A DNA stretch of 64,000 nt from Alphaproteobacteria bacterium. GTDB taxonomy: Bacteria; Pseudomonadota; Alphaproteobacteria; Micropepsales; Micropepsaceae. Shown piece after piece: positions 1 through 64,000 of the stretch. The number at the start of each line of letters is the position of its first letter. The first letter of the stretch is position 1. The DNA lies in the NCBI GenBank assembly GCA_028871345.1, contig JAGWNK010000003.1, forward strand, positions 62,001-126,000. The letters run 5' to 3'. Below the pieces are notes generated by a model. The model searched no databases and was not told where the DNA came from. It was given only the letters and a program-made list of their open reading frames with translations. The position numbers and the translations under genes were made by a program.

Positions 1-1
1 C

Positions 2-373
2 GACCGCATCTCACAGTTTTTCGAACAAAGGATTGGAGCGCTGACAAGTGCCGGCATCGACAGATCGCGGTTAATACTGGACCCCGGTATGGGATTCTTT
101 GTAGGGACAGATCCACAAACCTCGTTTTCGGTACTGCGGCAGCTCCCAGCGCTCAAGCAGGCGTTTGGGATGCCCCTGCTCCTATCGGTATCACGGAAAT
201 CCTTCCTGAGGCTGACGACGGGCCGTGGACTCCCTGAGATCGGGCCGGCTACGTTGGCTTGCGAGCTTTTTGCAGTAATGCAGGGAGCAGACTATATCCG
301 TACCCATGACCCAGGCGCCTTGGCGGACGGTCTGAGAGTCCTGGAAGCTGCGACAGCTCGTAACAGAACGTAA
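2..373 (+). CDS. folP: Sul-type dihydropteroate synthase, C-terminal part (gene cut by window edge)
   Basis: This enzyme condenses p-aminobenzoate with the pterin pyrophosphate in cytoplasmic folate synthesis. The open frame enters from the left edge, so only about 123 C-terminal residues are visible. They carry the LDPGMGF pterin-binding motif, the SVSRKSFL motif and ADYIRTHDP near the end, all expected for the family. The stretch after DPG reads GMGFFVG rather than the GFGK usual in housekeeping enzymes. Together with the [15 protein letters not shown] block, this resembles the acquired sulfonamide-resistance enzymes (Sul2 in particular) more than a typical FolP. glmM follows 70 bp downstream on the same strand, the neighbour expected for that lineage. 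The resemblance is judged from memory of Sul2. DHPS family membership is secure; the Sul-type assignment is an inference. Confidence 0.88.
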
Positions 374-443
374 AATCAATCTATTAGACAATCTGCTACA
401 ATGGGGACAGAAAGGCGCCCGGACGCCTGAGGGGTTCCAATCG

Positions 444-1790
444 ATGACGCGGAAGTTGTTCGGAACGGACGGGATCCGGGGGCTGGCCAACGCGCACCCC
501 ATGACTGCGGAGATCGCCATGAAGGTGGGGATGGCCGCGGGACGCATCTTCACCCGTGGCGAGCACCGCCACCGGGTGGTGATCGGCAAGGACACACGGT
601 TGTCGGGTTACATGGTCGAATCCGCACTGGTGGCCGGCTTCACGTCGGTGGGCATGGACGTGTTCCTGTTCGGACCGCTGCCGACGCCGGCGGTGGCCAT
701 GCTGACCCGGTCGCTGCGCGCCGACCTGGGCGTCATGATATCGGCCTCGCACAACGCCTACACCGATAACGGCATCAAGCTGTTCGGACCCGACGGACAC
801 AAGCTCTCGGACGCCCGCGAGCAGCAGATCGAGAACCTGATGGCCAACGGGCTGGAGAAGGGCTTGGCGCCGTCGCCCAAGATCGGGCGGGCCAAGCGCA
901 TCGACGATGCCCAGTCGCGCTACATCGAGCTGGTCAAGGGCACGTTTCCCAGGAACCTGCGGCTCGACGGCCTGCGCATCGTGGTCGATTGCGCCCACGG
1001 CGCCGCCTACAAAGTGGCGCCGGCCGTGCTGTGGGAGCTGGGCGCCGACACGGTGGCCATCGGGGTCGATCCCAACGGCGCCAACATCAACCTCGACTGC
1101 GGGTCGACCGCACCGGAAGCCATGTGCAAGAAGGTGCGGGAGGTCCGCGCCGATTTCGGCATCGCGCTGGACGGTGACGCCGACCGGCTGGTGATGGCCG
1201 ACGAGCATGGCCGGATCATCGACGGCGACCAGGTTCTGGCCCTCATCGCCCGTTCCTGGGCCAAGACCGAGCGGCTGAAGGGCGGCGGCGTGGTCGGCAC
1301 GGTGATGTCCAACGCCGGCCTCGAGCGCTATCTCGCCACGCTGAACCTCAAGCTGGCGCGGGCTCAGGTCGGCGACCGCTACGTCATCGAGGAGATGAAG
1401 GGCGGCGGCTACAACGTCGGCGGCGAGCAGTCTGGACATATCATCCTCTCGGACTTCTGCACCACCGGCGACGGACTGATTGCGGCGCTGCAGGTGCTGG
1501 CGGTGATCGCCAAGGAAGGCAAGCCGGCAAGCGCCGCGTGCCACCTGTTCGAGCCGCTGCCGCAGATCCTGCAGAACGTGCGCTTCCGCAAGGGGGCGCC
1601 GCTCGACGATCCGCAGGTGAAGTCCCGCATCGAATCCTGCCGAGCCAAGCTCAACGGCAACGGGCGCATCCTGGTGCGCAAGTCGGGCACCGAACCGGTC
1701 ATCCGCATCATGGCCGAGGGCGACGACGAGAAGCTGATCCAGGCGATCGTCAACGACATCGCCAGCGCCATCGAGGAAGCCGCGGCGTGA
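444..1790 (+). CDS. glmM: Phosphoglucosamine mutase
   Basis: GlmM converts glucosamine-6-phosphate to glucosamine-1-phosphate on the way to UDP-GlcNAc for peptidoglycan and lipopolysaccharide. The 448-residue length is normal for the family. The protein starts [13 protein letters not shown]. It carries the phosphoserine loop ISASHN with Ser102 in the canonical position, the metal-binding DGDADR motif, a GEQSGH sugar-binding loop, and the phosphate-binding [15 protein letters not shown] near the C-terminus. It lies 70 bp after the folP-like gene, and its stop overlaps the thiD start as GTGA, so the three probably form one transcript. Confidence 0.97.
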
Positions 1791-2587
1791 CGGGCAGGCC
1801 GGCGCGGCTCCTGATCATCGCAGGATCGGACTCCAGCGGCGGCGCCGGCATCCAGGCCGACATCAAGACGGCGGAGGCGTTCGGCGTCTACGCCATGACC
1901 GCGATCACCGCAGTGACGGTGCAGAACACCAGAGGCGTCAGCGGCATTCAGGCGGTCGCGCCCGAGATCGTGCGCCGGCAGATCGTCGCCTGCCTCGACG
2001 ACATCGGCGCCGACGCCATAAAGACCGGCATGCTGGCCAACGGGCGCATCGCGAAAATCGTTGCCGAAACGCTGGCCAAGCATGCGGGAGGCATCCCCCT
2101 CGTGGTCGACCCCGTGATGCTGTCGACCAGCGGGTCGCCATTGCTGGACCCCAAGGGAGGGGAGGCGCTGCGCAGGCATCTCCTGCCGATGGCCACCCTC
2201 GTCACCCCCAACCTGCCAGAGACGAGGGCACTTACCGGGATCAAGTCCCTGGGGCGGGCGCGGCTGGGGGAGGCGGCGCGGCGCATCCGTCAGATGGGGG
2301 CGCAGGCCGTGCTCATCAAGGGCGGCCATTCGACGCGGGCGACCATCGACGACCTGCTGGTGTGGGAGCACGGCGAGGACATCCTGGCATTTCCCCGCAT
2401 CAGAACCAGGCACACGCACGGCACCGGCTGCACGCTGGCGACCGCCATCGCTTGCGGCCTGGCGCAGGGCATGGCGTTGCCGCTGGCGGTGGCGCGGGCG
2501 CGGGAATACCTGCAGGCGGCGATCGCCACGGCGCCGGGCCTGGGCAAGGGGCACGGCCCGCTCAACCATCGCGCCCAGCGGCGGTAG
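1787..2587 (+). CDS. thiD: Hydroxymethylpyrimidine/phosphomethylpyrimidine kinase
   Basis: ThiD phosphorylates HMP and HMP-phosphate to give HMP-pyrophosphate for thiamine synthesis. The family signature is at the N-terminus ([21 protein letters not shown]), followed by an [13 protein letters not shown] block, DPVMLSTSG, and the anion-hole motif [13 protein letters not shown] near the C-terminus. The track opens the frame at 1538 inside glmM. The GTG at 1787, overlapping the glmM TGA, gives a normal 266-residue protein and is preferred. Translational coupling to glmM is likely. Confidence 0.93.
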
Positions 2588-2633
2588 CGCCGTCCTCGGG
2601 CGCATCGCGCCGTCAGGATGCGGGCGAAGGGCG

Positions 2634-3011
2634 TCAGGCGTTCCAGGTCGAGGCGACGAGCTCGGGATCGTCCTGCGTCTTGCGCTCGTTGGAGAGGAAG
2701 TCGTAGTAGCCGCAGCGGCCCGTCGGATAGGCGCGGCAGATCGAGGGGCGCGCCTGGTACACCGTGCAGCAGCGCTTCTCGGTGTCGAAGAAGCGGCAGA
2801 CGCGGCCGAAATGCTCGTCGGCCTTGCGGCGCATCTTGTAGTCGCCGTCTTCGAGATGCTCCTCGTCGTTCCTGACGACGAACTTCTTCCGGGCTTTGGC
2901 GACGCTCAGGCCGAAATGCCTGGCGAGCCGCTCGAGGTCGCGGCTGGTCACCGGGATGATCTGATAGGAACAGCAGTATCCCGGACACTTGGAACAATTG
3001 TAGCTCGGCAT
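2634..3011 (-). CDS. YkgJ-like cysteine-cluster (putative Fe/Zn-binding) protein
   Basis: The predicted protein has about 125 residues and begins MPSYNCSKCPGYCCSY, a CxxCxxxCC cluster typical of the YkgJ family of predicted zinc- or iron-chelating proteins. Further paired cysteines follow (VCRF, KRCCTVY, SICRAYPTGRCGYY), and together they could hold a metal cluster. The track places the start 19 codons upstream, but the ATG at 3011 sits directly before the first cysteine motif and fits the family better. It lies downstream of purA on the same strand. No specific substrate or reaction is known for the family. Confidence 0.8.
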   Translation of the reverse strand: MPSYNCSKCPGYCCSYQIIPVTSRDLERLARHFGLSVAKARKKFVVRNDEEHLEDGDYKMRRKADEHFGRVCRFFDTEKRCCTVYQARPSICRAYPTGRCGYYDFLSNERKTQDDPELVASTWNA

Positions 3012-3124
3012 GGGGCACTGATAGCGGCGAGTCGTGCCGGCGGCAACCGCCAAAATGAAGACTTTCATGCCGCTGCGGGCGTGACCCCGCGGTCATGAAT
3101 CCGTCGCGCGGCAACGCGCTGCCG

Positions 3125-4417
3125 CTAAGCGAGGAATGGATCGTGCACCAGGATGGTGTCCTCGCGTTCGGGGCTGGTGGAGAGCAGCGCCACGGGCGCA
3201 TCGATCAGCTCTTCGATGCGCCGCACATATTTGATGGCGTTGGCCGGGAGCTGCGCCCAGCTGCGCGCCCCGCGCGTGGATTCGCTCCAGCCCTCGATGG
3301 TCTCGTAGACGGGCTCGATGGCCGCCTGTTCCACCGGATCGGCCGGCAGATGATCGAGCGCCGCCTTGCCCAGCCGGTAGCCGGTGCACACTTTGATCTC
3401 GTCGAAGCCGTCGAGCACGTCGAGCTTGGTGAGCGCGATGCCGTCGACCCCGCCGGTGAGGATGGTCTGGCGCACCAGAACGGCATCGAACCAGCCGCAG
3501 CGCCGCTTGCGCCCCGTGACGGTTCCGAACTCTGCGCCGCGCTGGCCCAGCCGTTCGCCGACCTCGTTCTTCTGTTCGGTGGGAAACGGGCCTTCGCCGA
3601 CGCGCGTGGTGTAGGCCTTGACGATGCCCAGCACATAGCCGATCTGGCGCGGCCCGATGCCAGAGCCCGCCGCCGCCTGTCCCGCCACCGTGTTCGACGA
3701 GGTGACGAAGGGATAGGTGCCGTGATCGACGTCGAGCAGCACCGCCTGGGCGCCTTCGAACAGGATGCGCTTGCCGGCCTTGCGGGCCTGATCGAGGGTG
3801 CGCCACACGGGGCCGATGAAGGGCAGGATCTTGGGCGCGATCCCGCGCAGCTTCGCCAGCACGGCCTCGACCGCCAGTTCCTCCGCGCCGGTGCCGCGGC
3901 GCAGCGCATTGTGATGCGCCAGAAGGCGCGCCACCTTGGCGGGCAGGGTCCCGAAATTCTTCAGGTCGATGGCGCGGATGGCGCGCCGGCCGACCTTGTC
4001 TTCATAGGCCGGTCCGATGCCGCGTTTGGTGGTGCCCAGCGCCTGCACGGAATTGGAACTCTCGCGCGCCACGTCGAGCTCGCGATGCAAGGGCAGGATC
4101 AGCGCCGCGTTCTCGGCGACCACCAGGCTTTCGGGCGTCACCGTGACGCCCAGGCCGCGCAGCTTGTCGATCTCGGCGGCCAACGCCCAGGGGTCCACCA
4201 CCACGCCGTTGCCGATCACCGACAGCTTGCCGGGACGCACCACGCCCGACGGCAAGAGGCTCAGCTTGTAGGTGACGCCGTCGATCACCAGCGTGTGGCC
4301 GGCATTGTGGCCGCCCTGGAAGCGCACCACGACATCGGCGCGCGCCGACAGCCAATCCACGATCTTGCCTTTGCCCTCGTCGCCCCATTGGGCGCCGATC
4401 ACCGCAACATTCGCCAT
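3125..4417 (-). CDS. purA: Adenylosuccinate synthetase
   Basis: PurA joins IMP and aspartate using GTP to form adenylosuccinate, the first committed step to AMP. Starting at the ATG at 4417, the protein is 430 residues, the family norm. It begins [24 protein letters not shown], which contains the P-loop-like GDEGKGK and catalytic Asp. It continues with GGHNAGHT, the IMP-binding [13 protein letters not shown], and the C-terminal GTP-binding STSPERED. The 627-residue track version adds an N-terminal extension that is another frame of the upstream region and is rejected. Confidence 0.97.
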
Positions 4418-5031
4418 GGTTCCGTCCCGGAGAGGAGAATCCGCGTCCCGAGTCGTCGGGCACGGGCAGGGGTTATAGCGGGCGGCGCAGGATGCGTCGC
4501 CCACATTCGGCGCTGCCTGATGCCGCGCTGGCGGCGCCCGGCGCACGGGCGGCGCCCGGCGCACGGGTTGCGCCGCGGGCCAAATGCGGCGGGCATGCAG
4601 CGGATGGGCGGAGCGGCCTGCGGCGCGGCTTGCGGCACACGCGCCGGGGCGCGATCGGCCGTCTTCTTGCGAATCACGACACGCGCGTATTCCCGCAGGA
4701 CGACGCCATTGCGGATGTGGGTGACGAGATAAACCATGCGCGTTGGGCGTTCGGCCAGGACCCGGGCGATGGTCTCGCGGGCGTGGCGGATGATGGCGCG
4801 GATCTTTGCACGGCGCGCCCGCATAGCCGCACTTTCGCAGCCATGGACGAGCGCGTTGCGGTTGCCCGGGCGGGCTCCGGCCCGGACGGGGCCGCGAGGC
4901 TGGTTGCGGCCCCAGTTGGGGGCGCTTTCGGCAACATAATTGTGCGCGCAGTTCGCGGGCACCCCCTTCCCCCGTCCTGCGCACGCGATGTCTCGCGCGG
5001 CCCCCCAAGAAATTGAATTCAATTCGGCCAT
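4399..5031 (-). CDS. Small conserved protein with GNRNALxHG motif
   Basis: This frame encodes about 210 residues just upstream of purA on the same strand and overlaps its start by 19 bp. The recognisable part is [43 protein letters not shown]. That block recurs in small uncharacterised alphaproteobacterial proteins of the form G-P-x-G-N-x-N-A-x-K-H-G followed by a basic helix. The C-terminal half is arginine- and alanine-rich and includes an in-frame duplication (RRPCAG twice). The start is uncertain: 5031 and 5046 are both possible, and the true protein may end before the low-complexity tail. Function is unknown. Confidence 0.4.
4531..4566. repeat. 18-bp perfect tandem repeat (2 copies)
   Basis: The unit GCGGCGCCCGGCGCACGG occurs twice in direct succession. 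The 18-bp period keeps the minus-strand frame open and duplicates six residues of the ORF upstream of purA. Confidence 0.9.
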
Positions 5032-5588
5032 GCTGCGGTCAAGCATCTGATGTAGCTTGGTAATCTCCTTGCTTCGCGGCAGTGCACAAGGTGCCCCAAG
5101 CCGCCGTTTGGCGGAATATTCGGGTGCTTTTGGCCAGTGGTGTCTTTGCCGTGCCATGACGGGAATATTAGGACGAAATTCCCGAGTTCAATGCCCTGCG
5201 ACAATTCATCCTGGCAGGGGCCAACCGGGTGCGGAAGGGGGCGGTGCGCCTACGGCTCGGCGGCATATCCAGGCGCAAGTCATTGGAGCGGGGTGGTCGC
5301 GTATCCTGTCACCCAATTCGTGTCAGCCAGTGAGGCGCGCGGCGGAAACCAACTTTGCGGCTCGGACGACAAAGTCCTCCATCGTCAAGTACCGCATTTG
5401 CCGTGCTCATATGCGTTCGCAATCTCGCGGAAGTAGGAAAGGTCCGCACCCGGTTTCAGCCGATAGCGCGCCGGTGCCGGGCCCGGATACTGCTGGAGGT
5501 GAAATCGCCAGCAGCGTATTCCTTCGCACGATCATCGAGCGTGGGGATTGCATGTCCAGTTGCCGCTTCTTTTAGGGGGTCTGACAAT
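5032..5588. other. Intergenic stretch with no recognisable gene
   Basis: About 560 bases separate the ORF upstream of purA from the ParE-like toxin gene. By eye it is lower in GC than its surroundings. The track ORFs here (5057-5575, 5137-5436 and the upstream part of 5355-5915) show no family features and read like non-coding sequence. The only signal noted is the Shine-Dalgarno-like AGGGGGT ahead of the toxin gene. Confidence 0.6.
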
Positions 5589-5915
5589 TTGATTTACAGA
5601 GTTGTTTTTTCTCCTGCCGCAGGTTCTCAATTGGATGGTCTATATGCTTACATTGCCGAAATGGGCGGTGTGCAAGCGGCAGAAGGTTTTGTGGGAGGGA
5701 TACATCAGCACTGCTTGAATCTCGCGGACTTTCCCCATCAAGGCTCGAGCCGCAAGAGCGCTGATATTCCCAACCTGCGTACGCTTCCCTACAAGCGCCG
5801 CGCTGTAATTGCCTTCACGGCGGATGATGCCGCCGAGGTGGTGACCATTCTCGGCGTGTTCTACGGAGGCCGGGATTACGAGAGCTATCTCGGAATTGAG
5901 ACCTCTGACGAATAG
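5589..5915 (+). CDS. ParE/RelE-family type II toxin
   Basis: The predicted 108-residue protein reads LIYRVVFSPAAGSQLDGLYAYIAE at the start. It continues with LADFPHQGSSR, the basic core LRTLPYKRRAVIAF and VVTILGVFYGGRDYES, the hallmark blocks of ParE-type toxins (gyrase-targeting or ribosome-dependent). A TTG at 5589, nine bases after AGGGGGT, is the best start and places the conserved YRVVFSP block at the N-terminus. An upstream GTG at 5541 is possible but lacks that spacing. No antitoxin gene lies upstream on the same strand. The only ParD-like gene is on the opposite strand, ending 52 bp away, which is an unusual layout. Confidence 0.82.
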   Translation: MIYRVVFSPAAGSQLDGLYAYIAEMGGVQAAEGFVGGIHQHCLNLADFPHQGSSRKSADIPNLRTLPYKRRAVIAFTADDAAEVVTILGVFYGGRDYESYLGIETSDE

Positions 5916-5967
5916 CCGATAGACCAACGAAGGGACACCTCGCGAGGGTGACCGTTCACTTCGAGAT

Positions 5968-6246
5968 TCAGGCCTTCTTGGTGCGAGCGCGATACGACGC
6001 GCGCACCCGATCCATGAGCTGATCGGCCGGAATGGCTTTGCTCGGGTCGGCCATGTGTTCGCGGTAGCTTCGCACGACCTCGGTCTGCAGCCACTTTTCC
6101 AGAGCGGCATCACGGGCCTGCATGATCCGGAGTCCGTCACGGATCACTTCGCTGTCTGACGCATACTCGCCGGCAGCGACCTTTGCCTTCACCATCGCAG
6201 CCATTTCGTGCGGCAAGGTGATGGTGATCGGGGCGGTGTTCCGCAT
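5968..6246 (-). CDS. ParD-family (CC2985-type) antitoxin
   Basis: The 92-residue protein begins MRNTAPITITLPHEMAAMVKAKVAAGEYASDSEVIRDGLRIMQARD. This is a ribbon-helix-helix DNA-binding domain followed by the hydrophobic C-terminal segment that wraps around a ParE toxin. A Shine-Dalgarno GAGGGAG lies six bases before the ATG. In family members known to me the ParE gene follows immediately on the same strand; here the ParE-like gene instead points toward it from the other side. Autoregulation through a short palindrome upstream is plausible. Confidence 0.85.
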   Translation of the reverse strand: MRNTAPITITLPHEMAAMVKAKVAAGEYASDSEVIRDGLRIMQARDAALEKWLQTEVVRSYREHMADPSKAIPADQLMDRVRASYRARTKKA

Positions 6247-6287
6247 TCAAATGTCTCCCTCTAAGGAGCGAGGTGTATAGCAGTATG

Positions 6288-6302
6288 TATGACTAAATCA
6301 TA
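6288..6302. promoter_or_regulatory. Candidate ParD operator palindrome
   Basis: TATGACTAAATCATA is a 5-bp inverted repeat (TATGA/TCATA) around a 5-base centre, 42 bp upstream of the parD start. Ribbon-helix-helix antitoxins usually bind such short repeats to repress themselves. The assignment is inferred from position only. Confidence 0.35.
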
Positions 6303-6500
6303 TACCTTGAGTGTGACAAAGTCATGCATTTTTTGCTCCTGTGGCCTTGCTTTGTCTCGATAACGTGTCGCGCGGAGCCCGGCTTGGGGACAAAACTCCG
6401 CCGCGCGGTTTCGCCAAAAATGCGCGTGACTGCCCCGTTGCGCAATCCGGGTGCTGCCCTAACGGCGAGCCTTCCGTCGATCGCTTGCGCCTGCATCTGT

Positions 6501-7574
6501 TCAATGCCCCAGTTTTGCTCCAAGCTTCGCGCCCGCCTCTCCTGCCAGGAAAGCGCGGACGTCGCGCGCGGAGTTGGGTGCATCGACCATCGAGACGTGC
6601 TGTGCGTGCGGGTAGACGATCAGCTTCGAGCCGGGGATCGCCTTCTGCCAGGCATAGGCGGACGCAACGGGGATCGTGTGGTCTTCGCCGCCCCACAGGA
6701 TGAGCGTCGGCGCCCTTATCTGCTTCGCATGCAGCCACACATAGGGATCGTCGGGCAGCCGGAAGTGGGCGAGCATCGCCCGCGACGTGCCCTGCATGTG
6801 GGAAAGCTCGGTCGTGCGGCTCCAAAGCGCATGCAGGAACCAACGGTCGATCAACGGTGTCCACGCGGCCAACCTAGCCAAATGCAAGCGCGGCCGCGTG
6901 CCGGTGCGGGCGCCGTCGGCATCGATCAAGATGAGATGCGTGACGCGGTCAGGATAGGTCTCGGCAAAGCGCGCGGCCACGCCGCCGCCCATGGAATTGC
7001 CCGCCAGCGCGAAGCGTTTCAATCCCAGCCTGTCGGCGAATTGCTTCAGCATCTCGGTCATGGCGGCTTGCGAATAGTCGCCCGAAGGCACGGCGCCCGT
7101 CAGTCCATGGCCGGGCAGGTCGAGCGAGATCACGCGATATCCGGAAAGGAAGGCGCGCGCATTCTCGAACGCTTCCACCATCTGCTGTTCGATCGAGCCT
7201 GTTCCATGATTTCCGGCGGCCGTTTCCATCAAAACATAAGACCCGCCCTGCAATTCGAGGTCGCCCGGCCTGGAGTGCGTCGCATTCCGTGGCGCATCGG
7301 CCAGCGGCTGGGAGAGTTCGACTGACCACGTCTCCCAAACGAACAGCGATCCCGAGAAGCCGTGGAGAAGGACGAGCACCGGCGCGTCGCGCGGTCCCCG
7401 ATCGCGGTAATGCACCCGGGTACCGTCGGCGAGCACGGCGAATTGCGAGGGAGGCGTGGCGTATTTCGCCTCCAGAGCCGCCCGCGGTATCTCCCGATCG
7501 TGGATGCCGAGATAGGTGATCGCGACGAACGCGACAACGACGGCGGCAGTGCCGCCTGCGATCCATCTTGTCAT
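6501..7574 (-). CDS. Membrane-anchored or exported alpha/beta hydrolase
   Basis: Starting at the ATG at 7574 the protein is about 357 residues. It begins with one hydrophobic segment (WIAGGTAAVVVAFVAITYLG) that is a signal anchor or uncleaved signal. The alpha/beta-hydrolase core follows: an HGFSGS oxyanion-hole loop, a DLPGHG strand end, the nucleophile elbow GNSMGGG, an acid region around WGGEDHTIPV, and the catalytic His in HAQHVSMVDAP. Lipases, esterases and epoxide-hydrolase-like enzymes share this layout, so the substrate is not determined. It stands alone, facing the GH31 gene with the two 5' ends divergent. Confidence 0.85.
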   Translation of the reverse strand: MTRWIAGGTAAVVVAFVAITYLGIHDREIPRAALEAKYATPPSQFAVLADGTRVHYRDRGPRDAPVLVLLHGFSGSLFVWETWSVELSQPLADAPRNATHSRPGDLELQGGSYVLMETAAGNHGTGSIEQQMVEAFENARAFLSGYRVISLDLPGHGLTGAVPSGDYSQAAMTEMLKQFADRLGLKRFALAGNSMGGGVAARFAETYPDRVTHLILIDADGARTGTRPRLHLARLAAWTPLIDRWFLHALWSRTTELSHMQGTSRAMLAHFRLPDDPYVWLHAKQIRAPTLILWGGEDHTIPVASAYAWQKAIPGSKLIVYPHAQHVSMVDAPNSARDVRAFLAGEAGAKLGAKLGH

Positions 7575-7802
7575 GGCGAAACCCTTACCCCGCCGCAACT
7601 ATAGCAAGCGCCGGGCTGCCCAAACATGGCGAGACGGGGAATATCGACGGGTCGCCGCCGCGATCCGCGGATCGCGGTCGAGAAGACCTCGCGGAGGATC
7701 GGCCGGATGGATAAAGAAGCAGTCGCGCGCCGGCCCATTGCAGAAACCGGCGGCAGGTTCCACTTTGTCGCCGAACCGGGCCTTCTCAGCAAAGAGAAAA
7801 AG

Positions 7803-10082
7803 ATGCGTGCCATTTGCGCCATTTTCGCTGCCGGACTGGCGGCACTGCCGGCCCATGCGGGCTCTGCCCTGGTCAAGACCGACAGCGGAATCAGGCTGGA
7901 AACGCCAAGCGGCACGCTCGAACTCGAGCCGTGGTCGGCGCGCATCATTCATGTCCGCTCCTATCGCGCCGGCCATTGGACGACCTACAACCCGGGCGTC
8001 ATCTCGCATCCCGAAAAGGTGGGCTGGCAGGTGCGCGAAACGGCGGGGTACTACACGCTCTCCACGCAGGTCTTGCAGGTGCGCATCGACCGTGCAACAG
8101 GCGCCCTGTCGTTCCGCGACAAGTCGGGCAAGATGATCCTCGATGAACCGCAAGGGGCTCGCGCCACGCCGGAGTCGGGTGAGGGCGCGGTGCGCCAGGA
8201 TTTCGTCGCCAGGGGCTCCTATTTCGGCTTGGGCCAGCATCCCAACGGCCGAATGGACTACGCCGGCAGCACCGTGCATCTGCAGCAGCAGAATGGGGAC
8301 GTCGCCGTTCCCATGCTGGTGGCGCAATCGGGCTACGCCATCCTTTGGAACAACGCCTCGGTCACGGATGTGGCGGTGGCCGATCCGTCGAACCCGCAGG
8401 TGGTGGAATTCCGCTCCGAGGCGGGCGGCGGCATCGATTACGATTTCATCTACGGCCCGCGCCTCGACGACGTGGTGGCCGGTTACCGCGAGCTGACCGG
8501 CGACGCGCCGATGATGGCGCGCTGGACCTGGGGCCTGTTTCAGTCGAAGGAGCATTACGCCACCCAGCAGGAACTGCTCGATGTCGCGGCGCGCTATCGT
8601 GCCATGAATGCGCCCCTCGATGCGGTCGTGCAGGATTGGCAATACTGGCTCCCCGGCCAGTGGGGCAGCCACAAATTCGATCCAGCGCGCTTCCCCGATC
8701 CCGCCGCCATGGTGAAGACGCTGCACGGCGAAAACGTGCATGTCATCGTGTCGGTGTGGCCGCGCTTCGATCCGGGCTTGGACAATCTCGCCGAACTCGA
8801 CGCCGCGCACGCCGTGTTCGAGCCGGTCTACGCCAACGTCTATCCCAAGGGCGAGGGGCGCTGGTACGACGCCTATTCTGCCGCCGGCCGCGACATCTAT
8901 TGGCGCCAGATCATGCGCAATCTCGGCGTTCTGGGCTTCGACGGCTGGTGGCTCGACGCCAGCGAGGCGGAATTGGGCGGCAAGTGGGGCGAGATGCGCA
9001 CGCTGACGACCGCCGCCGGTCCCGGCAGCGTGGTCTACAATGCCTATCCCCTGCTGCACACCACCGCCGTTGCCGAGGGGATGCGGCGCGATCAGCCGGA
9101 CAAGCGCGTCTTCATCCTCACACGCTCGGCCTTTTCCGGCCAGCAGCGCAACGGCGCCATCACCTGGTCCGGCGATACCCAGGGCAAGTGGGATTATCTG
9201 CAGCACCAAGTGCCGCAAGCTCTGAATTTCACGCTCAGCGGCATTCCCTACTGGTCGGCCGACATCGGCGGTTTCTTCGGCGGCGATCCCAAGACCTCCG
9301 AATATGCCGAGCTGTTCACCCGCTGGTACGAGTTCGGCGCCTTCAACCCGATGTTCCGGGTCCATGGCACCAATTTCGGCAAGGAGATCTGGCAATTCCC
9401 GCCCGGCTTTGAGGCCATCCTGCTCGACTACGACCGGCTGCGGTACCGCCTCCTGCCTTATATCTATTCGCTGTCGTGGGACGTTACCAGAAATCGCGGA
9501 ACGATGATGCGCGCGCTGGCGATGGATTTTCAGAAAGATCCCAAGGTCGGCGCCATCGGTGACGAGTATATGTTCGGCAAGGCGCTGCTGGTTGCGCCCG
9601 TGACACAAAAGGCCGCCGTCACCCGGCAGGTGTATCTGCCCGGAAAACTGCCGTGGTACGACTTCTGGACGGGCGTCAAACATGGCCCCGGCACGCTCGT
9701 CGCCAACGCGCCCATCGCCACCATTCCGGTCTACGCACGGGCCGGCAGCGTCGTGCCGCTGGGGCCGGTGGTGCAATACGCCGACCAGAAGACATCCGAT
9801 CCCATCGAAATCCGGATCTATCCCGGCGCCGACGGTGCTTTCGTTCTCTATGACGATGCGGGCGACGGCTACGGTTACCAAAGCGGCCAGCATGCGCAGA
9901 TCAGCCTCTCCTGGAAGGACAAGACGCACCAGCTCGTGTTCGGCACGCGCCAGGGCACGTTCCCCGGCATGCGCCGGCAGCAGGCCTTCACCGTCATCTG
10001 CGGCGCCGCGGGCAAACGCGGTTCGCGCTCGTTGGATTATGCGGGCGAGGCCGTGAAATTGAGCCTACCTCACTGCCATTGA
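7803..10082 (+). CDS. Secreted glycoside hydrolase family 31 (alpha-glucosidase/alpha-xylosidase type)
   Basis: GH31 enzymes release terminal alpha-linked glucose or xylose with retention of configuration. Starting at the ATG at 7803 after an AAAGAGAAA stretch, the protein has 759 residues. It begins with a Sec signal peptide (MRAICAIFAAGLAALPAHA), so it is periplasmic or outer-membrane-associated. The catalytic nucleophile is visible as Asp385 in GWWLDASEAE. The likely acid/base Asp458 lies in WSGDTQGKWDYL, and the family block FNPMFRVHG follows. The 7626 start in the track lies before the signal peptide and is rejected. Alpha-xylosidase activity would suit a plant xyloglucan diet, but specificity cannot be read from these motifs. 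Confidence 0.9.
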   Translation: MRAICAIFAAGLAALPAHAGSALVKTDSGIRLETPSGTLELEPWSARIIHVRSYRAGHWTTYNPGVISHPEKVGWQVRETAGYYTLSTQVLQVRIDRATGALSFRDKSGKMILDEPQGARATPESGEGAVRQDFVARGSYFGLGQHPNGRMDYAGSTVHLQQQNGDVAVPMLVAQSGYAILWNNASVTDVAVADPSNPQVVEFRSEAGGGIDYDFIYGPRLDDVVAGYRELTGDAPMMARWTWGLFQSKEHYATQQELLDVAARYRAMNAPLDAVVQDWQYWLPGQWGSHKFDPARFPDPAAMVKTLHGENVHVIVSVWPRFDPGLDNLAELDAAHAVFEPVYANVYPKGEGRWYDAYSAAGRDIYWRQIMRNLGVLGFDGWWLDASEAELGGKWGEMRTLTTAAGPGSVVYNAYPLLHTTAVAEGMRRDQPDKRVFILTRSAFSGQQRNGAITWSGDTQGKWDYLQHQVPQALNFTLSGIPYWSADIGGFFGGDPKTSEYAELFTRWYEFGAFNPMFRVHGTNFGKEIWQFPPGFEAILLDYDRLRYRLLPYIYSLSWDVTRNRGTMMRALAMDFQKDPKVGAIGDEYMFGKALLVAPVTQKAAVTRQVYLPGKLPWYDFWTGVKHGPGTLVANAPIATIPVYARAGSVVPLGPVVQYADQKTSDPIEIRIYPGADGAFVLYDDAGDGYGYQSGQHAQISLSWKDKTHQLVFGTRQGTFPGMRRQQAFTVICGAAGKRGSRSLDYAGEAVKLSLPHCH

Positions 10083-10235
10083 GGCCTGCGGGGAAAGGCA
10101 AGGCGTGCCGGTGCTGCAATACCGGCGCGCCCGCGCAGGATGAATTCGCGCGCCGAACTTTCGCCGGGCGCATCGCTATGATACCTGCACGCAGAACGGT
10201 GCGCAGGCCATCGTCGTGCAATGGGGAGGACAGTG

Positions 10236-11012
10236 ATGCGGATCGGATCGATTCTGTTGGCGACGATCATCATGGCGGCGCAAGCCCTGGCGGGGACCTG
10301 GCCCGACGGCAAGCGGGTGGCCGTCGTGTTGACCTATGACGACGCGCTCCCCTCGCAGCTGGACATCGCGATTCCCGCGCTCGATGCCGCCGGCCTGAAG
10401 GGAACGTTTTTCCTGATCGGCAGCAAATTGCGCCCGGAGGACATCGCGCGCTGGCGCGCCGCGGCGGCCGAAGGGCACGAACTCGGCAACCACACCATTC
10501 GGCATGCCTGTCCGCAGGCGAGCTATCCGCCGGCGCGGAAGATCGACACCAGCGAAGCCTATGATGTCACAACCATGCTCACCGAGATCCGGACAATGAA
10601 CACGTTCCTGACCGCGATCGACGGCAAGATGCAGCACAGCTATGCCACGCCCTGCGGCCAGCATTTGGCCGGAGACGTCGATTATCTCCCGGCGCTGCGC
10701 GCCAGCGGATTGGTACGCTACACCCGCGCCGCAGACCCGTCGGAGCGTCCGCTGGATCCGATGGATGTGCCGAGCCGCTTTTTCGACGCGAACGCTACCG
10801 GCGCCGATCTGATCGCCGCAGTTCGCGGCGCCGAGCGCAGTGGCGCGATGATCGTACTCGGATTTCACGGCGTGGGAGGCGATTACCTCACTGTGTCGGC
10901 CGAGGCGCATGCCCAGCTCCTCGCCTACCTCAAGGAACATTCGGACAGCATTTGGGTGGCGCCGTTCTCGACGGTCATGGATTACGCCACCCACGAACCG
11001 GACAACAAGTAG
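10236..11012 (+). CDS. Exported polysaccharide deacetylase (NodB homology domain)
   Basis: The 258-residue protein starts at the ATG at 10236, a few bases after GGAGGACA, with a signal peptide (MRIGSILLATIIMAAQALA). The NodB-type barrel shows the first metal/catalytic motif as LTYDDALPSQ and the second as HELGNHTIRHACP, with the two histidines that hold the divalent metal. A late strand (VLGFHGVGGDY) supplies the remaining catalytic-type His. Such enzymes remove N- or O-acetyl groups from sugars in xylan, chitin or peptidoglycan; the substrate is not identifiable here. It follows the GH31 gene on the same strand at 150 bp. Confidence 0.87.
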   Translation: MRIGSILLATIIMAAQALAGTWPDGKRVAVVLTYDDALPSQLDIAIPALDAAGLKGTFFLIGSKLRPEDIARWRAAAAEGHELGNHTIRHACPQASYPPARKIDTSEAYDVTTMLTEIRTMNTFLTAIDGKMQHSYATPCGQHLAGDVDYLPALRASGLVRYTRAADPSERPLDPMDVPSRFFDANATGADLIAAVRGAERSGAMIVLGFHGVGGDYLTVSAEAHAQLLAYLKEHSDSIWVAPFSTVMDYATHEPDNK

Positions 11013-11030
11013 ATCAGGCTATCTGTGCTT

Positions 11031-11070
11031 CGGCCCGCTGTTGCCATTGTGGCGGTGCCGGAGCGGGCCG
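11031..11070. terminator. GC-rich hairpin downstream of the deacetylase gene
   Basis: CGGCCCGCT (11031-11039) pairs perfectly with AGCGGGCCG (11062-11070), and a smaller GCCA/TGGC stem sits inside the loop. No T-run follows, so this is at best a non-canonical terminator or an RNA-stabilising structure. Confidence 0.35.
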
Positions 11071-11105
11071 CAACCACTGTGTCCGACCGGAATGTGACAC
11101 AGCTT

Positions 11106-11129
11106 TTATCACTTCTGTTCGAGTGATAA
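11106..11129. promoter_or_regulatory. Palindrome TTATCACT-N8-AGTGATAA
   Basis: A perfect 8-bp inverted repeat with an 8-base spacer lies 30 bp upstream of the orphan secreted-protein gene at 11159. Its AT-richness and lack of a downstream T-run favour an operator over a terminator. The cognate regulator is unknown. Confidence 0.5.
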
Positions 11130-11158
11130 TCTAATCTTCGTTCTGCCGGGGGGCTGAC

Positions 11159-11887
11159 ATGAAAACCATCATTGCGGCGGTACTGACCGTTCTCGTCGTC
11201 ATAGGAGTTGCGTATGTCGTTGTCGGGCCGCAGAAACTGCTTGAAGCGAGCCGCGACATATCGGCGAAGGTAACGAGCGATTTGCCGCAGCGCCATAGCG
11301 CGTGGAGCCCTCCACCGGATTCCGATGAACATGCGGCCGACGAGAAGGCGATCGATACAGCGATTTCCGGCGCGCAAGTCGTCGCCATCGTCTTTGCGGA
11401 GCCGAGCTCCGCGCCTTCCGGTCCGTTGTGCTTCTCGCACAAGATTGCCCGCTATGGCCTCGTTTTTCTTGAGCACCAATCGCCGTCGCAGTCGGACATC
11501 GTCAAGATGCCCGGAACCGGCGATCAGATATCCGTTCTGCAAGCGATCCTCGGAGCACCCCCATCAAGCAGCGGCGGCCTCGCCTGCTGGCCATTGCCCG
11601 CCAAGGTCGACGTCGCCTCGCATCTGTCTCCCGAGGCCTATTTGGCGGCTCCGTTCGAGGAATACAGCAGCGGCAACCAGGCGCTAAGCCTGCCGGCCGG
11701 CCGACTGATCGTCCGTTCGATCGACTTCGTGAATCAATTCAACAGCATGTTCGGCACCATGAGGTCGTACCACGCCACATTCTCGACGGACCTCATCGAC
11801 CGGGAATTCACGGTGACCTGCCTTCTTTCCCTGAACCAAGTCGAGAATAGCTGGGGTCTCGTCGGCTGCACAAAGTACCAGTCATAG
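11159..11887 (+). CDS. Hypothetical exported or membrane-anchored protein
   Basis: I do not recognise a family for this 242-residue protein. It starts with a clear hydrophobic segment (MKTIIAAVLTVLVVIGVAYVVV), likely a signal anchor or uncleaved signal, so the remainder should lie in the periplasm. A GGGGGG-type ribosome site lies seven bases before the ATG. The mature part has a few cysteines (GPLCFSHK, GLACWPLP, TCLLSLN, VGCTKYQ) that could form disulfides. It stands alone between the deacetylase and the esterase, with its own palindromic upstream element. Confidence 0.65.
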   Translation: MKTIIAAVLTVLVVIGVAYVVVGPQKLLEASRDISAKVTSDLPQRHSAWSPPPDSDEHAADEKAIDTAISGAQVVAIVFAEPSSAPSGPLCFSHKIARYGLVFLEHQSPSQSDIVKMPGTGDQISVLQAILGAPPSSSGGLACWPLPAKVDVASHLSPEAYLAAPFEEYSSGNQALSLPAGRLIVRSIDFVNQFNSMFGTMRSYHATFSTDLIDREFTVTCLLSLNQVENSWGLVGCTKYQS

Positions 11888-12037
11888 CCGCCAATGACGT
11901 GGCGGAGTGATGATTCACTCCAGCCCCAAATTCTCCATTTTTGCGCCGACAAAATAGAAACGGAAGCTATAGCCTATCGCTCCGCCATTCGAACAGTATG
12001 ATTGCCGGAAATTGCGATACTAGAGGAGATCTTTTCT

Positions 12038-13027
12038 TTGCGGTTGTCACGACGAAACCTTGTGAAATTTCCCTTGGCCCTGGCCGGCGCGTCAGCGCTG
12101 GGAATCGGTACAGCGGCAATAGCGTCGCCTCAGCCGGCCACCATCGGCACCGGCGAGGCCATCGATCTATGGCCAAGTCCTCCAGCGGGCGCCCTGCACC
12201 CCGACATGGCGGAGGTTGTCGAACAGACCTCATCAAATCCGGATTACAGCAGCCGCCGCTTAAAGGGCGTCTTGAATCCGCGCGTCGTTGCCCTTCCGGC
12301 GGACATGCCCAATGGGGCCGCAATGCTGATCATACCGGGGGGCGGCTTTGCCTGGAACTATTTCGATCACGAGGGCTATCACATCGCCGACGTCTTGAAC
12401 CGCGCCGGCATCACCTGCTTCTTGCTGATCTACCGTTTGGCACAGGATGGGTGGAGTGATCCGGTAAGTGTCGGCCCGGCCGACGCCCAACGGGCGATGC
12501 GGGTCATTCGTGCCAACGCCGCGCGCTTCCACATCGATCCGACGCGGCTCGGCGTCATGGGCTTCAGCGCCGGCGGGTTTCTGACGGCGACTTTGGCCAC
12601 GCGCTATTCGGCATCCCTCTATGCCCCGGTTGACGATACGGATCAACTCAGCGCGCAGCCGTTTCTGGCGGCGCCGATCTATCCCGTGCAGAGCGTCGAT
12701 CCTGCTTATGCCTATAGCGGCGTGGCGCCGGTGCTGTTCGGCGGCCCGCCGACGCCGGCCCAGATCCGCGAGTGGTCGCCCGATCTCAATGTCACATCGG
12801 AGGCCGCGTCGAGTTTCCTGGCGCATGCCGAGGATGACACGACGGTACTCGTGGCCAACACCGTGCGGCTGCGCGACGCGATGGTCGGGGCCAAGGTGAC
12901 GGTTGAGACCCACCTGTTCGCGCATGGTGGCCATGGCTTCGGCACAGGCTATCTGCCGAACAGTCCCGACGGCCTATGGCTGCCGCTGTTTCTTAAATTC
13001 GCGCGCGAACAGAAATTGTTTTCCTAG
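12038..13027 (+). CDS. Tat-exported alpha/beta hydrolase (acetylesterase/BD-FAE type)
   Basis: The TTG at 12038, eight bases after GAGGAGAT, gives a protein starting MRLSRRNLVKFPLALAGASALG, a twin-arginine signal (SRRNLVK), so the enzyme is exported folded. The core resembles carbohydrate esterases: the oxyanion-hole block IIPGGGFAWNYFDHEGY, nucleophile elbow GFSAGGFL, acid region HAEDDTTV and a C-terminal catalytic-type HGGHGFGTGY. A role in removing acetyl or feruloyl groups from plant polysaccharides fits the GH31 and deacetylase neighbours; this is inference. The 12002 TTG used by the track would place 12 residues before the Tat motif without a ribosome site. Confidence 0.85.
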   Translation: MRLSRRNLVKFPLALAGASALGIGTAAIASPQPATIGTGEAIDLWPSPPAGALHPDMAEVVEQTSSNPDYSSRRLKGVLNPRVVALPADMPNGAAMLIIPGGGFAWNYFDHEGYHIADVLNRAGITCFLLIYRLAQDGWSDPVSVGPADAQRAMRVIRANAARFHIDPTRLGVMGFSAGGFLTATLATRYSASLYAPVDDTDQLSAQPFLAAPIYPVQSVDPAYAYSGVAPVLFGGPPTPAQIREWSPDLNVTSEAASSFLAHAEDDTTVLVANTVRLRDAMVGAKVTVETHLFAHGGHGFGTGYLPNSPDGLWLPLFLKFAREQKLFS

Positions 13028-13191
13028 GACCCATTCGCGGGGCCTCTTGCCGAGGTACTGCGATCAGGGCGCCACCATAGCGAGTCGGAAGTTCATGACC
13101 CACGCCGGTCGGCCTGTATTTCTATGCTTCCCATCAGGACGGCCGCAGCATCGCTCCGGTCAGCCGATGGGGCACTCACAATCCCGAGAGT

Positions 13192-13704
13192 TCAGTCCAG
13201 GAACTCGCGCACCAGGGCGCGCGCGCGGTGCAGCCGCGCCTTCACCGCCTGGCGCGTGATGGCGAGCGAGACGCTGATCTCCTCGATGGTCAGCTCTTCG
13301 ACGTCGCGCATCAGGAGGACGGTGCGATAGTGCTCGGGCAGCGACTGGATGGCGGCGGCGAGGTCGAGGCGCAGCTCGTGGGCGGGACGCCGCGCCAAGG
13401 CGGCATCGTTCTCGATGTCGTCCATCGCGGTGTGCCTGGCGAACATGCGCCGCGCCAGCCGGCCGCATTCGCGCCGCACGATGGCGAACAGCCAGACGGA
13501 AAACGCGCCAACGGCGCGCAGGCTGCCGATGCGGCGATAGAGCAGCCACAGCGAATCCTGCACCGCGTCGTCGATGTCGGCCGAGCGGCATTGGCTGCGG
13601 GCGTAGCGGCGGATGTCGGGCTGGCTGATGGCGAGCAGCTCGGAGATCGCGGCGCGATCTCCTTGCTGCGCCGACTGGATGAGGGCGGGAAGGCCCCGCG
13701 TCAC
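13192..13704 (-). CDS. ECF-type RNA polymerase sigma factor
   Basis: The 170-residue protein has a sigma-2 region (QPDIRRYARSQCRSADIDDAVQDSLWLLYRRIGSL...AFSVWLFAIVRRECGRLARR) and a sigma-4 helix-turn-helix (LPEHYRTVLLMRDVEELTIEEISVSLAITRQAVKARLHRARALVREFL). The two are joined by a short linker, the minimal ECF layout. It starts with GTG at 13704, overlapping the stop of the DUF2892 gene by four bases (GTGA), so translation is coupled. No anti-sigma gene is recognisable next to it. The membrane protein it is coupled to is the only candidate partner in view. Confidence 0.92.
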   Translation of the reverse strand: MTRGLPALIQSAQQGDRAAISELLAISQPDIRRYARSQCRSADIDDAVQDSLWLLYRRIGSLRAVGAFSVWLFAIVRRECGRLARRMFARHTAMDDIENDAALARRPAHELRLDLAAAIQSLPEHYRTVLLMRDVEELTIEEISVSLAITRQAVKARLHRARALVREFLD

Positions 13705-13910
13705 GGCGTGTGGTCGAGCTTGCGCCCGACCATGGCGCAGGCGGGGCAGAAGCCGAACACGCCGGTCAGGCCGAGCATCAATCCCATGGCGGCGAGGCCG
13801 TAGCCCGCCGGCGTGCCCGCCATGGCGACGAGGCCGTAGGCGATCAGCGCGATGCCCATCATGATTCGCACGACCTGCTCCCAGCCGCGGATATTCTTGC
13901 GATAGAACAT
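13701..13910 (-). CDS. DUF2892-type small inner-membrane protein
   Basis: This 69-residue protein (MFYRKNIRGWEQVVRIMMGIALIAYG...) contains two hydrophobic segments and the CPAC motif in GVFGFCPACAMVGRK. It matches the YgaP-like DUF2892 membrane module often found with sulfurtransferases. A strong AAGGAGAG site lies before the ATG at 13910, and the upstream extension in the track is rejected. It overlaps the sigma-factor start by four bases. Whether its cysteines sense redox or metal state for the sigma factor is speculation. Confidence 0.8.
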   Translation of the reverse strand: MFYRKNIRGWEQVVRIMMGIALIAYGLVAMAGTPAGYGLAAMGLMLGLTGVFGFCPACAMVGRKLDHTP

Positions 13911-14149
13911 AATGACTCTCCTTATCCCAAGCCCCAAACGGGCCACGAGGAAGAGAGGGGGCCGAGGGCGGTTTGGATTCGCACGGCGGGGGATTTTTTT
14001 GGCTGGCGTCCAGCCGAGCGGCGAAAGCTTGCTCGCCGCTTGGGAAGGCGGCCCTGGAGCAGGAATTGAACCCGCCGCTGGGGACGCGGCACGGCTCCGC
14101 TTAAGGCTTCCGCACGGATGCTGAGGCCCTTCTGCGACAAACCGTGCAC

Positions 14150-14177
14150 TTGACAGTTAATTGCGACTGATTATCAC
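14150..14177 (+). promoter_or_regulatory. Candidate promoter of the cupredoxin-FTR1 operon
   Basis: TTGACA (14150-14155) is followed after 16 bases by TATCAC (14172-14177), a weak -10. The Fur-like palindrome covers the spacer and -10, as expected for an iron-repressed promoter. Confidence 0.45.
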
Positions 14178-14181
14178 TTGC
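14163..14181. promoter_or_regulatory. Fur-box-like palindrome
   Basis: GCGACTGATTATCACTTGC is a near-perfect 19-bp dyad with core TGATTATCA, close to the GATAATGATAATCATTATC-type Fur consensus. It overlaps the promoter of the cupredoxin/FTR1 genes. Iron-dependent repression by Fur or a Fur-like alphaproteobacterial regulator is inferred. Confidence 0.6.
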
Positions 14182-14209
14182 GATAAGTTCTCGGGAGGCG
14201 ACGGCACAA

Positions 14210-14548
14210 TTGAACGCGTCGATGGCAGGATTTTGGGCCTTTTTTGCGGCTTTTTTCCTGGTCCTGGGCCTGCCGGCCAGGGCCGAAGACGGCGACACCA
14301 CCATCACGATCAAGGGTGACAAGTTCCTTCCGGACGAGGTCCGCATTCCGGCAGACCGCAAGGTGAAGCTGACCGTGCGCAATCTGGATGCCGCGCCGTC
14401 GGAATTCGAGAGCTCCGATTTCCACCGCGAGAAGATCGTTGCGCCGGGCGGCGAGATCACCGTCTTTGTCGGGCCTCTCGACGCCGGCACCTACGAATTC
14501 TTCGATGATTTCCATCCCGAGGATCGCGGCCATCTGGTCGTGAAATAA
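14210..14548 (+). CDS. Periplasmic cupredoxin-like protein of an iron-uptake operon
   Basis: The protein is about 112 residues from the TTG at 14210, or 108 from the ATG at 14222; the GGGAGGCG ribosome site is spaced for the TTG. A signal peptide (GFWAFFAAFFLVLGLPARA) precedes a cupredoxin_1-type fold containing ITIKGDKFLPDEVRIPADRKVKLTVRNLDAAPSEFESSDFHREKIVAPG and a C-terminal DFHPEDRGHLVVK. His and Glu residues in SSDFHRE and FHPEDRGH are candidate metal ligands. It ends 2 bp before the FTR1 permease gene. By analogy to EfeO/P19 partners of FTR1, it probably binds or oxidises iron in the periplasm. Confidence 0.82.
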   Translation: MNASMAGFWAFFAAFFLVLGLPARAEDGDTTITIKGDKFLPDEVRIPADRKVKLTVRNLDAAPSEFESSDFHREKIVAPGGEITVFVGPLDAGTYEFFDDFHPEDRGHLVVK

Positions 14549-14550
14549 CC

Positions 14551-15402
14551 ATGCTCGCAATGCTGGTCATCGTCTTTCGCGAAGTCCTGGAAGCGGCGCT
14601 CGTGGTCGGGATCGTCATGGCGGCGACCCGCGGCGTTCCGCGGCGCGGCTGGTGGATCGCGGCCGGATGCGTGGCCGGCGCCATGGGCGCCGTCATCGTT
14701 GCGGGGTTTGCCGGCGCAATTGCCTCCGCATTGGAAGGCGTCGGGCAGGAGCTCTTCAACGCCGCGATCCTGATGACCGCCGTCTGCATGCTCGGATGGC
14801 ACATCATCTGGATGGGACGTCACGGCCGGGAGATTGCCGCCGACGCCACGCGCATCGGCCGGGAAGTCCTGTCGGGCAGTCGTTCGCTCTACGCCATATC
14901 GGCGGTCTGCGGCATCGCGGTGCTTCGCGAGGGATCAGAGGTCGTCCTGTTCCTCTACGGCATCGCAGCCGCAGGCGGGACGGGCGGGGCGGATCTGATG
15001 ATCGGCGGAGCCCTGGGCCTTCTCGCCGGCGCAGCCGTCGGCATCGCCCTCTATTACGGCCTGCTGGCGATCCCCTTGCGCCATCTGTTCGGGGTGACCT
15101 CGTGGCTGATCCTGCTTCTGGCGGCCGGCATGGCCTCGCAAGGCGCCGCGTTTCTCGCTGCCGCGAACCTGCTGCCGTCGCTCGGCAACAGCATCTGGAA
15201 CACCTCGCAGATTCTTTCCGACAGGAGCCTCATGGGGCAGCTGCTGCACGTCCTGATCGGCTACACCGCACGCCCCGCCGGCATCCAGCTCGTCTTCTAC
15301 GGCGCCACGCTGCTTGTGATCGGCCTGGGCATGCGGACGCTGGGGCGCGATCCGGTCCGCTCCGGGATCGGCCGCACGACCGCCGGGCAATCGACGCCTT
15401 GA
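14551..15402 (+). CDS. FTR1-family high-affinity iron permease (EfeU type)
   Basis: The 283-residue integral inner-membrane protein starts MLAMLVIVFREVLEAALVVGIV. It shows the two hallmark REXXE iron-coordination motifs, REVLE at residues 10-14 and REGSE at 126-130, each within a hydrophobic helix. About seven membrane segments are visible. It begins two bases after the cupredoxin stop, so the pair is almost certainly co-translated. The predicted role is transport of iron delivered by the periplasmic partner. The upstream Fur-like box supports iron regulation. Confidence 0.92.
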   Translation: MLAMLVIVFREVLEAALVVGIVMAATRGVPRRGWWIAAGCVAGAMGAVIVAGFAGAIASALEGVGQELFNAAILMTAVCMLGWHIIWMGRHGREIAADATRIGREVLSGSRSLYAISAVCGIAVLREGSEVVLFLYGIAAAGGTGGADLMIGGALGLLAGAAVGIALYYGLLAIPLRHLFGVTSWLILLLAAGMASQGAAFLAAANLLPSLGNSIWNTSQILSDRSLMGQLLHVLIGYTARPAGIQLVFYGATLLVIGLGMRTLGRDPVRSGIGRTTAGQSTP

Positions 15403-15439
15403 ACGGGCGCGCGCCACGCATTTTGGGGGAGATTGAAAG

Positions 15440-16210
15440 GTGAGCGTATCAACACTGGCGAAAGCCGGCGTGATGACGGCCGCCTTGTTGTCGGCGGCGA
15501 CGGGCGCCAGGGCGGACTTCAAGGTGTGGACGCCCGACGTCAATCCCGGCGAATTGGCCATCGAAAACGTCGGCGATCTCGGCTTCGATCCCGCCCGCAA
15601 CAAGAGCGGCGAACAAAGCCACACGGCGGAAATCGAATACGGCCTGACATCGTGGTGGCAACCCGAGCTCGAACTCGAATTCGAGCGCGATCCCGGCCCG
15701 GGCAATTCCGTCAAATTCAGCCAGATCACCCTGGAGAATTTGTTCCAATTCACCGAGCGCGGAGAATACTGGCTCGACGCCGGATTTTTCGCCGAGTACG
15801 GCCACACCACGGCGAAGGGCGACCCCGATGAAATCTCCTTCGGTCCCGTGCTGCGCAAGGATTTCTGGGGGCTGAGCAACGCGGTCAATCTGTTCTTTGA
15901 AAAGGACCTGGGCCGCGGCCAAGTCCTGCTCTCCTGGGCCTGGGAGACGCGTATCGAGCGCTGGCAAATGAAGTTCGGCCGGACCCTCGTCATCGAACCG
16001 GGTTTTCAGTTCTATGGCGCACCCGGCGCCGTCGGTACCTTTGCCGCCTGGCGCGATCAGGACAACCGCGCGGGGCCGCAACTGTTCGGCAAGATCTTCC
16101 ATCTCGGACCGGGGGACCTGCAATGGAACGGCGGCGTTCTGTTCGGCCTCACGCCGGCGGCGCCCGCGATCACACCGCGCTGGCAGCTCGAATACGAAAT
16201 CCGTTACTAG
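15440..16210 (+). CDS. Putative outer-membrane beta-barrel protein of the iron operon
   Basis: This 256-residue protein starts at GTG 15440 with a signal peptide (MSVSTLAKAGVMTAALLSAATGARA). The rest alternates short amphipathic strands (HTAEIEYGLTSWWQPELELEFER, YWLDAGFFAEYGHT, NLFFEKDLGRGQVLLSWAWETRIERW). It ends in an aromatic residue (QLEYEIRY), the pattern of an outer-membrane barrel. It follows the FTR1 gene by 37 bp. A role in moving iron or an iron carrier across the outer membrane is inferred from position only; I do not recognise a named family. Confidence 0.65.
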   Translation: MSVSTLAKAGVMTAALLSAATGARADFKVWTPDVNPGELAIENVGDLGFDPARNKSGEQSHTAEIEYGLTSWWQPELELEFERDPGPGNSVKFSQITLENLFQFTERGEYWLDAGFFAEYGHTTAKGDPDEISFGPVLRKDFWGLSNAVNLFFEKDLGRGQVLLSWAWETRIERWQMKFGRTLVIEPGFQFYGAPGAVGTFAAWRDQDNRAGPQLFGKIFHLGPGDLQWNGGVLFGLTPAAPAITPRWQLEYEIRY

Positions 16211-16303
16211 AGCATGGCCTTTCGGGGCGGAATTGCCTGCGTTGCGCGCCAGCGAGACGATCCGCCGGATGCCGCGACGACGCAGTCAGCCGGACGCCAC
16301 GCT

Positions 16304-16669
16304 TCAGGCAGCGTCGAACGCGCTCGTTTCATCGTCGCTGGCGCCGGGCTTGTCGCTGAAATGCTCGGGATACTTGTTCGGAACGCCATCCCATTGCGCG
16401 GCGTCGGCCGGCGGTATCCCTTTGCGCGTGATGTTGGGCCATTTCTTGACGTATTCGGCGTTCAGGCCGAGCCACTGTTCCAAACCCGTCTCGGTGTCCG
16501 GCTTGATCGCCTCGGCAGGGCATTCCGGCTCGCAGACTCCGCAATCGATGCATTCGTCGGGATGGATGACGAGCATGTTCTCGCCTTCGTAGAAGCAGTC
16601 GACGGGGCATACCTCCACGCAGTCCATGTATTTGCATTTGATGCAGGCGTCAGTGACGACGTAAGTCAT
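16304..16669 (-). CDS. fdxA: 7Fe-type ferredoxin FdxA
   Basis: The 121-residue protein begins [55 protein letters not shown]. The spacing supplies cysteines for one [3Fe-4S] and one [4Fe-4S] cluster, as in the Azotobacter FdI/FdxA group, and the C-terminal tail is the length typical of alphaproteobacterial FdxA. It is a cytoplasmic low-potential electron carrier. It lies convergent to the iron-uptake operon. Confidence 0.95.
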
Positions 16670-16853
16670 TGCGTACCCCTTTCGCCCAAAGTGAGGCGGA
16701 GCTGCGAAAATTCTCTTACGACAGTCACTCTGGGCGCCTTCAGCTTAGCGCACAAAGATATATATGCAATATTTCTTAACGTGACCGGCTGCGTCCTGAT
16801 GCCATCCCGGCGGAAGTCACGGCGCCCGGCGCACCGAGGTTGGCGCGACCCGT

Positions 16854-17219
16854 TCACGACGAAGTTGTGATCCTGAAGGGCGACCTGAGCGACTGATAAG
16901 GGCCTTCGAACGGGGCCGGCGTGACCTCTCGCCCGTCCTCCAAGACCGCACGGACGACGCCGTCCGGTCCACGGTTGCCGCCGAGGGGCGATCGTTCAAG
17001 CTGTTCCACCCAATAGAGCTTGGCGTCTTCCAGCCCGCTGCGGAAGCACAGGCTCTCATTGCCTTTGCGATGGCGCTGGGACGGTCTGTCGAGTTCGCAG
17101 GCGATCAGCCGCGCCGCGGCCGCCGACGGCGCGCACACCACCACTTCCTTCCAGATTCTGCGTCCATGCCACCGCGCATCGCCTCGACGCGCCACCGGAT
17201 GAATACGCCAGAGCGGCAT
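16854..17219 (-). CDS. Small conserved hypothetical protein (MPLWRIHPVA type)
   Basis: Starting at the ATG at 17219, after AAGGAAAC, the protein is about 121 residues. It begins MPLWRIHPVARRGDARWHGRRIWKEVVVCAPSAAAARLIACELD and contains GNESLCFRSGLEDAKLYWVEQLE. This resembles a small uncharacterised protein I have seen in Rhizobiales genomes, which supports a real gene. The LYWV block and the regular alternation suggest a compact alpha/beta fold. No signal peptide or membrane segment is seen, and function is unknown. Confidence 0.55.
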   Translation of the reverse strand: MPLWRIHPVARRGDARWHGRRIWKEVVVCAPSAAAARLIACELDRPSQRHRKGNESLCFRSGLEDAKLYWVEQLERSPLGGNRGPDGVVRAVLEDGREVTPAPFEGPYQSLRSPFRITTSS

Positions 17220-17610
17220 GTTTCCTTGTCCGTTCGGCCGCGCGATCCTGCGTTCGGGGCCCGGCTGCGGCGCCAACGCCGCCGGCTGCGAAACGCAAGA
17301 AGCCCGCCTAAAGATGCATAAATCATATATGTTATAGACGGCGATTCCAGGTGACAGAACATCACACGTTCGGATCGCCGGTTTGCCGGACGTTTACTTC
17401 TACAGAACGCCGCTCCCCGACCGGCAGGGTGGTGTGAACGTGGTGCGATTTTCGGTTGGTGGGTTTGTGATCTTCCTAACGACCGATAAGCGCTCTAATC
17501 CATCGTTCCCTCCGGAGAAATGTTGGCTCAGAGGGAAATCAGTGGGAACATTTCCGGTCGTGCCGAAACCGAGCCATGCGCGACGTAAGCGTTGAGGGTG
17601 CTATATTGGG
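17220..17610. other. Intergenic stretch with no supported gene
   Basis: About 390 bases of lower-GC sequence lie between the small conserved gene and the nuclease-like gene. The track ORF at 17383-17595 shows no family features. An AT-rich segment (around 17320) contains CATATATG and may be promoter sequence for the minus-strand gene. No other element was identified. Confidence 0.5.
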
Positions 17611-18468
17611 TCAGTCGGGCTTGCCGAACGACTCCCGGGCGTCTCGGACGAGTCGAAACAGCACCTCACGCTTCTTGCCGTTGACTTCGGCGTCGATGCT
17701 GAGTCGGTACTTGCCAGATCGACCGTCGTAGGCAAGGGCAACTAGGCCGGCGCCGTCAATCGTGGAGTCAGTTTCGTCTGTCTTCGGGATTTTGACCGTC
17801 ATGATTACGTGAGCGCGCTTGGGCCGGAACGAGACGAAGTTCAGTGGCGCTCCATCCACTTCCAGTCCGATATAGTGTTTGTTGTATTTGAGCTTCGCCT
17901 TCGGCTCGACCTCGTTCACCATTTTCATCAGTTCGTCCGTTAAGGCGAGCGTCTTCTTCGATCCCTTGGTAGTTTCCCAGAAGTTGCGGTCGGCAGGTTC
18001 GGCCACAGGTTCGTCATCATCGACCGGGCCGTATCGATTCTCGTCGATGACCTTCACGAACGTGAGAGCAACTCCGTCACCGACCTTGTAGGCGGTCATT
18101 TTGAGAGCGATCAAAGGGATTGCCCCATTGAACAGCTGAATGACGTTCAGGAACCGGGAAATGATGTCCTCGGCGACGATAACAGCAACGTGCTCGTACT
18201 GAGGGTAGCGCTTTCGCTCCATGTCCCAGTATTCGATCGTCCGAATTATGTGGCTCTCGTCGGTGGCCCCGAGCTGAACTTCGACTTCATACCGTTTCAG
18301 CGTCTCTGGGTCCTGGAGAAGGAGGTCCAGCACACCAGCTCTAGGTTGGCGACGCTCCTTGTCCTTCAGTTCAATGTCACCGAGGCCGAGAAGCGTTGGA
18401 TCATCGGCAATCAGCTGCTGCACCCACTTCTCGCCGAGCTGTCCAAGATCGAATGGTGCGAGCTTCAT
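17611..18468 (-). CDS. Orphan PD-(D/E)XK nuclease-like protein, probably SOS-controlled
   Basis: The 285-residue protein has an N-terminal segment compatible with a PD-(D/E)XK nuclease fold: an early helix with DDPTLLGLG, an Asp in GVLDLLLQD, and YEVEVQLG in place of the ExK strand. A conserved-looking helix (HIIRTIEYWDMERKRYPQYEHVAVIVAEDI) follows. The C-terminal part (LNFVSFRPKRAHVIMTVKIPKTDE...) resembles DUF5655-like domains attached to such nucleases. Base composition is visibly lower in GC than in neighbours. The gene reads away from the 3' end of tRNA-Gly, and two overlapping GTTC-N7-GTTC boxes lie upstream. Horizontal acquisition and a role in DNA repair or defence are inferences. It could be a catalytically inactive relative, because the usual Lys is replaced by Gln. 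Confidence 0.6.
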   Translation of the reverse strand: MKLAPFDLGQLGEKWVQQLIADDPTLLGLGDIELKDKERRQPRAGVLDLLLQDPETLKRYEVEVQLGATDESHIIRTIEYWDMERKRYPQYEHVAVIVAEDIISRFLNVIQLFNGAIPLIALKMTAYKVGDGVALTFVKVIDENRYGPVDDDEPVAEPADRNFWETTKGSKKTLALTDELMKMVNEVEPKAKLKYNKHYIGLEVDGAPLNFVSFRPKRAHVIMTVKIPKTDETDSTIDGAGLVALAYDGRSGKYRLSIDAEVNGKKREVLFRLVRDARESFGKPD

Positions 18469-18497
18469 GTCGTGCCCCCGGATGCTGTGGCGATTCA

Positions 18498-18527
18498 GAT
18501 TGCGATATTCTGAACTCCGCGGCGCGA
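18498..18527 (-). promoter_or_regulatory. Candidate promoter of the nuclease-like gene
   Basis: Read on the minus strand, TGGACA is followed after about 18 bases by GAATAT, roughly 30-60 bp upstream of the ATG at 18468. It starts just downstream of the SOS-type palindrome. The assignment rests on motif similarity only. Confidence 0.4.
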
Positions 18528-18542
18528 CTGTCCAACCTGATC

Positions 18543-18567
18543 TCGTTCCAGAACGGTTCTGGAACGA
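18543..18567. promoter_or_regulatory. 25-bp perfect palindrome forming two overlapping alphaproteobacterial LexA boxes
   Basis: TCGTTCCAGAACGGTTCTGGAACGA is a perfect 12-bp inverted repeat around one central base. It contains GTTC-N7-GTTC on the plus strand (18545-18559) and again on the minus strand (18551-18565). GTTC-N7-GTTC is the established LexA site in alphaproteobacteria. It lies about 75-100 bp upstream of the nuclease-like gene. Confidence 0.65.
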
Positions 18568-18569
18568 AA

Positions 18570-18590
18570 CTGTAAAACTCGCTGTAAAAC
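18570..18590. repeat. Direct repeat CTGTAAAAC (2 copies, 12-bp spacing)
   Basis: CTGTAAAAC occurs at 18570-18578 and 18582-18590, between the SOS-type palindrome and tRNA-Gly. Its role is unknown; it may be a by-product of insertion or a protein-binding site. Confidence 0.5.
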
Positions 18591-18615
18591 CGGTGAGGTG
18601 ATTTCAGTTAAGTCC

Positions 18616-18689
18616 TGGAGCGGGCGAAGGGAATCGAACCCTCGTATGCAGCTTGGGAAGCTGCCGTTCTACCATTGAACTACGCCCGC
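18616..18689 (-). tRNA. tRNA-Gly (CCC anticodon)
   Basis: The minus strand reads GCGGGCGTAGTTCAATGGTA and continues through an anticodon arm GCAGC-TTCCCAA-GCTGC, a T-arm GGGTTCGATTCCC and a genomic CCA end. The 7-bp acceptor stem GCGGGCG/CGCCCGC is perfect. The loop TTCCCAA gives anticodon CCC, reading GGG. The 74-nucleotide length is normal for tRNA-Gly. The 3' end faces the lower-GC nuclease-like gene, a common site for island insertion. Confidence 0.97.
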
Positions 18690-18743
18690 GAGCGCGCCTT
18701 GATTACCACGCCCGCAGGCGGGAAGGGAACGGGGACGGATCGC

Positions 18744-19021
18744 TCAGCCCAGCTTTTCATACCGGAAATTGCGGAAGCGGGCGCCGCCCGTGCCGGCGGC
18801 GTAAAGGCCCGGGCGCAGGCTGAGGAACCCGCCCGCGGTGTTGTGGTGATAGCCCGAGACCTCCATCTCGACGTCGAACTTCTCCCAGCTGCGGCCGTCG
18901 ATGCTGGTGTGCAAGCGCACGACGTGATGGTCGTTGGTGAGGCGCAGGTGGAGCCTCTGGCGGCCCGCCGCCGCGATCGCCCGCCCGCGCCCGCCAGGGC
19001 CTCGCGTCGGGTGAGAAGCAT
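18744..19021 (-). pseudogene. Internally deleted GH43-type beta-xylosidase/arabinofuranosidase remnant
   Basis: From an ATG at 19021, after AAGGAG, the frame reads MLLTRREALAGAGG, a typical Tat-type N-terminus. About 14 codons later the frame is lost. In another frame the sequence resumes as LHLRLTNDHHVVRLHTSIDGRSWEKFDVEMEVSGYHHNTAGGFLSLRPGLYAAGTGGARFRNFRYEKLG and a stop at 18744. That block is the C-terminal end of the beta-sandwich domain of GH43-type enzymes such as XynB relatives. Several hundred codons, including the catalytic propeller, are missing. The ribosome site, export signal and a regulon operator upstream remain, so the deletion looks recent. An assembly collapse is the main alternative. 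Confidence 0.7.
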
Positions 19022-19066
19022 CGGCACTCCTTGTCGCAGGTTGGAAATGCCCCCAACACATTGCTA

Positions 19067-19081
19067 TGGTAACCGGTGTCA
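19067..19081. promoter_or_regulatory. Uronate-regulon operator upstream of the GH43 remnant and the lacI-family gene
   Basis: TGGTAACCGGTGTCA is the exact reverse complement of the site in front of kduI. It lies between two divergent genes, 46 bp from the remnant start and 83 bp from the regulator start, so it could control both. Confidence 0.7.
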
Positions 19082-19163
19082 CGAGACGTGCAAGCCCTGC
19101 CGAACGTTGCCGCGCCGCAGGGAGCGACCTAAGAAGAAGGCGGGATCGCACCCCGGGTAGATT

Positions 19164-20252
19164 GTGAACCACCGCAAACGGCCAATCCGACACGCCGCGC
19201 GCAGCGCCGCGGCCGAACCCGACCGGGGCCGCAAGAGATCCACGATCAACGACATCGCGCGGATGGCCAACGTCTCCAAGAAGACGGTGTCGCGCGTCAT
19301 CAACGATTCCCCCTTCGTGAAGGAGGAGACCCGCCTCAAGATCAACGAGATCATCCGCGAACTTGGCTTCGTCCCCGATCCCCAGGCGCGCGGGCTGGCG
19401 TTCCGCCGCTCGTTTCTGATCGGCATGATCTACGACAATCCCACCGCGCAATACGTGGTGAACATGCAGCAGGGCATCCTCGACGCCATGAAGGGCACGA
19501 GCTTCGAACTCGTCATCCGCCCCTGCGACCGGCAGACGCCGACCTTCCTCGCCGACATGCGCAGCTTCGTCGAGCGGCAGAAGCTGTTCGGCGTGGTGCT
19601 GACGCCGTCGGTGTCGGAAGACGACCGGCTGGTGAAGCTGCTGCACGACATCGACTGCCCCTATGTGCGCATCGCTTCGGTGTCGCTCGACAGCGCGGCG
19701 ACGATGGTGGTGACCCACGATTGCGAAGGCGCCGCCGACGCGGCGCGCCACCTCGCCGATCTCGGCCATCACCTCATAGCCCACATTTCCGGGCCGCCGA
19801 CCTTCCGCTCGGCGCACGAGCGCCGGCGCGGATTCACCGAGGCGCTGGCGGCGCGCGCCATCAAGATCAGAGCGGGCTACGACCGCGAAGGGGCCTACAC
19901 CTTCGACAGCGGCATCGCCCTGGCGCAGGAGCTCCTGAAGCTCAAGCCGCGGCCGACGGCTATCTTCACCGGCAACGACGAAATGGCGGCCGGCGTCTAC
20001 AAGGTGGCCCACGACATGGGCCTCAGCATCCCGCACGACCTGTCGGTGATCGGCTTCGACGACAGCCCGGTGGCGACGCGGCTGTGGCCGGTGCTGACGA
20101 CGGTGCGCCTGCCGATCCGCGACATGGGGCGCATGGCGGCGGAGAAGCTGATTAAGCGGCGCAGCGAGCGGCGCGCCCACGCCGAGGACGTCACCGAGGT
20201 GATCCCCTCGCTCATCGTGCGGGAATCCACGGGGCCGGCGTCGCGCCCATGA
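19164..20252 (+). CDS. LacI-family transcriptional regulator of uronate catabolism
   Basis: The 362-residue protein starts at GTG 19164 with a basic, probably disordered N-terminus. A LacI helix-turn-helix follows ([53 protein letters not shown]), then a periplasmic-binding-protein-like effector domain (IGMIYDNP...NMQQGILDA...[52 protein letters not shown]). The likely effector is KDG or another uronate intermediate, inferred from the downstream kdu genes. The repeated palindrome TGACACCGGTGTCA at five or more nearby sites is its probable operator. It is functionally equivalent to KdgR/UxuR but of the LacI family. Confidence 0.9.
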
Positions 20253-20284
20253 AGGCCATTGCGCGCGCCTCCGTCCAGGAGTTA

Positions 20285-20299
20285 TGACACCGGTTACCA
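20285..20299. promoter_or_regulatory. Uronate-regulon operator before kduI
   Basis: TGACACCGGTTACCA lies between the regulator stop and the kduI start, 20 bp before the ATG at 20320. It would block transcription or initiation of kduI-kduD. Confidence 0.7.
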
Positions 20300-20319
20300 A
20301 AAGCACCGCGGGGGTTCCG

Positions 20320-21168
20320 ATGTTCAAGAAGGTCTATCACGCGACCCATCCCGACAGCTTGGCCGGGATCGACAATGAGACCTTGCGCGACCGCTACCTG
20401 ATCGGCGGCCTGTTCGCGGCGGACGAGGTGGTCCTCAATTACCTCCATGTCGAACGCCTGGTCATCGGCGGCGCCGCCCCGGTGAGGAAGGCGGTGAAGC
20501 TGCCGGCGCAGACCGAGCCCAAATCCGCCGAAGGCAAGCCGTTCCTGGAGCGGCGCGAGCTCGGCATCGTCAATGTCGGCGAAGGGGCAGGGCGCGTCAC
20601 CCTCGACGGCAAGCGATACGACGTGGCGCCGCGCGACGGGCTTTATGCGCCCATGGGCACGGCCGACGTCGTGTTCGAAACCGACGATGCCGCAAGACTC
20701 GCCAAGTTCTACCTCGCTTCGACCCCGGCGCACGCCCGCTTCGAAGCGGTCAAGATCTCGATCGAAAAGGCGGTGCCGCTCGAGCGCGGCTCGCTGGCGC
20801 AATCCAACGAACGCACGATCTACCAGTACTTCGTGCCGGCGACCTGCAGGACGGCGCAACTGCTTCTGGGCGTGACCTTCCTCAAGACCGGCAGCGTATG
20901 GAACACCATGCCGCCGCATCTCCACGACCGGCGCGCCGAAGCCTATTTCTACTTCAACCTGAAGAAGGACGACCGCGTCTTCCACTTCATGGGGGAGCCC
21001 GACGCCATGCGCCACATCCTCATCGCCAACGACGAGGCCGTGGTGTCGCCGCCCTGGTCGATCCATATGGGCGCAGGCACCAGCAATTACGCCTTCATCT
21101 GGGCGATGGGCGGCGAAAACCTCGATTACACCGACATGAACGTCCTCGACATCTGCCAGCTGAAATAG
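20320..21168 (+). CDS. kduI: 5-keto-4-deoxyuronate isomerase (4-deoxy-L-threo-5-hexosulose-uronate ketol-isomerase)
   Basis: KduI isomerises the product of unsaturated galacturonate ring opening to 2,5-diketo-3-deoxygluconate in the cytoplasm. Starting at 20320 the protein is 282 residues, matching the family (about 278). It begins [32 protein letters not shown]. It contains the zinc-binding [17 protein letters not shown] (two His and a Glu) and a later [22 protein letters not shown] supplying the third His. The upstream ATG at 20284 would put the operator inside the coding region and lacks family similarity. kduD follows after eight bases. Confidence 0.95.
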
Positions 21169-21176
21169 GAGCCGAC

Positions 21177-21932
21177 ATGGACAATCCCTTCAGCCTCGAA
21201 GGCAAAGTGGCGCTGGTGACGGGGGCCAATACGGGCCTCGGCCAGGGCATTGCCGTGGCCCTCGCCGAAGCGGGCGCCGACATCGCGGTGGCGGGCTTCG
21301 TGACGCCCACCGAAACCGAAGCCATGATCAAGAAGATCGGGCGGCGCTTTCTTTCGATCGACGCCAACCTGATGAGCCTGGCGCCCATCGCGGGCGTCGT
21401 CGCCGCCACCGTGAAGGGGCTGGGCAAGATCGACATCCTGGTCAACAACGCCGGCATGATCCGCCGCGCGGATTCGCTGGAATTCAGCGAGAAGGACTGG
21501 GACGACGTCATGAACGTCAACGTCAAGGCCGTGTTCTTCATGTGCCAGGCCGCGGGCCGCGAGTTCGTCAAGCAGGGGGGCGGCAAGATCATCAACATCG
21601 CCTCGATGCTGTCGTTCCAGGGCGGCATCCGCGTGCCGTCCTACACGGCCTCGAAGAGCGGCGTGGCCGGCATCACGCGCCTGCTCGCCAACGAATGGGC
21701 GTCGAAGAACATCAACGTCAACGCCATCGCTCCGGGCTACATGGCGACGGACAACACCCAGCAGCTGCGCGACGATCCCGAGCGTTCGAAGGCGATCCTC
21801 GACCGCATCCCGGCGGGACGCTGGGGTGAACCCAAGGACGTGGGCGGAACGGCGGTGTTCCTGGCGTCGCGCGCGGCCGATTACCTGAACGGCGCCGTCA
21901 TTCCGGTCGATGGCGGCTGGCTGGCACGCTGA
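21177..21932 (+). CDS. kduD: 2-dehydro-3-deoxy-D-gluconate 5-dehydrogenase (SDR family)
   Basis: KduD reduces 2,5-diketo-3-deoxygluconate to KDG using NAD(P)H. The 251-residue short-chain dehydrogenase shows LVTGANTGLGQGIAVALAEAGADI (nucleotide-binding glycine motif), NNAGMIRRADS, the catalytic Ser in NIASMLSFQGG, and YTASKSG with catalytic Tyr and Lys. The C-terminus (YLNGAVIPVDGGWLAR) is typical. It lies eight bases after kduI in one operon. Confidence 0.94.
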   Translation: MDNPFSLEGKVALVTGANTGLGQGIAVALAEAGADIAVAGFVTPTETEAMIKKIGRRFLSIDANLMSLAPIAGVVAATVKGLGKIDILVNNAGMIRRADSLEFSEKDWDDVMNVNVKAVFFMCQAAGREFVKQGGGKIINIASMLSFQGGIRVPSYTASKSGVAGITRLLANEWASKNINVNAIAPGYMATDNTQQLRDDPERSKAILDRIPAGRWGEPKDVGGTAVFLASRAADYLNGAVIPVDGGWLAR

Positions 21933-22191
21933 CATTGCGGCTCATTCTGAATTGGTGGATGGACAGTTGGGCGCCCATCGCGGGTGCGCGCCCTGTCCTG
22001 ACCTCCAAACCTTTGAAAAATCATCGCTTTAAGAGCGGCCGCCGGCCCGGCCAAAACCTGCGCATGTGGCTCGATTGCATCAAGGCGGAGCATGCGTCCT
22101 GATGTTGCCATAATGCATCTATTCGCGGCCTTCGCATCGACGCCTGTCGGATTGGCTTGTGCGGTATCGCGGGTATTCTGTATGGTCTTCC

Positions 22192-22205
22192 TGCTACCGG
22201 TGTCA
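22192..22205. promoter_or_regulatory. Uronate-regulon operator, imperfect copy
   Basis: TGCTACCGGTGTCA keeps the ACCGGTGTCA half of the consensus. It lies 19 bp upstream of a perfect copy, a tandem arrangement suited to cooperative or looped repression of the receptor gene. Confidence 0.6.
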
Positions 22206-22223
22206 TTTCCGGATGACAGGGGA

Positions 22224-22237
22224 TGACACCGGTGTCA
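22224..22237. promoter_or_regulatory. Uronate-regulon operator, perfect palindrome
   Basis: TGACACCGGTGTCA is a perfect 14-bp palindrome 84 bp upstream of the receptor gene start. Confidence 0.75.
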
Positions 22238-22321
22238 AACGGGGAAGAAATCGCAACGATGCTGCCGTCTTGAATGGGCACGGGCGGCCAACGCCCGGAG
22301 ACGGCAGGAGGGAGGGTATCA

Positions 22322-25300
22322 GTGTTGAAGTCAAACCTGACTCGAGCTGCGTCTTCGCGGCTGATGACCGGCGCGTCCGCGGTCGCGCTGCTGGCCATGA
22401 TCGGCACCACGGCGCTGGCACAAGAGACGATGGAAACGGTCACCGTCACCGGCTTCCGCGAAAGCCTGGAAAAGGCGTTGGACCTCAAGCGCACCGCGCT
22501 CGATGCGTCCGATTCGATCATGGCGGAAGACATCGCGAAATTCCCGGACATGAACGTGTCCGAATCGCTGCAACGCATCCCGGGCGTGGCGATCACGCGC
22601 GAAGCGGGCGAGGGCCGTGAAATCATGGTGCGCGGCCTCGGCGCGCAGTTCACCCGCGTGCGCATCAACGGCATCGAAGCCATGGCGACGGTGGGCTCGC
22701 AGGACGTCTCGACCTCCGGCGGCGGCACCAACCGCGGGCGCGCCTTCGACTTCAACGTCTTCGCCTCCGACCTCTTCAACAAACTGACGGTCCACAAGTC
22801 GGCTTCGGCTTCGCTGGAAGAAGGTTCGCTGGGCGCCACCGTCGACCTGTCGACGGCCCATCCCTTCGATTATGCGGGCTTCGTGTTCACGGCCTCGGCG
22901 CAGGGCGGCTACCAGGATCTCGCCGGCAGCTTCAATCCGCGCGCGGCGGCCCTGATCTCGGACACCTTCGCCGGCGGCAAGCTGGGCGCCCTTCTCACGG
23001 TGGCCTATGCCGTCACCAACACGATGGAAGCCGGCACCAGTTCGGTGCGGTGGCTGAACAACACCAACACCAGCTCGACGGGCTCGATCTCGACCAGCTA
23101 CAATTTCGGCCACGTCAACGGCGCCACCAGCGGAGCGGATTTCGACGCGGCAAACGCCGCCTTCAAGCCCCGCTTCCCGCGCTATGACATCGTTCCGACC
23201 AAGTCCAAGCGCCTCGGCATCACCGCTTCGCTGCAATGGCAGCCCGACGACGACACGCTGTTCACCGTCGACGGGATGTATGCGGACTTCGCCCAGGAGC
23301 GCAACGAGTACTACATCGAGGCGCCGTCGTTCAGCACTTCGGGGACGTCGACCGGCGGCTCCTATGTCGACACCAATACCAGCGCGACGATGTATTACCG
23401 CACGCTCGGCATCAAGTATCAGAGCCTGATCAACTTCGATGCCGGCGATCTGGCGAGCAAGACCGGCGTCGATGCGGTGGGCAACGCCACGACGACGCTC
23501 AACCGCGCCGAGGTGATCGGCGTGGGACTGCGCGACGAACACCGCCTCGACCATCTCGACACGCGCTTCATGCAGGTGACCATCGACGGCACGCACACCT
23601 TCTCGGAGGACTTCAAGGTCCACATCCTGGGCGGCTGGACGGAATCGCATCACCGCAACCCCGTCCAGACGACGCTGATGGCGGATTACGGCTGCTTCGG
23701 AACGACCAGCAGCACGACGGGCTGCGGTGCGGGGACGGCTTCCGACCCGTTCATCTACGACTACAGCCACGGCGACATGCCGCTGCTCAACTTCGGAAAC
23801 GTAGACGTCACCTCGACCTCGGGCTGGTTCTTGTCGAACATCCGCGAGCGCGAGGAGTTCGCCTACAATTCATTCCGTTCCGCGCAGGCCGATTTCGAGT
23901 TCGATGCGTCGAGCGAGGTGAAATTCACCGGCGGGTTCGATTTCCGCAACTACGGCTACGGCACGCTCGAACTGCGGCGTTCGACCGGCGTGGCCGGCTC
24001 GACGACGGAAGCCAGCTCGCTGTCCGCGGCCACCCGATCGGTGCCGCTGGCGACCTACACCAGCCTGATAACGCTTCCGAAGGTCGGCGCCCCGGCGGGT
24101 TCGGACACCACCTGGTTCACCTTCGACTTCAACAAGGCGGCCTCGGCCCTGCAGATCGGGGACCCGTCCGTCTTCCCGATGTCGATGGATCCCGGCTATT
24201 CCAACACCGGCACCGTGCGGGAGAACGACTTCGGCGGCTGGCTGCAGATGACTTGGGACACCTCGGTCTACGGCCTGCCGTTCCGCGGCGACGTGGGCGG
24301 ACGCTACATCCTGACCGAGTCGCAGTCCGTGGGTTATTCGCTGATCAACGGCACGGTGACGCCGATCCAGGGCCATCACGTCTATCACGACTTCCTGCCG
24401 GCCCTGAACATGGTCCTCGAACCGTGGCAGGACTTTCTGGTGCGCTTCAACGCCAGCTACGCCATGTCGCGGCCGAACATGACGAGCATGCTGCCGACCG
24501 GCTCGGTGGCGGTCACCGGCAGCAACGCCGGCGCCAAAGTCGGCAATCCGTCCCTCAATCCGACGCGGTCGAAGAACCTCGACCTGGCCTTCGAGTGGTA
24601 TTACGGCAAGGGGGCGCTGTTCTCGGTGGCCGGCTTCTGGAAGCACATCGACACCTTCATCCAGAACCGCCAGTCGACCGGGACGGCGGCGGAGAATCCC
24701 TTCGGGCTCGAGAGCGCCGCCTTCGTATCGGCCTGCGGCGGCACCGGCAGCGACTGGAGCACGATCACGGCGCCCTACTGCATCGCGAACGGCGGGGCGA
24801 ACATGCAATGGACCTACACCGCGACGGTGAACGCCAAGGGCGCGCCACTGTACGGCACCGAGATCAACTGGCAGCAGCCGCTCGATTTCCTGCCCAAACC
24901 GTTCGACAGCTTCGGCCTGCTGGGCAACTTCACTTACGTCCAGGCGCGGCAGTCCTACTATTCGGCGCCCAGCGCCCTCCACCCCAACGGCCAGCTGATC
25001 ATGACGGAAGACCTCGTCAACCTGTCGCGCATCAGCTACAACGGCACGGTCTATTACGACGACGGGACGCTGCAGGCGCGCGTCACCGGCGCCTTCCGCA
25101 GCCACTACCTGATCAACTCCAACATCGCGTCGAACAACAACAACTACGGCATCTTCAGCAAATCGACGTTCAATCTCGACGCCTCGGCATCCTACAAGTT
25201 CAGCGAAGAGTTGATGTTCACCTTCGATGCGCTGAACCTGACGGACCAGGCCAGCAACATCGTGGCCGACAAGTACGCGCAGCGTTCGTACCAGTATCAC

Positions 25301-25345
25301 AAGACCGGCCCTGTCTATTATCTGGGCGTCAAGTACACGTACTGA
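22322..25345 (+). CDS. TonB-dependent outer-membrane receptor, probably for uronate oligosaccharides
   Basis: The protein is about 1007 residues from the GTG at 22322, chosen because GGAGGGAGGG sits five bases upstream and the product starts VLKSNLTRAASSRLMTGASAVALLAMIGTTALAQ, a signal peptide. The plug domain follows: a TonB-box-like METVTVTGFRESLEKALDLKR, then IAKFPDMNVSESLQRIPGVAITREAGEGREIMVRGLGAQFTRVRINGIEA. A long beta-barrel ends in YYLGVKYTY with a terminal aromatic residue. This subtype is common in Caulobacterales and sphingomonads for glycans. The two upstream regulon operators tie it to uronate uptake. The exact substrate is inferred. Confidence 0.92.
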   Translation: MLKSNLTRAASSRLMTGASAVALLAMIGTTALAQETMETVTVTGFRESLEKALDLKRTALDASDSIMAEDIAKFPDMNVSESLQRIPGVAITREAGEGREIMVRGLGAQFTRVRINGIEAMATVGSQDVSTSGGGTNRGRAFDFNVFASDLFNKLTVHKSASASLEEGSLGATVDLSTAHPFDYAGFVFTASAQGGYQDLAGSFNPRAAALISDTFAGGKLGALLTVAYAVTNTMEAGTSSVRWLNNTNTSSTGSISTSYNFGHVNGATSGADFDAANAAFKPRFPRYDIVPTKSKRLGITASLQWQPDDDTLFTVDGMYADFAQERNEYYIEAPSFSTSGTSTGGSYVDTNTSATMYYRTLGIKYQSLINFDAGDLASKTGVDAVGNATTTLNRAEVIGVGLRDEHRLDHLDTRFMQVTIDGTHTFSEDFKVHILGGWTESHHRNPVQTTLMADYGCFGTTSSTTGCGAGTASDPFIYDYSHGDMPLLNFGNVDVTSTSGWFLSNIREREEFAYNSFRSAQADFEFDASSEVKFTGGFDFRNYGYGTLELRRSTGVAGSTTEASSLSAATRSVPLATYTSLITLPKVGAPAGSDTTWFTFDFNKAASALQIGDPSVFPMSMDPGYSNTGTVRENDFGGWLQMTWDTSVYGLPFRGDVGGRYILTESQSVGYSLINGTVTPIQGHHVYHDFLPALNMVLEPWQDFLVRFNASYAMSRPNMTSMLPTGSVAVTGSNAGAKVGNPSLNPTRSKNLDLAFEWYYGKGALFSVAGFWKHIDTFIQNRQSTGTAAENPFGLESAAFVSACGGTGSDWSTITAPYCIANGGANMQWTYTATVNAKGAPLYGTEINWQQPLDFLPKPFDSFGLLGNFTYVQARQSYYSAPSALHPNGQLIMTEDLVNLSRISYNGTVYYDDGTLQARVTGAFRSHYLINSNIASNNNNYGIFSKSTFNLDASASYKFSEELMFTFDALNLTDQASNIVADKYAQRSYQYHKTGPVYYLGVKYTY

Positions 25346-25370
25346 TCCTTTCCAATCCGAAGACTCGCGC

Positions 25371-25403
25371 GCGCCGGGGACATCGTCCCCGGCGCTTTTC
25401 TTT
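25371..25403 (+). terminator. Rho-independent terminator after the receptor gene
   Basis: GCGCCGGGGA (25371-25380) pairs perfectly with TCCCCGGCGC (25386-25395) around a CATCG loop, followed by TTTTCTTT. It closes the receptor transcript before the eda-kdgK unit. Confidence 0.85.
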
Positions 25404-25494
25404 GGCGCCGGTCGAGGTGCGCCAGGCGCGGATGCCCCGCGGCTTGAGGGGGCCGCCGCTTGAACGGGCGGGGCGAATGCGCTAGAAACTCAAT

Positions 25495-25508
25495 TGACAC
25501 CGGTGTCA
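25495..25508. promoter_or_regulatory. Uronate-regulon operator before the aldolase/kinase operon
   Basis: TGACACCGGTGTCA, a perfect palindrome flanked by T and A, lies 155 bp upstream of the aldolase start. The 317-base gap 25346-25662 otherwise holds only the terminator of the receptor gene. Confidence 0.75.
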
Positions 25509-25662
25509 AAAAGGCGACGGCGAGCGGTTCCCGAGGGAGCCGCCGGGGCTTGCGCGAGATGGCGCCCCATGTCGCGGCTCGCAGGCGCGCCGCATCGAAT
25601 GAGCAGGTTGCGTCCGGCGCGGAAGGGCGTTGAATGGCGCCGGCGTTCAGGGAGAACACGAC

Positions 25663-26337
25663 ATGGCAGCGAAGGATCGCCTCACCGTCCTGGCGGCGAT
25701 GATGGAGCAGGGGGTGATCCCCGTCTTCTATCACCCCGATGCCGAAGCCTGCACGGCCGTGATCCAGGCCTGCGCCAACGGCGGGGCGAAATGCATCGAG
25801 TTCACCAACCGCGGCGATTTCGCCACGCATGTCTTTCTCGAGGTGACGCGCCATTTCGCCAAGGCGGACAAGAGCGTCATCATGGGCGTGGGCTCGGTGG
25901 TCGATGCGCCGACGGCGGGCCTCTACATCGCCAACGGCGCGAATTTCGTCGTCGGACCCGTGCTCAATGCCGATGTCGCAAAGCTGTGCAACCGCCGCAC
26001 CATCGCCTACAGCCCCGGCTGCGGCTCCGCCTCGGAAGTCTCCTACGCCCAGGAACTGGGCTGCGAGATCGTCAAGATCTTTCCGGGCTCCTGCGTCGGG
26101 GGCCCCGAATTCGTCAAGAACATCCTGGGGCCCATGCCGTGGACCAAGCTGATGCCGACGGGCGGCGTCGATCCCACCGAGGAATCGCTGTCGAAATGGT
26201 TCGGCGCGGGCATCGTGGCGGCCGGCATCGGCTCCAAGCTCATCACCTCCGACCTCCTCAAGGCCAAGGATTACGCCGGCATCGAGAAGAAGGTCGCCGA
26301 GACCGTGGCGCTGATCAGGAAAATACGCGGGAAGTGA
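25663..26337 (+). CDS. eda: KDPG (2-keto-3-deoxy-6-phosphogluconate) aldolase
   Basis: This class I aldolase splits KDPG to pyruvate and glyceraldehyde-3-phosphate, the last step of the uronate route. Starting at the ATG at 25663 after AGGGAGAAC, it has 224 residues. It shows VIPVFYHPD, the conserved Glu in CIEFTNRGD, MGVGSVVDAPTAGLYIANGANFVVGP, and the likely Schiff-base Lys in EIVKIFPG. The phosphate-binding LMPTGGVDPTEESLSKWFGAG is near the C-terminus. The usual KFFPA is replaced by KIFPGSCVGG, a divergent form. It precedes the kinase gene by one base. Confidence 0.9.
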   Translation: MAAKDRLTVLAAMMEQGVIPVFYHPDAEACTAVIQACANGGAKCIEFTNRGDFATHVFLEVTRHFAKADKSVIMGVGSVVDAPTAGLYIANGANFVVGPVLNADVAKLCNRRTIAYSPGCGSASEVSYAQELGCEIVKIFPGSCVGGPEFVKNILGPMPWTKLMPTGGVDPTEESLSKWFGAGIVAAGIGSKLITSDLLKAKDYAGIEKKVAETVALIRKIRGK

Positions 26338-26338
26338 C

Positions 26339-27445
26339 ATGGCAGACGAAATCCTGAAAATCCGCCCCGCCAGCGAATGCCGGTGGGACTGCGTGTCGTT
26401 CGGCGAGATCATGCTGCGCTTCGATCCCGGCTTCGGGCGGGTGCGCAATGCGCGGCAGTTCCAGGTGTGGGAAGGCGGCGGCGAGTACAACGTGGCGCGC
26501 GCCATGCGCAAGTGCTGGGGCAAGCGGTCCTCCGTCGTCACCGCCCTGCCCAAGAACGATCTCGGCTGGCTGGTGGAGGATTTCATCTGCCAGGGCGGGG
26601 TCGACACCTCGCACATTCTGTGGCGCGAGTTCGACGGCATCGGCCGCAACACCCGCGTCGGCCTCAACTTCACCGAGAAGGGCTTCGGCATCCGCGCAGC
26701 GCTCGGCTGCTCGGACCGCGCCAATTCCGCCGCCTCGCAGATCAAGCCGGGCGAGGTGGACTGGGACAAGCTTTTCGGCGAGGAAGGCGTGCGCTGGTTC
26801 CATACCGGCGGCATCTTCGCGGCACTGGCCCCCAACACATCGGAAGCGGTGATCGAAGCGGTTGAGGCGGCCCGCAGGCACGGCACCATCGTGGCCTACG
26901 ACCTCAACTACCGCGCCTCGCTGTGGAAGAGCCAGGGCGGCAAGGAAGGGGCGCAGAAGGTCAACCGCAAGATCGCCGAACATGTCGACGTCATGATCGG
27001 CAACGAGGAGGACTTCACCGCCTGCCTCGGCTTCCAGGTGGAAGGCCTCGACGAGCACATCTCCAAGATCGATCCCGCCAACTTCAAGAAGATGATCGCG
27101 GCGGCCGTGAAGCAGTTTCCGAACTTCAAGGTGGCGGCGACCACGCTGCGCAACGCCAAGACCGCGACCTTCAACGACTGGGGCGCGGTGATCTGGGCGG
27201 GGGGAAATTTCTACGAGGCGCCGATGCGCGAGAACCTCGAGATCTACGACCGCGTGGGCGGCGGCGACGGGTTCGCCTCGGGCCTCGCTTACGGCTTCCT
27301 CGAGGGCAAAGGCCCGCAGGCCGCGGTGGAATACGGTGCGGCGCACGGCGCCCTGGCGATGACGACGCCCGGCGACACCTCGATGGTCAACGTCAAGGAA
27401 GTGGAAGCCGTGATGAAGGGCAAAGGCGCGCGGGTGATTCGGTAA
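26339..27445 (+). CDS. kdgK: PfkB-family 2-keto-3-deoxygluconate kinase
   Basis: The kinase phosphorylates KDG to KDPG with ATP, directly before the aldolase step. It is 368 residues, longer than the roughly 310-residue E. coli KdgK. The N-terminus has FGEIMLRFDPGFGRVRNARQFQVWEGGGEYNVARAM, the sugar-binding glycine motif. The anion-hole/catalytic motif is DRVGGGDGFASGLAYGF rather than DTTGAGD, the GGGD form I associate with Bacteroidetes and Firmicutes members. It starts one base after the aldolase stop. The KDG assignment rests mainly on context. Confidence 0.88.
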   Translation: MADEILKIRPASECRWDCVSFGEIMLRFDPGFGRVRNARQFQVWEGGGEYNVARAMRKCWGKRSSVVTALPKNDLGWLVEDFICQGGVDTSHILWREFDGIGRNTRVGLNFTEKGFGIRAALGCSDRANSAASQIKPGEVDWDKLFGEEGVRWFHTGGIFAALAPNTSEAVIEAVEAARRHGTIVAYDLNYRASLWKSQGGKEGAQKVNRKIAEHVDVMIGNEEDFTACLGFQVEGLDEHISKIDPANFKKMIAAAVKQFPNFKVAATTLRNAKTATFNDWGAVIWAGGNFYEAPMRENLEIYDRVGGGDGFASGLAYGFLEGKGPQAAVEYGAAHGALAMTTPGDTSMVNVKEVEAVMKGKGARVIR

Positions 27446-27618
27446 GGGCGCCGCGGCCGACTCCCGAAGGGTCATAAGTCCCGTCGCGCGAAGCAATTCT
27501 CAGCCGCGGGGCGGCCGCATTACCGCCGTTCTCAACAGGATGTCGCCGGCATCGGCGGCGTGCAATGCACCGTGGAAAAGTGCGATGATCGACCGGAGCA
27601 AAGGCTCGGGACGATCGG

Positions 27619-28758
27619 ATGGCTGTGGTTCACATCATGGGCTTGGCGGTGGCGGGCCTCGCGCTGGCCGGTGCCCTCTACACGGCGCTGACGGCGATCC
27701 TGGCCTGCCGCTTTCGAGCGACGCCGGACAAGGCGGCAGCGTCTCTGCCCCCCATGTCGGTGCTCAAGCCGCTGCACGGCGACGAACCGGCCCTGGACCT
27801 GAATCTCGAGACCTATTTCGTGCAGGACTATCCGGCGCCGTATCAGCTGCTGTTCGGCGTGCAGAGCCGCAGCGACGCCGCCATCGCCACGGTGGAGCGG
27901 CTGCGGGCGCGCCATCCGGAAGTGGATGCGACCCTGGTGATCGACGGGCGCAGCCATGGAACCAATGCCAAAGTTTCGAATCTCGTCAATATGAGCGCGT
28001 CGATCCGGCACGGCCTCGTAGTGGTCAGCGACAGCGACATCTCGGTGCCGCCGACCTATCTGCGCGAACTTGCCGTCGCGCTGGAGCCCGACACGGTCGG
28101 TGCGGTGACCTGTCCCTATACGGGGTGGGCGGCGCGGGGCGCGGGGTCGCTGTTCTGCGCCATGGGCATCAATTTCCATTTCCTGCCCAACGCGCTGGCG
28201 GGCGTGGCGCTGGGGCTTGTGACCCCCTGTTTCGGTTCCACCATCGCGGTGAAAGGCGCCGTGCTGGCCGAGATCGGCGGCTTCGCCGCCTTCGCCAATT
28301 TCCTCGCCGATGATTACGAGATCGGACGCGCGGTCCGTGCCACCGGGCGGAGGGTGCCCGTTGCTCCGCCCATGGTGCGCCATGCGTGCGGCGAAAACAG
28401 CCTTTCGGAATGGTTCTCCCATGAGTTGCGCTGGCAGCGCACGACCCGCGTGATCGCGGCCGCCGGCCATGCCGGCAGCATCATCACCTATCCCATTCCC
28501 CTAGGGCTCCTGGGGGCAATTCTGCTGGGATTTTCAGGATTCGGCGTGGCCGTCCTCGCCACTACCGTCCTCTCGCGCGTCGTGCTCAAATGGCGGCTCG
28601 AACGGCATTTCGGTTTCGACGGGGGATCCTTCTGGATGCTGCCGGCAGCGGACCTGTTGTCGTTCGCCATCTTTCTGGTATCGCTGTTCGGCGGCCGGGT
28701 GGAGTGGAGAGGCGCGCGTCTCAAGGTCGACCATGACGGCGCCCTGTTGCAGCGGTGA
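27619..28758 (+). CDS. hpnI: Hopanoid glycosyltransferase HpnI
   Basis: HpnI transfers an N-acetylglucosamine unit to bacteriohopanetetrol as the first step of cyclitol-ether head-group formation. The 379-residue protein has an N-terminal membrane anchor (IMGLAVAGLALAGALYTALTAILA) and a GT2 ceramide-glucosyltransferase-like catalytic domain (PPMSVLKPLHGDEPALDLNLETYF...VVSDSDISVPPTYL...DDYEIGRAV...SEWFSHELRWQRTTR). The D-S-D and Q/RXXRW-type motifs are visible. C-terminal hydrophobic segments follow. hpnJ starts within ten bases. Confidence 0.92.
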   Translation: MAVVHIMGLAVAGLALAGALYTALTAILACRFRATPDKAAASLPPMSVLKPLHGDEPALDLNLETYFVQDYPAPYQLLFGVQSRSDAAIATVERLRARHPEVDATLVIDGRSHGTNAKVSNLVNMSASIRHGLVVVSDSDISVPPTYLRELAVALEPDTVGAVTCPYTGWAARGAGSLFCAMGINFHFLPNALAGVALGLVTPCFGSTIAVKGAVLAEIGGFAAFANFLADDYEIGRAVRATGRRVPVAPPMVRHACGENSLSEWFSHELRWQRTTRVIAAAGHAGSIITYPIPLGLLGAILLGFSGFGVAVLATTVLSRVVLKWRLERHFGFDGGSFWMLPAADLLSFAIFLVSLFGGRVEWRGARLKVDHDGALLQR

Positions 28759-28767
28759 GGTTTGTTG

Positions 28768-30195
28768 ATGAAGTCCTTGTTCCTTCAGGCGCCTTCGTTC
28801 GACGGGTATGACGGCGGAGCCGGCGCGCGCTACCAGATGAAGCGCGAGGTGAAGTCGTTTTGGTATCCGACATGGCTGGCCCAGGCGGCCGCCATGGTGG
28901 AAGGCTCCAAACTCATCGACGCGCCGCCACACCGGCTGCACTTCAAGGACATCGAAGGAGACGTGAAGGCGCACGAGCTGATCGTGATCCACACCTCGAC
29001 GCCGTCGTTCAAGTCGGACTGCAAGACCGCACGGATGATCAAGGAGATCAATCCCGGCGCCGTCGTCGGCTTCATCGGCGCCAAGGTGGCGGTGCAGCCG
29101 AAGGAGAGCCTCGAGGCCTGCGACGCCATCGATTTCGTGGCGCGCAACGAATACGAATACACCATCCAGGAGCTGGCCGCCGGCCGCGACTGGAAAGAGA
29201 TCAAGGGCATCTCGTACCGCAACAAGGAAGGCGTCGTCGTCCACAACGAGGAGCGCGACGTGCTCTTCGACATGGATCGCCTGCCCTCGGTCCTGCCGGT
29301 CTACAAGGCCAATCTTGAGATCGAGAACTACTTCGGCGGCTACCTGAAGCACCCCTACATGTCGTGGTACACCGGCCGCGGCTGCAAGTCGCGCTGCACC
29401 TTCTGCCTGTGGCCGCAGACGATCTCCGGGCACAAATACCGCTTCCGCTCCATCGAGTCCGTGGTCGAGGAGGTGAAGTACCTTCAGCGGGAGTTCCCGC
29501 AGGTGAAGGAGATCTTCTTCGACGACGACACGCTGACCGACAACGCGCCGCGCGTCGAGCTTCTGGCCAAGGCGCTCGGCAAGCTGGGCGTCACCTGGTC
29601 GTGCAACGCCAAGGCCAACGTGCCGCGCAAGACACTGGAAGTCCTGAAGGACAACGGGCTGCGGCTGCTGCTGGTCGGCTACGAATCCGGCAACCAGAAG
29701 ATCCTGCACAACATCAAGAAGGGCCTGCTGGTCGACGTGGCGCGCAAGTTCGCCAAGGACTGCCACGAACTCGGCATCCTGGTGCACGGCACCTTCATCC
29801 TCGGCCTGCCCGGCGAGACCCGCGAGACCATCCAGGAAACGCTTGAATTCGCCAAGCAGGTCAACCCGCGCACCCTGCAGGTGTCGCTGGCGGCGCCCTA
29901 TCCCGGCACCTTCCTCTACAACCAGGCCAAGGAGAACGGCTGGTTCGCGGACGACGTCGACCTGTTGACCGACGACGGCACGCAGATCGCGCCGCTCAAC
30001 TATCCCGACCTGCCGCACGGCGAAATCTTCGATTCGGTCGAGGATTTCTACAAGAAATTCTACTTCCGGCCGTCCAAGATCGCCGAGATCGTCGGCGAGA
30101 TGCTGACTTCGCGCGAAATGATGGTGCGCCGCCTGCGCGAAGGCGTGGAGTTCTTCCAGTTCCTGCGCACGCGCGAGGACATGATCGTTTCTTGA
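28768..30195 (+). CDS. hpnJ: Hopanoid radical SAM enzyme HpnJ
   Basis: HpnJ is the radical SAM enzyme that contracts the sugar to the cyclitol ether of bacteriohopanetetrol. Starting at the ATG at 28768, it has 475 residues. An N-terminal cobalamin-binding-like domain is followed by the [4Fe-4S] motif CxxxCxxC in GRGCKSRCTFCLWPQTISGHKYRFRS, then the usual barrel (EIFFDDDTLTDNAPRVELLAKAL, VGYESGNQKIL, HGTFILGLPGETRETIQETLEFA). The TTGA overlap with hpnK couples the two. The order hpnI-J-K is conserved in producers of cyclitol ethers. Confidence 0.94.
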   Translation: MKSLFLQAPSFDGYDGGAGARYQMKREVKSFWYPTWLAQAAAMVEGSKLIDAPPHRLHFKDIEGDVKAHELIVIHTSTPSFKSDCKTARMIKEINPGAVVGFIGAKVAVQPKESLEACDAIDFVARNEYEYTIQELAAGRDWKEIKGISYRNKEGVVVHNEERDVLFDMDRLPSVLPVYKANLEIENYFGGYLKHPYMSWYTGRGCKSRCTFCLWPQTISGHKYRFRSIESVVEEVKYLQREFPQVKEIFFDDDTLTDNAPRVELLAKALGKLGVTWSCNAKANVPRKTLEVLKDNGLRLLLVGYESGNQKILHNIKKGLLVDVARKFAKDCHELGILVHGTFILGLPGETRETIQETLEFAKQVNPRTLQVSLAAPYPGTFLYNQAKENGWFADDVDLLTDDGTQIAPLNYPDLPHGEIFDSVEDFYKKFYFRPSKIAEIVGEMLTSREMMVRRLREGVEFFQFLRTREDMIVS

Positions 30196-31025
30196 GAGGC
30201 TTGATTGTCACCGCCGATGATTTCGGCGCCGCCCGCGAAGTCAACGACGCGGTCGAGATCGCACACCGCGACGGAATCCTGACGGCTGCCAGCCTTATGG
30301 TCGCCGCCCCCGCCGCGGCCGACGCGGTGAAGCGCGCCAAGGCCATGCCGCAGCTCGGCGTGGGGCTGCACCTGGTGCTGGTCGAAGGCCGGCCGATGAT
30401 GCCGCCCTCGACGATCCCGGCGCTGGTCGGCGCCGACGGGAATTTCCGCCTCGACATGGTGCGCGAGAGCTTCGAGATGGTGCTGCGGGCATCGCTGCGA
30501 CGCCAACTGGCCGAGGAGATCGAGGCGCAGTTCCAGGCCTTCGCCGCCACCGGCCTCAAGCTCGATCACGTCAACACCCACAAGCACTTCCATCTGCACC
30601 CGGTCATCGCGGGGCTGATCCTGTCGATCGGCCGGAAATACGGCCTGCGGTCGATGCGCGTGCCCTACGAGCCGCCGTCGCTGCTGCGCCGGATCGAACC
30701 CGTCCACGGCACCGGCAGGATCGAACGGATCTGGGCGCGGCATCTGCGGCGGCGACTGGGGCGGGCCGGCGTGTGGTCCCCCGACCGCGTCTTCGGGCTG
30801 GCCTGGAGCGGGGCCATGACGGCGGCACGGCTCACAGCTTTGCTGTCGCTATTACCCGATGGAATTACTGAGATTTACACGCATCCCGCGACCGCCGGCG
30901 GCTTCGCCGGAGCCGCCCAGGGGTATCGCTATGGCGATGAGCTGGCTGCGGTTGCATCGAAGCAACTTGCTGACTTTACACGAGAAAATGGCATACGCCG
31001 GGGGTCGTTCCGCGATTTCGAATGA
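30192..31025 (+). CDS. hpnK: Hopanoid deacetylase HpnK (YdjC-like)
   Basis: HpnK removes the acetyl group from GlcNAc-bacteriohopanetetrol between the HpnI and HpnJ steps. The 277-residue protein starts at TTG 30192, overlapping the hpnJ stop. It has the YdjC-family metal site: LIVTADDFGAAREVNDAV at the N-terminus, GVGLHLVLVEGRP, and KLDHVNTHKHFHLHP with clustered histidines. The C-terminal EIYTHPATAGG adds another metal-site His. It closes the first hopanoid transcription block. Confidence 0.92.
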   Translation: MRGLIVTADDFGAAREVNDAVEIAHRDGILTAASLMVAAPAAADAVKRAKAMPQLGVGLHLVLVEGRPMMPPSTIPALVGADGNFRLDMVRESFEMVLRASLRRQLAEEIEAQFQAFAATGLKLDHVNTHKHFHLHPVIAGLILSIGRKYGLRSMRVPYEPPSLLRRIEPVHGTGRIERIWARHLRRRLGRAGVWSPDRVFGLAWSGAMTAARLTALLSLLPDGITEIYTHPATAGGFAGAAQGYRYGDELAAVASKQLADFTRENGIRRGSFRDFE

Positions 31026-31466
31026 ACCGCGGCAACGCCTGACGCCGCCCCCGGGGGCCACGAGATAAAACCCCAATCCGACAACTTGCCTCTCGGAGAA
31101 TTCGCGTTTGTCATCCGGGGCCTCGTGATGCGATAGCATGCGACGGGAACAGGACCTCCGGGGGCGCCGGCAACGCCGCCGTGCTCCGGCGGTCCGGCTC
31201 CGGGCGATTTCGAATCGGGTTTCTTCGGCGGCGGAACTGGGCAGGGCGCGGAGGAACCGTTCGGCAGCGGACGCGAGGACCACGAAAGCCTCGGATGCTG
31301 CGTTCCGTGTTCCACATTCAGCCCTCGGTGATCGATTGGCCATAACTGTCGAAAGATGCACAGGAACTTCCGGCGCTGCCCGAGCGGGACGCCGCTGCGC
31401 GAGGCCACGGCGGACCGGGCGCCGTCCGCTTTCCCCATCCGAAACGATTCAACCCGTTCGCCCGTC
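31026..31466. other. Intergenic stretch within the hopanoid locus, no supported gene
   Basis: About 440 bases separate hpnK and hpnL. Short frames are present on both strands but none has a ribosome site or family features. A promoter for the hpnL-A-B-C-D-E-F series is expected here but I could not identify -35/-10 elements with confidence. Confidence 0.5.
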
Positions 31467-32447
31467 ATGAAACTCGGCGCCATCGCTGCACTGCTCGCCG
31501 GTCTGGCACTGGCGGTGTTCCTTCTGCTGCACATCGGCCTGTCGCAGGTCCTCGACGCGATCGGACGCGTCGGCTGGGCGGGATTCGCGCTGATCTGCAT
31601 TGCCGGTCTGGGCGTCGAGTGCTGCCTCGGCACGGCCTGGTACGCCCTGGCGCCGAAAGGCGTGCGCTGGCGGGTGCTGACGATGGCGCGCCAGCTCAGG
31701 GACTCCGCCAGCGATCTGCTGCCGTTCACCCAGGTCGGCGGCATGGTGATCGGCGCGCGCGCCGGCGTGCTGGGCGGCATGGCGCCGCCGGCCGCCTTCG
31801 CCACCATGATGGTGGACGTCACCACCGAGCTGATGGCGCAGATCGCCTTCATCGCGCTGGGTCTGCTCCTCGGCCTGACGCAATTGCGGGCCAGCGCCAC
31901 CATGGCGCCCTATGCCGACGCCATCATCATCGCCACGGTGCTCCTGATCCCGGGGGTGATCGCCTTCGTGGTCCTGCAGCGCCGCGGCTCGAGCTTTGCC
32001 GAGAAGCTGGCCGGCCGCCTGCTGCCGGCGGCGGTCAGCCATACCGAAGCCTTCTCGAAGATCGTTCGCGGTCTCTACAAGAGCCCCTTGAAACTCGCGC
32101 TGTCGTCGTCCATGCACCTCACCGGCTGGATCGCCAGCGGCATCTGGATCTGGCTCGTCATGCAGCTGGTCGGCGCTGACGTGGACGTGTTTTCGGCCAT
32201 CGCGATCGAGAGTCTGCTGGGCGCCCTGCGCAGCGCCACCGTCTTCGTCCCGTCCGCCATCGGCGTGCAGGAGGCCGGCTATGCCGCGCTGGCGCCCGTG
32301 TTCGGCATGGGACCGGAGATCGGGCTGGCGGTTTCGCTGCTCAAGCGGGCGCGCGACGTCGCTGTCGGCGTGCCGGTGCTGCTGTTCTGGCAGGCCATGG
32401 AAGGCAAACGCGCCTTCGCGCCCACCACCGAGATCGAACAGCCATGA
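31467..32447 (+). CDS. hpnL: Hopanoid-associated membrane protein HpnL (lysylphosphatidylglycerol-synthase-like flippase fold)
   Basis: The protein is 326 residues from the ATG at 31467 (MKLGAIAALLAGLALAVFLLLHIGLSQVLDAIGRVGWAGF). It has about eight hydrophobic segments and an AglD/LPG-synthase-TM-like block (FTQVGGMVIGARAGVLGGM; LLGALRSATVFVPSAIGVQEAGYAALAPVFGMGPEIGLAVSLLKRARD). It is an inner-membrane protein thought to help translocate or traffic hopanoids, but no direct activity is established. Its ATGA overlap with hpnA shows translational coupling. The track start at 31356 adds a spurious leader. Confidence 0.88.
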   Translation: MKLGAIAALLAGLALAVFLLLHIGLSQVLDAIGRVGWAGFALICIAGLGVECCLGTAWYALAPKGVRWRVLTMARQLRDSASDLLPFTQVGGMVIGARAGVLGGMAPPAAFATMMVDVTTELMAQIAFIALGLLLGLTQLRASATMAPYADAIIIATVLLIPGVIAFVVLQRRGSSFAEKLAGRLLPAAVSHTEAFSKIVRGLYKSPLKLALSSSMHLTGWIASGIWIWLVMQLVGADVDVFSAIAIESLLGALRSATVFVPSAIGVQEAGYAALAPVFGMGPEIGLAVSLLKRARDVAVGVPVLLFWQAMEGKRAFAPTTEIEQP

Positions 32448-33439
32448 GCGATGTCGCCTTCGTCACCGGCGCTTCGGGGTTCGTGGGCTCGGCCGTCGCC
32501 CGCCACCTCGCCAGTGAGGGAATCCCGCTGCGGCTGGCGGTGCGCGCCACCTCGAAGCGCGACAACCTGGAGGGCCTGAAGGCGGACATTGTCGTTGCCG
32601 ACATGGGCGACGGGGAGGCGATGGCCAAGGCCATGAAAGGCGCGCGCTGGCTGTTCCACGTGGCGGCGGACTACCGGCTGTGGGCGCGCCATCCCCAGGA
32701 GATCGTGCGCCACAATCTCGAAGGAACGCGCACGGTCATGCAGGCGGCGCTGGCCGCCGGCGTGGAACGCATCGTATACACCTCAAGCGTCGCCACCCTG
32801 AAACCGCGCGCCGACGGAACGCCGGTCGACGAAACCTCGCGTCATTCGGTGGGCTCTGCGATCGGCGCCTACAAGCGCAGCAAGCTGGTCGCCGAACGCC
32901 TCGTCGAGCGCATGGTGGAGGACGAAGGCCTGCCGGCCGTGATCGTCAATCCCTCGACACCGATCGGGCCGCGCGACATCAAGCCGACGCCGACCGGGCG
33001 CGTGATCGTCGAGGCGGCCTCGGGGCGCATCCCCGCCTTCGTCGACACCGGCCTCAATCTCGTGCATGTCGACGACGTGGCGGCGGGACACTACCTGGCG
33101 CTGAAGCATGGGCGCATCGGCGAGAGCTACATTCTCGGCGGCGAGGACGTCGGATTTGCCACGATGGTCTCGATCATCGCGGACCTGGCCAAGCGGTCTC
33201 CGCCCAGGGTCAGGCTGCCGCGCGGACCGCTATTCCCGCTCGCCTTCGCCGCCGAAGCGATTGCGCGCTTGACGAACAAGGAGCCGTTCCTCACGGTCGA
33301 TGCCTTGAAGATGGCCAAGTATCGGATGTTCTTTTCGTCGGCCAAGGCCGAACGCGAACTCGGATATGCGGCGCGCTCCTATCGCCAGGCGCTGGTCGAT
33401 GCGCTGGCGTGGTTCCGCATGGCAGGGTACGTCGGATGA
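32444..33439 (+). CDS. hpnA: Hopanoid-associated NAD-dependent sugar epimerase HpnA
   Basis: This 331-residue SDR-extended protein has the Rossmann motif VTGASGFVGSAVARHL, catalytic region TSSVATL and YKRSKLVAE (Tyr-x3-Lys type), and NPSTPIGPRDIKPTPTGR. It is a conserved member of hpn loci. It has been suggested to act on head-group sugars or dihydroflavonol-like substrates, but its role in hopanoid synthesis is not settled. It overlaps hpnL and hpnB by four bases each. Confidence 0.92.
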   Translation: MSDVAFVTGASGFVGSAVARHLASEGIPLRLAVRATSKRDNLEGLKADIVVADMGDGEAMAKAMKGARWLFHVAADYRLWARHPQEIVRHNLEGTRTVMQAALAAGVERIVYTSSVATLKPRADGTPVDETSRHSVGSAIGAYKRSKLVAERLVERMVEDEGLPAVIVNPSTPIGPRDIKPTPTGRVIVEAASGRIPAFVDTGLNLVHVDDVAAGHYLALKHGRIGESYILGGEDVGFATMVSIIADLAKRSPPRVRLPRGPLFPLAFAAEAIARLTNKEPFLTVDALKMAKYRMFFSSAKAERELGYAARSYRQALVDALAWFRMAGYVG

Positions 33440-34560
33440 CCGCGCTGATCTCGTTCGTGTCGCTGGCGGTCTGGATCGGGATGCTCGTCGGGCGCGGCTT
33501 CTTCTGGCTGGCCCGCGAGCGCGACGACAAGGACGCGCCGGAGCCGGACCACTGGCCGGCGGTGGTGGCCGTGGTGCCCGCGCGCAACGAAGCCGACGTG
33601 ATCGCCCGCTCGCTGCAGAGCCTGGCGGCCCAGGATTATCCCGGTCCCTTCCGCGTCATCATGGTGGACGATCAGAGCTCGGACGGCACCGCCGTCATGG
33701 CGCGCGGCCTGGGCGGGCGCATCGAGGTGATCGATGGGGCGGAGCATGCACCGGGCTGGACGGGAAAACTCTTCGCCGTGGCACAGGGCGTGGCGCGGGC
33801 AAGCAGCACGGCGCCGGACTACCTGCTGCTGACCGACGCGGACATCGCGCATGCCCCCGACAATCTGCGCCGGCTGGTGGTGCGGGCCGAAGCGGGCAAG
33901 CTGGTGCTGGTGTCGCTGATGGCCAAGCTGCATTGCGAGAGTTTTGCCGAACGCTTCCTCATCCCGGCATTCGTGTTCTTCTTCGCCATGCTCTTGCCCT
34001 TCGCCCGGGTGAACAACCCGCACCGCCGCACGGCGGCCGCGGCCGGCGGCTGCATGCTGGTGCGCCGCGAGGCGCTGGAACGCGCCGGCGGCATCGAAGC
34101 CATCAAGTCGGAGATCATCGACGACTGCGCGCTGGCGCGGCGCCTCAAGGCACAGGGCCCGATCTGGCTCGGCCTCAGCGAACGCGCCGTCAGCCTCAGG
34201 GCGTATCCGCACATCATCGACATCCAGCAGATGGTATCGCGCTCGGCCTATGCGCAGCTCGGCTATTCGCCGTTGGCGCTGGCGGGCACGGTGATCGGGC
34301 TGGCCATCGTCTATATCGCCCCGGTCGTGGCGCTGTTCTTCGGCGGCCTGACCGCGCTGTTCGGCGCGCTGGCCTGGGCGGTCATGACGGTTGCCTACCA
34401 GCCGATGCTGCACTTCTATCGCGTGTCGGCGTTCTGGGGGCTGGCGATGCCGCTGATCGGGGCGACCTATGCGGCGTTCACGATCGATTCCGCCATCCAG
34501 CATTGGCGCGGGCGGGGCGGCATGTGGAAGGGCCGCGCCCAGGCCATCGTACCGACATGA
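33436..34560 (+). CDS. hpnB: Hopanoid-associated glycosyltransferase HpnB
   Basis: The 374-residue GT2-family membrane protein starts at ATG 33436 (MTALISFVSLAVWIGMLVGRGFFWLA), overlapping hpnA as ATGA. The catalytic domain shows VVAVVPARNEADVIARSLQSL, VDDQSSDGTA, LLTDADIAHAP and an E-IIDD motif (KSEIIDDCALARRLKAQG). C-terminal membrane segments follow. It is predicted to glycosylate a hopanoid or related lipid at the cytoplasmic face. hpnC overlaps its stop by four bases. Confidence 0.93.
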   Translation: MTALISFVSLAVWIGMLVGRGFFWLARERDDKDAPEPDHWPAVVAVVPARNEADVIARSLQSLAAQDYPGPFRVIMVDDQSSDGTAVMARGLGGRIEVIDGAEHAPGWTGKLFAVAQGVARASSTAPDYLLLTDADIAHAPDNLRRLVVRAEAGKLVLVSLMAKLHCESFAERFLIPAFVFFFAMLLPFARVNNPHRRTAAAAGGCMLVRREALERAGGIEAIKSEIIDDCALARRLKAQGPIWLGLSERAVSLRAYPHIIDIQQMVSRSAYAQLGYSPLALAGTVIGLAIVYIAPVVALFFGGLTALFGALAWAVMTVAYQPMLHFYRVSAFWGLAMPLIGATYAAFTIDSAIQHWRGRGGMWKGRAQAIVPT

Positions 34561-35432
34561 GCACGGCGTCTGATCTTTCTTCGGGCAAAGGCCATCGCGA
34601 CGAGAACTTCCCCGTCGCGTCGGTCCTGATCGCGCCGCGCCACCGTCCGGCGATCCTGGCGTTCTACCGCTTCGTGCGCACGGCCGACGACGTCGCCGAC
34701 CATGGCACGGCGCCGCCCGAAGAGAAGCTGGCATTGCTCGAGGACATGCGCCTGACGCTGATGGGCGCCTCGGATGCCTCGCCGCAGGGCGTGGCGCTGC
34801 GCCACGTCATCGCCAGCCGTGGCCTGACCACGGATCATGCCGCCGACCTGCTCGAAGCCTTCCGGCGGGATATCGTCAAGCTGCGCTATGCCGACTGGGG
34901 CGAGCTGATGGACTATTGCCGCTATTCGGCGATGCCGGTGGGCCGATACGTGCTCGACGTGCACGGGGAATCGCGCGCCACCTGGCCCGCCAACGACGCG
35001 CTGTGCGCGGCGCTGCAGGTCATCAACCACCTGCAGGACTGCGCCAAGGATTACCGCGACCTCGACCGGGTCTACCTGCCGCTGGACACGATGGCGGAGC
35101 AGCGCGCCGCCGTGGAGATGCTGGCGGCCGGGCACGCGACGCCGGCGCTGCACGGAACCATCGCGGCGCTCGCCAAGCGCAACGCGGCGCTGCTGGAGCA
35201 GTCGGCGCCGTTCGCCTCGCAGATCCGCGATCCGCGCTTGTCGCTGGAAGTGGCGTTCATCCAGCGCCTGGCCGAGGACCTCAACGGCCGGCTGATGCAT
35301 CGCGATCCCTTGTCCGAGCGGGTCCATCACAGAAAGGGCGAACTGCCGGGCCTGTTCGTGACGGCGCTGGGACGCTTCCTTGCCGGCCGCCTTCGGCCTA
35401 CAAGACCCCCCGCAGCGGTGCCGAAACGATGA
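34557..35432 (+). CDS. hpnC: Hydroxysqualene synthase HpnC
   Basis: HpnC hydrolyses presqualene diphosphate to hydroxysqualene in the three-enzyme HpnC/D/E squalene route. The 291-residue squalene/phytoene-synthase-fold protein begins ENFPVASVLIAPRHRPAILAFYRFVRTADDVADHG, with the first Asp-rich motif as DDVAD. The second site is NHLQDCAKDYRDLDRVYLPLD, where QDxxxD-type residues replace the canonical DxxED, as is usual for HpnC. It overlaps both neighbours by four bases. Confidence 0.93.
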   Translation: MSTASDLSSGKGHRDENFPVASVLIAPRHRPAILAFYRFVRTADDVADHGTAPPEEKLALLEDMRLTLMGASDASPQGVALRHVIASRGLTTDHAADLLEAFRRDIVKLRYADWGELMDYCRYSAMPVGRYVLDVHGESRATWPANDALCAALQVINHLQDCAKDYRDLDRVYLPLDTMAEQRAAVEMLAAGHATPALHGTIAALAKRNAALLEQSAPFASQIRDPRLSLEVAFIQRLAEDLNGRLMHRDPLSERVHHRKGELPGLFVTALGRFLAGRLRPTRPPAAVPKR

Positions 35433-36277
35433 GCGAATTGACCGAAGCGCCGGAGGTGGAAGCCGTGCGCCGCAAGGCGGCCGGAAGCTCGTTCTATTCC
35501 GCGATGCGGCTGATGCCCAAGGCGCAGCGCGAGGCGATGTTCGCCATCTACGCCTTCTGCCGCGCGGTGGACGACATCGCCGACGACGGCGTCGGCACGC
35601 GCCCGGAGCGCCGCGCCGCGCTGAACCTCTGGCGGGACGACATCGGCAGCCTGTATCGCGGGGCCGCGCCGCGAAAGGCCGCCTTCCTGTCGCAGGTCGT
35701 GTCGCGATATGCGCCGCGCCAGCAGGATTTCCTGTCGGTGATCGAGGGCATGGAAATGGACGTCGAAGCGGACATCGTGGCGCCGGACCTGGACCAGCTC
35801 GATCTTTATTGCGATCGCGTGGCGAGCGCGGTCGGCCGGCTGTCCGTCAAGGTGTTCGGCATGAAAGAGGAGCCCGGCTTCCGGCTGGCGCAGCATCTGG
35901 GCCGTGCCCTCCAGCTCACCAACATCCTGCGCGACCTTGACGAGGACGGGGCGATCCACCGCCTCTATCTGCCGCGGGAATTCCTGAGCGAGGCCGGGCT
36001 CGAACCGCGCGAGCCGCACATGGTGCTTGGCGATCCCAGGGTGGACCAGGCCTGCCGCGCCGTGGCTTCGCTGGCGCATCATCATTATCGTGAAGCCGAC
36101 GCGGTCCTGCGGGCGCGGCCGAAGGGCAACCTGCGTGCGCCGCGGCTGATGAGCGCGGTCTATTGCGAAATCCTGCGCCGCATGGAAGCGGCCGGCTGGG
36201 CGCCGCCGCGTCATCGCGTGCACCTGCCCAAGTCCCGGCTGGCGATGATCGTGCTGCGCAACGAGTTCTCGGCGTGA
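35429..36277 (+). CDS. hpnD: Presqualene diphosphate synthase HpnD
   Basis: HpnD condenses two farnesyl diphosphates to presqualene diphosphate. The 282-residue protein shows SSFYSAMRLMPKAQREAMFAIYAFCRAVDDIADDG with a full DDIAD Mg-binding motif. The second Asp motif (QLTNILRDLDEDGAIHRLYLPREFL) is the canonical DxxED type, which separates it from HpnC. It overlaps hpnC (ATGA) and hpnE (GTGA). Confidence 0.94.
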   Translation: MSELTEAPEVEAVRRKAAGSSFYSAMRLMPKAQREAMFAIYAFCRAVDDIADDGVGTRPERRAALNLWRDDIGSLYRGAAPRKAAFLSQVVSRYAPRQQDFLSVIEGMEMDVEADIVAPDLDQLDLYCDRVASAVGRLSVKVFGMKEEPGFRLAQHLGRALQLTNILRDLDEDGAIHRLYLPREFLSEAGLEPREPHMVLGDPRVDQACRAVASLAHHHYREADAVLRARPKGNLRAPRLMSAVYCEILRRMEAAGWAPPRHRVHLPKSRLAMIVLRNEFSA

Positions 36278-37524
36278 GCCGGGCCTATATCGTGGGAGGC
36301 GGGCTGTCAGGGGTCGCCGCGGCGGTGGCGCTGGCGGGGCAGGGGCGCGCCGTGACGCTGTTCGAAGCGGCGGGACAATTGGGCGGCCGCTGCCGTTCGT
36401 ACTTCGATGCGACGCTGGGCGCCACCATCGACAACGGCAATCATCTCGTGCTGTCGGGCAATCAGGCGGTGTCGCGCTATCTGAGAACCATCGGCGCGCA
36501 CGACGCGCTGGCGGGACCCGAACGGGCCGAATTCGCCTTCGTCGACATCAAGCACGGCGATCGCTGGAAGCTGGCGCCCAACGACGGTCCGCTGCCGTGG
36601 TGGATCTTCTCCGACGGCCGCCGCGTGCCGGGGACGAAGGCGTCGGACTACACCAGGCTGGCGCCCCTGCTGACAGCGGGCCCGAAGCAGCGCATCAGCG
36701 ACGTCATCCTGTGCGAGGGCGTGCTGTGGGAGCGCTTGATCCGGCCGCTGCTCTTGGCGGCGCTCAACACAGCGCCCGAAGAAGCGTCCGCCGCCCTGGC
36801 CGGCGCGGTGTTGCGCGAGACGCTGGCGAAAGGCGGGCAGGCCTACCGGCCGCGCATTGCCCAGCCGTCGCTGGCGGCGGCCTTCGTCGAGCCGGCGCAA
36901 GTTCATCTCGTGGCGCGCGGCGCCGACATCCGCCTGGGCGCACGGGTGCGGGCGCTGACGCTGGGAACCAACGAAGTCGTGGCCCTCGAACTTCCCGAGC
37001 ACACCGTCGCGCTGTCGCCTGAAGACGTGGTCGTGCTGGCGACGCCGCCTTGGGTGACGCACGACCTGCTGCCCAACACGACGACGCCCAACGAATTCCG
37101 CTCGATCGTCAACGCGCACTTCAAGATCGCGGCGCCGCCCGGCGCGCCGGCCATGCTGGGGCTGATCAACGCCACGGCGGAATGGCTGTTCGGGTTCGCC
37201 GACCGCATCTCCGTCACGGTGAGCGCGGCGGACGCCATCGTCGAGCGCGACCGCGAGGCGCTGGCAACCACGCTGTGGGGCGACGTGGCCAAGGCCTATG
37301 GCCTCTCCGGCCCGCTGCCGCCCTGGCAGATCGTCAAGGAAAAGCGGGCCACCTTCGCCGCCACCCCCGAGCAGGCTGCGCGCCGGCCGAAAGCCGCCAC
37401 CGCCTGGCGCAACCTCGTCCTGGCGGGCGACTGGACCGACACGGGCCTGCCGGCCACCATCGAAAGCGCCCTGCGCTCGGGCGAGACGGCGGCGCACTTG
37501 GCGCGCAGCCGCACGCCGGTATGA
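36274..37524 (+). CDS. hpnE: Hydroxysqualene dehydroxylase HpnE (FAD-dependent)
   Basis: HpnE reduces hydroxysqualene to squalene, completing the HpnCDE route. Starting at GTG 36274 it has 416 residues. The N-terminal FAD dinucleotide-binding motif is AYIVGGGLSGVAAAVALAGQGRAVTLFEAAGQLGGRC, followed by DNGNHLVLSGN. The C-terminal FAD-domain end is NLVLAGDWTDTGLPATIESALRSGETAAH, characteristic of the amine-oxidase/desaturase superfamily. It overlaps shc by four bases. Confidence 0.93.
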   Translation: MSRAYIVGGGLSGVAAAVALAGQGRAVTLFEAAGQLGGRCRSYFDATLGATIDNGNHLVLSGNQAVSRYLRTIGAHDALAGPERAEFAFVDIKHGDRWKLAPNDGPLPWWIFSDGRRVPGTKASDYTRLAPLLTAGPKQRISDVILCEGVLWERLIRPLLLAALNTAPEEASAALAGAVLRETLAKGGQAYRPRIAQPSLAAAFVEPAQVHLVARGADIRLGARVRALTLGTNEVVALELPEHTVALSPEDVVVLATPPWVTHDLLPNTTTPNEFRSIVNAHFKIAAPPGAPAMLGLINATAEWLFGFADRISVTVSAADAIVERDREALATTLWGDVAKAYGLSGPLPPWQIVKEKRATFAATPEQAARRPKAATAWRNLVLAGDWTDTGLPATIESALRSGETAAHLARSRTPV

Positions 37525-39488
37525 TCGCCATCTGGGACGGAACGCACATGCCGGCGACGAGCGAAGAATTCCTTGCGGTGGACGCGATCATCCACGATGC
37601 GACGACGACGCTGCTGAAGCAGCAGCGTCCGGACGGCCACTGGGTGTACGAGCTCGAGGCCGACGCCACGATCCCGGCGGAGTACGTGCTGCTCACGCAT
37701 TTCCTGGGCGAAACGCCCGACCTGGAACTGGAGCGCAAGATCGGCGTCTATCTGCGGCGCATCCAGGGCGCCCATGGCGGCTGGCCCCTCTATCACGACG
37801 GCGCCATCGACATCTCCGCGACGGTGAAGGCCTATTTCGCGCTCAAGATGATCGGCGACGATCCCGATGCGCCGCACATGCGGCGGGCGCGCGAGGCCAT
37901 CCTGGCGCGGGGCGGGGCCGGCAAGGCGAACGTCTTCACCCGCATCCAGCTGGCGCTCTACGGCGACGTGCCGTGGGCCATCATTCCGACCGTGCCGCCG
38001 GAACTGATCCTGCTGCCGCGCTGGTTCCCGATCCATCTTTCCAAGATGTCGTACTGGGCGCGCACGGTGATCGTGCCGCTCCTGGTGCTGGCGGCGAAGC
38101 GGCCGCTGGCGCGCAATCCGCGCGGCGTGCACGTGAAGGAGCTGTTCCTGCCGCACAACGTGGCGTCGAAACGGGCGCCGCACCAGAAATGGCATTGGGC
38201 GGCGCTGTTCGACACGCTCGACTGGGTCTTGAAGCTGGTCGAACCCTTGTGGCCGAAAACGCTGCGCCGGCGCGCCATCGCGGAATGCGTGCGCTGGACG
38301 ACGCAGCGCCTCAACGGCGAAGACGGCCTGGGAGCCATCTATCCCGCCATGGCCAACAGCGTGATGATGTTCGACACCATGGGCTATCCGCCGGACCACG
38401 CCGACCGCGCCACCGCCCGCAAGTCGGTCGAGAAGCTCCTGGTGATCAAGGACGACGAGGCCTACTGCCAACCCTGCGTCTCGCCGGTGTGGGACACGGC
38501 GCTCGCCTGCCATGCCCTGATGGAAGCGCGCATGCCAAAGGCCGACGCCGCGGTGGCGCGCGGGCTCGAATGGCTGAAGCCGCTGCAGGTGCTCGAGGTC
38601 AAGGGCGATTGGGAGGAGGAGCGGCGCGGCGTCCGCCCCGGCGGCTGGGCGTTCCAATACCGCAATGACTACTATCCCGATCTCGATGACACGGCGGTGG
38701 TGGTGATGGCGCTCGACCGCGCCAAGGAAAGCGCGGCGCCGAAGGCCGATTACCGCGACGCCATCGCGCGCGGCCGCGAATGGGTGGAAGGGCTGCAGTC
38801 GAAGAACGGCGGCTGGGGCGCCTTCGACGCGGACAACTGCTACCACTATCTCAACAACATCCCGTTCGCCGACCATGGCGCGCTGCTCGATCCGCCGACC
38901 GAAGACGTCACGGGCCGCTGCATCGGCATGCTGGCGCAACTGGGCGAGCCGCCCGACAGCCCGCGGATGAAGGAGGCCATCGCCTATCTCGAACGCGTGC
39001 AGATGAAGGAAGGCAGCTGGTTCGGGCGCTGGGGCGTCAACTACATCTACGGCACCTGGTCGGCGCTCGCCGGGCTGAACGCGGCCGGCGTCGACGCTTC
39101 GTCGGCGATGGTGCGCCGCGCCGTGGACTGGCTCGTCCGCATCCAGAATGCGGACGGCGGCTGGGGCGAGAACTGCGACAGCTACAAGCTCGACTACAAG
39201 GGCTACGAACCGGCACCGTCGACGGCCTCACAGACGGCGTGGGCGCTTCTGGGCCTGATGGCGGCGGGCGAGGTCGACCATCCCGCCGTGGCGAAAGGCG
39301 TGCGCTGGCTGGCGTCCAACCGCAGCAGCGACGGGCTGTGGGGCCAGGAGCATTACACGGGCGGCGGGTTCCCGAGGGTGTTCTATCTGCGCTACCACGG
39401 CTATCCCAAGTTCTTCCCCCTATGGGCGCTGGCGCGCTACCGCAATCTCAAGCAGGGCAATTCGCGCCGCGTAGGCTACGGGCTGTAG
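37521..39488 (+). CDS. shc: Squalene-hopene cyclase
   Basis: Shc (HpnF) cyclises squalene to hopene and hopanol at the cytoplasmic membrane. The 655-residue length is normal. The protonating Asp-rich motif is visible as DLDDTA (Asp387, Asp389, Asp390). Multiple QW repeats are present, such as QQRPDGHWVYELE, QSKNGGWGAFD, KEGSWFGRWGV, QNADGGWGENCDS and SSDGLWGQEHYTGGGFPRVFYLRYHGYPKFFPLWAL. It starts at ATG 37521, coupled to hpnE. It is the central enzyme of the locus. Confidence 0.97.
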   Translation: MIAIWDGTHMPATSEEFLAVDAIIHDATTTLLKQQRPDGHWVYELEADATIPAEYVLLTHFLGETPDLELERKIGVYLRRIQGAHGGWPLYHDGAIDISATVKAYFALKMIGDDPDAPHMRRAREAILARGGAGKANVFTRIQLALYGDVPWAIIPTVPPELILLPRWFPIHLSKMSYWARTVIVPLLVLAAKRPLARNPRGVHVKELFLPHNVASKRAPHQKWHWAALFDTLDWVLKLVEPLWPKTLRRRAIAECVRWTTQRLNGEDGLGAIYPAMANSVMMFDTMGYPPDHADRATARKSVEKLLVIKDDEAYCQPCVSPVWDTALACHALMEARMPKADAAVARGLEWLKPLQVLEVKGDWEEERRGVRPGGWAFQYRNDYYPDLDDTAVVVMALDRAKESAAPKADYRDAIARGREWVEGLQSKNGGWGAFDADNCYHYLNNIPFADHGALLDPPTEDVTGRCIGMLAQLGEPPDSPRMKEAIAYLERVQMKEGSWFGRWGVNYIYGTWSALAGLNAAGVDASSAMVRRAVDWLVRIQNADGGWGENCDSYKLDYKGYEPAPSTASQTAWALLGLMAAGEVDHPAVAKGVRWLASNRSSDGLWGQEHYTGGGFPRVFYLRYHGYPKFFPLWALARYRNLKQGNSRRVGYGL

Positions 39489-39640
39489 GGGACGTCCGGC
39501 CTCGGGCGCGGGTTGGCGAAATGGACAGTGAAACGTTCATAGATTCCCCAACTTCCCCTTCATCCCGGAATTGCTCCTCGACAGAATCTAGGACATGTTC
39601 GCAGAAAGGCTCTCCCGGGTGGGGAGGGGAAACCGCAGCC

Positions 39641-40369
39641 ATGTCCGCCACCGTTCTTGCCGCCGTTGGACTCGCTAGAGAGGCCAAAATCGCCGCGCGC
39701 CTGGGGCTCACGCCCGTCATCAGCGGGGCCGATGGCAAGCTTCTGGAACGCCGCCTGGTGGCCGCATCGGCGGGTGCCAGAGCCGTGGTGAGCTTCGGCA
39801 TCGCGGGCGCACTTGCGCCTCTGTTGCATGTCGGGGATCTCCTGGTCGTGTCTCATGTCGTGGCAGGCGACGAGCACTATTCCTGCGACCAGGCGTGGTC
39901 GCAGATCCTGCGGACCAAGCTGCCGGGCGCCCATTCCTGCGTCATCGCCGGCGTGGACCGCGTCGTGGGCCACATCGCCTCCAAGCAGAACCTGTTCCGC
40001 ACGACGGGCGCCCATGCCGTCGACATGGAATCGCACATCGCGGCGCGGTTCGCGCGCGAGCGGGGGCTGCCCTTTGTCGTGTTGCGGGCGGTCTCGGACG
40101 AATCGGTGCGCGTGCTGCCGCCCGCGGCGCTCGTGCCTCTGAAACAGAGCGGCAAGCCGCACCTGACGGCGATCCTGAAATCGCTGCTGCAGGAGCCCGA
40201 TCAGCTCAGCGAATTGATGCAGACCGGCCGCGAGGCCAAGGCCGCGATGCGTTCCCTACTCCGCTGCGGCGATCTTGTCGGACCCGGACTTGGCTGCCCC
40301 TATCTCGGCGAGTTTGGCCTCGACATGGCGCGAGAAGACAAACTCGGCCGGCCGCTGGTTCGCCAGTGA
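39641..40369 (+). CDS. hpnG: Hopanoid phosphorylase HpnG
   Basis: HpnG removes adenine from adenosylhopane, leading to ribosylhopane. The 242-residue nucleoside-phosphorylase-like protein starts at ATG 39641 after GGGGAGGGGA, so it may be translated independently of shc (152 bp upstream). It shows VSFGIAGALAPLLHVGDLLVVSHVV, a typical substrate region GAHAVDMESHIAARFAR and VVLRAVSDES. The C-terminus (LVGPGLGCPYLGEFGLDMARE) appears genuine, although the last 114 bp overlap the convergent hpnH. Confidence 0.9.
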   Translation: MSATVLAAVGLAREAKIAARLGLTPVISGADGKLLERRLVAASAGARAVVSFGIAGALAPLLHVGDLLVVSHVVAGDEHYSCDQAWSQILRTKLPGAHSCVIAGVDRVVGHIASKQNLFRTTGAHAVDMESHIAARFARERGLPFVVLRAVSDESVRVLPPAALVPLKQSGKPHLTAILKSLLQEPDQLSELMQTGREAKAAMRSLLRCGDLVGPGLGCPYLGEFGLDMAREDKLGRPLVRQ

Positions 40370-41404
40370 GATATCCGGGGCCATGGGGCCTTCGGTCTTC
40401 ACGCCCCGCACCGCAAGCGGGATCAGCTTGTAGGGATGCTTGACCGAGTCGGCGACGGCGGTGCCCTCGAAGCCGCAATGCACCATGCAGTTGGCGCATT
40501 TCTCGTAATTGCCGACGCCGTATTTCTCCCACTCGGTGTCTTCCATCAGCTCCTTGAAGGTCTTCACGTAGCCTTCGCCCAGCAGGTAGCAGGGCTTCTG
40601 CCAGCCGAACACGTTGCGCGCCGGCATCGACCAGGGCGAGCATTCGTAGGTCTGGTTGCCCGCCAGGAAATCGAGGAACAGCTCGGACTGCGTGAACGAC
40701 CACTTCTTGCCGCCGTTGCCGAGCCGCAGGATGTCGCGGAACAGGTTGCGGGTGCGCTCGCGGTTGAGGAAGTGTTCCTGGTCGGGAGCGCGCTCGTAGG
40801 CATAGCCCGGCGACACCGTGATGCCGTCGATGCCCATCGCCATGACGTCGTCGAAGAACTTCGCGACGCGCTCGGGAATGGCGTCGTTGAACAGCGTGCA
40901 GTTGATCTGGGTGCGGAAGCCCTTGGACTTCGCCAGCTCTATCGCGGCCACGGCCTTGTCGTAGGTGCCTTCCAGGCACACCGACTTGTCGTGCATGGCC
41001 TGATCGCCGTCCAGGTGAATCGACCAGGTGAAGTTCTCATGCGGCTCGTAGTCGGCGATCTTCTTCGCCATGAGCAGCGCATTGGTGCAGAGGATGACGA
41101 ACTTCTTGCGCTCGATGAAGCCTTTCACGATCTTCGGCATCTCGCGGTGGAGCAGGGGCTCGCCGCCGGCGATCGATACGGCGGGCGCCCCGCACTCGTC
41201 GATGGCCTGCATGCACTCGTCGTAGCTCAGCCTCTGGTTCAAGATCTCGTCGGGATAATCGATCTTGCCGCAGCCCGCGCAGGCGAGATTGCAGCGGAAC
41301 AGCGGTTCCAGCATCAGCACGAGCGGATAACGCTTCCTGCCGCTCAGATGCTGCTTCATGACATAGGTCCCGATGCGGGCCGCCTGCTTTGCCGGAATTG
41401 CCAA
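40256..41404 (-). CDS. hpnH: Adenosylhopane synthase HpnH (radical SAM)
   Basis: HpnH adds the 5'-deoxyadenosyl group to the hopene side chain, the first step to C35 hopanoids. Starting at TTG 41404, six bases after AAGGAG, it has 382 residues and begins LAIPAKQAARIGTYVMKQHLSGRKRYPLVLMLEPLFRCNLACAGCGKI with the CxxxCxxC cluster motif. Further blocks are VSIAGGEPLLH, CTNALLM, FTWSIHLDGDQAMHD and a C-terminal cysteine group (YEKCANCMVHCGFEGTAV). The track start adds 35 unsupported residues. It is convergent with hpnG. Confidence 0.94.
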   Translation of the reverse strand: MAIPAKQAARIGTYVMKQHLSGRKRYPLVLMLEPLFRCNLACAGCGKIDYPDEILNQRLSYDECMQAIDECGAPAVSIAGGEPLLHREMPKIVKGFIERKKFVILCTNALLMAKKIADYEPHENFTWSIHLDGDQAMHDKSVCLEGTYDKAVAAIELAKSKGFRTQINCTLFNDAIPERVAKFFDDVMAMGIDGITVSPGYAYERAPDQEHFLNRERTRNLFRDILRLGNGGKKWSFTQSELFLDFLAGNQTYECSPWSMPARNVFGWQKPCYLLGEGYVKTFKELMEDTEWEKYGVGNYEKCANCMVHCGFEGTAVADSVKHPYKLIPLAVRGVKTEGPMAPDISLANQRPAEFVFSRHVEAKLAEIGAAKSGSDKIAAAE

Positions 41405-41508
41405 CGTATGCTCCTTCTGTCGTTTCTCCCCGCTTTTCGGGAGGGAGTGGCGCCGAAGGCGGCGAGGGGGGCGAACGTATTGACCCTTCCGTCTCGCTGC
41501 GCTCGGCA

Positions 41509-41530
41509 CCTCCCCCGTAAACGGGGGAGG
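41509..41530. repeat. Palindromic intergenic element CCTCCCCCG-TAAA-CGGGGGAGG
   Basis: A 9-bp perfect stem with a four-base loop lies between ispH and hpnH (both minus strand). It is followed by a CTCGCTGCGCTCGG-type segment and an imperfect second stem near 41427-41449. The form resembles dispersed palindromic intergenic repeats of high-GC alphaproteobacteria. It could also stabilise or end the ispH transcript. Confidence 0.6.
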
Positions 41531-41534
41531 AAAA

Positions 41535-42461
41535 TCAGTCCCTGAGTTCGGCCGGAAGGCGGAACTCGATGTGTTCCTTCTTGCCGTCCATCTGCGAAAC
41601 CTCGATGTCCGGATTGATGCCGCGCAGGGCGTCGATGACGTTCTCGACCAGAGCCTCGGGCGCCGAGGCGCCGGCCGTCAGCCCGATCGTCTTCTTGCCT
41701 TTGACCCAAGAGGGGTCGAGTTCGCTGCCGTCGGCGATGAGATAGCTGGGGACGCCTTCCTCCTTGCCGATCTCGCGCAGCCGGTTCGAATTCGAACTGT
41801 TCTTCGCACCCACCACGATAATGACGTCCGCGATCCGGCAGAGTTCGCGCACGGCGGTCTGGCGGTTCTGAGTGGCGTAGCAGATGTCGGTCGTCTCGGG
41901 GCCCACGATGTCCGAAAAGCGCCGCTTCAGCGCCGCGATCACGTTCTTGGTGTCGTCGATCGACAGCGTGGTCTGCGTGACGTAGGCGACCGGCGTGTCG
42001 GCCGGGACGGCGAGCGCCGCGACGTCGTTCTCTGATTGCACGAGATGCACCGGCGCGCCGACCTGGCCCATCGTGCCTTCCACTTCCGGATGGCCGGCAT
42101 GGCCGATGAGGATCAGCGTGCGACCCGAAGCGACATAGCGCTTGCCCTGGCTGTGGACCTTGGACACCAGCGGGCAGGTGGCGTCGAGCACCGGCAGGCC
42201 GCGTCCGGCAGCCTCCTGCACGACCCTCTGCGCCACGCCGTGGGCGCTGAACACGGTGACCGCGCCATCTGGAACCTCGTCGAGCTCTTCGACGAACCGC
42301 GCGCCCTTGTTCTTCAAGGTCTCCACGACATGCCGGTTGTGGACGATCTCGTGGCGGACATAGACGGGCTCGCCATACTTCTCGAGCGCGCGTTCGACGA
42401 TGTCGATCGCCCGGACGACGCCCGCGCAAAAACCGCGCGGTTGGGCAAGGACGACGCGCAT
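41535..42461 (-). CDS. ispH: 4-hydroxy-3-methylbut-2-enyl diphosphate reductase
   Basis: IspH is the last enzyme of the MEP pathway, making IPP and DMAPP with a [4Fe-4S] cluster. From the ATG at 42461 it has 308 residues and begins [26 protein letters not shown]. The three cluster cysteines lie in GFCAGV, DATCPLV and ICYATQNRQ, with conserved SAHGV, THNxT-like and SSNSNRL blocks. The 355-residue track version is extended upstream. Its place in the hopanoid locus suggests dedicated isoprenoid supply. Confidence 0.95.
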
Positions 42462-42494
42462 GGCCTGAAGCTCCCGAATTACCTTTGGTCCACG

Positions 42495-42516
42495 ATGTGC
42501 TAAATCCCTAGCACAT
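42495..42516. promoter_or_regulatory. Palindrome ATGTGCTA-N6-TAGCACAT upstream of ispH
   Basis: A perfect 8-bp inverted repeat with a six-base spacer lies 34 bp before the ispH start, in the divergent ispH/ispA region. It could be an operator or a leader hairpin. No regulator is assignable. Confidence 0.5.
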
Positions 42517-42675
42517 AAGGGGAAATCTGCCACCCCGACAACTGCAGTTTCCAGAAACTGCGCCCTGGGCGCAATCACTTTCTTTCCGAGGCTTTCCGCC
42601 ACGCCAGCAGATCGGTTGTGTTAGCCTGCATTTGCGCTAGACAGGACCCGATTGCGGGCAGAGCACACATAACCC

Positions 42676-43605
42676 ATGAACAGCTCAAAGGGCGGTCTCC
42701 GCCAATTGCACAACGAGTCGCGGTCGCTTTCGGATGCATTGGGCGATGCAGCCCAGGCCGTCGAGCAGATGCTGGAACGCCTGTTGCCCAAACCCCACGG
42801 CTTGCATGGCCGTGTCCACGAGGCGATGCGCTATGCAACCTTCGCGGGCGGCAAGCGCCTGCGGCCGTTCCTGGTGATCGAGAGCGCCCGGCTTTTCAAT
42901 GTTAACGCCATCCCCGCGTTGCGCACGGCGGCGGCCATCGAGGTTCTGCATACCTATTCCCTGGTGCACGACGACCTGCCCTGCATGGACGACGACGACC
43001 TGCGGCGTGGCCGGCCCACCGCCCACATCGCCTTCGACGAGGCCACCGCCGTCCTGGCCGGCGACGCGCTGCTGACCATCGCCTTCGAGATCCTGGCGCA
43101 TGAGGAGACCCACCCATCGGCGGAAGTGCGCTGCCGGCTGGTTTCAAGGCTTGCGGAGGCGGCCGGCTCCAACGGCATGATCGGCGGACAGATGATCGAC
43201 ATGCGCGCCGCCGACAGCCGGTTCGGCCAGGACGAGATCGTCCTGCTGCAGCGACTGAAGACCGGCCAGTTGTTCGAGTTCGCCTGCGAGGCGGGTGCGA
43301 TCCTGGGGCAGGCGGGGGCGGAGCATCAGCAGCGGCTGCGCGACTACGCGCGCGACATGGGACTTGTGTTCCAGATCACCGACGATCTTCTCGATGTCAC
43401 CAGCACGGCGGAAAAAACCGGCAAGGCCGTCGGCAAGGACCAGGAGCACGGCAAGGCGACGCTCGTTTCGATCATGGGAGTGGACGGTGCGCGCGCCGAA
43501 GCGGCGCGCATCGCCGAACGCGCGGCGGCATCGCTCAAGGACTACGGCCCGCAAGCAGGCTCCCTCAGGGCGCTGCTGCCGTTTCTTCTGGCCCGGGAGT
43601 CGTGA
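42676..43605 (+). CDS. ispA: Farnesyl diphosphate synthase (polyprenyl synthetase)
   Basis: The enzyme condenses DMAPP and IPP to geranyl and farnesyl diphosphate, the substrate for HpnD. The 309-residue protein has GGKRLRPFLVIES, the first Asp-rich motif HDDLPCMDDDDLRRGRPT, a K-T-G motif region (LKTGQLFEFAC), and the second motif FQITDDLLDVT. The chain-length-determining first motif with the two-residue insertion (DDLPCMD) fits bacterial FPP synthase. It is divergent from ispH. Confidence 0.94.
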   Translation: MNSSKGGLRQLHNESRSLSDALGDAAQAVEQMLERLLPKPHGLHGRVHEAMRYATFAGGKRLRPFLVIESARLFNVNAIPALRTAAAIEVLHTYSLVHDDLPCMDDDDLRRGRPTAHIAFDEATAVLAGDALLTIAFEILAHEETHPSAEVRCRLVSRLAEAAGSNGMIGGQMIDMRAADSRFGQDEIVLLQRLKTGQLFEFACEAGAILGQAGAEHQQRLRDYARDMGLVFQITDDLLDVTSTAEKTGKAVGKDQEHGKATLVSIMGVDGARAEAARIAERAAASLKDYGPQAGSLRALLPFLLARES

Positions 43606-43669
43606 TAATTCCCCCACAATTCCGCCCAGAAGGTTCCGGATCATGACAGGGGAGGCAAGAGGTAGGAAC

Positions 43670-44290
43670 ATGGCAAGCTTTTCTCGGAGAGCCATCGCGG
43701 TTTCAGGCGTAGTTGCCGCCGCGCTGCTGGCGCTGTCGCCGGTCCGCGCCGAGACGCCGGACCCCGCCGTCCAGCAGGTCCAGACTTTCTACGACGCACT
43801 GCTCGACACGATGAAGCAGGCCAAGGAGCTCGGTATCCAGGGCCGCTACAACAAGCTGAAGCCGGTGATCCAGCAGACCTTCGACATCCCGGACATGGCC
43901 CGGCTGGCCGTGGGTGCGCCTTGGGCCACCATGAGCCCGGCCGACCAGCAGGCGATAACGACCGCGTTCGAGCGCCTGACGATCGCCAACTACGCCAACA
44001 ATTTCAACGGTTACGACGGCGAGAAATTCGTCGTCGAGCCGGCGGTGACGATGCGCGGCGCGGACAAGGTCGTGCAGTCGAAGCTGGTGACAAAATCGCA
44101 AACCGTTCCGTTCGGGTACCGCATGCACCTGGTCGGCGGCACTTGGAAGATCCTCGACATCTACCTCAACGGCTATGTCAGCCAGCTTGCGACGCAGCGC
44201 TCGGATTTCGGCGCCACGGTGCAGGCCGGCGGCGCCAAGGCGCTGGTCAAGAAGCTCCATGCGCTGTCCGACAAGCTGATGAAGGAGTGA
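43670..44290 (+). CDS. hpnM: Periplasmic hopanoid-transport protein HpnM (MlaC/Ttg2D-like)
   Basis: HpnM is an MlaC-like periplasmic lipid carrier found with hopanoid genes, thought to work with the RND protein HpnN. From the ATG at 43670 it has 206 residues; the upstream ATG at 43643 has a weaker site. A signal peptide (SRRAIAVSGVVAAALLALSPVRA) precedes TPDPAVQQVQTFYDALLDTMKQ and the MlaC-type core (QQTFDIPDMARLAVG..W...QAITTAFERLTIANYANNFNGYDGEKF...DIYLNGYVSQLATQRSDF). It is coupled to the next gene by TGATG. Confidence 0.9.
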   Translation: MASFSRRAIAVSGVVAAALLALSPVRAETPDPAVQQVQTFYDALLDTMKQAKELGIQGRYNKLKPVIQQTFDIPDMARLAVGAPWATMSPADQQAITTAFERLTIANYANNFNGYDGEKFVVEPAVTMRGADKVVQSKLVTKSQTVPFGYRMHLVGGTWKILDIYLNGYVSQLATQRSDFGATVQAGGAKALVKKLHALSDKLMKE

Positions 44291-45180
44291 TGCGGCCAGG
44301 GGAGCCGAGCCGCACCGCCCTGTTGGTTGCCGGCATGCGCGCCGCCCATCCGGTGTTGGACGGAAACTGCATCTTCAACGATCCCCTGGCGGCCCGCATT
44401 CTGGGGGCCGACGCGGAGGATGCCATAAGGCGCGCCGCGGAAGCTCCGCCGGCTGCCCGGCTTCTGCGGCTGTTCGTGGCGGCGCGCTCCCGCTTCGCCG
44501 CCGACGCCCTGGCCGACGCTCCCGAGACCAAACAGTATGTGGTGCTCGGTGCGGGGCTGGACACCTCTGCCTACCGCCCCGATATCGACCCGGGCGTGAA
44601 ATTGTTCGAGGTCGATCATCCGTCCACACAGGGCTGGAAGCGGAGGCGCTTGGCCGAAGCGGCCATCCCGATCCCCGCGTCGCTGACCTTCGTTCCCGTC
44701 GATTTCGAGCGCGCGACGTTCCTCGACTCCCTTCTCAGGGCCGGCTTTGATCCCGCCCTGCGCACCTTCTTCACCTGGCTCGGGGTGGTGCCGTATCTCA
44801 GCGAACAGGCGGTGTTCGAGACGCTGCGGATCGTCGCCGGACTGCCCGGCGGCGCCGAGATCGTGTTCGATTACACCAATCCGCCGGACATGATGCGGCC
44901 GCGCACGCGCGCCGCCCACGAAGATCTCGCCGCGTGGGTCGCCGCGGCGGGAGAGACCTTCTCCGCCTATTTCAACAGCGGCGCCTTGTGCCAGCGCCTG
45001 GAGACGCTCGGCTATTGCGACATCGAGGATCTCGGCCCCGCAGCCATCGCGGAACGCTATTTTGGCGCCCGGCCGGCGCCCGAGCGCCGAGGCGCGCACA
45101 TCGTGCGCGCGGCTACGTTTCCTTCTTCGCCGGCGCGGGCGGCGGTCCAAGCAGCGCCGGCAGGAAGAACAGCGTCGTGA
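44290..45180 (+). CDS. SAM-dependent methyltransferase of the TIGR00027/leucine carboxyl methyltransferase type
   Basis: The 296-residue protein starts at ATG 44290 within the hpnM stop (TGATG), after GAAGGAG. It shows SRTALLVAGMRAAHP, an FNDPLAARIL block, RSRFAADAL, the SAM-binding strand YVVLGAGLDTSAYR, EVDHPSTQGWKRRRL, FTWLGVVPYLSEQAV and VFDYTNPP, the ordered motifs of this methyltransferase group. The substrate is unknown. Its coupling to hpnM makes a hopanoid or membrane-lipid substrate possible, but this is inference. Its last 68 bp overlap the convergent hpnN. Confidence 0.85.
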   Translation: MRPGEPSRTALLVAGMRAAHPVLDGNCIFNDPLAARILGADAEDAIRRAAEAPPAARLLRLFVAARSRFAADALADAPETKQYVVLGAGLDTSAYRPDIDPGVKLFEVDHPSTQGWKRRRLAEAAIPIPASLTFVPVDFERATFLDSLLRAGFDPALRTFFTWLGVVPYLSEQAVFETLRIVAGLPGGAEIVFDYTNPPDMMRPRTRAAHEDLAAWVAAAGETFSAYFNSGALCQRLETLGYCDIEDLGPAAIAERYFGARPAPERRGAHIVRAATFPSSPARAAVQAAPAGRTAS

Positions 45181-47725
45181 ACAGGGTCCAGGCGAGCGAG
45201 ATGATCAAGAGCTCGCCCATGCTCGCCGTTCCCGGATGACGCGACAGCCATAGCGAACCGAAGCCGGATGCCGTCGTCAGCGCGCTGAAGATCACGGCGC
45301 GCGTCAGGCTCGATTGCAGCAGGTTGCGCGTCCCGGCGCGCCAGGCCACCACGAAATAGATGTTGAAGGCGACGCCGATGCCGAACAGCAGCGGCAGCGC
45401 GATGATGTTGGCGAAGTTGAGCCGCAGTCCCGTCACCTGGCAGGTGCCGAGGGTGAGCAGAGCCGTCAACACCAGCGGCACGATGGTCACCAGCACGTCC
45501 CGTTCCCGCCTGAGGATGAAGGCCAAGAGGATCGTGATGACGATGAATGACCAGAACCCCGCCTCGATGAACGCCTTGACGATCGTCTGACCCGATTCCT
45601 GGATGGTAATCGGCGTGCCGGTGGCGTCGGGCGTCACCGACAGCACCTCCTTGCTGAAGCGCTTGAGCGACTTGTTGTCGGTCGGGTTGTTCTTGGGGAA
45701 CACCTCGATGCGCGCCGTGCCATCCTTGGCGATCCACTCCCCCACCAGATCGGGCGGCATGGTCTTGATGTCCACAGGTCCCGCCTGCAGGGCGAGGCGC
45801 AATTCGTCGAGCAGCGTCGTGAGCCCCGAAACCAGCGCCTTGGTCGCGGCCGCCCTCTGCGGTTCCGGTGCGGCCGCGAGCCTGTCGAGGTCGCCGGCCA
45901 GCCGATCGGCATCCTGGATGGCGTGCCAGCGCTCCCGCGAAGCCTTGCGAATCCGAACATGGGCGAGCTTATGCAGACCGCTTGCGGCGGCTTTGATGCT
46001 CGCCACGGTCTCGGCGTCGGTCGGCGGCGGCTTGACCTGGAAGGGGTTGAGCGTCGCATCGAGCAGGAAGGCCGCATCGGAGATCATCGCCAGCTTCTTC
46101 GGCTGATCGTCGGGCACGAAGCTGTTCAGAGTCAGAACCTGTCCGATCAGTGGTTTGCGGGACAGCTTGTCAGCCAGCTTGTCGGCGGCTTTCAAATCCG
46201 GCGCCAGCACGTCGATGGTGTAGGGCGAGGTGTCGGGATCCTTCATGAGATCGTACAGCGTCGACATGGATTCGACGTGACGGCTGCGCAGATCCAGGGG
46301 GTTGAAGTCGAACGTCAGGAACGGCAGCGACGCGGCGCAGGCGGCGCCGACCAGGCCGCCGATGACGAGGATCCGGCGCCGGTGGGCCGTCACATAAGCA
46401 TCGACCGGGGCCATGAATTTGAAGCCCACGGGCTCTTCTTCGCCCGGCGGGCGCACCAAGAGAATGAGCGCCGGCAGGAAGGTGATGCTGAGCGCGAACG
46501 CCACCACCATGCCGATACCGGCGATCAGGCCGAGCTCGGCCACCCCCACGTAATCGGTGGGCAGGAAAGAGAAGAAGCCGGCCGCCGTCGCGGCGCCCGC
46601 CAGGGCAAGGGGGATGCCGACCTTGCGCCCGGCGCTGCGCAGGGCGCGCGCCAGATTGTCATCCTGGAAGCGTTCCGAGCGGTAGCGCACCGAGAACTGG
46701 ATGGCAAAATCGACCCCCAGGCCGACGAAGAGCGCCACGAAGGCGATCGATATGATGTTGAAGACACCGACGGCGGCGAGCCCCGAGGCCATCGTGATGA
46801 CAAGCCCGGCAATGACGGTCGCCAGGATGCAGAAGATGATGCGGAACGATCGCACCGCCAGCCACAACGACACCGTCACGGCCAGGAACATCGCGATGCC
46901 CATGAAGCCGGCGCGGTCGGCCAGGGTGGCGAATTCCTCGTCGGCCAGCGGCACAGGTCCCGTCAGGCGCACACGCACGCCGTTGGCCGCCGTAAGGCCC
47001 ATCTTTTTCGCCGTATCGCGGACGACCTTTTCGGCATCGGCGCCCGGCATCAGCTCGTTGAAATTGAGAGTGGGTTGTACCTCGATGAAGGTTCTGAGGC
47101 GCTCGAAGCCGGTGTTGCCGGTGAACAGGCTGCGCCAGTTGAGGAGCGCGGGTTTGCGCTGGTCAACCTCCTCGAGCGTATTGGCGAAGGCCGCAATGGG
47201 GCGATCGATATCGGTCAGCTTCGCCTGGCCGTGCTGGATGCCCATCACGGCCGTGGAAAGGCTGTCCATCACGCCTCTGAGAGACGGATCTGACGCCAAG
47301 GCTCCGAGGAAGGGCTGGGCCTGGACGAGCTCCGAAGTCGTATCGCGCACGTCCTTTTCGGGCAGGAACAGCAAGCCGTTGCGTTCGAAGAACGGGCCGC
47401 CGTCGGGCCGGCGCACCGCGGGAAACATGGCTTTGTTCTCGGCCAACTTACCCGTCAGGGCGTCCGCCGCCGAATTGGCGCGTTCGGCCGTCGAGGCATC
47501 GATGACGACCAGGATGAGATTGTTGCGCTGGGGAAACAGGCGGTCGAAACGCGCTTCCTGCTTTCGCCAGGGCAGATCGGGCGAGATCAGGTCTCCGCTG
47601 TTCGTGTTCATGCCGAAATGCGTCGCGGTGAAGGCCACGCCGAGAACGGTGGCAAGGACGACCACGCCCACGACGGCGCGGGCATGGGTGCAGCAATAGG
47701 CGACGATCTTGTCGGTGAGCGACAT
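45113..47725 (-). CDS. hpnN: Hopanoid RND-type transporter HpnN
   Basis: HpnN is an MMPL/RND-family inner-membrane transporter required in other bacteria to move hopanoids to the outer membrane. The 870-residue protein has an N-terminal helix (ARAVVGVVVLATVLGVAFTATHF), two large periplasmic segments and two clusters of five to six helices. These include IMFLAVTVSLWLAVRSFRIIFCILATVIAGL, FVALFVGLGVDFAIQFSVRYRSER with the GLGVDFAI motif, and the C-terminal FSALTTASGFGSLWLSRHPGTASMGELL. It is convergent with the methyltransferase gene. Confidence 0.94.
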   Translation of the reverse strand: MSLTDKIVAYCCTHARAVVGVVVLATVLGVAFTATHFGMNTNSGDLISPDLPWRKQEARFDRLFPQRNNLILVVIDASTAERANSAADALTGKLAENKAMFPAVRRPDGGPFFERNGLLFLPEKDVRDTTSELVQAQPFLGALASDPSLRGVMDSLSTAVMGIQHGQAKLTDIDRPIAAFANTLEEVDQRKPALLNWRSLFTGNTGFERLRTFIEVQPTLNFNELMPGADAEKVVRDTAKKMGLTAANGVRVRLTGPVPLADEEFATLADRAGFMGIAMFLAVTVSLWLAVRSFRIIFCILATVIAGLVITMASGLAAVGVFNIISIAFVALFVGLGVDFAIQFSVRYRSERFQDDNLARALRSAGRKVGIPLALAGAATAAGFFSFLPTDYVGVAELGLIAGIGMVVAFALSITFLPALILLVRPPGEEEPVGFKFMAPVDAYVTAHRRRILVIGGLVGAACAASLPFLTFDFNPLDLRSRHVESMSTLYDLMKDPDTSPYTIDVLAPDLKAADKLADKLSRKPLIGQVLTLNSFVPDDQPKKLAMISDAAFLLDATLNPFQVKPPPTDAETVASIKAAASGLHKLAHVRIRKASRERWHAIQDADRLAGDLDRLAAAPEPQRAAATKALVSGLTTLLDELRLALQAGPVDIKTMPPDLVGEWIAKDGTARIEVFPKNNPTDNKSLKRFSKEVLSVTPDATGTPITIQESGQTIVKAFIEAGFWSFIVITILLAFILRRERDVLVTIVPLVLTALLTLGTCQVTGLRLNFANIIALPLLFGIGVAFNIYFVVAWRAGTRNLLQSSLTRAVIFSALTTASGFGSLWLSRHPGTASMGELLIISLAWTLFTTLFFLPALLGPPPAPAKKET

Positions 47726-47759
47726 GGCGGAAGCTTTCTAGCGCGGACGATAACGCGAC

Positions 47760-48473
47760 TTATTGCTTTGGTGCACTAGGCGCGAGGTCATCATTGTGAA
47801 TAGCGTAATCACGCTTCTCATAATAGATGGCCCGCATTGCAGCATAGTAATCAATCGACGTGCGCTCGATCCCGCGCAGCTGTCCGATGTGACGTGAACG
47901 CTGATCGACCAGTTTGAGCAGGTTCTCGCCCAGAGAAACGTACATCTTGCCGCTGTAGCTCACATAGCCCAGCGGATTGAAATAGTGATCGACCAGGATC
48001 TTGCCGGCCATGTCGCGCGGCACGGTGGACCCCAGGAACGGCAGGACCAGGTACGGGCCTCCCGGCACACCGTAGACGGCCAGAGTCTGGCCGAAGTCCT
48101 CGTCGTGTTCCGGGCAACCCCAGCCGCTTGCCCGGTCCATCACCCCCAGGACGCCCACCGTCGTGTTCACGCCGAAGCGGCACACGGCGTATCCCGCCGC
48201 CGTGAGCTCGCCTTGGAGAACATCGTTCGCGAGCGTGACCGGGATCGTGAGATTGGAGAGGAAATTATGCACGCCGTCGCGCATCTCGTTCGGCACGGCG
48301 GATTTGTAGGCGGTGGCGGCGGGCAGGGCCGCGCGCTTGTCGAGATGCTGATTGAAGGCGAAGACACGCCGGTTTACCGGCTCAAGCGGATCGAACGGCT
48401 TTTCGACATGGCCGGCCCCGCCGCAGCCCGCCACCACCAAAGCCAACAGAATCGCGGCTCGCATCTTCGGCAT
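47760..48473 (-). CDS. MlaA/VacJ-family outer-membrane lipoprotein, hopanoid-locus copy
   Basis: The 237-residue protein begins MPKMRAAILLALVVAGCGGAG, a lipobox with Cys17 as the acylated residue. The MlaA core follows: DPLEPVNRRVFAFNQHLDK, NFLSNLTIPVTLANDVLQGEL, DFGQTLAVYGVPGGPYLVLPFLGSTVPRDMAG and RSRHIGQLRGIERTSIDYYAAMRAIYYEKRDY. MlaA proteins form an outer-membrane channel that passes lipids to MlaC. Position directly upstream of hpnN on the same strand suggests a partner for HpnM/HpnN. A second MlaA is encoded at 54774-55499. Confidence 0.92.
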   Translation of the reverse strand: MPKMRAAILLALVVAGCGGAGHVEKPFDPLEPVNRRVFAFNQHLDKRAALPAATAYKSAVPNEMRDGVHNFLSNLTIPVTLANDVLQGELTAAGYAVCRFGVNTTVGVLGVMDRASGWGCPEHDEDFGQTLAVYGVPGGPYLVLPFLGSTVPRDMAGKILVDHYFNPLGYVSYSGKMYVSLGENLLKLVDQRSRHIGQLRGIERTSIDYYAAMRAIYYEKRDYAIHNDDLAPSAPKQ

Positions 48474-48525
48474 CTTTGCAAGCGCCCCCGAGCGAAACGT
48501 TACAGAGAGTCGCGAGCGGGAGTCT

Positions 48526-48573
48526 ATTGCGCAGTTGCGAACTCCTTACATTGCGCAGTTGCGAACTGTTTAC
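48526..48573. repeat. 24-bp tandem repeat (2 copies) between uxaA and mlaA
   Basis: ATTGCGCAGTTGCGAACT recurs with a 24-bp period (48526-48549 and 48550-48573); the two units differ only at two positions. One copy includes the uxaA stop codon. It lies about 53-100 bp upstream of the mlaA start and may be a regulatory array. Confidence 0.8.
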
Positions 48574-50099
48574 ATCACGGCGCCGATGTGCCAGGGAACG
48601 AATTCCATGTCGCCGTAACCGAGTTCCTCGCTCTTGCTCTTGGAACCGGAGGCAACCTTCAGCAGATAATCGAGGATTTCCGCACCCTTTTCTTCGATCG
48701 TCGATTCGCCTGAAGCGATGGTTCCGCAGTCGATGTCCATGTCGTCGGGCATGCGCCGGAAGATGTCCGTGTTGGTCGCCAGCTTGATCGATGGCGACGG
48801 TTTGCAGCCATAGGCGGAGCCACGGCCGGTGGTGAAGGCGATCATTGTCGCTCCGGAAGCGACCTGGCCGGTGGCGGAACAGGGATCGAGGCCGGGACTG
48901 TCCATGAACACGAGCCCGCGGGCACTGAGGGGCTTGGCATATTCGACGACGGCATTGAGCGGCGAGGTGCCTCCCTTGGCCACGGCGCCCAGGGACTTCT
49001 CGAGGATCGTCGTCAAACCTCCGGCCTTGTTGCCCGGCGACGGATTGTTGTTCATCTCCATGCCGAACATCGCCGTGTATTTCTCCCACCAGACGATGCG
49101 CTCGCGCAGTTTCGCGGCCACCTCCGGCGCCCGGGCACGGGCGTAGAGAAGGTGCTCGGCACCGTAGATTTCCGGCGTCTCGGAGAGAATCACCGTGCCG
49201 CCGAGCGCCACCAGCCGGTCGGAGGCGTTGCCCAGCGCGGGATTGGCGGTCACGCCCGACCAGCCGTCGGATCCCCCGCATTGCAGGCCGATGACGAGCT
49301 CACTGGCGGGCTGCTCGCTGCGTACGGCCCGATTGACCTCGGGCAGGACGGCGCGCAGGCGATCGAGGCCTTCGGCGATCGCCTTGCGCGTGCCGCCGGT
49401 GTCCTGGATCGTGAACGACTGGAACTGCGACCCTTCCGCGATGGCGTATTCCTGCTTGAAGCGGGCCAGCTGCACGACCTCGCAGCCCAGGCCCACGAGC
49501 AGCACGGCGGCGAAATTGGGATTGGCGGCGGTGCCCCACAGCGTGCGGCTCAGGAGATCGTAGTTTTCCCCGGCACTGGGCATGCCGCATCCCGAATGAT
49601 GGGTGATCGGCACGATCCCGTCGACATTGGGGAAGTCGCGCAGCAGGCCTTCCCTTCCCGCCGCTTCGGCGATGTGGCGCGCCACGGTCGCCGAGCAGTT
49701 CACGCTGGTCAGCACGCCCACGTAATTGCGCGTGGCCACGCGTCCGTCGGCGCGCCAGTAGCCCATGAAGCTGCGCGGGGCTTGCTCGACGCGGAAAGGC
49801 GCCGGCTTGCCGGCCTCGGAGCGGATGTCGGTCACCGAGACGTTGTGCACGTGCACGTGCCGGCCGGGCGCGATGTCCTGCGTGGCGGCGCCGATCACCT
49901 GCCCGTATTTGCGCAAAGGCTGGCCCTGGGCGACGGCCGAAGTGGCGATCTTGTGGCCGGAGGGAATGGGATCGCCCGTGACGATGCGCTCGGACTCGAT
50001 GGCGTGGCCTGCCGGCAGGCGTCGCGTCGCCACCACGACATTGTCGCTGGCGTGTAAACGGATGACACCGGTGTCAAAGCTCTTGGTCGCCATCGCCAC
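48570..50099 (-). CDS. uxaA: Altronate dehydratase
   Basis: UxaA dehydrates D-altronate to KDG in galacturonate catabolism. The 509-residue protein includes an N-terminal SAF-like domain (VIRLHASDNVVVATRRLPAG...IPSGHKIATSAVAQGQPLRKYGQVIG) and the large C-terminal domain (GYWRADGRVATRNYVGVLTSVNCSATVARHI, ITHHSGCGM, GCEVVQL, IGLQCGGSDGWSGVTANPALG, PGLDPCSATGQVASGATMIAFTTGRGS). The GTG at 50099 is spaced seven bases after GGAGG; ATG 50093 is the alternative. The uronate-regulon palindrome falls inside the first codons. KDG kinase and KDPG aldolase are encoded in the distant cluster at 25.6-27.4 kb. Confidence 0.94.
   Translation of the reverse strand: MAMATKSFDTGVIRLHASDNVVVATRRLPAGHAIESERIVTGDPIPSGHKIATSAVAQGQPLRKYGQVIGAATQDIAPGRHVHVHNVSVTDIRSEAGKPAPFRVEQAPRSFMGYWRADGRVATRNYVGVLTSVNCSATVARHIAEAAGREGLLRDFPNVDGIVPITHHSGCGMPSAGENYDLLSRTLWGTAANPNFAAVLLVGLGCEVVQLARFKQEYAIAEGSQFQSFTIQDTGGTRKAIAEGLDRLRAVLPEVNRAVRSEQPASELVIGLQCGGSDGWSGVTANPALGNASDRLVALGGTVILSETPEIYGAEHLLYARARAPEVAAKLRERIVWWEKYTAMFGMEMNNNPSPGNKAGGLTTILEKSLGAVAKGGTSPLNAVVEYAKPLSARGLVFMDSPGLDPCSATGQVASGATMIAFTTGRGSAYGCKPSPSIKLATNTDIFRRMPDDMDIDCGTIASGESTIEEKGAEILDYLLKVASGSKSKSEELGYGDMEFVPWHIGAVM
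50063..50076. promoter_or_regulatory. Uronate-regulon operator inside the 5' end of uxaA
   Basis: TGACACCGGTGTCA, identical to the sites at 22224 and 25495, starts 23 bases downstream of the GTG start and encodes part of SFDTGVI. The position suggests repression by roadblock or at a promoter very close to the start codon. Confidence 0.65.
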
Positions 50100-50171
50100 G
50101 ACGTGTCCTCCGCAGACGTTTCCTGGTTGGCCGCATCATACAGCCTGAATGCACCGAAAGATATGATAAAT

Positions 50172-50882
50172 CTAGCCCGGAATTCCGCTGGCCGGCCCGT
50201 TTCCCAATACCGCGTCCCGCACGAAGGGATTGGTGCGGCGTTCCTCTGCGAACCTGGACGAGGGACCATGCCCCGGCACGAAACGGACATCGCCCAAGGG
50301 CCAAAGCTTGCCGGTGATGGAGGCAATCAGCGCCGCGTGGTCGCCGCGCGGGAAGTCGGTCCTGCCGATCGATCCTCGGAACAGCACGTCGCCGACAAAG
50401 GCCGTTTTCGAGACGTCGTCGAAATAGACGACATGACCAGGGGTATGTCCGGGACAGTGGAGGACCTGCAGCGTCACCTGTCCGAACGAAACGCGGTCGC
50501 CATCGACAACAAAGCGCGACGGCGCGCACGGCTCGGCATCGGTGAAGCCCGGCTGCGTGCGATTCTGGCCCAGAGCCGCGAGCAGGAAATTATCGTCCGC
50601 ATGCGGACCTTCAATTGGAACGCCCAGTTCGCGCGCCAACCGCGCGGCGCCGGAGGCGTGGTCGAGGTGCCCGTGGGTCAGAAGCACCTTGCCGACAGCG
50701 ACGCCGTTCGCAGCGGCTGCGGCGACCAGGCGATCGACCTCGCCGCCCGGGTCGATCACGACCCCCTGCATGGTCTCGGCGCACCAGACGATGGAGCAAT
50801 TCTGCCGGTAGGGCGTGACCGGCACGATGGCCGCCTTCAGCATGGGCACCGGCGTCGCAGCCATTGCCCCAAGCTGAGACAT
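50172..50882 (-). CDS. Metallo-beta-lactamase-fold hydrolase (glyoxalase II-like)
   Basis: The protein is about 236 residues from the ATG at 50882. It carries the dinuclear-metal motif THGHLDHASGA (HxHxDH), the second His in HCPGHTPGHVVYF, the bridging Asp in FVGDVLFRGSIGRTDFPRG, and the last His in FVPGHGPSSRF. This subgroup contains hydroxyacylglutathione hydrolases and persulfide-related enzymes. Without the extended C-terminal domain of GloB, the substrate cannot be assigned. It is cytoplasmic, with no signal peptide. Confidence 0.88.
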   Translation of the reverse strand: MSQLGAMAATPVPMLKAAIVPVTPYRQNCSIVWCAETMQGVVIDPGGEVDRLVAAAAANGVAVGKVLLTHGHLDHASGAARLARELGVPIEGPHADDNFLLAALGQNRTQPGFTDAEPCAPSRFVVDGDRVSFGQVTLQVLHCPGHTPGHVVYFDDVSKTAFVGDVLFRGSIGRTDFPRGDHAALIASITGKLWPLGDVRFVPGHGPSSRFAEERRTNPFVRDAVLGNGPASGIPG

Positions 50883-51111
50883 CGGCCCCACACCGTCCTG
50901 CCATCTTTCCGCCTCAAAGCGAATCCTTCCCGTGTAGCGCTACCAGGAGAAGGGGGTCGGGGGAGAGGGCCCACCAAATATCCCCTGCTCAGCTGGCCAA
51001 AGAGACCTCGGTCATCGCCATTTCCATCGCCCAATGTTGCGTGGAAGTCACGGAAAAACCAACGATTCCTTTGAGAATCCCTGGCACGCTCTGCTAAATT
51101 AGGGGGTGAAC

Positions 51112-52236
51112 TTGAGGACGAGTCTGGGCAGTACTGGTGTCATGAGGGGTTGGTCCTACCGCGCGCTGTTTTCTGCGGCGGGGGCTGTCGCTTTTCTAGC
51201 GGCCGCCTCGCTGTCGGTTGCGCTTGCGTCCAACGCAACCGGCGCGTCTGTCAGCAGGCTGGCCGGCTACAGCGTCCATGTTGCGGTCGTCGTGCCGGGT
51301 GCGAGCATAGGGCCGGAAGATCCGTCGCGCTACCTGACCGATCCGTATTTCGACCAGTTCGCCTATGACGGGATCGGGATCGAAACCGGTTACAACACCG
51401 ACGTGACGGCGGTCCTGGACCGCTACGTGCCGATGACGAAGGCGTATGACGGCTTGTTCTACGCGACACCGGCGCTGACCTCGCCGTATCTCAATCTCTC
51501 CAGCGGCGGCTCGTTCGTCGGTCTCACCATGAGCCCGCTGGACAATCTGCATCTGACGTTCGGCGTCGCATCGCGCAGGGCTGGTTACAATGTTTATCTC
51601 TTGAACACGCGGCTGGCCGCTGCGCTGCTGGGCGCTTCCGGGCTGCCCTACGATCCGCGCTCGTCGACCTCGTTGGTGGCCGGAGCCACCTGGGATTTCG
51701 CCAAATGGGGTGATCTGGACTTTGCGGCATCGCAGACGACGGAGCACGAGGGCGCCTTGGGCGTCGCCAATCGCGATGTGGACACGGCGCGCACGACGGC
51801 CCTGGGCGTGACTGCGCATGTCGGTTTTGGCGGCGGCTGGGTGACGACCGCGACCTACAATGAAGGCGCCACGCAGCTCGATCTGCGTCCCGGCGCGCTG
51901 GGCGGGCTCGATTCATCGATCCGCACGCAGTCCTACGGCATCGCGGTGGCCAAGCGCGGCTTGTTCGGCAATGACGCGCTCGGGGTCGCCCTGGCACATC
52001 CGGCGCCCTACAGCGGTTCTTACGCTCCGGGCGGCTCGAACGACATGCAGTTCTTCGGCCGCGACAAGCTCTTTGCAGGCACGACGTCGGAGACCGACAT
52101 CGAACTCGGCTACAAGACCGAGTTCTTCGGCGACTCCATCGCGCTGCAGGCCAATGCCGCCTATCAGATGAACTATGGCGGCCAGAACGGCAACAACGCC
52201 CTGTCGCTCGTCAGCCGGGCGAAGATCAAGTTCTAG
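51112..52236 (+). CDS. Outer-membrane beta-barrel protein (autotransporter-barrel-like, no passenger)
   Basis: The protein is about 374 residues and has a signal peptide (ALFSAAGAVAFLAAASLSVALA). The rest is a run of amphipathic strands ending in LVSRAKIKF with a terminal Phe, as in outer-membrane barrels. The segment SYGIAVAKRGLFGNDALGVALAHPAPYSGSY resembles barrels attached to subtilisin-like autotransporters, but no protease or other passenger is present. The start is uncertain: TTG 51112 lies five bases after AGGGGG, while GTG 51106 and ATG 51142 are alternatives. Function is unknown. Confidence 0.65.
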   Translation: MRTSLGSTGVMRGWSYRALFSAAGAVAFLAAASLSVALASNATGASVSRLAGYSVHVAVVVPGASIGPEDPSRYLTDPYFDQFAYDGIGIETGYNTDVTAVLDRYVPMTKAYDGLFYATPALTSPYLNLSSGGSFVGLTMSPLDNLHLTFGVASRRAGYNVYLLNTRLAAALLGASGLPYDPRSSTSLVAGATWDFAKWGDLDFAASQTTEHEGALGVANRDVDTARTTALGVTAHVGFGGGWVTTATYNEGATQLDLRPGALGGLDSSIRTQSYGIAVAKRGLFGNDALGVALAHPAPYSGSYAPGGSNDMQFFGRDKLFAGTTSETDIELGYKTEFFGDSIALQANAAYQMNYGGQNGNNALSLVSRAKIKF

Positions 52237-52335
52237 GTCAGACCGGTATTGTTCCCGCGGGCGCAGGCGTTGCGGCGCCGTGCCGCGTTCTGTACAACCC
52301 GCCGATCTCAAACAGCGATCTGAAGGAAACCGCCG

Positions 52336-53991
<1,656 letters not shown>

Positions 53992-54072
53992 CGTCCCGCG
54001 AAGCGCTGCACTCCGGGCCGCGCCTGAGAGGTGCGAGCCCGCTCGGGGCGGCTCGAAGGTTTCACAGGCGCC

Positions 54073-54687
54073 TTACCCGTTCTGCTGGGTCTTGTTGCGC
54101 AGAACCTGGATGAGCGACGAGACATTGCCGCCGTGCTGGCCGAGATACGAGGTGAAATCGCTGCGCTCCAGCTCCCGGATCCAGACGCCCTCGACCGAGA
54201 AGTCGACGACGAGGAAGTGTCCGGCGCGGTTCAGCACGCGGAAATCCACTTCCAGAGGCTTGCCGCCCTTCTTCGGATCAACCATCACGGTCTTGACGAT
54301 CGTTTCGTCGTCGTCGGGCGGCGTCGATCCCACGACCTGCAGGGTCTGGCCGGTGTATTTCGAGAAATAACCCTGGTAGACCGCAAGGGCGTAGTCCTTG
54401 AACGCCGTCTCGTAGGCGGCAAGCTGGTCGGGCGTCGCCGTGCGCCGGTACTGGCCCAACGTGTAATCCGCGATCAGGCGGATGTCGGTGAGGCTCAGGA
54501 GGAACTCCTGGAACTGCGTGCGCCGCTCGACCTTCGAAAGCTGCTTGTCGTTGAGGATGGTCAGGCCGCGCTGCACGTTTTCGGCGATGAATTGCTCTGC
54601 AGGCGTGGCCGCCGTTGCCGGCCGCGACAGCCCCGTCATGGCGACCGTCACGAACAAGACCGCGAGAATCAACCGCATGTACCGCAT
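54073..54687 (-). CDS. mlaC: MlaC/Ttg2D-like periplasmic phospholipid-binding protein
   Basis: This protein shuttles lipids between the outer-membrane MlaA complex and the inner membrane. From the ATG at 54687 it has 204 residues with a signal peptide (MRLILAVLFVTVAMTGLSRPATA). The core is AEQFIAENVQRGLTILNDKQLSKVERRTQFQEFLLSLTDIRLIADYTLGQYRRTATPDQLAAYETAFKDYALAVYQGYFSKYTGQTLQV...VDFRVLNRAGHFLVVDFSVEGVWIRELERSDFTSYLGQHGG. The track start at 55077 runs into mlaA and is rejected. It lies 86 bp downstream of mlaA on the same strand. Confidence 0.88.
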   Translation of the reverse strand: MRYMRLILAVLFVTVAMTGLSRPATAATPAEQFIAENVQRGLTILNDKQLSKVERRTQFQEFLLSLTDIRLIADYTLGQYRRTATPDQLAAYETAFKDYALAVYQGYFSKYTGQTLQVVGSTPPDDDETIVKTVMVDPKKGGKPLEVDFRVLNRAGHFLVVDFSVEGVWIRELERSDFTSYLGQHGGNVSSLIQVLRNKTQQNG

Positions 54688-54773
54688 CTGCTGATCAACC
54701 CCTGACTGCCTGACTCTCAACAGGTAATGCTCGCCCGGCCTTGTGGCAAGTTCGTGACCGGATTTCCACCCGG

Positions 54774-55499
54774 CTATTGATCCGGGGCGGGGTTGCCGTC
54801 GCGGATCTGGCCCTCGCGGTATTGGCGGTAGAGGCTGCGGGTTGCCGCATAGAAATCCAGCGAATTCCTCTCGATATCGTCCAGCGTCTCCAGATTGCGC
54901 GACCGGCCATCGAGGATCTTGAGATACTGGCGGCCAAGGTGCCACCAAAGATGTTGCTTGAAGGTGATGTACACGGTGGGGTCGAGCATCAGATCGATCA
55001 ATTGCCCGGCGGCGTCGCGCGGCGGATTGGGACCCAAAACCGGCAGCACGAGGTAGGGACCTTCGCCCGCACCCCATACGGCAAGGGTCTGGCCGAAATC
55101 TTCGGTGTGATTTCCGATACCGACGCGCGTGGCGACGTCAAAGATGCCGCCGATGCCGTAAGTCGAATTGAGCAGAAACCGCTCGGTCGTCTCGGCGGCG
55201 CGCGACGGCTTGCCCTGCAGCAGATCATTCGCGAACGTGACAGGAAGGTCCAAGTTGTCCAGAACGTTACGGACGGAATCGCGCGCCTTCTCCGGAACAA
55301 GATCGCGATAGTTTTCGGCGGCGGGTCGCAGCGCCATGCGATCGAGCTTCATGTTCAGCGCGAAAATGCTGCGGTTCGTCGACTCATAGGGATCGTTGTT
55401 GGCGAGGTTGTCCGCCGTCGGCGCGGCGCATCCCGAAAGCAAAAGCGCGGCAAGCACCGCCGCGACGCCCATCACCCGCACTGTCCCCTCCCGGGCCAT
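54774..55499 (-). CDS. mlaA: MlaA/VacJ-family outer-membrane lipoprotein, second copy
   Basis: From the ATG at 55499 the protein has 241 residues and starts MAREGTVRVMGVAAVLAALLLSGCAAPT with a lipobox (LLSGC). The MlaA core follows: NDPYESTNRSIFALNMKLDR, NVLDNLDLPVTFANDLLQGK, DFGQTLAVWGAGEGPYLVLPVLGPNPPRDAAGQ and RSRNLETLDDIERNSLDFYAATRSLYRQYREGQIRDG. It pairs with the mlaC gene downstream. Its sequence is clearly distinct from the copy at 47760-48473, so the two are not a recent duplication. Confidence 0.92.
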   Translation of the reverse strand: MAREGTVRVMGVAAVLAALLLSGCAAPTADNLANNDPYESTNRSIFALNMKLDRMALRPAAENYRDLVPEKARDSVRNVLDNLDLPVTFANDLLQGKPSRAAETTERFLLNSTYGIGGIFDVATRVGIGNHTEDFGQTLAVWGAGEGPYLVLPVLGPNPPRDAAGQLIDLMLDPTVYITFKQHLWWHLGRQYLKILDGRSRNLETLDDIERNSLDFYAATRSLYRQYREGQIRDGNPAPDQ

Positions 55500-55568
55500 T
55501 GAAGGCCTCGGTTCCCCGGCGCATTCATGCCAGTTTTCGGCGATACTTGCACCGGCGGTGCTTTGCAG

Positions 55569-55590
55569 CATATAAAGATATGTTTATATG
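55569..55590. promoter_or_regulatory. Palindrome CATATAAA-N6-TTTATATG before the methionine operon
   Basis: A perfect 8-bp inverted repeat with a GATATG centre lies 25 bp upstream of the TTG start of the ArsR-methyltransferase gene. ArsR-family SahR regulators control methionine genes in Proteobacteria, and this is the likely autoregulatory operator. Confidence 0.6.
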
Positions 55591-55614
55591 TGTTTGCCGT
55601 AAGGGAGGGCTGCG

Positions 55615-56571
55615 TTGGACAAGCTGGTTTCCATGTTGCGCGCCGCGGGCGATCCCACACGGCTGCGCCTGCTGCTCCTGCTGCGACAGGCGGAACTGAC
55701 GGTAAGCGAGCTGATCGAGATCATCGGCCAGAGCCAGCCGCGGGTCTCGCGCCACTTGAAGCTGCTGTGCGGGGCCGGGCTCATCGAGCGGTTCAAGGAG
55801 GGCAGCTGGGTCTTCTACCGGGCGGTCGACGAGGGCCAGGGCGCCACCCTGGGCACCACGCTGTCCACCCTGATGTCCGGTCCGCTGGCGAGCGACCTCA
55901 AGCGGCTGGCGGCGGTGCGCGATGCGCGGGCTGCGGAAGCGGCCGCCTTTTTCAAGGCGAACGCCTCGCAGTGGGGCCGCATTCGCGCCCTGCATGCGCC
56001 GGAACGCGAGGTCGAGGCGGCCATCGTGCGCCACTTCGCGGCCGCGCCCATTTCGCATTTGCTCGACGCCGGTACGGGCACGGGACGGATGCTCGAAGTC
56101 CTGGCGGCGCATGCCAAGCGCGCCGTGGGCGTCGACGTGAGCCCGGAGATGCTGGCCATCGCCCGCGACCGGCTGATGCGAGAGAACCTGGCGCATTGCC
56201 AGGTGCGCCTGGCCGACACCTACCGCCTGCCGTTCTCAGCCGGCGCCTTCGACGCCGTGATCTTCCACCAGGTGCTCCATTACCTCGACGATCCGGGAGC
56301 GGCAGTGGCGGAAGCGGCGCGTGTCATGCGCCCCGGCGGCAAGCTGCTGATCGCGGATTTCGCCCAGCATGACCTGGAATTCCTGCGCCAGGACTTCGCG
56401 CATCGCCGCCTCGGCTTCTCCGATCGCGAGGTCCAGGGCTGGCTGCAGGTTGCCGGCCTCAAGGCGCTCTCCAGCGAAGCCATTGCACCGCCGGGAGGCT
56501 CGAAAGAGAAGCTGACCGTCAAGCTGTGGGTCGCCCATGCGCCGGCGAAATCGCGCGCGGAGGCCGCATGA
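55615..56571 (+). CDS. ArsR-type regulator fused to a SAM-dependent methyltransferase domain
   Basis: The 318-residue protein starts at TTG 55615 after GGGAGGG. Residues 1-90 are an ArsR winged helix (MLRAAGDPTRLRLLLLLRQAELTVSELIEIIGQSQPRVSRHLKLLCGAGLIERFKEGSWVFYRA). Residues 130-280 are a class I methyltransferase (HLLDAGTGTGRMLEVLAAHAKRAVGVDVSPEMLAIAR...FDAVIFHQVLHYLDDPGAAVAEAARVMRPGG). It is coupled by ATGA to metF. The methyltransferase domain may sense SAM or SAH to control the downstream methionine genes, an inference consistent with SahR-type regulation. Confidence 0.88.
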   Translation: MDKLVSMLRAAGDPTRLRLLLLLRQAELTVSELIEIIGQSQPRVSRHLKLLCGAGLIERFKEGSWVFYRAVDEGQGATLGTTLSTLMSGPLASDLKRLAAVRDARAAEAAAFFKANASQWGRIRALHAPEREVEAAIVRHFAAAPISHLLDAGTGTGRMLEVLAAHAKRAVGVDVSPEMLAIARDRLMRENLAHCQVRLADTYRLPFSAGAFDAVIFHQVLHYLDDPGAAVAEAARVMRPGGKLLIADFAQHDLEFLRQDFAHRRLGFSDREVQGWLQVAGLKALSSEAIAPPGGSKEKLTVKLWVAHAPAKSRAEAA

Positions 56572-57452
56572 GCCTCAAGGATGTCGTCAGCGATTCGCGC
56601 CCGATCGGCGCCTCGTTCGAATTCTTCCCGCCCAAGACGGCCGAGATGGAAGAGCAGCTATGGGCGGCCGTGAAGCGGCTCGAACCGCTGGCGCCGACCT
56701 TCGTCTCGGTGACCTACGGGGCAGGCGGCTCGACGCGCGATCGCACGCACACCACCGTGAAACGCCTGGTGGAGGAGACCTCGCTCAAGCCGGCCGCACA
56801 CCTGACTTGCGTTGCGGCGCCCAGAAGCGAGGTGGACGACGTCATTCGCTCCTATTGGCGGGCAGGCGTGCGCCATATCGTGGCCCTGCGCGGCGACATG
56901 CCCGATCCCGACCTTCCCTATGCGCCGCATCCCGAGGGCTATGGTTCGACGCCCGAACTCGTGGCGTCGATCCGCCGGATCGGCGACTTCACCGTCAGCG
57001 TCTCGTGCTATCCCGAATGCCATCCCAGCTCGCCCTCGATCGAGCACGACCTCGACCTTCTCAAACGGAAGGTGGAGGCCGGCGCGTCGCGGGCCATCAG
57101 CCAGTTCTGCTTCAACAACGACGCCATGGCGCGCCTGCGCGACCGGGCGGACCGCTGGGGCATCCGCGTTCCCATCGTGCCGGGGCTGATGCCGACGACG
57201 AACTTCAAGGGCGTGGTGCGGATGGCGGGGCGCTGCGGCGCCAGCATCCCCGACTGGCTCGCCCGCCTCTATGACGGCCTCGACCGCGACCCGGAGAGCC
57301 GGCGCATCGTGGCGTCCGCCGTGCTGGCCGAGCAGGTGATGGATCTGCACCGCCACGGCTTCGACCAATTCCATTTCTACACGTTGAATCAGGCGGACCT
57401 GACCTATGCGACCTGCCGCATCCTGGGTCTGGCGCCGAAGGAACACGCATGA
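56568..57452 (+). CDS. metF: 5,10-methylenetetrahydrofolate reductase
   Basis: MetF makes 5-methyltetrahydrofolate for methionine synthase using FAD and NADH. The 294-residue protein begins with [17 protein letters not shown], followed by [36 protein letters not shown] and the C-terminal [24 protein letters not shown]. Its ATG overlaps the upstream stop and its TGA overlaps the metH start. Confidence 0.95.
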
Positions 57453-60400
57453 GCTTCGACCGGGCCGCACGTATCCGCTGGATGAAAGAGGAGGCGCAGA
57501 AGCGCATCCTGCTGCTGGACGGTTCGTGGGGCGCCCTGATTCAGACCTACAAGCTCGGCGAAGACGACTTCCGCGGCAGCCGCTTCGGCAATCACACCAC
57601 CGATCTCAAGGGCAACAACGATCTCTTGACCCTGACGCGGCCCGACGTCATCCGCGAGATCGGCAATGCCTACATCTCCGCCGGCGCCGACATCCTGGAG
57701 ACCAACACCTTCACGGCTACCGAGACTTCGCAGGCCGATTACGGGCTGGCGCATCTGGTCGGCGAGATCAATTTCGAGGGTGCGCGGCTGGCGCGTGAGA
57801 TCTGCGATTCCCGATCCACGGCCGACCGCCCGCGGATCGTCGCGGGAATTCTCGGGCCCACCAACCGCACGGCGTCGATTTCTCCCGACGTCAACGATCC
57901 GGCGTTCCGCAACATCACCTTCGACGCGCTGCGGCGCACCTATCGCGAAGCCGCTCTCGGCCTGATCAAGGGCGGCGCCGATCTGCTGATGGTCGAGACG
58001 ATCTTCGACACGCTCAACGCCAAGGCTGCGATCTTCGCCATCGAAGAGGCGTTCGACGAGCTGGGCGAGCGGCTGCCGGTCTGGATCTCGGGCACCATCA
58101 CCGATCTGTCGGGCCGCACGCTGACGGGGCAGACGCCGGAAGCCTTCTGGCATTCGGTGCGCCATGCTTCGCCGCTTGCGGTCGGCCTCAACTGCGCGCT
58201 GGGCGCCAAGGAGCTGCGCCAGTACGTGGCCGCGATCTCGGCTGTGGCCGACACGCTGGTCAGCGCCCATCCGAACGCCGGTCTGCCCAACGAATTCGGC
58301 GGCTATGACGACACGCCCGAGCAGATGGCCGAGAAGCTCGGCGAGTTCGCCCGCTCGGGCATCGTCAACATCGTGGGCGGCTGCTGCGGCACGACGCCCG
58401 CGCACATCAAGGCCTTCGCCGAGGCCGTGGCCGGCGTGGCGCCGCGCAAGGTTCCGGAAAAGCCGCGGCACCTCAGGTTGTCCGGCCTGGAGGCGTTCAC
58501 GCTCACGCCCGACATGAATTTCGTCAACATCGGCGAACGCACCAACATCACGGGCTCGGCCAGGTTCCGCAAGCTGATCGCGGCCGACAACTACGAAGGC
58601 GCACTCGACGTGGCGCGCAGCCAGGTCGAGAACGGGGCCCAGATCATCGACATCAACATGGACGAGGGCCTGATCGATTCCGAAGCCGCCATGACGCGCT
58701 TCCTCAACCTGATCGCCGGCGAGCCCGACATCGCCAAGGTGCCGATCATGATCGACAGCTCCAAATGGAGCGTCATCGAGGCGGGCCTCAAATGCGTCCA
58801 GGGCAAGCCGATCGTCAACTCCATCTCGCTCAAGGAGGGCGAAGAACCCTTCGTGGCGCATGCCCGCCAGGTACGCCGGTACGGCGCCGCGGTGGTGGTG
58901 ATGGCGTTCGACGAGCAGGGCCAGGCGGACACGCGCGCCCGCAAGTTCGAGATTTGCCGGCGCGCCTACCGCATTCTTGTCGACAAGGTCGGCTTCCCGC
59001 CGGAAGACATCATCTTCGATCCCAACATCTTCGCGGTGGCCACCGGCATCGAGGAGCACAACGAATACGGCGCCGCCTTCATCGACGCGGCCGAGCGCAT
59101 CCGCAAGGAGCTGCCCCACGTCCACGTCTCGGGCGGGGTGTCGAACTTCTCCTTCTCGTTCCGCGGCAACGACACGGTGCGCGAGGCGATGCATTCCGTA
59201 TTCCTGTTCCATGCGATCAAGGCGGGCATGGACATGGGCATCGTCAATGCCGGCCAGCTCGCGGTCTATCAGGACATCCCGACGCCGTTGCGCGAAGGCG
59301 TCGAGGACGTGCTGTTCAACCGGCGACCGGATGCGACCGAGCGGCTGCTCGATCTCGCCCAGCGCTACAAGGGCGGCACCGCCACGGCTGCCGTGGAAGA
59401 CGCCGCCTGGCGATCGCTGCCCGTCGCCGAGCGCCTGTCGCACGCCCTGGTCCACGGCATCGACGCCTATGTGACCGAGGACACCGAGGAGGCTCGCGCC
59501 CATGCGGCGCGGCCGCTCGACGTCATCGAAGGCCCGCTGATGGCCGGCATGAACGTGGTCGGCGACCTGTTCGGCTCGGGCAAGATGTTCCTGCCGCAGG
59601 TCGTGAAGTCGGCGCGCGTCATGAAGAAGGCGGTCGCTTATCTCCTGCCGTTCATGGAGGTCGACCAGGCCAAGCGCGAGGTGAAGGAACCCGCAGGTCG
59701 CATCGTCATGGCCACGGTCAAGGGCGACGTGCATGACATCGGCAAGAACATCGTCGGCGTCGTGCTTCAGTGCAACGGCTACGAGGTCATCGATCTCGGC
59801 GTCATGACGCCGGCGCAGAAGATCCTGGACACCGCGAAAGAGAAGCGCGCCAACCTGATCGGCCTGTCGGGCCTGATCACTCCTTCGCTCGACGAGATGT
59901 GCCATGTGGCCGCCGAGATGGAGCGGCAGGGCTTCGACATCCCGCTGCTGATCGGCGGCGCCACGACTTCGCGGGTGCACACCGCGGTCAAGATCGATCC
60001 CAACTACCGCCGCGGCCAGGCGGTGTACGTGGTCGATGCCTCGCGTGCGGTGGGCGTGGCTTCCAGCCTTCTCAGCAAGGACGCCAATGCCGCTTTCGTC
60101 GCCAATGTGCGCCGCGAATACGCGGAGATCGCCCGCGCTCATGCCGAGCAGCATGCCCCCGGGCTGAGGCTGAAGCTCGCCCAGGCTCGCGCCAACAAGC
60201 CGAAGCTGGATTGGTCGGCCTACCGGCCGGCGGTGCCGAGCTTCCTCGGGGTGCGGTCGTATGATCACTACGACCTGTCGCGGCTGGTGCGCTACATCGA
60301 CTGGACGCCGTTCTTCCATACCTGGGAGCTGGTCGGCCGCTTTCCCACGATCCTCGAGGACGACAAGTACGGCGCCGCCGCGCGCAGCCTGTTCGCCGAT

Positions 60401-61159
60401 GCCCAGGCCATGCTGAAGAAGATCGCGGACGAGAAGTGGCTGCGGGCCCGCGCCGCGCTGGGCTTCTTCCCCGCCAACGCGGAGGGTGACGACGACATCG
60501 CGGTCTATGCCGACGAAACCCGCCGGGATCGCATCGCCACGTTCTATTCGCTGCGCCAGCAGATGACGCGCGACAAGGACAAGCCCAATATGGCGCTGGC
60601 CGATTTCATCGCGCCCCACGGCATCGCCGACTACATCGGAGGCTTCGCGGTCACCACCGGATTCGGCGAGGAGGCGCGCATCAAGGCGTTCGAGGCGGAC
60701 AAGGACGACTACTCCGCCATCCTCCTGCGCGCCCTGGCGGACCGCCTGGCGGAAGCCTTCGCCGAGCACCTGCACGAACGCGTGCGGCGCGAACTGTGGG
60801 GCTATGCGCCGGACGAGAATCTCACCAGCGAGCAGTTGATCGCCGAGGCCTATCGCGGCATCCGTCCGGCGCCGGGTTATCCCTCGCAGCCCGACCACAC
60901 CGAGAAGGGCACGTTGTTCCGCCTGATCGAGGCCGAAGCCGCGGGCCTCGAGCTCACCGAAAGCTTCATGATGCGGCCCGGCTCATCGGTATCGGGCCTT
61001 TACTTCGCGCATCCTGAGAGCCGCTATTTCGGCGTTGGGCGCGTCGAAAGGGACCAGGTGGAGGATTACGCGCGCCGCAAAGGCTGGACGGTCGGGGAGG
61101 CGGAACGTTGGCTGGCACCGATCCTCAACTACAATCCACGGCAGATCGCCGCTGCCTGA
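57449..61159 (+). CDS. metH: Cobalamin-dependent methionine synthase
   Basis: MetH transfers a methyl group from methyltetrahydrofolate to homocysteine through cobalamin. The 1236-residue protein has all four modules. The homocysteine/zinc domain shows [12 protein letters not shown] and [12 protein letters not shown]. The pterin domain shows [20 protein letters not shown] and DGxxD-type [10 protein letters not shown]. The cap and B12 domain has the lower-ligand His762 in [21 protein letters not shown] and [13 protein letters not shown]. The reactivation domain shows [26 protein letters not shown] long ORF on the opposite strand (57404-60898) is a shadow of its codon bias. Confidence 0.97.
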
Positions 61160-61282
61160 TTTCACGGGTGCCGGGCGCCGGGTTGCACTAGCAAGGCCGT
61201 CCAGGCGGGTCGGGAACACGCCTTCAATTGAAAGTTGTTCGCCGGTTTCGTACCATCTGCGTTAGGGGACGGGGCGAAGACG

Positions 61283-62122
61283 ATGCGCCAGGTTTTGAGA
61301 CTCGCGCTGGTGGTTGCGGCTTGTGCGGGCGGGGCTTTTGCGTCCGCTTACGACGATTTCAGCCGGGGTGTGAACGCCATCAACCGCAACCAGCCCGACG
61401 TCGCCATCGCGGCATTCACCGCTGCGCTGAACGCCGGCGATCTGGCGGCGGGCTACGTGCCGAACGCGCATATGGGCCGCGCGCGGGCCTATCTTTTCAA
61501 GGGCAAATGTGCCGAGGCGCTGGCGGATCTGGATGCGGTGCTTGCCGCCAAGCCCAACGACGTCCAGGCCCTGACGAGCCGCGGCGGCGCCTATGCCTGC
61601 CTGAAGAAGCCGGATGCGGCGACGGCCGATTTCAACCGGGCGCTGGCGCTGCAGCCGTCGGCGGGGCTTTACGAGGCCGTCGGCCACTATCAATGGCAGT
61701 TCAGCCGGTTCGCCGAAGCCGCGAGAGATTTCGCCCAGGCCGTCAAGCTGGCGCCCGAGGACGCCGAGCACGGCCCCTATCTGGTGATCTGGTATTTCAT
61801 CTCCGCCGACCGCGGCGGAACGCTCGACCCCGCCGTAGTGAAGGACGGCGAGAAGCGCTTCGACAGCCGAGATTGGCCGCGACCGATCCTGCAATTCTTT
61901 GACGGCAAGATCGCGGTCGAGAAAGTCTTCGAATTGGCGGCCGATCGCGACGCGACGACGGCCACGAACCAGAAATGCGAAGCCGATTTCTATGTCGCGG
62001 AGTGGCAGCTCGCGCGCAAGAATCCCGATGCGGCGAAGCCGCTCCTGCAGCAAGCGAGAGCGGAATGCCCGCACAACTTCATCGAATATTTTGCCGCGCA
62101 GACGGAAATCGACCGGCCATGA
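61283..62122 (+). CDS. Exported TPR-repeat protein
   Basis: From the ATG at 61283 the protein has 279 residues with a signal peptide (MRQVLRLALVVAACAGGAFASA). It then has about three tetratricopeptide repeats, including DFSRGVNAINRNQPDVAIAAFTAALNAGD, HMGRARAYLFKGKCAEALADLDAVLAAKPND and LTSRGGAYACLKKPDAATADFNRALALQPS. The C-terminal part (QKCEADFYVAEWQLARKNPDAAKPLLQQARAECPHNFIEYFAAQTEIDR) resembles the lipoprotein NlpI-like TPR tail. It overlaps the protease-like gene by four bases (ATGA), so they probably act together in the periplasm. Confidence 0.82.
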   Translation: MRQVLRLALVVAACAGGAFASAYDDFSRGVNAINRNQPDVAIAAFTAALNAGDLAAGYVPNAHMGRARAYLFKGKCAEALADLDAVLAAKPNDVQALTSRGGAYACLKKPDAATADFNRALALQPSAGLYEAVGHYQWQFSRFAEAARDFAQAVKLAPEDAEHGPYLVIWYFISADRGGTLDPAVVKDGEKRFDSRDWPRPILQFFDGKIAVEKVFELAADRDATTATNQKCEADFYVAEWQLARKNPDAAKPLLQQARAECPHNFIEYFAAQTEIDRP

Positions 62123-63027
62123 TCGATCGGCTCCCATGGGGAGGTTTCTTGGCCGCATTGGCGCTGCTGGTTCTTTCAGCTTTGCCGGCAAGCGCGGATT
62201 CCGAAAACTGCAAGCTCGAACGCTACGCGAGTCTGCCCATCGCGATCGAAAGCGCGGGCCGTGTCACCGTTCCGGTTTCCCTTCAGGGCGAAGAGGTCAA
62301 TCTGCTCGTCGATACGGGCGGTGTTTTCTCGATGATATCGCGGCGCGTCGTGGACCGGCTGAAACTTCACCCGCAGATGATCTATATGCAGTCGCTGCAG
62401 ATGTTCGGCGGGCGCACCCTGGATCATTTCGTGACCGTGCCGGAGATCAAGATCGGCGCCATGGTCGGCAAGAACCGGGATTTCGTGGTGATTCCGGACG
62501 ACTACCTGGCGTCGGACGACGACGGAATCCTCGCCACCGACATCCTGGCCGCCATGGACGTCGATTTCGACATGGCCGGAGGAAAGGTGGCCCTGTTCTC
62601 GCACGACCATTGCGAAGGCAAGGTCGTCTACTGGACGCATGATCCCTATGCGGCGGTCCCGTTCAAGCTCGACGACGAGCGGCACATGAAGATCGACGTC
62701 ACGCTCGACGGCAAGGACGTCCCCGCCTTCATCGATACGGGGTCTTTCGATTCCGCCATGAGCCTGGAGACGGCGGCCGACATTTTCGGCCTCGATGTCG
62801 CGGCATTGAAGAAGAACGACGGCCGGCACGCGTTCAAGCTGTTGTCGTTCGACGGCGTGGCGGTCGCGAATCCCAACATCAATCTCATCCCCGACGAGGA
62901 GAGCAAGATCATGGGCGGCTACGGCCAGCCCAAACTGCTGATCGGCATGGGAATCCTCCGCCAGCTCCATTTCTACATCGCGTTCCGGGAACGCGTGATG
63001 TACGTCACGCCGGCCGACGCCAAGTAG
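62119..63027 (+). CDS. Exported retropepsin-like aspartic protease-type protein
   Basis: The 302-residue protein has a signal peptide (FLAALALLVLSALPASA) and two copies of a retropepsin-like half. The first is VTVPVSLQGEEVNLLVDTGGVFSMISRRVVDRLKL, with DTGG and GILATDILAAMDVDFDMAGGKVALF. The second is MKIDVTLDGKDVPAFIDTGSFDSAMSLETA, with DTGS and LLIGMGILRQLHFYIAF. Two Asp-Thr-Gly motifs in one chain would allow an intramolecular pepsin-like dimer. It overlaps the TPR gene start to stop. The target is unknown. Confidence 0.82.
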   Translation: MIDRLPWGGFLAALALLVLSALPASADSENCKLERYASLPIAIESAGRVTVPVSLQGEEVNLLVDTGGVFSMISRRVVDRLKLHPQMIYMQSLQMFGGRTLDHFVTVPEIKIGAMVGKNRDFVVIPDDYLASDDDGILATDILAAMDVDFDMAGGKVALFSHDHCEGKVVYWTHDPYAAVPFKLDDERHMKIDVTLDGKDVPAFIDTGSFDSAMSLETAADIFGLDVAALKKNDGRHAFKLLSFDGVAVANPNINLIPDEESKIMGGYGQPKLLIGMGILRQLHFYIAFRERVMYVTPADAK

Positions 63028-63033
63028 AAGTCT

Positions 63034-63654
63034 TCAGCGCCGCTCGAAGGCGACAAGGCGGAGCGCGAGACCGAGCATCACGCTGGCCGAGATCCAGCCC
63101 AGAATCTTTCCGATGGTCGGGTTGCGGCGCATGCGCCCGGCCAAACGGCCGCCGCCCAGCGCCACGGCGCAATTGACCGTGGTGCCGGAGGCGACAAAAG
63201 CGACGCCGAGCACCAGAATCTGCAGCCAGGCCGGCAGTCCGCCGACTGCCACGAACTGCGGCAGGTAGGCGATGAAGAAGATCGCGACCTTCGGGTTGAG
63301 GAGGTCGGTCAGCAGTCCCTGCCGGAAGGCGGCGTGCACGCTCGCCTCCTGCGCGGCCCGGAGCTGCGGCGGATGACGGATCATCCCGACGGCCACCCAT
63401 ACGAGATACGCCGCACCGCCGTAGCGGACGAGGTCGAAGGCCAGCGGCGATGCCGCGAGCAGCGCTGCCAGGCCCAGCGCCGTCAGGATCGTGTAGAGGA
63501 GCGCGCCCGAACCGATCCCCAGGGCGGCGGCAATGCCGGCACGCGTACCGCGGTGTGCCGCCTGCGCCAGAACGAAGGTCATGTCGGGGCCGGGCGCGAG
63601 ATTAAGCGCCAGCGCCCCGGTCATGAACAGCAGAAGGAGATTCAGATCGGCCAT
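63034..63654 (-). CDS. LysE/RhtB-family amino-acid exporter
   Basis: The 206-residue inner-membrane protein has about six helices. It starts MADLNLLLLFMTGALALNLAPGPDMTFVLAQAAHRGTRAGIAAALGIGSG, the family N-terminus with the NLxPGPD motif, and continues with FRQGLLTDLLNPKVAIFFIAYLPQFV. Such proteins export amino acids or homoserine lactones; the substrate is not predictable. It starts directly after the stop of the YbhB-like gene on the same strand and runs convergent to the protease-like gene. Confidence 0.92.
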   Translation of the reverse strand: MADLNLLLLFMTGALALNLAPGPDMTFVLAQAAHRGTRAGIAAALGIGSGALLYTILTALGLAALLAASPLAFDLVRYGGAAYLVWVAVGMIRHPPQLRAAQEASVHAAFRQGLLTDLLNPKVAIFFIAYLPQFVAVGGLPAWLQILVLGVAFVASGTTVNCAVALGGGRLAGRMRRNPTIGKILGWISASVMLGLALRLVAFERR

Positions 63655-64000
63655 CTATTTTCCGAAGCTGGCGACGATCGAAGCGTGCGCAAGGCTTTGA
63701 CGGCGTATCTCATTGTCGACTTTGGCGGGCGGATCGGTCGGCTTCGCGTCCAGCCGGGCGACCTTCAACGCATAGACGGTGAAGACGTAATGGTGCGGCT
63801 TGCCCGGCGGCGGACACGGGCCGCCATAGCCGGTCGTCCGGAAGTCGGTCACGCTCTGCACCGCGGACGGCGGCAGGCCAACCCCGCTGGCGGCATTCTC
63901 GGCCAGCCCGATCACCTGCGCGGGAATGTCAAACACCAGCCAATGCCACCAGCCGCCGGGGTGGGGCGCATCGGGATCGTAGACCGTGATGGCGAAACTC
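63655..64000 (-). CDS. YbhB/YbcL (PEBP/Raf kinase inhibitor-like) protein, 5' end outside window
   Basis: The gene runs off the right edge; 114 codons are visible before the stop. They read FAITVYDPDAPHPGGWWHWLVFDIPAQVIGLAENAASG...SVTDFRTTGYGGPCPPPGKPHHYVFTVYALKVARLD, the ligand-pocket signature DPDAP..GGWWHW and GPCPPPGKPHHY of bacterial PEBP proteins. The natural start lies beyond 64000, so the 93-residue track version is a partial read. The stop abuts the LysE start with no gap. Confidence 0.9.
   Translation of the reverse strand, partial: SFAITVYDPDAPHPGGWWHWLVFDIPAQVIGLAENAASGVGLPPSAVQSVTDFRTTGYGGPCPPPGKPHHYVFTVYALKVARLDAKPTDPPAKVDNEIRRQSLAHASIVASFGK

Follow-up and report, generated by a model that had tools for sequence, protein, structure and literature searches.

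A predicted nuclease from a little-studied, defence-associated family, probably the cargo of a decayed tRNA-Gly element

Next to a tRNA-Gly gene, the window (i.e., the whole stretch of 64 kb of DNA that was analysed) contains a gene of 285 amino acids. Our verdict is that its product adds a new member to a family of defence-associated nucleases about which little is known, and that a decayed tRNA-Gly element carries the gene. With moderate confidence we read this product as a stand-alone defence nuclease. This is based on an intact open reading frame, the fold of the product, invariant residues, transfer between phyla, a defence neighbourhood and an element end that is shared with related genomes.

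The tRNA-Gly locus

The locus comprises the following features:
17611..18468, minus strand: intact open reading frame with ATG start, 285 aa, PD-(D/E)XK (E-x-Q) plus DUF5655 (ORF call, Pfam, alignment, model, Foldseek)
18616..18689, minus strand: tRNA-Gly(CCC); elements in related genomes have its 3' half, about 47 bp, as their duplicated core
17389..17610, no strand: unassigned stretch from the end of the 285-aa gene to the point where chromosomal similarity with the related genome G434 stops (comparison with G434)

The 285-aa gene is co-directional with tRNA-Gly(CCC) and lies downstream of its 3' end. The GC content of the gene, 0.53-0.58 compared to 0.60-0.70 on either side, agrees with the original observation of a lower-GC gene near the tRNA 3' end. 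From 17388 on, the sequence is again similar to G434, which limits the foreign stretch to 17389-18615 at most, although the left limit is not firm because synteny is also broken in G434. The adjoining stretch (16822-17388), which bears an ORF (16854-17276, minus strand), is 85% identical to G434; in that genome it is separated from the ferredoxin gene, so that synteny is broken. The ferredoxin gene beside the island (16304-16669) itself has two more copies with similar DNA (80-82%) in the same genome (on contigs C53 and C75).

With the tRNA region as query, a search of 60 genomes from the genus yielded a conserved element end, with these parts in the window:
18551..18615, minus strand: conserved element end, which begins directly behind the tRNA and runs as far as the second GTTC (alignment of six ends from five genomes of the genus)
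18582..18590, minus strand: first copy of the direct repeat GTTTTACAG, a candidate integrase arm site (end alignment)
18570..18578, minus strand: second copy of the direct repeat GTTTTACAG, 12 nt away from the first and likewise a candidate integrase arm site (end alignment)
18551..18565, minus strand: GTTC-N7-GTTC, the final conserved part of the element end, of the same type as the genome's own LexA boxes (motif scan, end alignment)

The sharing of this end after the tRNA bears out an insertion beside tRNA-Gly, as had been proposed. Beyond the second GTTC the DNA differs completely among the six ends. Further copies of the tRNA 3' half are present in genomes G033, G031, G003 and others, as expected of element ends, and two sister elements carry tyrosine integrases that are 46% identical to each other. 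The locus in these respects resembles tRNA-integrated islands with a tyrosine integrase, which use the 3' half of the tRNA as core. Unlike such islands, however, the window contains no integrase gene or remnant, and the tRNA 3' end is not repeated in it, so there is no target duplication to set the limits of the island. Judged from its sequence, the window copy is a decayed element that has kept its tRNA-side end and lacks the other end and the integrase. The notion of a single-gene island is correct insofar as one gene lies near tRNA-Gly, but the retained end belongs to a larger type of element of which the far end and the integrase have gone.

Other tRNA-Gly sites of the genus carry varied cargo. 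In one genome (L124, G033:C1:13500-33000) about 21 kb between two tRNA-Gly cores contain a type I R-M system (HsdR, HsdS, HsdM) and a tyrosine integrase. In G429, a protein of 302 aa without Pfam match (L128:3356-4264, contig C14), which has a PD-(D/E)XK-like stretch, PDICVLEQGRKVWIECV, is encoded between an integrase and an element end, and a 1330-aa nSTAND3-type protein (L129:2390-6382, contig C11), possibly a STAND-type defence gene, adjoins a tRNA-Gly element end; HipA adjoins another tRNA-Gly site. Pairs of tRNA-Gly cores only 3.7 and 2.5 kb apart (L132, G031:C3, and L133, G003:C66, respectively), to which no integrase was assigned, suggest the existence of very small elements.

The palindrome and the question of SOS control

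Overlapping the element end is one further feature:
18543..18567, no strand: perfect 25-bp palindrome, TCGTTCCAGAAC-G-GTTCTGGAACGA, with arms of 12 bp (100%), 75 bp upstream of the gene

As had been noted from the sequence, the palindrome contains GTTC-N7-GTTC on both strands. It is the only perfect inverted repeat with an arm of 12 and a loop of 0-3 in the 64 kb, where about 0.015 would be expected (64000 x 4 / 4^12). What the related ends have in common with it is the half nearer to the tRNA and the second GTTC; the extra symmetry that completes the perfect palindrome is specific to the window copy. The palindrome was also considered as a terminator of the tRNA and rejected: although it is predicted to fold into a strong hairpin (147 nt fold, z -2.4), it is not followed by a run of T, and a terminator-like site was not detected there.

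GTTC-N7-GTTC is the published alphaproteobacterial LexA box (PMC3323433, PMC9578287). In this genome, whose SOS boxes were judged from the listed motif sites plus lexA and recA, both of these genes have a box of the same type, with GTTCTACTTTAGTTC upstream of lexA and GTTCCGCTATCGTTC about 200 bp upstream of recA (C82:64557-65345, minus strand). As a motif it is no rarer than chance, occurring twice in the window (1.66 expected) and 115 times in the genome (87 in the reversed control).

The gene had been proposed to be controlled by SOS. In a repair version of this reading, LexA would repress it via the palindrome and DNA damage would induce a NucS-like cutter of mismatched or damaged host DNA. 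This agrees with the box type of lexA and recA and with a nuclease core that is closest to EndoMS/NucS (see below). However, the motif was found upstream of none of the 86 homologues, where 0.6 would be expected by chance, and it occurs at element ends with other cargo, including those in G033 and G429, where the nearest gene is convergent. Both observations make it a property of the element end, and the proposed control of the gene is not supported. In addition, the single promoter-like match, itself near chance level, lies just downstream of the palindrome without overlapping it, and a housekeeping repair function is hard to square with a patchy presence among relatives, with transfer between phyla and with neighbours of defence type. 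We consider an SOS-controlled repair nuclease, therefore, very unlikely.

It is somewhat less unlikely, but still doubtful, that LexA binds the GTTC pair as part of the mobile element, which would couple transcription or recombination of the end to DNA damage and would place the nuclease gene under this control merely by its position. GTTC-N7-GTTC is indeed kept in five of the six ends with five different spacers (CAGAACC, CAGGGAC, CAATAGC, CAGGGGT, and TGAAAAT), as it is at lexA and recA; the sixth end, however, has N6, and the helical spacing of the GTTTTACAG repeats carries on into the GTTC repeats, an arrangement that would suit integrase arm sites equally well. For the GTTC-N7-GTTC pair and the palindrome, the reading that fits best is a putative protein-binding site of the element end, for the integrase (arm site) or an accessory protein, and not as an operator of the nuclease family.

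Predicted fold and active site of the protein

Within the gene, the following parts were recognised:
18082..18432, minus strand: nuclease core, residues 13-129 (structure model; Foldseek to EndoMS/NucS)
17755..17967, minus strand: DUF5655 domain, residues 168-238, with a fold like the MotA DNA-binding domain and YjbR (Pfam, Foldseek)
18325..18327, minus strand: codon of Asp48, predicted catalytic Asp, invariant (86/86)
18274..18282, minus strand: codons of Glu63-Val64-Gln65, predicted E-x-Q catalytic motif (Glu63 in 86/86, Gln65 in 85/86)

A PD-(D/E)XK nuclease fold, as originally suggested, is supported by an AlphaFold2 model built from 51 aligned sequences, with a mean pLDDT of 91.1 and a disordered linker at residues 146-155; because its pTM is 0.58, the relative placement of the nuclease and DUF5655 domains is unsure. 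The N-terminal part of the model has the alpha-beta-beta-beta-alpha-beta order of the PD-(D/E)XK core (helix 13-22, strands 33-41, 45-52, and 58-68, helix 71-87, strand 92-101, helix 104-112, strand 119-129). The best PDB matches obtained with Foldseek are EndoMS/NucS (5gke and 2vld; E 9e-5 to 3e-4, probability 1.00); in sequence, the protein matched none of the solved chains. Further Foldseek matches are with the MotA DNA-binding domain and YjbR/DUF419 proteins and, from their size and type (the output is without residue ranges), we infer that these cover the C-terminal part. Among viral structures, Gp54 of phage G and a DUF5655 protein matched best. The sole Pfam match of the window protein, to DUF5655, is borderline (23.7 bits, compared to a curated cut-off of 24), and 37 of the 51 homologues match this domain at E 0.1 or better (best 3.6e-10), which substantiates the DUF5655-like tail.

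Glu13, Asp48, and Glu63 are invariant in all 86 family sequences and Gln65 occurs in 85 of these, a motif that is partly fixed by the search patterns used to collect the family; L003 has Met at the Lys/Gln position. However, position 64 is Ile in 46 of the 86 sequences, which the motif search pattern does not permit. These members must, therefore, have come from the other pattern (EYW), which is silent on residue 65, and Gln65 is thus a real feature of the family. The replacement of the ExK lysine by Gln in YEVEVQLG (residues 60-67) had been taken as a hint that the chemistry may differ; the replacement is shared by the family and also known from the E-x-Q enzymes BglII and NotI, in which Gln stands in for the catalytic Lys (PMC4081073). 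The superfamily pattern has an Asp on strand 2 and (D/E)-x-K on strand 3; the two acidic residues, Asp48 and Glu63, are kept throughout the family, and the Lys is the residue that differs. More particular to the window protein is Val46 (18331-18333), two residues before the predicted catalytic Asp, where 85 of the 86 homologues have Arg, and the protein might possibly be impaired by it. In a 70%-identical homologue from Gallionellaceae, the Gln65 codon is TAG (L011:10163-10165), the sole visible frame break near the active site.

Distribution and transfer of the family

One scan of GTDB genomes yielded 486 relatives from many phyla, 80 of which were kept. Conservation is strong, with 50-70% identity between phyla, and presence is patchy: a homologue was found in only 2 of the 61 near relatives and in 4 of the 387 genomes of the class. 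In the tree, the window protein groups with members from Verrucomicrobiota, Planctomycetota, Gemmatimonadota, and the beta/gamma groups, among them Ferrovum and Thiocystis (support 100/100), whereas the same-genus homologue of G033 falls in a separate alphaproteobacterial clade, which points to transfer between phyla. Metagenome binning errors could explain single rows of the tree but hardly the overall pattern. The phylogeny indicates that the gene was probably acquired horizontally and that the family has spread in this way. Homologues also occur on plasmids and four viral contigs; phage records contained no protein match.

The defence neighbourhood

A survey of the neighbourhood of the homologues found defence-type PADLOC matches from 156 nearest ORFs of about 73 loci. 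The nearest neighbours matched 89 and 176 PADLOC families at E<=1e-15 vs. 19 in a control of 121 ORFs, a comparison that counts families rather than loci, relies on PADLOC from 2023 and has exclusively alphaproteobacterial control ORFs, whose matches are mostly to methyltransferase and mad models. The 25 commonest families listed for neighbours of homologues include R-M I, IIG, III, and IV, BrxL, PglX, PglZ, and PsyrTA. In several loci the homologue has a direct, operon-like defence neighbour in the same orientation, namely Type ISP in L033, HsdM and HsdS-like genes in L053 and in L086, and BrxL in L093, and in L069 PglZ lies two genes upstream of the homologue; non-defence neighbours also occur, e.g., ThiC in L035 and rhomboid in L062. 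In an all-against-all comparison of 995 neighbouring ORFs no neighbour gene was conserved across loci. A fixed operon or conserved partner gene was rejected on this basis, as all clusters are small and the largest, of integrase type, covers 7 loci.

Many homologues also weakly match PADLOC models of candidate single-gene systems, i.e., PDC-S18 (32 of the 51, best E 8.6e-12) and PDC-S11 (up to 19), whereas the window protein itself has no PADLOC match. Together with the setting of relatives, which are found within or next to genes of type I R-M, type ISP, BREX, and PsyrTA systems, this supports the suspected role in defence at the level of gene association for the family.

The operon-like placement of part of the family in R-M and BREX loci would also suit a non-catalytic accessory or regulatory protein, a DNA-binding subunit with a nuclease fold that aids the neighbouring system, and the replacement of Lys by Gln, or by Met in L003, would be in line with this. 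However, no family member departs from Glu13, Asp48, or Glu63, a Gln at this position does not prevent BglII and NotI from cutting (PMC4081073) and the gene also occurs alone. We regard an accessory role, consequently, as improbable.

Comparison with known systems

With EndoMS/NucS (2vld, 5gke) the protein shares the fold of the nuclease core over about 112 residues and the order D...E-x-[K/Q]. It differs in having Gln for Lys and in its layout, since NucS has an N-terminal DNA-binding domain and a C-terminal nuclease (PMC8228993), whereas in the window protein the nuclease is N-terminal and followed by DUF5655. The NucS profile (PF01939) did not match the window protein, and one of 51 relatives gave a weak match to NucS_C (E 0.054). 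PDC-S18 and PDC-S11 are of similar length (302-358 positions); in the homologues, most of the similarity to PDC-S18 lies between about residue 100 and the C terminus, and some PDC-S11 matches extend over the nuclease part. Relatives score low with both, at most 43 bits, and we interpret these entries, which are treated as unvalidated (PMC12813430), as probable distant relatives of the family. With the type II restriction enzymes BglII and NotI it shares the Gln; there is no cognate methyltransferase beside the window gene.

Proposed function and implications

In the reading that we prefer, an integrative element would have entered tRNA-Gly(CCC) and later decayed, with the 285-aa gene as its cargo. 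The product would be a stand-alone PD-(D/E)XK DNA endonuclease, in which Asp48, Glu63, and Gln65, with the help of Glu13, may build a metal site like that of NucS; the DUF5655 domain may bind or check DNA. It would cut incoming DNA, presumably with an anti-phage effect, either alone or beside restriction or BREX systems, and host DNA would somehow be spared. A bolder version, which we think has only a slim chance of being correct as a whole, is that a widespread single-protein nuclease, with a NucS-type E-x-Q core and DUF5655 as sensor, acts alone on invading DNA and moves between phyla, and that it rides in this genus on tRNA-Gly elements whose LexA-box end ties mobilisation or expression to DNA damage.

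The family is large, strongly conserved and uncharacterised; our literature search yielded no paper on DUF5655 and nothing on PDC-S18, and PDC-S11 appears as a list entry in two papers. The shared tRNA-Gly element end provides a handle for listing defence cargo in the genus. If the protein is a self-sufficient defence nuclease, it would represent an easily testable single-gene system, and the NucS-type core would have a second biological role in addition to mismatch repair.
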